Shown here: one piece after another, positions 1 to 22,216 of the stretch
Numbering within the stretch: position 1 is the stretch's first letter
Layout of the letters: every line of letters begins with the position of its first letter
Virus record (IMG/VR): IMGVR_UViG_3300020471_000271
Span: 1 to 22,216 of that record
Strand: one strand, 5' to 3'
DNA length: 22,216 nt
Origin: a virus
Program-made: the position numbers and the translations under genes
The notes under the pieces: model-generated
The model's database searches: none
What the model saw: the letters and a program-made list of their open reading frames with translations, nothing else
What the model was told of the DNA's origin: nothing

Positions 1-1
1 A

Positions 2-409
2 GATGTAGTAATACTTGATCATTTAACAATAGTTGTGTCAGGGATCTCTGACTTAGATGAAAGAAGAGCGTTGGATGTGGTCTGTACTAAGCTTAGACAG
101 GTGGTTGAATCTACTGGTATAGGTTTAATTATTGTCTCTCATCTGCGTAGGCCAGAAGGCAAAGGACATGAAGAAGGTAATAAGGTAAGTCTTAATCATC
201 TGCGGTCTTCTCATTCAATCGCACAGCTATCAGATCTTGTAGTTGCCTGTGAAAGAAACCAGCAGGGAGATGTAGCTGAAAGGGCAGAACTGCAACTACG
301 AGTGTTGAAGAATAGACATACAGGAATGACAGGTGAGATAGACAAACTATTGTATGACGATAAAACTGGAAGGTTGGTACTTCCTTTAGACACCTACTTT
401 GGAGACTGA
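2..409 (+). CDS. Primase/helicase, C-terminal part (T7 gp4-like), cut by left window edge
   Basis: This is the final 135 residues of a hexameric replicative DNA helicase of the T7 gp4 type, which unwinds the fork for the phage replisome. The frame is open to the left edge, so the GTG at 35 is internal and not the start. The first visible residues, DVVILDHLTIVVS, match the Walker B/H2 strand of T7 gp4 (ILDHISIVVS). SHLRRP (about residues 50-55 of the visible part) and HEEG follow. ERNQQGD is the H4 DNA-binding motif, and VLKNRHTG is the strand carrying the arginine-finger region in gp4. The primase half and Walker A motif lie outside the window. The stop TGA shares a base with the exonuclease ATG. 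Family assignment is very secure. What is unusual is the downstream neighbour, since T7 has DNA polymerase here. Confidence 0.95.
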   Translation, partial: DVVILDHLTIVVSGISDLDERRALDVVCTKLRQVVESTGIGLIIVSHLRRPEGKGHEEGNKVSLNHLRSSHSIAQLSDLVVACERNQQGDVAERAELQLRVLKNRHTGMTGEIDKLLYDDKTGRLVLPLDTYFGD

Positions 410-1140
410 TGACTTTATTAATTGATGCTGATTGGCTGATCTATTCCTCATGCTGTGCATGTGAACAGGATATACGTTGGGATACTAATCTACACACACT
501 TCATGCTGATGAAAGAGATGTACACGAAATGGTAGATGGCAGAATATCTCATTATCAAACTATCGCTGAAGGTGATAAAGATGTTGTTATGTGTTTCACA
601 GAATATCCAACCTTTCGACATACGATCTATCCAGAATATAAAGCTAATAGAAAACATAAAAGAAAACCATTAGGGCTAGGAAAGATTATTGAACAGACAA
701 AAGAACGGTATCAATCTGAAAGCTACTCAGGTCTAGAGGGTGATGATGTTATGGCTGTACTTGCCACCAGTAAGAAATATCCTGATCCTATTATTGTGTC
801 AGTTGATAAAGACATGAGATCTGTACCCTGCACACTGCTTGCAGGTGATGATATGGAACTTATAACCAAACGTAAGGCTGATAGACATTGGATGATCCAG
901 GCTCTTACAGGTGACTCTACTGATAACTACTTTGGTATAGATAAAGTAGGACCAGTTACAGCAGAAAAGATATTAGGTGAAGCGAAGACACTTGAACAAA
1001 TGTGGGAGAAGGTAGTAGCTGCTTATGAGAAAAAGAAATATAACTTTGCTGATGCTGTTCTTAATGCACAACTGGCAAGGATATTAAGAGATGAAGACTT
1101 TGATTTTAAAACAGGTGAAGTGTCATTGTGGACTCCATAA
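409..1140 (+). CDS. 5'-3' exonuclease (T7 gp6-like, FEN/PIN fold)
   Basis: This 243-residue nuclease of the FEN/5'-3' exonuclease family would, like T7 gp6, remove primers, degrade host DNA and assist recombination. The acidic metal-binding residues fall where expected: D6 and D8 in LLIDADWL, E110-D112-D113 in LEGDDVMA, D133 and D135 in SVDKDM, and D169 and D172 in GDSTDN. YPEYKANR (74-81) is the characteristic helical-arch motif. GIDKVGPVTAEKIL (176-189) is the helix-hairpin-helix/H3TH DNA-binding element. It is shorter than T7 gp6 (300 aa), but all catalytic blocks are present. The start ATG overlaps the helicase stop (TGATG), with GGAG at 401-404 as a ribosome site, so the two are co-translated. 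It is the last gene of the replication block, before a 177-base non-coding gap. Confidence 0.93.
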   Translation: MTLLIDADWLIYSSCCACEQDIRWDTNLHTLHADERDVHEMVDGRISHYQTIAEGDKDVVMCFTEYPTFRHTIYPEYKANRKHKRKPLGLGKIIEQTKERYQSESYSGLEGDDVMAVLATSKKYPDPIIVSVDKDMRSVPCTLLAGDDMELITKRKADRHWMIQALTGDSTDNYFGIDKVGPVTAEKILGEAKTLEQMWEKVVAAYEKKKYNFADAVLNAQLARILRDEDFDFKTGEVSLWTP

Positions 1141-1180
1141 AAAAACACCTACCTACGAACCGTAAGGCAAGTGTCTTTCC
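1139..1180 (-). terminator. Strong intrinsic terminator on the minus strand
   Basis: Read on the minus strand, ACACTTGCCT pairs with AGGTAGGTGT over ten consecutive pairs (1145-1154 with 1165-1174, eight Watson-Crick and two G-U). After a bulged base at 1164, ACG/CGT adds three more pairs, closed by a GTT loop (1158-1160). Seven T residues (minus strand, positions 1145-1139) follow the stem, and the GGAAAG before the stem can pair into that T run. On the plus strand the two wobble pairs become A-C mismatches and the stem is followed only by CTTTCC. The structure is therefore built to stop transcription moving left, against all the genes here; weak action on rightward transcripts leaving the exonuclease gene is possible. 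Confidence 0.65.
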
Positions 1181-1240
1181 GTGTTTAGAAAAGTTCTAAA
1201 TCCACTCCCCGATGATCAGCACTTCATTAGAACTTACAAT
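1139..1240 (-). ncRNA. Candidate minus-strand structured small RNA (two hairpins plus terminator)
   Basis: On the minus strand a perfect 9-bp inverted repeat (AAGTTCTAA at 1235-1227, TTAGAACTT at 1199-1191) encloses a 27-base G-rich loop. A short linker leads to the terminator hairpin at 1174-1145 and its U7 tail. Two consecutive hairpins ending in a proper terminator is the anatomy of an independent small RNA or of the end of an antisense transcript. A possible minus-strand promoter is TTGATA (1284-1279), 17 bases, TAAATT (1261-1256). It has only a fair -10 and would place the 5' end near 1250. No known RNA family was recognised. The presence of the structure is clear; that it is a discrete RNA is inference. 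Confidence 0.38.
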
Positions 1241-1244
1241 TACC

Positions 1245-1273
1245 TTATCACATAAATTTAAAGCTGCTATACT
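1245..1273 (+). promoter_or_regulatory. Extended -10 sigma70-type promoter for the virion gene block
   Basis: TTATCA at 1245-1250 (4 of 6 to the -35 consensus) lies exactly 17 bases from TATACT at 1268-1273 (5 of 6 to the -10). The -10 is preceded by TGC, giving the extended -10 form TGNTATACT. Transcription would begin near 1280, about 40 bases before the first small structural gene. It is the best promoter-like element I see in the largest non-coding gap and sits where the replication block ends. It resembles a host sigma70 promoter. I cannot tell whether a phage RNA polymerase promoter also lies in this gap. Confidence 0.5.
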
Positions 1274-1317
1274 TTATTATCAAAAGTGAACTACAATACT
1301 TATAAATCTTATTAATC

Positions 1318-1521
1318 ATGTCATCTGAAAAGCTTCCAGTTATTACAGATGAATTGATCTTTGCCTTAGATCAAATCTTTCCTAACCGCCATCCTGACTT
1401 GTCTTTATCTGATAGAGAGATATGGTACAAAGCAGGGCAACGGTATGTTGTAGATTACCTGATTGAACAACAGGCAAGACAAAAAGATACCATGCTTACA
1501 CAAACAGTTCTGGAGAACTAA
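1318..1521 (+). CDS. Small conserved-type protein of unknown function (67 aa)
   Basis: This 67-residue soluble protein occupies the place of T7 genes 6.5-7 between exonuclease and portal. No transmembrane segment or catalytic motif is visible. The central part, LSDREIWYKAGQRYVVDYL (about 30-48), looks structured and aromatic-rich; the last third is Gln/Lys-rich (EQQARQKD) and probably helical. There is no clear Shine-Dalgarno before the ATG, but it is the first gene after the candidate promoter at 1245-1273. The next gene follows after two bases (TAA-CT-ATG), so it belongs to the virion operon. A role in virion assembly is inferred from position only. Confidence 0.8.
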   Translation: MSSEKLPVITDELIFALDQIFPNRHPDLSLSDREIWYKAGQRYVVDYLIEQQARQKDTMLTQTVLEN

Positions 1522-1523
1522 CT

Positions 1524-1730
1524 ATGTGTCCACCAAGAAGACCTCCCTCACCACCACCTTTACCAGCACCAAGGCCAACAGCACCAAGGCCAGAACAAAC
1601 TGCTAAGAATGTTGTGGTTGGTTCTCAAAGAACAACCGAAGGAGGAAAGAGAAAACCTAAGAGACCTAGAACATTAGGTACAGAGTCGCTAAGAATACCT
1701 GTAACACTTTCTGGTAACTTGAGGTATTAA
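1524..1730 (+). CDS. Proline-rich small protein, T7 gp7.3-like tail assembly/virion protein candidate
   Basis: The 68 residues have two parts. The N-terminus (1-25) is dominated by proline, with about half of the residues proline after MC (MCPPRRPPSPPPLPAPRP). The C-terminus (about 41-68) is basic then beta-like: GKRKPKRPRTLGTESLRIP and ending SGNLRY. Placement just before the portal and a basic GKRK...SLRI...SG tail resemble the C-terminus of T7 gp7.3 (GKKSLSVARSSGGGINI), a tail-assembly protein found in virions. The match is short, so the assignment is tentative. GGAG at 1512-1515, eight bases from the ATG, is a good ribosome site. Cys2 directly after Met is shared with the next gene. Confidence 0.75.
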   Translation: MCPPRRPPSPPPLPAPRPTAPRPEQTAKNVVVGSQRTTEGGKRKPKRPRTLGTESLRIPVTLSGNLRY

Positions 1731-1732
1731 TT

Positions 1733-1954
1733 ATGTGTTTAGCAAGTCAAATAGCTCGACCTGTAATAGCAAGTCAAGCACCAAGAAATGATGCTCCTGT
1801 TGTGACAGGAAGGCAACGCAATGTCCTTGATCCTATTGACACTTCAAAAGTTACAGCACGTTTAAAGAAAAAAAGATCAGATGAAAGGTTTGCACAAGGC
1901 CAAAGAAATCTTTCTGGTAAAGGTAGATCACCACTGGATCTCAAAATAATGTAA
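1733..1954 (+). CDS. Small basic protein before portal (73 aa), possible gp6.7/7.3-type virion protein
   Basis: This is a 73-residue basic, probably poorly ordered protein of unknown function. It starts MCLASQIARP, so like its neighbour it has Cys at position 2. It is rich in Arg/Lys in the second half (ARLKKKRSDERF, about 43-54) and ends GKGRSPLDLKIM, a basic-then-hydrophobic tail of the same general style as the preceding protein. GAGGT at 1721-1725, seven bases before the ATG, is a good ribosome site. The stop overlaps the portal start (TAATG at 1952-1956), so translation of the portal is probably coupled to it. A virion or assembly role is inferred from position between exonuclease and portal, where T7 has genes 6.7 and 7.3. 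Confidence 0.75.
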   Translation: MCLASQIARPVIASQAPRNDAPVVTGRQRNVLDPIDTSKVTARLKKKRSDERFAQGQRNLSGKGRSPLDLKIM

Positions 1955-3540
1955 TGGAGTATTCAAACCAACAAGGACAAACTGCTGCTGGTAGATATGC
2001 ACAACTTCAAAGTTCAAGATCTACCTTTGATAGAGAAGCAAAGGAATCATCAAAGCTAACCATTCCTAGTCTTATTCCAGAAAGCACAACAGGTACAAGG
2101 GCAAAGATTAAAACCCCTTTCCAGGCTGTAGGAGCTAGAGGTGTTAATAGTCTTGCTTCAAAACTATTATTTGCATTACTACCACCATCAACCAGTTTCT
2201 TCAAACTTAGTATTGATAGTCTTGAACTTTTAAAACAAGGACAGGAAGGGTTAGAGACAGAGATAGATAAAGGATTACGCACAATAGAAACAGCTTTGAT
2301 GAATGAGATAGAGATCTCTAACGACAGGGTGGCAATGTTTGAAGCACTCAAACACCTCATTGTTGGAGGGAATGTTCTTCTCTATCTCACAGATGACGGA
2401 TTGAAAGTATATCCACTATCAAAGTTTGTATGTAAAAGAGATGCTGTTGGTAATGTATTGGAAATAATCACACAGGAATCAGTAAGCCCTAATGCCCTTT
2501 CACCAGAGTTCTTAGAACAGATCAAGAAGAAAGAGAACTATGATGAAAAGACAATGGATAGTGACCTTGATATATACACATACGTCAAAAGAGTAAATGA
2601 TGACTTTATGTGGTATCAGGAATGTAAAGGAGAAAAGATACCTGGTACTGATGGCAGATCAAAAGTAGATGTATCACCTTGGATAACACTCAGGTTTGTT
2701 CGTATTGATGGTGAAGACTACGGTAGAGGATATGTAGAAGAATACAGAGGAGACTTAATAAGCTTAGAAGCCTTGATGCAAGCGATAATAGAAGGTGCAG
2801 CAGCTTCAGCTAAGACTATATTCCTTGTAAATCCTAATGGTGTAACCAGAGCAGCAACACTAGCCAAAGCTCCTAACGGTGCTATTAGAGAAGGATCTGC
2901 TAATGATATTTCTGTCATGCAAGTCAACAAGGGTGCAGACTTCCAAGTATCTTTTTCTGCCATACAAAGAATTGAATCAAGACTTGAATATGCTTTTCTC
3001 ATGGCACGTTCTGTACAGAGAGATGCAGAAAGAGTGACAGCAGCAGAAGTTACCATGATGGCTAATGAATTAGAGAATAGCTTAGGTGGTATCTACAGCA
3101 TCCTTACACAAGAGTTTCAACTACCATATCTAAGACGTAGGATGCACATGCTTGTCCGATCAGGTAAAGCACCGAAGCTACCAGAGAAATTAGTAAAACC
3201 TAAGATTGTTACTGGGGTTCAAGGTCTTGGTCGTGGTAATGATCGTAATAAGCTTATTGAATTTATCGGAACAGTAAGTCAAGCTTTAGGTCCTGACATC
3301 ATGCGACAGTACATGAATGTCGATGAAGCTATAAAACGGTTGGCAACTTCTATAGGAATAGATACTGCTAACCTAGTGAAGACACAGGAAGAGATACAGA
3401 ATGAGATGGAAGCTATGCAACAGCAGCAGCTTATTCAAAGTCTTGGACCTGCTGCTCTTGGATCACCATTACTTGATCCTAAAAACAACGCACAAGCACA
3501 ACAACTAGCGGAGGAAACCAATGCCGAACAAGAAGTCTAG
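1954..3540 (+). CDS. Portal protein (head-tail connector, T7 gp8-like)
   Basis: This 528-residue portal is close in length to T7 gp8 (536). It would form the dodecameric ring at one capsid vertex through which DNA is packaged and ejected. It nucleates scaffold-directed head assembly and binds the tail-tube gatekeeper. GRYAQLQSSRSTFDREAKE at the N-terminus and ARGVNSLASKLLFALLPPS (61-79) then SFFKL are hallmark segments of this family. The C-terminus is Gln-rich and helical (NEMEAMQQQQLIQSLG), as expected for the barrel/crown. The gene has no Shine-Dalgarno and starts inside the previous stop (TAATG). Its last 20 bases overlap the next small gene and carry that gene's ribosome site. Confidence 0.95.
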   Translation: MEYSNQQGQTAAGRYAQLQSSRSTFDREAKESSKLTIPSLIPESTTGTRAKIKTPFQAVGARGVNSLASKLLFALLPPSTSFFKLSIDSLELLKQGQEGLETEIDKGLRTIETALMNEIEISNDRVAMFEALKHLIVGGNVLLYLTDDGLKVYPLSKFVCKRDAVGNVLEIITQESVSPNALSPEFLEQIKKKENYDEKTMDSDLDIYTYVKRVNDDFMWYQECKGEKIPGTDGRSKVDVSPWITLRFVRIDGEDYGRGYVEEYRGDLISLEALMQAIIEGAAASAKTIFLVNPNGVTRAATLAKAPNGAIREGSANDISVMQVNKGADFQVSFSAIQRIESRLEYAFLMARSVQRDAERVTAAEVTMMANELENSLGGIYSILTQEFQLPYLRRRMHMLVRSGKAPKLPEKLVKPKIVTGVQGLGRGNDRNKLIEFIGTVSQALGPDIMRQYMNVDEAIKRLATSIGIDTANLVKTQEEIQNEMEAMQQQQLIQSLGPAALGSPLLDPKNNAQAQQLAEETNAEQEV

Positions 3541-3667
3541 TACAAAAACTTCAAACCCTGATACAGCAAAAGCTGTTGTCAGTAAATTAGGTGTTAATGA
3601 CGAACCTACTTCTTACGAACCTAAAGTGGTCAAAACTAAAAATGGTCGTACAATTACTCTTAACTAA
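3521..3667 (+). CDS. Small protein overlapping the portal 3' end (48 aa)
   Basis: An uninterrupted 48-codon frame starts at ATG 3521, inside the last seven codons of the portal gene and in another frame. GGAGG (3510-3514), a near-perfect ribosome site six bases upstream, decides the start. The product begins MPNKKSSTKTSNPDTAKAV, is Ser/Thr/Lys-rich, and ends with a compact KNGRTITLN strand-like tail. It has no recognisable domain. It fills the whole space between portal and scaffold, and ends 13 bases before the scaffold ATG. The strong ribosome site and snug fit argue that it is real; a head-assembly role is only positional inference. Confidence 0.72.
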   Translation: MPNKKSSTKTSNPDTAKAVVSKLGVNDEPTSYEPKVVKTKNGRTITLN

Positions 3668-3680
3668 CTAAATACTATTT

Positions 3681-4478
3681 ATGACTTCATCCCAGGTAAA
3701 TGTCTCTGAGACACCTCCAATGTCTCAACAGGATTTAGAAACATTAGCGAAGAATGAAACTGATGAGAATGGTCTTATCTTAGGTAAGTTCAAATCAGTA
3801 GAAGATCTAGCTGCCAGTTATAAAGAACTTGAAGGTAAGCTAGGACAGGTAACAGAAGAAGATCAACCACAATCAGAAGAAGAAACAGAGACTACTGATT
3901 CAGAATTTAATGCTGAAGAATATTATGGCGATGGTCTTGCTTCTGTATTAGAAGAAGTTGGTATCGATCCACAGGAAATATCAGAAAGGTTTTATAACGA
4001 TGATGGTATTTCAGAAGATGATTACGCAAAGTTAGGAGAAGCAGGGTTCTCCAGACAAATCATTGATACCTACCTTGATGGATTAAGAGGTGGTGGTCAA
4101 TCAGAAGATATTGCTTCTAATCAAATACAAGGTATTAAAGATTCAGTTGGTGGTGATGACAATTACAGTAAGATGGTTGCATGGGCTTTAGAGTCATTAC
4201 CTGCTGAAGAAGTTAAAGCTTTCAATGACTTGACTGAAACAGCAAATGCACCTGCAATAAAACTTGCAGTACAAGGTCTTTATTCTCAATACAATAATGC
4301 TATGGGTGTTGAACCAAGTTTAGTATCAGGTAAGGCTTCATCAAGTGGACCTACACCATTCAGATCAACAGCAGAAGTAGTTACTGCTATGTCAGATCCA
4401 CGCTATGGTAAAGATGTTACATACACCGAAGATGTACAAAGACGCTTGGGTGGTAGTGACGTGTTCACTGGTCGTTAA
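3681..4478 (+). CDS. Capsid assembly scaffold protein (T7 gp9-like)
   Basis: This 265-residue acidic protein should act as the internal scaffold that guides polymerisation of the capsid protein around the portal and then leaves. Placement between portal and capsid genes is diagnostic. The segment GLILGKFKSVEDLAASYKEL (31-50) followed by EGKLG is the helix seen near the N-terminus of many phage scaffolds. A strongly acidic linker (about 58-80, EEETETTDSEF) follows, then predicted helices, and a basic C-terminus containing DVQRRLGGSD, where scaffolds contact the capsid protein. T7 gp9 is 307 aa, so this is slightly short. No Shine-Dalgarno is evident at the start. The stop is followed by TT-ATG of the first of six small genes. 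Confidence 0.9.
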   Translation: MTSSQVNVSETPPMSQQDLETLAKNETDENGLILGKFKSVEDLAASYKELEGKLGQVTEEDQPQSEEETETTDSEFNAEEYYGDGLASVLEEVGIDPQEISERFYNDDGISEDDYAKLGEAGFSRQIIDTYLDGLRGGGQSEDIASNQIQGIKDSVGGDDNYSKMVAWALESLPAEEVKAFNDLTETANAPAIKLAVQGLYSQYNNAMGVEPSLVSGKASSSGPTPFRSTAEVVTAMSDPRYGKDVTYTEDVQRRLGGSDVFTGR

Positions 4479-4480
4479 TT

Positions 4481-4627
4481 ATGGCTAACAAACCTACTAA
4501 TCCTAAGCTTTATGCAAGGGTAAAGTCAGAAGCAAAGAAGAAGTTTAGAGTCTATCCTTCTGCTTATGCTAATGCGTGGTTGGTTAGAACTTATAAAAAA
4601 CGTGGTGGAGGTTATCGTAAAACTTAA
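4481..4627 (+). CDS. Basic microprotein with YPSAYANAWLV motif (48 aa)
   Basis: A 48-codon gene starts two bases after the scaffold stop (TAA-TT-ATG). The product is strongly basic: MANKPTNPKLYARVKSEAKK, then FRVYPSAYANAWLVRTYKKR and GGGYRKT. The block YPSAYANAWLVRxYKKRGGxYR is one I recognise from small uncharacterised proteins of marine phages and other large aquatic viruses, which supports it being a real conserved gene. No enzymatic residues are apparent. The aromatic/basic pattern would suit nucleic acid or capsid-surface binding, but that is speculation. First of the cluster of tiny basic genes between scaffold and major capsid protein. Confidence 0.78.
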   Translation: MANKPTNPKLYARVKSEAKKKFRVYPSAYANAWLVRTYKKRGGGYRKT

Positions 4628-4629
4628 TT

Positions 4630-4755
4630 ATGAAAAAACTATCAGCTAAACAAAAAAAGAATCTTGATAAAACTGGTGATGGAAAGCTTACCAGAGAAGA
4701 TTTTTTATTAGTTCGTAAACTAAGAAACAAGAAGAATGGCAAAGCTAAATCTTAG
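4630..4755 (+). CDS. EF-hand microprotein (41 aa)
   Basis: This is a 41-residue Lys-rich protein carrying one canonical EF-hand calcium loop, residues 13-24 DKTGDGKLTRED. Asp at 1, Thr at 3, Asp at 5, Gly at 6 and Leu at 8 of the loop fit the consensus; position 12 is Asp rather than the usual Glu. Short Lys-rich helices flank the loop, as in a single helix-loop-helix. A lone EF-hand normally needs dimerisation to bind calcium well. It starts two bases after the previous stop (TAA-TT-ATG) with no adjacent ribosome site, and overlaps the next gene by 20 bases. The calcium-binding assignment rests on the loop alone; the role in virion assembly or stability is unknown. Confidence 0.75.
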   Translation: MKKLSAKQKKNLDKTGDGKLTREDFLLVRKLRNKKNGKAKS

Positions 4756-4888
4756 CCAGATGAAAAAGCTGAAAGCACATTCAGTTCATCACACACCTAA
4801 GCACATGAACCTTATGAAGAAGCTCATGCGTGAAGGTAAAACATTTAAAGCTGCACATACAGCAGCACAAAAACAGGTAGGCAAATGA
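4736..4888 (+). CDS. Basic His-rich microprotein (50 aa, HSVHHTPKHM type)
   Basis: The 50-codon frame starts within the last codons of the EF-hand gene in another frame. The product is Lys/His/Met-rich: MAKLNLSQMKKLKAHSVHHT, then PKHMNLMKKLMREGKTFKAA and HTAAQKQVGK. The pattern H-x-x-HHxxKHxxxMxxxMxxGKxFxxAHxxAxxxVGK recurs in small uncharacterised proteins of marine phages, so it looks like a real conserved family with two short helices. The clustered histidines (15, 18, 19, 23) could bind metal, but nothing proves it. The stop overlaps the next start by four bases (ATGA), so translation is coupled. Function unknown. Confidence 0.75.
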   Translation: MAKLNLSQMKKLKAHSVHHTPKHMNLMKKLMREGKTFKAAHTAAQKQVGK

Positions 4889-5019
4889 CAAAGCGTTCTC
4901 TTACTGGGTCTGATAAAGCCATGGTTCAAATGTTTTTTAACCAAGCCAAAAGACGAGGTGATGACAAAGAAATGAAAAGACTTAAAAAAATGTATGGTAT
5001 GTTTTTGGATTTAGTCTGA
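4885..5019 (+). CDS. Basic microprotein (44 aa), unknown function
   Basis: A 44-codon gene locked between its neighbours by a four-base ATGA overlap upstream and a TGATG overlap downstream, which is the main reason to believe it. The product is a single probable amphipathic helix region rich in Lys/Arg and Met/Phe: SDKAMVQMFFNQAKRRGDDK then EMKRLKKMYGMFLDLV. No domain was recognised. It is part of the basic microprotein cluster between scaffold and capsid genes. Confidence 0.68.
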   Translation: MTKRSLTGSDKAMVQMFFNQAKRRGDDKEMKRLKKMYGMFLDLV

Positions 5020-5273
5020 TGAGTCTTACTAGATGGTTTAAAGAGAAGTGGGTTGATGTCAAAACAGGTAAACCCTGTGGAAGGCAAAAGGGAGATCAAC
5101 GTGGCTACCCTGCCTGTAGACCATCTAAAAGAGTTAGCAGTAAAACACCAAAGACTACAGGTGAAATGAGTAGTAAAGAGAAGGCAAGATTCAAGGCAGA
5201 GAAGACCAGTAGTAAAAGAATTTCTTACAATCACAAAAGGAGAAAAGGACGAAACAGTTTAAAGATTGCATAA
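5019..5273 (+). CDS. Small basic protein, DUF5872-like (84 aa)
   Basis: This 84-residue protein is very basic and Ser/Lys-rich. Its N-terminal 40 residues, WFKEKWVDVKTGKPCGRQKG then YPACRPSKRV, follow the KEKWVD...PCGR...YPxCxP pattern I associate with DUF5872 proteins of marine phages and large algal viruses. The two cysteines (about 20 and 33) in that pattern could be a paired metal or disulfide site. The C-terminal half is low-complexity basic and ends SYNHKRRKGRNSLKIA. It starts within the previous stop (TGATG). The next gene follows after a short non-coding gap. Family resemblance is from memory of the pattern, and the function is not known. Confidence 0.78.
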   Translation: MSLTRWFKEKWVDVKTGKPCGRQKGDQRGYPACRPSKRVSSKTPKTTGEMSSKEKARFKAEKTSSKRISYNHKRRKGRNSLKIA

Positions 5274-5285
5274 CAGTGTTATATT
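5258..5285 (+). promoter_or_regulatory. Weak promoter candidate overlapping a 13-base palindrome
   Basis: TTTAAA (5258-5263) and TATATT (5280-5285), 16 bases apart, form a mediocre sigma70-type promoter ahead of the 5329 gene and the capsid gene. The perfect palindrome ATAACA-G-TGTTAT (5270-5282) overlaps its -10 and includes the preceding stop codon, so it could be an operator or chance in AT-rich DNA. Nothing else is seen between 5274 and 5328 except the ribosome site of the next gene. Confidence 0.2.
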
Positions 5286-5328
5286 TTAATTAACTGCTTA
5301 TCTTTCCTTTATGTCGAAGGGAGTATCA

Positions 5329-5574
5329 ATGACTAAGAAGGATAAAGATCCCACAGGGGGTCTTACTGCTTCTGGTCGTAGAAAATACAACCGAGCAACA
5401 GGTGGAAACTTGCAAGCTCCTGTTACTAAAAAGACAGGTCTTTCTCCTAGACAGAAAGCAAGAAGAAAATCTTTTTGTGCAAGGATGTCAAAGGTAAAAG
5501 GACCATTAAAGAAAGATGGTAAGTTGACTCGTAAAGCCCTTGCACTACGCAAGTGGAATTGCGGTTCAGTATAA
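5329..5574 (+). CDS. Small basic protein, DUF6321-like (81 aa)
   Basis: An 81-residue basic protein. The core KDPTGGLTASGRRKYNRATG, then NLQAP and, further on, RQKARRKSFCARM and KLTRKALALRKWNC, follows the GGLTxxGRxxYxRxxGxNL...RRKSFxxRM...TRxALAxxxW arrangement I associate with DUF6321 of marine phages and algal viruses. The frame is open back to an ATG at 5311. I choose ATG 5329 because AAGGGAG (5317-5323) lies five bases before it, whereas 5311 has only pyrimidines upstream. It is the last member of the microprotein cluster and the one nearest the capsid gene. The molecular role is unknown; its charge would suit DNA or capsid contact. Confidence 0.8.
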   Translation: MTKKDKDPTGGLTASGRRKYNRATGGNLQAPVTKKTGLSPRQKARRKSFCARMSKVKGPLKKDGKLTRKALALRKWNCGSV

Positions 5575-5694
5575 ACTTAACAAAACGAAAATCTTAATAT
5601 CAATAGTGCCTGATGCGTCAGATAACACTTGAGAGAACAGACAGTAGTGAAGTTAGTTTCTCAAATTATTTAATCAACCTAAAGGAATTTAATT
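5575..5694 (+). promoter_or_regulatory. Structured leader of the capsid gene
   Basis: These 120 non-coding bases hold two hairpins. The first, 5605-5629, has an outer AGTG/CACT stem and an inner CTGA/TCAG stem closed by a TGCG loop. The second, 5629-5664, pairs TTGAGA-g-AAC with GTTTCTCAA around a 17-base loop. AAAGGA at 5681-5686, eight bases from the ATG, is a good ribosome site left unpaired. No convincing -35/-10 pair was found. The hairpins may stabilise or process the highly expressed capsid mRNA, as 5' stem-loops do around T7 gene 10, but neither is followed by a T run, so they are not terminators. Confidence 0.4.
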
Positions 5695-6681
5695 ATGGCT
5701 AACGCCACAGTTTCACGCCTGGGTTTGGTGAACAATACAGGAACAGACTTTGATGCTCTGTTTCTGAAAGTATTCTCAGGAGAAGTTCTTACAGCCTTTG
5801 CTCGTAACAACATCTTTAATGAGCAACTACACTCTGTTCGCACGATAACCTCAGGTAAATCAGCACAGTTCCCAGTAACAGGAACAGCTACGGCGGCTTA
5901 TCATAGTCCAGGCACACCATTAGTAGGTGCAAACCAGATCTTGGCAAATGAGAAGATTATTTCTATTGATGATCTACTTATTTCACAAGCTTTCGTAAGC
6001 AATTTAGATGAGCTTAAGAATCACTATGACGTAAGGGCTACATACGCTGATGAGTTAGGTAAGGCTCTTGCCAAAACTTATGATCAGAACGTAGCTAAAG
6101 TAATTGCTAATGCTTCAAGAGCATCTACAACACTTACAGGTGGTAGTGGTGGGATCACAGCTACTATGGCTTCTGGTAACACAACCTCTGCTGCTGTATC
6201 AGGTGATGAACTAGCTGGTGCTATCTATGATATTGCACAGACAATGGACGAAAGAGACATTCCTCCAACAGATCGTTTCTGTGTTTTACCACCTGCTGAG
6301 TACTACAAACTAGCTGAGTCTGCTACAAGAACAGTAGATGTTGACTTCAACCCAGGTGGTAATGGTTCATTTGCATCAGGTCGTGTACAACAGGTTGCTG
6401 GTATTCCAGTAATGATGAGTAACAACGTACCTCAGACAAACGTATCATCTAACCCAAGTGGAGCTAACAACGCTTACAACGGTGACGATAGTAAAACTAT
6501 TGGTCTTGTCTTCCATAAATCAGCAGTTGGTACTGTAAAGTTGATGGACATGACAACTGAAATCTCTGGTTCTGACTATGGAATCATGTATCAAGGTACA
6601 TTGATGGTTGCTAAGTATGCTTTAGGTCATGGAATCCTAAGACCTGAGTGTGCAGCTACTATTAAGCTTGCTGCTTCTTAA
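5695..6681 (+). CDS. Major capsid protein (T7 gp10-like)
   Basis: At 328 residues (T7 gp10A is 345) this is the HK97-fold shell protein. Its N-terminal arm, MANATVSRLGLVNNTGTDFD, then ALFLKVFSGEVLTAF, and TITSGKSAQFPVTGTATAAY are hallmark segments of podovirus capsid proteins. The E-loop-like stretch (HSPGTPLVGANQILANEKII) and the C-terminal LMVAKYALGHGILRPECA, typical of the family's last strand, are intact. Position after scaffold and microproteins, its own leader with a good ribosome site, and a dedicated terminator directly after the stop all fit the most abundant virion protein. No slippery frameshift site producing a gp10B-like extension is visible before the stop. Confidence 0.96.
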   Translation: MANATVSRLGLVNNTGTDFDALFLKVFSGEVLTAFARNNIFNEQLHSVRTITSGKSAQFPVTGTATAAYHSPGTPLVGANQILANEKIISIDDLLISQAFVSNLDELKNHYDVRATYADELGKALAKTYDQNVAKVIANASRASTTLTGGSGGITATMASGNTTSAAVSGDELAGAIYDIAQTMDERDIPPTDRFCVLPPAEYYKLAESATRTVDVDFNPGGNGSFASGRVQQVAGIPVMMSNNVPQTNVSSNPSGANNAYNGDDSKTIGLVFHKSAVGTVKLMDMTTEISGSDYGIMYQGTLMVAKYALGHGILRPECAATIKLAAS

Positions 6682-6688
6682 TTCACAT

Positions 6689-6720
6689 AAAGGGTACTCA
6701 GCAATGGGTACTCTTTTTCT
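6689..6720 (+). terminator. Intrinsic terminator after the capsid gene (T-phi position)
   Basis: The octamer GGGTACTC occurs at 6692-6699 and again at 6706-6713. It is a direct repeat, but the two copies can pair antiparallel over all eight bases (six Watson-Crick, two G-U) around the loop AGCAAT. AAA before and TTTTTCT after the stem complete a classic rho-independent terminator. On the minus strand the wobble pairs become A-C mismatches, so it acts on rightward transcripts. It lies eight bases past the capsid stop, the same place as T-phi in T7, and would lower expression of tail genes relative to capsid. Confidence 0.82.
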
Positions 6721-6738
6721 TACTATTTGGAGATTATT

Positions 6739-6801
6739 ATGGCTTACGGAAAGATGAAGAAGAAAAAGAATAGAGATAAACTAAAAATAAAAAAGTATTA
6801 A
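6739..6801 (+). CDS. Lys-rich microprotein (20 aa)
   Basis: A 20-codon frame, MAYGKMKKKKNRDKLKIKKY, has GGAG (6729-6732) six bases before its ATG and ends three bases before the tail tube A start. Half of its residues are lysine. It is too short to recognise, but tiny Lys-rich proteins of this look, starting MAYGK or MPYGK, occur next to capsid genes in marine phages as far as I recall. The good ribosome site and the exact fit between terminator and next gene favour translation; it could alternatively be a leader peptide for the next gene. Confidence 0.5.
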   Translation: MAYGKMKKKKNRDKLKIKKY

Positions 6802-6804
6802 ATC

Positions 6805-7413
6805 ATGTCTGTAGCTGCAACCACTGAACTAGAAAGCATCAACATTATGTTAGCTGCTATAGGAGAAGCTCCTATTAACAGTCTTACAGGTACTCTTCCT
6901 GTTGATGCTCGTCTAGCACAATCAACTCTTACTGAAGTGAACAAAGAAGTTCAATCAGAAGGTTGGTCTTTTAATACTGAAATAGATGTCACTCTTACAA
7001 GAGATGGATCTAATCATGTAGCCCTTTCTACCGATGTTTTAAGGGTTGATCCTAATATTCATCAACACACAACTATTGATGCAATACAACGTGGTCTGAA
7101 GCTATATGACAGGTTAAATAATAAGTATGAGTTTGATGAAGATCTTATCTGCACTGTGGTCTATTTCAGAACCTTTGATGAGATACCAGAACCTGCCAGA
7201 AGATATATAACAATTAAAGCTGCTCGTATCTTTGTTGATAGATTAGTTAGTGATGATGGATTAAGAACTTACACTCAACAGGACGAGACTAGGGCTAGAG
7301 CTATACTGATGGAAACAGACTTAGCTAATGGAGATCATAATGTCCTTAGAGGAGATCCTTCATTAACAAGTGTCTTTGATACCTACTCACCTTCCAGAGC
7401 TTTAATTAGATAA
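6805..7413 (+). CDS. Tail tube protein A, gatekeeper (T7 gp11-like)
   Basis: This 202-residue protein (T7 gp11: 196) would form the adaptor ring joining portal to nozzle. TELESINIMLAAIGEAPINS (7-26), EVNKEVQSEGWSFNTEID and ARRYITIKAARIFVDRLV are the conserved helices of this family. The C-terminus SVFDTYSPSRALIR is a typical extended tail. It starts three bases after the microprotein stop (TAA-ATC-ATG) without a clear ribosome site, so it probably depends on coupling. It sits immediately before tail tube B, as in all T7-like phages. Confidence 0.93.
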   Translation: MSVAATTELESINIMLAAIGEAPINSLTGTLPVDARLAQSTLTEVNKEVQSEGWSFNTEIDVTLTRDGSNHVALSTDVLRVDPNIHQHTTIDAIQRGLKLYDRLNNKYEFDEDLICTVVYFRTFDEIPEPARRYITIKAARIFVDRLVSDDGLRTYTQQDETRARAILMETDLANGDHNVLRGDPSLTSVFDTYSPSRALIR

Positions 7414-7415
7414 CA

Positions 7416-10091
7416 ATGGGTTTAATTTCCAAGTCTATACCTACTTTGTTAAGAGGTATATCACAAGCTTCAGATGCTACCAAACAACCTGATCATGCTG
7501 ATATACAAGACAATGCTGATAGCAACCCTGTCCTTGGTCTTACAAAGAGGTCTGGTCTTGAATATGTAGCTAATATTTCTAATACAACATTAGGTAATGT
7601 TCATGTACAAACTATCAATAGAGATGTAAATCAGAGATTTATTTCTGTATTTAGTAATGGCAATGTAAGAGTTTTTGAATTAGATGGTACAGAAAGAACA
7701 GTACAAAAGCCTGATGGTACAACATATCTAAATACAACAACTCCTAGAAGTGATATAAAAACTGTTACAGTTGCTGACTTCACCTTTGTTGTTAATAAGA
7801 CTGTTACCCCTGCAATGAATAGCAGTGACTTATCACCAGGTAATATCACACAGGCCATAATCTTTGTAAGTCAGGTATCAGATAAAACTACATATTCAGT
7901 CACAGTTGATGGGGTGACAGTCTCTGATAGCACAGCTTCTGACTCTACTCTCAGTACTACACAGGTTGCTACAGATTTAAGAACAGGTCTTGCTGCTGGT
8001 TTGACAGGTTTTACTTTTCAACAAAATGGCCCTGTTGTTCATGTAAAGAAAACAGATGGATCTAACTTTTCTATTGATGGTAATGACACACAAGGTAATC
8101 AGGATCTTGTAGTAGTAAAAAATAGTATCCAGAGGTTTTCTGATCTTCCAACAGTCTCTCCTCATGGTTATGTAGTAGAAGTAAAAGGAGATGACACAAC
8201 AGACTTTGATAATTACTACGTCAGGTTTGCTGCTAATAACAGCACAGTAGATGGCACGTTAGAAGAAGGGCAGTGGGAGGAATGTGCTGAAAGTGGTATT
8301 GAATTTAAGTTTGATTACGACACAATGCCACATGTTCTTATAAGACAAAGTGATGGTGATTTTAGATTTGCAAGAGTTGATGGTGATACTTACACCGATC
8401 TAAATACTGCTGGAACTTATAGCCAGTCAGGGACAACAGTTACTGTAACCTCTGCTAATCATGGATTATCCAGTAGTGATTCAGTGCAGTTTGACTTCAC
8501 CTCTGGTAATGCTGTTGATGGTACTTTTACCATTACAGTTACAAATGCAAATACGTTTACTTTTACAGCAGCAGGTTCTTTAACTACAAGTGGTAATGTA
8601 GCTTTTGGTAAAGTTAATAATTCTACCTTGCCTAAGTGGGGAGAAAGAACTGTAGGTGATCTTGTATCAAATCCAAATCCTTCTTTTATTGGTAAGAAGA
8701 TTAATAATATATTTTTCTATAGAAGTAGATTAGGGGTATTAGCTGACGATAACGTAATACTTACAACAGTATCTGAGTTTTTTCAGTTCTTTAGAGAGAC
8801 AGTCTTAACTGTTGTTGATAGTGATCCTATAGACGTAGCAGCTTCACATACAAAAGTATCTATCTTGAAGCATGCTGTACCGATGGCAGAACAGTTAATA
8901 CTATTTTCTGATCAGACACAGTTTGTTCTTACCTCATCATCTGTTCTTACTCTTACCCCTAAGACAGCAACTATTGTTGTTGCAACAGAGTTTGAAAGTA
9001 GTGATGCTGCTTCTCCTGTAAGTTCTGGTAATAGTATTTATTATTTAACTGATAAAGGTTCTTTTGCTGGTGTCAGAGAATATGTAACACAAGAAGATTT
9101 AACAATAAGAGATGCTGCTAATATTACTGTTCATGTTCCTAGATTAATACCAGTAAATATATTTAAGTTGGCAGTCTCAACCAGTGAAGATGTTCTTGTT
9201 CTATTAGGTACTGATAATCCAAACAAACTGTATATCAATAGATGGTTATTTGGTAATCAATCACAGAAAATTCTTAACTCATGGTCTACTTATACGATAG
9301 ATGAGAATAGAACAATACTGAATGTAGATTTTATTGGTACTGATTTATTTGTAGTCGTACAGGAAGCTAATGGTACAAGCATAGAGAAGATACCGTTTGA
9401 AGCGGATTCCAAGGAAGCTAATGCTACATTTAAATTCTGTTTAGATCATAAGGTTACAGAAGCTTCTACTGGTGTTTCAGTAGCTTATAACGCTTCTACT
9501 GATGTGACTACCTTTACTGTTCCTTATAGATTAAGAGCAAGTATGAATGTGGTTGGTAGATATTTAGCTAGTGGCGAGACAAGTACATTTGTTGATACAC
9601 AGGGTAATACCAAAACACTAAACCCAGGACAGCTTGTAGCTACAACAAACTCTACTGATGGTTCAACAGCTACCATTACCGCTAATGGTGATTATCGCAA
9701 TAGTAAATTTATTATTGGTGAACCATATGAAATGCACTATAGATTCAGTCAGAGAAGACTAATGCAATCAGCACAAGGTAGAGATGAGATCTTAAGTGGC
9801 AGATTACAACTACATCATTTTTACATCAAGTTTGAAGATACTGGATTTTTTAAAGTAGAAGTTACACCAGAGAACAGAGATACATCTACCCATAAATTCA
9901 CTGGTCGTTTTCTTGGTTCTACTTCTTCTACCTTGGGTAGTATTAATTTAGAGTCAGGTACTTTTAAAGTGCCAATAATGAGCAGAGCAGATAGAGTAGA
10001 TATAGATGTAAAGAATGACACATTCTTACCAACACAACTAGCCAGTGCTGAATATGAAGCTATGTTTCATATGAGGTCAAGACGTACTTAA
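7416..10091 (+). CDS. Tail tube protein B, nozzle (T7 gp12-like)
   Basis: At 891 residues this is the hexameric beta-propeller nozzle that closes the tail and is opened on host contact. MGLISKSIPTLLRGISQASD then KQPDHADIQDNADSNPVLGL is the family's signature N-terminus, including RGISQ and the QxNxxxNPVxGL turn. FFYRSRLGVLADDNVILTTV (about 428-447) and, near the C-terminus, HHFYIKFEDTGFFKVEV are also conserved. It is about 100 residues longer than T7 gp12 (794). Much of the excess is a Thr/Ser-rich beta segment at about 331-399 (TVTVTSANHGLSSSDSVQFD onward) that looks like an inserted Ig-like domain. The ATG follows the previous stop after two bases, with no ribosome site. Confidence 0.94.
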   Translation: MGLISKSIPTLLRGISQASDATKQPDHADIQDNADSNPVLGLTKRSGLEYVANISNTTLGNVHVQTINRDVNQRFISVFSNGNVRVFELDGTERTVQKPDGTTYLNTTTPRSDIKTVTVADFTFVVNKTVTPAMNSSDLSPGNITQAIIFVSQVSDKTTYSVTVDGVTVSDSTASDSTLSTTQVATDLRTGLAAGLTGFTFQQNGPVVHVKKTDGSNFSIDGNDTQGNQDLVVVKNSIQRFSDLPTVSPHGYVVEVKGDDTTDFDNYYVRFAANNSTVDGTLEEGQWEECAESGIEFKFDYDTMPHVLIRQSDGDFRFARVDGDTYTDLNTAGTYSQSGTTVTVTSANHGLSSSDSVQFDFTSGNAVDGTFTITVTNANTFTFTAAGSLTTSGNVAFGKVNNSTLPKWGERTVGDLVSNPNPSFIGKKINNIFFYRSRLGVLADDNVILTTVSEFFQFFRETVLTVVDSDPIDVAASHTKVSILKHAVPMAEQLILFSDQTQFVLTSSSVLTLTPKTATIVVATEFESSDAASPVSSGNSIYYLTDKGSFAGVREYVTQEDLTIRDAANITVHVPRLIPVNIFKLAVSTSEDVLVLLGTDNPNKLYINRWLFGNQSQKILNSWSTYTIDENRTILNVDFIGTDLFVVVQEANGTSIEKIPFEADSKEANATFKFCLDHKVTEASTGVSVAYNASTDVTTFTVPYRLRASMNVVGRYLASGETSTFVDTQGNTKTLNPGQLVATTNSTDGSTATITANGDYRNSKFIIGEPYEMHYRFSQRRLMQSAQGRDEILSGRLQLHHFYIKFEDTGFFKVEVTPENRDTSTHKFTGRFLGSTSSTLGSINLESGTFKVPIMSRADRVDIDVKNDTFLPTQLASAEYEAMFHMRSRRT

Positions 10092-10543
10092 TGGGTTATT
10101 TAAGAAAAGCAAATTTAAAAGATCTTAATCATGTATGTGAAAACATGAGAGAGATGGATCGATTGGAAGCTGTATATCAAACAGGACAAGAACCAGCAGA
10201 TGCTTTACGTCTAACGTATTTAGCAGGTGAACAGGTCTTAACAATAGCTGGTGATAATGATCAACCGATGGGGTTATGTGGTGTTATTAGTGATGGTTGT
10301 ATATGGATGATATGTACTGATGAGTTATTTACTAATAAAAAATATAAAATACAACTTATAAGAAAAGGTCGAGAATGGGTTGATAACCTGTTGAAATCTT
10401 ACAAAGTCTTATATAATTTTGTATATGCAGAGAATCATTCTGCTATCAAATGGTTAAAAGCTCTGGGATTTACTTTTGTGAATTATTATGAAAAGTATGG
10501 AGAACAAGAAAAACCATTCTACGAATTTCTGAGGATTGCTTAG
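10091..10543 (+). CDS. Gp13-like internal protein with GNAT-type fold (150 aa)
   Basis: This 150-residue protein is similar in size and position to T7 gp13 (138 aa), a protein needed for assembly of internal virion proteins. It begins GYLRKANLKDLNHVCENMRE, a regulatory-domain-like start common in gp13/DUF2833 proteins. The C-terminal NFVYAENHSAIKWLKALGF (109-127) is the classic last helix of the GNAT acetyltransferase fold (N-x-x-A-I-x-L-x-x-LGF). A clear acetyl-CoA loop (R/Q-x-x-G-x-G/A) is not obvious; KIQLIRKGREWVDNLL is only partly like it, so catalysis is uncertain. It overlaps the nozzle stop (TAATG) and is directly followed by the gp14-like gene (TAG-ATG). Confidence 0.82.
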   Translation: MGYLRKANLKDLNHVCENMREMDRLEAVYQTGQEPADALRLTYLAGEQVLTIAGDNDQPMGLCGVISDGCIWMICTDELFTNKKYKIQLIRKGREWVDNLLKSYKVLYNFVYAENHSAIKWLKALGFTFVNYYEKYGEQEKPFYEFLRIA

Positions 10544-11080
10544 ATGGCATTACCTGCTGCTGCCGCACCATATTTTTATGCAAGTTTAGGGCTTAATTTA
10601 TTAGGTGGCCTTTCACAGAGAAGGGCTGCACAGGAAAGAGCAAGACAGACATATCTAGCAGCTTTACGAGCAAACCAATCAGCAGAAGAATCTTTTGGCC
10701 GTCAACAATCAGCATACGGTGCCAGGTTAAGAGAAGAACAAGCTACAACAGCACAAAGTAGATTAGCTAAAACAATACAGGGATTACAAGCAAAAGGAGC
10801 TTTGAAGGCAACAGGAAGAGCAGGTGTTACAGCTAGTTTATTATTGGCAGATCAGGAAAGACAGACAGCTAATGCTAGAGAAGCGTTAAATCAAACACTT
10901 GAATCAGCAACCAGACAATATAGAAGGAATGTACAAGGGCTTGTAGCACAGAGAGATGATAGACGTAATCAGTTACAAAGTCAGGTAAATGAAGCATATA
11001 ACAAGATACCAAGCTTAAGTTCTATTATTCTTGGTACAGCCACCCAGGGTCTGTCTCAATACGCATCACTCGTATCCTAA
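10544..11080 (+). CDS. Internal virion protein B (T7 gp14-like)
   Basis: This 178-residue protein (T7 gp14: 196) should be ejected early to form the channel in the host outer membrane. The N-terminus, ALPAAAAPYFYASLGLNLLG, is Ala/Gly/Leu-rich and able to enter membranes. A long Arg/Gln/Ala-rich helical region follows (RRAAQERARQTYLAALRANQ onward), with GRAGVTASLLLADQERQT (about 92-109) in the middle, a segment typical of gp14 homologues. GAGGA at 10531-10535, eight bases before the ATG, is a good ribosome site. Its place between gp13-like and gp15-like genes fits exactly. Confidence 0.87.
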   Translation: MALPAAAAPYFYASLGLNLLGGLSQRRAAQERARQTYLAALRANQSAEESFGRQQSAYGARLREEQATTAQSRLAKTIQGLQAKGALKATGRAGVTASLLLADQERQTANAREALNQTLESATRQYRRNVQGLVAQRDDRRNQLQSQVNEAYNKIPSLSSIILGTATQGLSQYASLVS

Positions 11081-13548
11081 TGACTAATAGTTTTCAAAGC
11101 ACCGCCTTTCAACCTCAAGCAAGTCCTGTAGATACTTTTGTTCGACCTGTATCTGTGCAACCTAAAAGTGGTATTGAGTCTTTAGCTGAAACACTTGCTG
11201 TTGTAAATCCTAATATTCAAAAGTTTTTAGGTACTAAAATTGAAGATGCTATTGATGATGAAAAAACAAAATTTCAAAATTTAGCAATACAAGAAGATTT
11301 GCTTAATGGTGTTTTTGGAAATATTGTTACTGAAACAAGAAAAACAGAAGGTCAAGAAGCTGCTGATCAACTTATAGGTGCTTCTGTTATTGGTAAAAAA
11401 GCCTACGCTAAACAAAAACTTATAAACTCTACTTTTCAAATAGAAAATCTTTTACAACGTAGATATAAAACAGACACAGTTGATATTGAAAATGAAGATG
11501 GGTCTATTACAAATACACCTTTAAATCAAGTTTCTCCTGATTCAGCAGAATTTAAAAATTGGTTTCAAGGAATTATTAATCCTGTAATAACTAATATATC
11601 TGCTGATAGTGATTCGGAAATTATTAATAAATTTGTTTTACCACAACTACAAAAATCAATAATTAATTTAGATACAGAAGCTAGAAAACAATTTAATACT
11701 TTTAACAAAAATAGATTGTTACAAGAAAGCACAGATACTGTTAATACTGCTGCAAAGTTTTTTATAAAAGCACAGACATATAATTTTAGAAGTCCAGAAA
11801 CAAAGCAGGCTATGGAAACTGATTTAAAAAATAATCTTTCTAATTTAATTGTTAATATGAAAAATGCAGGTATTACAGGTAGTGACCTAACAACACTAAA
11901 CGAAAACTTGATAGATAATATTGTAAATATTGGTAATTTATCTGTTACTCAAGGTCAGTTTAACTATGCTCGTAAGCTAGTAAATTTCTTAGGTAACTCT
12001 ATACCAGGTTCTTCACCTGGAAAAACATTAAAAGATAATCCTAAATGGCTTGAAAAAACAACAAATTTTTTTACTGATTTATATGAAAAAGAAGTAGACA
12101 TAGCTTTAAGACCAGAAAAACTACGCAATGCACAAAGAAGAAACTCTTTTAATACTCAAATTGAAGATTATCGTAATGAGAAAGATCCAATAGTAAGAAG
12201 TCAAAAGTATGAAAAACTTAAATTAGATTTTCCAGAGAAAGAATTTCAAACAGATATTGATGAATTTGGTGTTCTTGATAATAAAACCTTTACTGAAAAA
12301 GCTAATGAGTTTAAAAAACAATTAAGAAGAGGTCAGTATTTAGTTGATGGTGAACCAGATAAAGGAAGTGCTTTTCTTCAGCTAGATGTCATAGAACGTC
12401 TAGATCCTACCCCAGATTCAGAAAGTCAAGAAGTACTTGAAGATTTAGAAAAACGCATAAACGAAATGAAAGGTTATTCAAAGGATATTGAAAAGTTTGA
12501 AACAAAAATAATGAATGATGCAAAATCAGCATTAAGCAAAAAAAACAGATTTGCTGGCAGAAGTTTAAGTAATAAAGATGCCAAACTATTACAACGATAT
12601 GAAAGGATTTTACAAGATGAAGCTGATGAAAGAATGGATGAGTTTGAGGAAGAGAATAATAGACCGATGACTTTAAGAGAAGCAAAAGAAATGTACAGAG
12701 ATTTAGATAATCTCTTAAAACTTGAACTTGGAGTTTTTACAGAAAGTGAAGCAGGTGTGAGGATTCCACAAGCTGATGCTATTGGTAAACAAGGTAAAAT
12801 AGAAAATCCATTTACAGCAGCAGACAGAAAGAAAAATCCGATACAGCAATCAAATCAACCAGTAAATCAATCAACAAACGAAACCTTAAAAGACCCTTCT
12901 TTTGATATACCAAAATTAAAAGATCAAGCTTCTAACAACCAAACTACAGACAATCAAATAGTAAGTGACATGACCCCTACAGGTCTTGGGGCAGAGGATG
13001 GAGATCTGATTGCTATGGCAAGAATAAATCAAAATACAAATAAGGAGAATGATTTGACAGAAAAAGAACCAGCAATATTAAGAACTGGAAACGGAGTAAC
13101 AAGAATGGAAACAAACTTTCCAATAATTTATAACTTAGCAAAAGAAATAGGTATTAAATTTCCAGAAGTTGTAGCTGCTCAATTCGGCCTAGAGTCTGCT
13201 CATGGAGAAAAAGAATCAGGCAAGAATAATTACTTGGGTATTAAAGCAACACAACAAGAAATAGCTGATGGGAAAGCTACATTGCGTAAAACAAAAGAAA
13301 TTATTAATGGTAAAGAAGTTCTTGTTGATGCCTACTTTAAGAATTTTGATTCAATAAGAGATATGTTATTGCAATATAAAAAAGAATGGAATGATGATTT
13401 CTTAGATAGAAAAGGAACTATTAATGTCAATACAGCAGAAGAAGCTATTCAAAGATTAAAAGATAATAAATATGCTACAGATCCAGATTATGTTAAAAAG
13501 GTAATAAGTGTTATAAAAAGTGCTAAAACCAATCCTCCACTTTTCTAG
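11080..13548 (+). CDS. Internal virion protein C (gp15-like) with C-terminal GH73 peptidoglycan hydrolase domain
   Basis: At 822 residues (T7 gp15: 747) this has the long helical, charged body of an ejection-channel protein. A polar Asn/Gln/Thr-rich linker (about 590-640) leads to a C-terminal enzyme domain at about 668-818. There, FPEVVAAQFGLESAHGEKES (694-713) carries the catalytic Glu705. NNYLGIKA (716-723), AYFKNFDSIRDML and YATDPDYVKKVISVI (798-812) are the remaining conserved blocks of the FlgJ-like/GH73 N-acetylglucosaminidase family. It would cut peptidoglycan as the channel crosses the wall. In T7 that job is done by a lytic transglycosylase at the N-terminus of gp16. The start overlaps the previous stop (TAATG) with no ribosome site. 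Confidence 0.88.
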   Translation: MTNSFQSTAFQPQASPVDTFVRPVSVQPKSGIESLAETLAVVNPNIQKFLGTKIEDAIDDEKTKFQNLAIQEDLLNGVFGNIVTETRKTEGQEAADQLIGASVIGKKAYAKQKLINSTFQIENLLQRRYKTDTVDIENEDGSITNTPLNQVSPDSAEFKNWFQGIINPVITNISADSDSEIINKFVLPQLQKSIINLDTEARKQFNTFNKNRLLQESTDTVNTAAKFFIKAQTYNFRSPETKQAMETDLKNNLSNLIVNMKNAGITGSDLTTLNENLIDNIVNIGNLSVTQGQFNYARKLVNFLGNSIPGSSPGKTLKDNPKWLEKTTNFFTDLYEKEVDIALRPEKLRNAQRRNSFNTQIEDYRNEKDPIVRSQKYEKLKLDFPEKEFQTDIDEFGVLDNKTFTEKANEFKKQLRRGQYLVDGEPDKGSAFLQLDVIERLDPTPDSESQEVLEDLEKRINEMKGYSKDIEKFETKIMNDAKSALSKKNRFAGRSLSNKDAKLLQRYERILQDEADERMDEFEEENNRPMTLREAKEMYRDLDNLLKLELGVFTESEAGVRIPQADAIGKQGKIENPFTAADRKKNPIQQSNQPVNQSTNETLKDPSFDIPKLKDQASNNQTTDNQIVSDMTPTGLGAEDGDLIAMARINQNTNKENDLTEKEPAILRTGNGVTRMETNFPIIYNLAKEIGIKFPEVVAAQFGLESAHGEKESGKNNYLGIKATQQEIADGKATLRKTKEIINGKEVLVDAYFKNFDSIRDMLLQYKKEWNDDFLDRKGTINVNTAEEAIQRLKDNKYATDPDYVKKVISVIKSAKTNPPLF

Positions 13549-13551
13549 TAA

Positions 13552-16500
13552 ATGACTGACTCCAATCTAAATAATCTCAGTAAAAAAAAGAAAGCTGAAG
13601 CCCTCAGAGCAAAAAGACTGAATATAATTAAAAGTGAGCCTATTATTAAAGGTCTTGATACCGTTGATGAAGCCTTACAACAATCTTATGCTAAAACTGT
13701 AGATTTTTTTGATAATACTTTTTTAGGAGACAAGAGATCATTAGACGAGATTAGAGCTAATAGAGATAAAATATTACAAGACGCTAGAGATAAAAGTAGA
13801 GAGCTTCAAGATAAATATGCAGACAGTTTAGGACCTGTTGGTGATGTATATAGAGGATTTTTATCTGTTCCTATCGGATTGACAAATAATGTAAATAATC
13901 AAATAAGAGGTTATTTTTCAGCTTTAAAAGGTAATCCGTATGAAGAAGAAGATTTAATTAATTTAGACGCTTTAGGACTAAGAAGACCAGGAGATGAAAA
14001 TAGACTTGGTTATAGTCTTACTTACAATTTTGGTAAGGCTTTTGTAGGTTTTAACTTAGCAAATAAAACTTTAAAAGGTGCTGGTTTTAAAAAGATAGTT
14101 AAGTCAAAAAAAGGTGGTAAAGAAGTAGTTGAAGATGTTGTTGCTCCCTTAAGGTTTTTTGCAGCAGGTCAACTTGCAGATGCTGTTGCTTTTACACCTT
14201 ACGAAGAAAATGTATATAACATTCTTAACAAATGGAAACCAATAAGAAATGATTTCTTTGAACATTGTTCAGCAGCAGATAAAGATATTCCTTTTATAGA
14301 AGCAAAATTAAGACAACAGTACTGCATGGGTCTTGCAGGTGAAGCTATTGGTTTTGGTGGTCGTTTTGCAGGTAAACTTGCTAGTGGTAGTACTGAGTTT
14401 ATTAAAAAATCACCAGATATAGCGTCTGGATTAAGAGGTCTTTTTTCTGAAGAGACAATAAGAAAAGCAGATAACATGATTGAAGGCTTCAGAAGCATAA
14501 GAAACAATCCAATTAAAAGACAACAATCATTAGATGTTGTTTCTCAATATCAAAAAAACACATTAGATGATGTTGATACCTTTGCTAAAAGCAATACTGA
14601 ATTACTTGTTGATGAAGGTGATGATGACATTATTGATGAACTGCTTAAAGTATCAAAAACTGATGTAGGTGAAGAAGTAACAGAAGATTTAGTAAACAGA
14701 CCAAAACCACCTGCAACTCAAAAGTTTTCTAAAGATTTACAACCTACAAAACCAGTAGGAATCTTTGATCAAGAAAAAGGTACTCTCATTCCAAGTCGCA
14801 AAGTATTACCTGATTCTGATAAAGATGCACAGTTAATTTATGACGGTATTAATGCTTCTGATCTAACTGATCCAAAGGCTACAAAGGTAATGACTGATGA
14901 GATGCAGTTAGGTCGTATTGTAAAAATGACTGATGAGACTACAGTTGCAAACCTTACTTATCTATATAACAACTATGCAGATCAAACAAAAGAAACACTA
15001 GCTGATTATGTTCTTAAAGGTATAAGAGTACAAAGAAGATCAGCAAGAAACATTAATAGGTCTCTTGAAATATTAGAAGAAGCAAGATTAACTGATAATA
15101 AAGAATTATATGAAAGAGCTAAACCAATATTTGTTAAAAACTGGAGAAAGTTTACTAGCTTTGTAACAGAGCTTAAAGGTCTTAGATCTGAAATAGCAAG
15201 AACGGAAAGAGTAGGACAATTAGCAGGTAAAGATCCAACCATTCTTAAAGATGGCTCAAACTTACAAAATGTCAAAAAAACAAAAACAACAGATAAGAAT
15301 GTCTTAGGTCAAATTCAAGAACAAAAACGAATTAAAGAAGATCAGAAGTTAATAAAGGAGTTAGTACCTTCAGAAGAACAAATTGAAAGAGCCTTAGACT
15401 CTAAAGACTTAAATGAACTTTTAGATTTTAGTAGAAAACTAAGAATGATAAATGGTGATCCTAATGCACTAACAAAACTATTAAAAGGCGATGTATCAGG
15501 TGATGAATTGATAGAGGATTTAGCCTTTGGTCTTAGAATGAGTAAAGAAATATATGTAAACAACTTACTTGGAGCAGTAGAAACACAACAAATAAACGTA
15601 GCTTCTGGTCTTCTTAATATGTTTTTAGGACCTATTAAATCAATTAGTTATGCAGCTTTGTCAGATGAAGGTAATTCCAAACAAATAGCTAGAGGTATTG
15701 CAGAGTTAGTTGCCCAACAATTAGTTCTAAAAGATTCTGCAAGAATGGCGAAACGTGCATGGACTTTAAATCAAAATTTAGTTGCACCTGCAAATAGAAA
15801 ATTTGTTGATAAAAGTAGCACCTTTACTGAACTAGCAGAAAAAATAAAAAATGATCCAGAAAATTTATCATTTCTTGGTAAAAAATCAGAAACTGTTAAT
15901 AAAGCAATAAAAGATCTTAATGTACCAATAACTAAAGAACCAATAGAATTACCTTTCTTTAATAAATCTATTGCACCTATTTCAATCACAAACGAGTCCA
16001 TATCTTCATTAGTTAAAACTTTTGGTAATGCTGTAAATTTACCTGGTCGTTTTACAATGAGTTTTGGTGATGAACTTGTAAAACAACAAATATTAAGAAG
16101 TGGTGCTTTAGCTGACTTTATTGAGAAGGGTTGGGAAACTGGATTGCGTTCTGATCAGTTTGAAACTTTTGTTAGAAGAGGTATGGAAGATATAAATAAG
16201 TTATTAGTTAATCAGAGTATTGAAGGTGTTTCAGATTTAGCTCAACAAGTATTTGCTAAAAATGCAGAACAGGCAATTCTTGATACATTTACCCGACCTA
16301 TAGGACAAGGCTATTTTAAAAAAGTTACAAGACCCATTACTAATTTTGCTAAAAAACCTGGTATGGATTGGATTAATGCTTTTGTTGGCACACCAGTAAA
16401 TATTAAAAAATTTGTACTACGAAAGTTTCTTACTGCTCCTACTTCCCTAATAGGTACGAAATATGACGCATCAAGACCAGGCAGTTTATTAAACAAATTA

Positions 16501-17982
16501 AATTTTCAAACTGGTAAACCTATTAATATTGGCTTTGGTAATGTTTTAAAAGAATATAACGATGCAATGTTAAGTGATGATTGGAGTACAAGGTCTAAAG
16601 CGTTAGGAGAAGCAATTATAGGACAAGGGTTTTTATTAGGATTAGGTCTTATGTCTTCAGCAAGAAATGACCCTGATGCCGAAATGGTTTTAGTTGGTGC
16701 AGGTCCTAGAAATTATCAAGGACAACAGTTAAGAAAAGAACTGGGTGAAATACCAAATAGTGTTGGTTTCTTACAAAAAGATGAGGAAGGTAATAATATT
16801 CTTGGTGCAGATGGCAAACCTAAAAGATATTATTTATCGTTTCAAGGTTTAGATCCTTGGGAAAGTGCTTTAGAAATTATGGGTGATTGGCCTGAAGTAA
16901 CAGCAGAATTAGATGCTGAAGATAAAGAAGAAGCAGGTAACGTTGTACTGGCTCTAACTTGGAGATCATTACAAAATGATATTTTTTTACAAGGAGTTAC
17001 AGAGTTTGTTGATGTATTTAGAAATCCAGACAAATTTGCAAGATGGATGGGAAGACAAATTATTAATAGAACTCCATTTTCTGGTAGAGCTTCTATAGGC
17101 GATATAGCCAAAAGTCTTGGTATGCCAGAAAGTACAGTGAAATATTTAGATATAGCTTCTTTGGGTGCTACAAAAATACCAATACCAATGTGGCAAACTA
17201 CCGCTAGATCTATAAAAAGAGCTAATGATTATGATTATTTTGATGAATCTACAGGAATACAATACAACCTAGAAAATCCTAAATTTGATACAAAAGTACG
17301 CAAGGGTGATATAACAAAACAAACAACTAGAGATGATGGAACACTTGTTGATATAGAACCAACAATACCAGTAGTAGAAAATTATTTAAAAAAGTTTGGT
17401 TTAAGTTTTAAACGTACATTATCTCAAGGAGTTACTGGTTGGGATGCTGATTTAGAACCAGTTCGTAATAAATACACTGGTAAATATATGCAATATCCTG
17501 TTGGTTTTGGTTATAAAAACTATAACCGTTTTAAATATAGTGAATCAGAAAACAATCCTATTCTTACTTTTATGGATGAAATAGGAATTGTAGATACTCC
17601 ATTACCTGATGAATTGTTAGGTGGCATATATTTAGATAGCGAAAATTGGTTAAAAATTAATAACAGTATTTCTTTACTTAGGGATGAAGAAGGTGTTTCC
17701 GTACAAGAAAAATATCTTGAATATATTAATGATCCAGAAGTAAAGAAACGTAGAAAAATATTAAAAGAAGGTCCAGATGCTATAGATTCACAAAGGTCAA
17801 AAAGATACAGAGATCAAATAACTAAAGAATTAAGAAACGGATTTAGAGATATTTATAAGGAACAAGAAGAAAGAGCTATTATGAGGTGGTTAGAACAAGA
17901 CAGACCAGATCTGCTTGACGCATACATCAAAGAACTCGAAGCTCTTGACGAAGGCTTTGAACGCAACCTTGACACTAATTAA
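13552..17982 (+). CDS. Large internal virion protein D (gp16-like, 1476 aa)
   Basis: The largest gene of the window sits where T7 has gp16 (1318 aa), the protein that extends the ejection channel through the inner membrane and draws in DNA. The body is long, charged and helical, with an N-terminal Lys-rich helix (LSKKKKAEALRAKRLN). Moderately hydrophobic stretches include GLTNNVNNQIRGYFSALKG and GQGFLLGLGLMSSA (1024-1037). The latter is followed by NDPDAEMVLVGAGPRNYQGQ, a segment I recognise from gp16 homologues of marine podoviruses. I see no transglycosylase motif at its N-terminus, consistent with the wall-cutting domain having moved to the preceding protein. It starts three bases after that gene (TAG-TAA-ATG). 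The C-terminus is strongly charged. Confidence 0.86.
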   Translation: MTDSNLNNLSKKKKAEALRAKRLNIIKSEPIIKGLDTVDEALQQSYAKTVDFFDNTFLGDKRSLDEIRANRDKILQDARDKSRELQDKYADSLGPVGDVYRGFLSVPIGLTNNVNNQIRGYFSALKGNPYEEEDLINLDALGLRRPGDENRLGYSLTYNFGKAFVGFNLANKTLKGAGFKKIVKSKKGGKEVVEDVVAPLRFFAAGQLADAVAFTPYEENVYNILNKWKPIRNDFFEHCSAADKDIPFIEAKLRQQYCMGLAGEAIGFGGRFAGKLASGSTEFIKKSPDIASGLRGLFSEETIRKADNMIEGFRSIRNNPIKRQQSLDVVSQYQKNTLDDVDTFAKSNTELLVDEGDDDIIDELLKVSKTDVGEEVTEDLVNRPKPPATQKFSKDLQPTKPVGIFDQEKGTLIPSRKVLPDSDKDAQLIYDGINASDLTDPKATKVMTDEMQLGRIVKMTDETTVANLTYLYNNYADQTKETLADYVLKGIRVQRRSARNINRSLEILEEARLTDNKELYERAKPIFVKNWRKFTSFVTELKGLRSEIARTERVGQLAGKDPTILKDGSNLQNVKKTKTTDKNVLGQIQEQKRIKEDQKLIKELVPSEEQIERALDSKDLNELLDFSRKLRMINGDPNALTKLLKGDVSGDELIEDLAFGLRMSKEIYVNNLLGAVETQQINVASGLLNMFLGPIKSISYAALSDEGNSKQIARGIAELVAQQLVLKDSARMAKRAWTLNQNLVAPANRKFVDKSSTFTELAEKIKNDPENLSFLGKKSETVNKAIKDLNVPITKEPIELPFFNKSIAPISITNESISSLVKTFGNAVNLPGRFTMSFGDELVKQQILRSGALADFIEKGWETGLRSDQFETFVRRGMEDINKLLVNQSIEGVSDLAQQVFAKNAEQAILDTFTRPIGQGYFKKVTRPITNFAKKPGMDWINAFVGTPVNIKKFVLRKFLTAPTSLIGTKYDASRPGSLLNKLNFQTGKPINIGFGNVLKEYNDAMLSDDWSTRSKALGEAIIGQGFLLGLGLMSSARNDPDAEMVLVGAGPRNYQGQQLRKELGEIPNSVGFLQKDEEGNNILGADGKPKRYYLSFQGLDPWESALEIMGDWPEVTAELDAEDKEEAGNVVLALTWRSLQNDIFLQGVTEFVDVFRNPDKFARWMGRQIINRTPFSGRASIGDIAKSLGMPESTVKYLDIASLGATKIPIPMWQTTARSIKRANDYDYFDESTGIQYNLENPKFDTKVRKGDITKQTTRDDGTLVDIEPTIPVVENYLKKFGLSFKRTLSQGVTGWDADLEPVRNKYTGKYMQYPVGFGYKNYNRFKYSESENNPILTFMDEIGIVDTPLPDELLGGIYLDSENWLKINNSISLLRDEEGVSVQEKYLEYINDPEVKKRRKILKEGPDAIDSQRSKRYRDQITKELRNGFRDIYKEQEERAIMRWLEQDRPDLLDAYIKELEALDEGFERNLDTN

Positions 17983-17984
17983 TC

Positions 17985-20171
17985 ATGGCTACTAACACTG
18001 CTGCATCTTTTACAAACCATACTGGTAATGGTACTGCTGGTCCTTTCAGTATCTCCTTTTCCTATCTATCAGAAGCTGAAGTTGATGTTACGGTTGGTGG
18101 TGTCTTAAAAACTCTTACCACACATTACACTTTCACCAGTGCTACGCAGATTACATTTACCAGTGGTAATGAACCTGGTAATGGTGTTGCTATTAATATT
18201 CAACGAGATACAAATATAACTGCTAAAAAAGTAGATTTTAATGATGGTTCTGTTTTAACAGAATCAGATCTTGATACACAAAATGATCAGATACTATTTG
18301 CAGTACAGGAAAACTTACGCAAACTAGACACTATAGAAGAGAGTGCAACAGGAGATCAAACAGCAGCAGAAATTAGAACCTTAGTAGAAAGTGCAACTGA
18401 TAGTAATGTCTTTACCGATGCTGATCATACCAAACTTAACAACATAGAAGCTTCTGCTACAGCAGACCAGACAGCCAGTGAAATAAGAACTCTTGTTGAA
18501 AGTGCCAGCGATAGTAACGTGTTTACTGATGCAGACCATACAAAATTAAACGCTATTGAAGCTAATGCAACTGCTGATCAAACTAACTCTGAGATAAAGA
18601 CAGCTTATGAAGCAAACAGTGATACCAATGCTTTTACAGATGCTGAAAAAACTAAATTATCAGGTATAGAAACAGGTGCTGAAGTAAATCCTACTAATGC
18701 TGAAATTAAAACAGCTTATGAAGCAAATAGTAACACTAATGCTTTTACAGATGCCGAGAAAACTAAACTTGCAGGTATAGAAGCTTCAGCCACAGCAGAT
18801 CAATCTAATGCTGAAATTAAAACAGCTTATGAAGCAAACTCAGATACTAATGCTTTTACAGATGCCGAGAAAACTAAACTTGGTAATTTAGGATCTTTAA
18901 ATGCTTTATCAGATGTAAATACTTCTGGTGTCGCTGATGGCAAGATACTTAAATATGATGCTTCTGCATCTAAATTTATTATTGCTGATGATGGTGGTTC
19001 TGGTGGTGGTGGAGCTTCAGCTTTTACTGGCTTGTCTGATACCCCTGCAAACTTTGGTGGTGCAGCAAGTAAAACTGTAAAGGTAAACGCTGCTGGTAAC
19101 GCTCTTGAGTTTGTTACTGTATCTACTGATGTTGTTGACGATACAACCCCACAACTAGGTGGTAACTTAGATGTTCAAACAAATGAAATAACAACAAGCA
19201 CTACTAACGGTAATGTAAAACTAACTCCTGATGGTACAGGAAAAGTAGAAATAAAAGGTAATGGTAGTAATGATGCTCAAGTAGTTCTGAACTGTAGTAA
19301 TAATAGTCATGGTCAAACTATTAAAGCACCTCCTCATAGTGCTGGTGTAAGTAACACGTTTACTTTACCAACTACTGCTACTGCTAATTTAGGTGGAGGT
19401 GGTGGTTTACTAAAAGTTGTTCAATCTGGTCAACTTAGTTTTGATACAAATAGTTATGTAACAAATACTCAAAGTCAATTTATTGTTTCTAGTGGTCAAA
19501 ATATTGAATTTGGTCAAAATAATTTACTAAAATTTGATACTGATAACACCAATGGTTTTAATATAAGTTTTAAAGGGCCAAATAGTTTAACAAAAACAAG
19601 TGCATATACATTACCTGAAGATGGCAGTAACGGACAATTTTTAAAAACTAATGGCAGTGGTGTATTAAGTTTTGATACTGTTGATTTATCTGCCAAAATG
19701 AACAAAGCAGGTGACACAATTACAGGTGATGTCACTATCGCTTCTGGTACAACAAACAAAAATATTAATATAGATGTTGATAGTAAAATTAGATTTGACG
19801 ATGATTTAAAAGCTACATTTGGAAATGGTGATGATCTGCAAATTTACCATGATGGTTCTCACAGTTATATTGATGATAATGGTACAGGTAATTTAAAAAT
19901 ACAACTTGGTGGTGCAACAAAAGCAGAAGTTGTTTCTACTGGATTAACCGTAACAGGAACATTAACTGCTACAGCTTATGCAGGTGATGGGTCAGGTCTT
20001 ACAGGTATTGCATCAACGGTAGCTGGTGGTGCTATCTATGAGAATAGTGCTACTATTAGTTCAACTCACACCATTGCATCAGGTACTAACGGAATGAGTG
20101 CAGGTCCAGTTTCCGTCAGTAGCGGAGTTACCTTAACTATCAGTTCTGGTAGTGTCTATACAGTAGTTTAA
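17985..20171 (+). CDS. Tail fibre (T7 gp17-type N-terminus, 728 aa)
   Basis: This is a host-recognition fibre. Residues 1-120 form the T7-type tail-anchoring domain: SISFSYLSEAEVDVTVGGVL, then HYTFTSATQITFT, and KKVDFNDGSVLTESDLDTQN (about 82-101), which parallels VDFTDGSILRAYDLN in T7 gp17. Residues 123-307 are five 37-residue repeats. A Gly-rich linker follows, then beta-rich blocks ending with FGNGDDLQIYHDGSHSYIDD and AYAGDGSGLTGIAS, which are frequent in marine phage fibres, and a Ser/Thr-rich C-terminus (TISSGSVYTVV) probably forming the trimeric tip. The anchor domain implies this fibre binds the tail directly; the next fibres may attach through it. It starts two bases after the gp16-like stop (TAA-TC-ATG). 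Confidence 0.9.
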   Translation: MATNTAASFTNHTGNGTAGPFSISFSYLSEAEVDVTVGGVLKTLTTHYTFTSATQITFTSGNEPGNGVAINIQRDTNITAKKVDFNDGSVLTESDLDTQNDQILFAVQENLRKLDTIEESATGDQTAAEIRTLVESATDSNVFTDADHTKLNNIEASATADQTASEIRTLVESASDSNVFTDADHTKLNAIEANATADQTNSEIKTAYEANSDTNAFTDAEKTKLSGIETGAEVNPTNAEIKTAYEANSNTNAFTDAEKTKLAGIEASATADQSNAEIKTAYEANSDTNAFTDAEKTKLGNLGSLNALSDVNTSGVADGKILKYDASASKFIIADDGGSGGGGASAFTGLSDTPANFGGAASKTVKVNAAGNALEFVTVSTDVVDDTTPQLGGNLDVQTNEITTSTTNGNVKLTPDGTGKVEIKGNGSNDAQVVLNCSNNSHGQTIKAPPHSAGVSNTFTLPTTATANLGGGGGLLKVVQSGQLSFDTNSYVTNTQSQFIVSSGQNIEFGQNNLLKFDTDNTNGFNISFKGPNSLTKTSAYTLPEDGSNGQFLKTNGSGVLSFDTVDLSAKMNKAGDTITGDVTIASGTTNKNINIDVDSKIRFDDDLKATFGNGDDLQIYHDGSHSYIDDNGTGNLKIQLGGATKAEVVSTGLTVTGTLTATAYAGDGSGLTGIASTVAGGAIYENSATISSTHTIASGTNGMSAGPVSVSSGVTLTISSGSVYTVV
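18351..18905 (+). repeat. Five tandem 111-bp repeats inside the tail fibre gene
   Basis: Units at 18351-18461, 18462-18572, 18573-18683, 18684-18794 and 18795-18905 each encode 37 residues with the pattern (A/G)DQTxxEI+TxxExxxDxNxFTDAxxTKLxxIExxAT. Units 1 and 2 resemble each other, as do 3-5. Units 4 and 5 are almost identical in DNA over most of their length, so duplication there is recent. Unit 5 diverges after TKL. Such repeats make the extended shaft of the fibre, and recombination between copies could alter its length. Confidence 0.92.
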
Positions 20172-20173
20172 TT

Positions 20174-20779
20174 ATGCCGATAACATTAAACGGAAATGGA
20201 ACAGTAACAGGAATCACCGTAGGAGGACTTCCAGACGGTATTGTTGATACCGATATGCTTGCAGCTAATGCAGTAAACCTCGCAAAACTTGGAGCTACAA
20301 CTGGCAAGAATGGGCCATTTCTTCAAGTAAAACAAACAGTCAAAACTGATGTTTTTAGTCAATCAGTAGCTACAGGAACAGATTCTAGTGTTATTACAGG
20401 TTTAACAGTCTCTATAACTGCAAGTTCAGCAACTAATAAAATTCTTATCATTTATCAAGTTACAGGAGATATTCATTGTAATTACTTAACTATAACTAAA
20501 GATGGAAGTAGCTTAACAAATGCTACAGGTGATGCTAGTGGAAATATTGCAAGATGTACAGGTAAGGGAGATTATACAGCACATGGTTATTATATGAACA
20601 GTTTACCCTTAATATTTTTAGATACGGCAGGAGATACAAATGCTCATACTTATGGTGTAAAAGTTAGACATGCATCACTTAGCACTCAAGACGTATTTAT
20701 CAATCGAAGGGTAAATGACAATGTTGCTACAAATGCAACTGCTATCTCAACAGTTACAGCGTTGGAGGTAGCCGCATAA
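20174..20779 (+). CDS. Second tail fibre/adhesin protein (201 aa), copy A
   Basis: This 201-residue beta-rich protein starts MPITLNGNGTVTGITVGGLP, with a DGIVDTDMLAANAVNLAKL segment common at the N-terminus of phage fibre proteins. From residue about 50 it continues LQVKQTVKTDVFSQSVATGT and ends DVFINRRVNDN...ISTVTALEVAA. This C-terminal part is homologous to the protein encoded at 21096-21704 (QVVQTVKTDTFS...YVYLNRTHTD...ISTITAMEIAA), while the N-termini differ. It is probably a receptor-binding or fibre-tip protein. It follows the main fibre after two bases (TAA-TT-ATG) and overlaps the next small gene (TAATG). Confidence 0.8.
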   Translation: MPITLNGNGTVTGITVGGLPDGIVDTDMLAANAVNLAKLGATTGKNGPFLQVKQTVKTDVFSQSVATGTDSSVITGLTVSITASSATNKILIIYQVTGDIHCNYLTITKDGSSLTNATGDASGNIARCTGKGDYTAHGYYMNSLPLIFLDTAGDTNAHTYGVKVRHASLSTQDVFINRRVNDNVATNATAISTVTALEVAA

Positions 20780-21093
20780 TGGGTTTAGATCACGAAGCAA
20801 TCAGAAAAGCTTATCCGTCTATAACAACACTAGATGATTCTTTTGTTAATTATGGTTTAGATAAAGATGGAAAGTCAGTAAGTCTTGACCAAAGTAAGAT
20901 TGATAGTGCGAGAGCAACATTAAATTCTGAAGCTTCTGCAATAGCTTATAAATCTGTTAGACAACCTTTATATCCATCTTTAGGTGATTTTGCAGATGCT
21001 ATGTATTGGAACAGTAAGGGAGATTCGACTAAACTAGAAGCATATTACGCAGCCTGTGAAAAGGTAAAAGCTGACAACCCAAAACCTAGCTAA
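20779..21093 (+). CDS. Fibre-associated small protein (104 aa), copy A
   Basis: This 104-residue acidic, helical protein is paired with the fibre before it. Its start lies within that gene's stop (TAATG), with a strong GGAGGT at 20764-20769. It reads MGLDHEAIRKAYPSITTLDD, then DKDGKSVSLDQSKIDSARAT, and ends YPSLGDFADAMYWNSKGDST plus a helix finishing KADNPKPS. The (Y/S)IGDxxDxLY...IxxVKxxNPKP ending is found on small phage tail-region proteins. It is a paralogue of the protein at 21737-22060. It could be a fibre chaperone or a small virion subunit; the sequence alone does not decide. Confidence 0.8.
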   Translation: MGLDHEAIRKAYPSITTLDDSFVNYGLDKDGKSVSLDQSKIDSARATLNSEASAIAYKSVRQPLYPSLGDFADAMYWNSKGDSTKLEAYYAACEKVKADNPKPS

Positions 21094-21095
21094 TT

Positions 21096-21704
21096 ATGAG
21101 CCAGATCAAACTAAAACATAGCGGTGGTAATTCAGTAATCATAGCTGCACCAGATAGTAACCCTGCATCTGATCGCACTCTTAAATTACCTAGTAATGCA
21201 GATGGAACAGTTTTAACTACAACAAACCCGAAGGCAGGAAATATAATACAAGTTGTTCAAACAGTAAAAACTGATACCTTCTCAGAGGATGTTGCGGCTG
21301 GAAGTTTTTCTGGCGATGCAATATCTTTATCAATCACACCAAATTCCAACACAAATAAAATATTATTATTATGTGATATAAATATTGGATCTGAAGGAAC
21401 TAGAGTTGGTTTTGTGATTTATAAAGGAGGATCAGCACTCTCTGGTGCAATTGGTGATGCTTCAAGCAGTAGAGGAAGAATTACAGCATCTGCTTCTGTT
21501 GAAGATGATGGATATTTGGTTCAACAATCAGCTAATTTTTTAGATAGTCCAAACACCACAAGCTCTGTGACTTATAGCATTAGAATAGCTAATGGTGACA
21601 ATGCTACCCAATATGTATATTTAAACAGAACACATACTGATACTAATACTGCTCGTTACCCTAGAGCTATATCAACTATAACAGCGATGGAGATAGCAGC
21701 ATAA
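21096..21704 (+). CDS. Third tail fibre/adhesin protein (202 aa), copy B
   Basis: This 202-residue protein has a different N-terminus from copy A: MSQIKLKHSGGNSVIIAAPD, then ASDRTLKLPSNADGTVLTTT. That module recurs on many marine cyanophage fibres. It is joined at about residue 48 to the C-terminal receptor-type domain shared with 20174-20779. The paralogues are similar in strand pattern and at the C-terminus (YVYLNRTH...AISTITAMEIAA), but loop segments such as GSEGTRVGFVIYKGGSALSG have diverged, as expected for host-contact surfaces. It begins two bases after the previous stop (TAA-TT-ATG). Confidence 0.8.
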   Translation: MSQIKLKHSGGNSVIIAAPDSNPASDRTLKLPSNADGTVLTTTNPKAGNIIQVVQTVKTDTFSEDVAAGSFSGDAISLSITPNSNTNKILLLCDINIGSEGTRVGFVIYKGGSALSGAIGDASSSRGRITASASVEDDGYLVQQSANFLDSPNTTSSVTYSIRIANGDNATQYVYLNRTHTDTNTARYPRAISTITAMEIAA

Positions 21705-21724
21705 TGGCTATCTTCTATAATTAA
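21704..21724 (+). other. Six-codon mini-ORF (MAIFYN) before copy B small gene
   Basis: In copy A the small gene starts inside the fibre stop codon. Here the corresponding ATG (TAATG at 21702-21706) opens only six codons and stops at 21722-21724. The actual gene starts 12 bases further on at 21737, in the same frame. A GGAG (21689-21692) precedes the mini-ORF. It may be a leader peptide or a remnant of a changed N-terminus. TATAAT occurs inside it (21715-21720) but without a recognisable -35. Confidence 0.3.
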
Positions 21725-21736
21725 AGAAAAACTATT

Positions 21737-22060
21737 ATGGCCTTAGATCACGAAGCGATTTACAAAGCATACGCAGGCACAGTTGTTTCTATTGATGACT
21801 CTGCTGGTGCGTTTGATAAAGATGGTAATTCTGTAACTCTTGAACAAAGCAAAATAGATACTGCAAGAACTGAACTTAATACGGCTGCGGCTGCTATCAA
21901 GTATCAAACTGACAGGACAACTGATGGCTCTACAACCTATGCTTCCATAGGAGATCAGTTGGATATGTTATATAAAGATATAGTAGCTGGAACTGTTACT
22001 ACTTCTGGTACATGGGCTACTCACATTAAAGCTGTAAAGGACGCTAATCCAAAACCATGA
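21737..22060 (+). CDS. Fibre-associated small protein (107 aa), copy B
   Basis: A 107-residue paralogue of the protein at 20779-21093. LDHEAIYKAY (3-12), then AFDKDGNSVTLEQSKIDTAR, and the ending YASIGDQLDMLYKDIVAGTV...HIKAVKDANPKP align block by block with copy A. Copy B has the more family-typical SIGDQLDMLY block. It follows the fibre copy B after a 32-base gap that contains the mini-ORF; only a weak AAAGAA could act as ribosome site. Its stop overlaps the next start by four bases (ATGA). Chaperone or small tail subunit; function not established. Confidence 0.8.
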   Translation: MALDHEAIYKAYAGTVVSIDDSAGAFDKDGNSVTLEQSKIDTARTELNTAAAAIKYQTDRTTDGSTTYASIGDQLDMLYKDIVAGTVTTSGTWATHIKAVKDANPKP

Positions 22061-22216
22061 GTGAAATCAAAGTAAATTCGATAAAAGGGGTAGGAGCTAG
22101 TGCTGCTGCTATTACTGTCAACAATACTGATGGAACGTGTACTGCCAATATTACTAATAACCTAAGTAATAGAAACAAGGTCATAAATGGTTCGATGATT
22201 TGTAGTCAGAGGGGAA
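22057..22216 (+). CDS. Tail fibre/adhesin protein, N-terminal part, cut by right window edge
   Basis: 53 codons are visible before the window ends. MSEIKVNSIKGVGASAAAIT, then NNTDGTCTANITNNLSNRNK and VINGSMICSQRG form the N-terminal module of a common marine phage fibre/structural family whose hallmark is the (L/V)INGxMxxxQRG turn. It is coupled to the preceding small gene by ATGA. It has a different N-terminus again from the two previous fibres, so this is a further, distinct adhesin in the same array. The C-terminal receptor domain lies outside the window. Confidence 0.8.
   Translation, partial: MSEIKVNSIKGVGASAAAITVNNTDGTCTANITNNLSNRNKVINGSMICSQRG

Follow-up and report, generated by a model that had tools for sequence, protein, structure and literature searches.

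Why should a phage genome segment whose recognised genes all run rightward carry, at the boundary between its replication and virion genes, a strong transcription terminator that faces left? The window considered here (the whole stretch of 22,216 nucleotides that was analysed) is a 22-kb IMG/VR piece of a T7-like marine podovirus, in which the end of a primase/helicase gene, an exonuclease (409-1140, plus strand, stop codon TAA at 1138-1140), small genes, portal (1954-3540, plus), scaffold, major capsid (5695-6681, plus) and tail genes follow each other rightward. This gene order bears out an initial annotation, made from the sequence alone, which had placed a minus-strand feature among otherwise all-plus genes at the replication/virion boundary. 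By exonuclease comparison, the closest isolates are Prochlorococcus P-SCSP1 phages (61% amino-acid identity), and a T7-type RNA polymerase gene was found in 12 of the 12 larger relatives examined. We consider the site to be probably best explained as a non-coding small-RNA gene, in our best reading an accessory and possibly trans-acting locus; the narrower proposal that window positions 1250-1139 of the minus strand make up a small-RNA gene appears somewhat firmer still.

Read on the minus strand, positions 1174-1145 spell ACACUUGCCU-U-ACG-GUU-CGU-AGGUAGGUGU and fold into a hairpin (1145-1174) with 10 unbroken pairs, a one-base bulge (1164), 3 further pairs and a 3-nt loop. As the initial annotation had claimed, these pairs form in full only on the minus strand, and the plus strand gives A-C mismatches and no U run: two of the ten stem pairs are G-U (1170-1149 and 1168-1151), whose plus-strand counterparts are A-C. 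The seven U that it had seen following the hairpin are indeed a run of seven (1145-1139, minus), of which the first is the outermost stem base, so that six come after the stem. On the opposite strand lies the exonuclease stop codon (1138-1140), within which the U run begins. A G+C-containing stem followed by a U run is what defines an intrinsic (rho-independent) terminator, and such a terminator is predicted here. The region 1139-1240 folds on the minus strand with -30.4 kcal/mol (z -3.3; 1 of 200 shuffles equally good), and on the plus strand with -14.8 kcal/mol (z -1.3). A strict terminator scan of the whole window returned two only, one on the plus strand behind the major capsid gene (6689-6716), the other on the minus strand at 1145-1174. 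The latter is the sole strong terminator that faces left, both here and, by the same scan, in the complete relative G001; a separate consensus scanner reported just the inner part of the 1145-1174 stem.

The direction of this terminator was further examined among 101 distinct sequences downstream of the exonuclease, which yielded 52 distinct terminators whose strict Watson-Crick cores were picked strand-blind and then extended. The minus fold is the more stable in 52 of 52, wobbles amount to 102 minus-only vs 6 plus-only, and in every case the U run of the minus strand (7.2 long on average, never below 4) is longer than the T run of the plus strand (2.5 on average), the U run being a feature that the initial annotation had proposed to look for in related phages. 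Its proposed search for compensatory changes also came out in favour of the minus strand as regards the terminator stem: in 21 base helices (gap-free alignment, loops swapped for one fixed tetraloop) 98.9% of the cells are paired on the minus strand vs 83.1% in the plus reading of the same helices, and 27 cells changed on both sides vs 7.7 in shuffles. Counting 27 distinct 9-bp base helices, 241 of 243 cells are paired on the minus strand, with a mild bias since partner positions were picked for best minus pairing; the relatedness of the sequences inflates all these covariation and pairing counts. The stems fall in several unlike sequences (CACTTGCC, CCAACAGC, CACTAGCA, CCAGTAAC, CACTGGTG) and thus do not represent a single inherited stem, and the terminator is sometimes doubled (L018, L054, L061, L063 and others). 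Judged by its sequence, the terminator is an element with one functional direction, the minus.

Upstream in that direction lies a conserved block, ATTTATGTGATAAGGT (1242..1257, minus; position conservation 0.93-1.0 over most of its length), which holds a putative extended -10, TGATAAGGT (1250-1242), composed of TG (1250-1249), A (1248) and the hexamer TAAGGT (1247-1242), a weak match to TATAAT. The hexamer occurs as TAAGGT, TAAGCT or TAACCT, with T1, A2, A3 and T6 constant, in a script-made tally that left out L003 and L013, whose blocks are present. The core TGnTAAnnT is common to unit-bearing loci, and only hexamer positions 4-5 vary within it, which is the pattern expected of an extended -10. 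No conserved -35 for the leftward block was seen among unit-bearing loci, and the automatic hexamer-to-first-helix distance, being unclean, was excluded from the evidence. TTTATGTGATAAGGTG matched 39 stretches in a scan of IMG/VR; of these, 37 lie at the exonuclease-downstream locus and 2 in unrelated sequence. Relatives without the terminator are also without the block (L023, L026, L029, L030, L032, L035-L038, L074 and others), L050 has kept the block and lost half of the terminator, and the outgroup phages, which mostly have a DUF3310 gene at the site, lack the block and in most cases keep a rightward TGnTATACT. Since the block is lost with the terminator, and the rightward -10 is kept without the block, the block belongs to the leftward unit; the absence of this unit from several lineages makes it dispensable. 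A T7-type phage RNA polymerase promoter is not favoured for the block, which occurs as a single copy per complete genome checked and resembles the Syn5 sequence ATTGGGCACCCGTAA merely loosely. Its reading as the -35 of the late promoter was rejected as well, since the rightward -10 persists in relatives and outgroups that have no such block.

That rightward extended -10, TGCTATACT (1265..1273, plus), which belongs to the late genes, is kept in most relatives and outgroups, leftward unit present or not. Other features were also recorded along the rightward genes. The motif TATCAAWAGTG, a candidate phage RNA polymerase promoter, stands at window positions 1278-1288 and 5598-5608, ahead of the first late gene and of the major capsid gene, and is also found in G001 and, partly altered, in G007. 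The sequence GTGAACTACAATA (window 1286-1298) is the GTG start of a small late gene in outgroup phages; in the window it lies upstream of the annotated ATG (1318) with an in-frame stop, and is a possible relic or upstream reading frame. Positions 5588-5680, ahead of the major capsid gene, are nearly identical in G001, contain inverted-repeat sequence (including CCTGATGCGTCAG and CTTGAGAGAAC) and may be a structured leader, and direct repeats of 111 nt (37-aa repeats) occupy 18320-18874 within a probable tail-fibre gene. In two relatives, an attachment-site-like tRNA 3'-end fragment, GTCGTGCCGGTTCGAGTCCGGCCACTCGCACCA, is situated just upstream of the RNA polymerase gene (L085 112-144; L091 19055-19087); no exact match to it was found in the genome collection searched, and one Planctomycetota genome matched by a degenerate pattern was not accepted as host.

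Between block and terminator, the window holds a 5' structured module (1191..1235, minus) at the position where relatives hold other modules, and the linker AAACACGGA (1178..1186, minus), which separates module and terminator and is common to many relatives. The module is the perfect 9-bp hairpin with a G-rich loop that the initial annotation had pointed out, and the sequence matches that description exactly (1235-1227 with 1199-1191; loop of 27 nt); its arms being perfect complements, the stem is uninformative on strand in this sequence alone. An extended -10 at 1250-1242 would set the start at 1236-1234, at the base of the 9-bp stem (1235), giving a predicted minus-strand RNA of ~97 nt (about 1235-1139). 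The ORF list of the window includes no minus-strand frame of at least 50 aa overlapping 1139-1240, and no 21-mer of the module in the window recurs exactly in any other IMG/VR contig.

The content between block and terminator differs among relatives, and includes short hairpins, folded RNAs of 60-100 nt and tandem arrays. Module A reads AAGCAATAG...CTCTGTNGGA...CTATTGCTT on the minus strand; the consensus fold of six such sequences contains 11 pairs, 8 with compensatory changes, its outer stem being missed through misalignment. Module B, possibly a pseudoknot, carries AACCC in a loop and GGGUU downstream, which on visual inspection have changed in step in L013. Module C (~100 nt), module D and others are likewise found in the middle position, and modules are combined in tandem as B+A (L013), B+C (L004), D+C (L112) or A+A (L027). 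The folding energy of the long modules is about equal on both strands and does not decide between them; the strand of the middle modules is assigned from where they lie, from promoters and from a small number of wobbles. L033 and L034 have a minus-strand gene for a zinc-ribbon-like protein of 52 aa between the exonuclease stop and a leftward terminator; its homologues (best E 1e-5) come from marine phages, some of them T4-like cyanophages. Five loci (L239, L240, L242, L243 and L245) show an extra leftward hairpin (AAAACCTCAAG...CTTGGGGTTTTC) upstream of their module-A array, which suggests a second small RNA gene in tandem.

The modules are also present outside this clade. A second lineage, with an exonuclease 58% identical, has two module-A copies and a terminator at the same site; the intact TGATAAGGT block is absent from it, and TGTTATATT stands seven bases ahead of the first module. 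Module C (core GGTCAGCCAACCTCTCTCTGATGCGGACTA) appears in unrelated marine phage contigs without this exonuclease, near tail-spike, tail-fibre or other phage genes (L246 ~3560-3920; L247 6470-6850; L248 ~690-880; L249 ~12720-12870), adjoined by module A-like RNAs in L246, in the order A-like, C, A, and in L247. Promoter-like sequences with the same geometry were seen by eye ahead of the modules in these other phage contigs, and a scan found a single CTGACA-16-TATAAT match, directly before module C in L249. Two helices of module C, compared over six sequences, have 66 of 66 cells paired and 8 changed on both sides vs 1.8 in shuffles.

The initial annotation had recognised no described family in the hairpins, and the searches agree with it: the Rfam 15 covariance models found nothing with E ≤ 1 in the scanned loci, module C is not in Rfam 15, isolate phages searched by BLAST with the locus and its modules yielded nothing meaningful beyond the exonuclease gene itself, and ARAGORN found no tRNA or tmRNA. 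Among known systems, the lambda OOP RNA is a small phage RNA from the minus strand that has a promoter and a terminator to itself and is antisense to the cII end. The predicted RNA is similarly short, ends at a terminator, and opposes its neighbours beside replication genes; unlike OOP, it would end at the exonuclease stop and cover no coding sequence, so the overlap with a target coding sequence that marks OOP-type cis-antisense action is missing, and its middle is exchangeable. Morons, accessory phage genes with their own promoter and terminator, share with the unit an independent putative promoter and terminator, swapped content and dispensability, and two contigs have a protein gene at the site; the cargo, however, is mostly structured RNA rather than protein. 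T7 and Syn5 resemble the window and its relatives in their T7-type RNA polymerase gene, rightward genes and forward terminator after the major capsid gene, and neither is known to have a leftward unit at the corresponding place. In the Prochlorococcus isolate P-SCSP1u there is no gap at the site, where the next rightward gene overlaps the exonuclease end. The Syn5 cyanophage polymerase read through a T7 hairpin terminator (PMC3950665); if the polymerase of these phages behaves alike, the host enzyme would be the likelier user. Folded RNAs of marine phages also include wcaG, manA and PhotoRC-II, Rfam families from cyanophages and marine metagenomes described for the most part as leaders of metabolic or photosynthesis genes (PMC2864571), from which the present unit differs in standing alone with its own terminator.

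Of the two options offered by the initial annotation, a small regulatory RNA or a guard against antisense transcription, the small minus-strand RNA is favoured by the strand-specific, covarying terminator and the near-invariant extended -10. The guard on its own, an insulator blocking stray leftward antisense to exonuclease and helicase beside an incidental second hairpin, fits a terminator placed exactly at the exonuclease stop, occasionally doubled and constrained for the minus strand only, and we regard it as unlikely: it explains the terminator, but not the near-invariant block with its TGnTAAnnT pattern, the joint loss of both elements, the structured modules at the same place, their recurrence behind promoter-like sequences elsewhere, or the minus-strand gene in two contigs.

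Quite improbable, in turn, is a cis-acting leader, that is, a riboswitch-like or attenuator module belonging to a leftward gene that most phages have lost and L033 and L034 still have. The 52-aa gene downstream of a terminator in these two loci would suit such a leader, as would the description of the cyanophage wcaG, manA and PhotoRC-II RNAs (PMC2864571), but in nearly all loci the terminator is followed by no leftward gene, and mixed-module arrays and positions in other phages are unlike leaders of one gene family. A plus-strand or bidirectional terminator, ending replication-gene mRNAs ahead of the late promoter, would be well placed for the end of a middle transcript and could draw on the short plus-side T run of some relatives and on the 83% pairing of the plus reading; the unanimous preference of energy and U run for the minus strand, the excess of minus-only wobbles, and the mismatched, U-less plus strand of the window itself make it very improbable. 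Slighter still is the chance of a DNA-level element, such as a recombination site or mobile hairpin with RNA folding as a by-product: cassette-like swapping and the similar folding of the long modules on both strands would agree with it, but a DNA element would come under no selection for G-U bias, U runs or promoter geometry, which are traits of RNA.

Returning to the small-RNA gene, from the terminator direction, covariation, promoter-like block, joint presence and absence, and module exchange we infer transcription, its start site, the polymerase and action in trans as follows. An RNA polymerase, most likely that of the host, would use TGATAAGGT (1250-1242) to start leftward where the 9-bp hairpin begins, copy the hairpin module and then the AACACGGA linker, and be halted by the hairpin-U7 terminator right on the exonuclease stop codon, leaving the exonuclease reading frame without an antisense copy. 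The RNA might then bind, for example, a host or phage protein or RNA. Two things make trans-acting accessory cargo its most likely role, one that we advance tentatively: phages exchange the middle but retain promoter, linker and terminator, and the RNA would have no overlap with the exonuclease frame or with the expected late mRNA.

The promoter element and the module exchange, both absent from the initial annotation, are the more interesting part of the locus. They lead us to propose, as a conjecture, that T7-like and other marine phages have a dedicated locus for an exchangeable array of stand-alone structured RNAs, a moron-like system whose trans action would probably be directed at host functions or defences; with similar reserve, at least four families of the array, not in Rfam, would form part of this RNA-moron reading. 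The programmes of small tailed phages are commonly regarded as consisting of proteins throughout. If the proposal is true, RNA cargo would join the means of marine phage adaptation, through a site that swaps folded RNAs in the manner of accessory genes, and several new RNA families would become available for testing.
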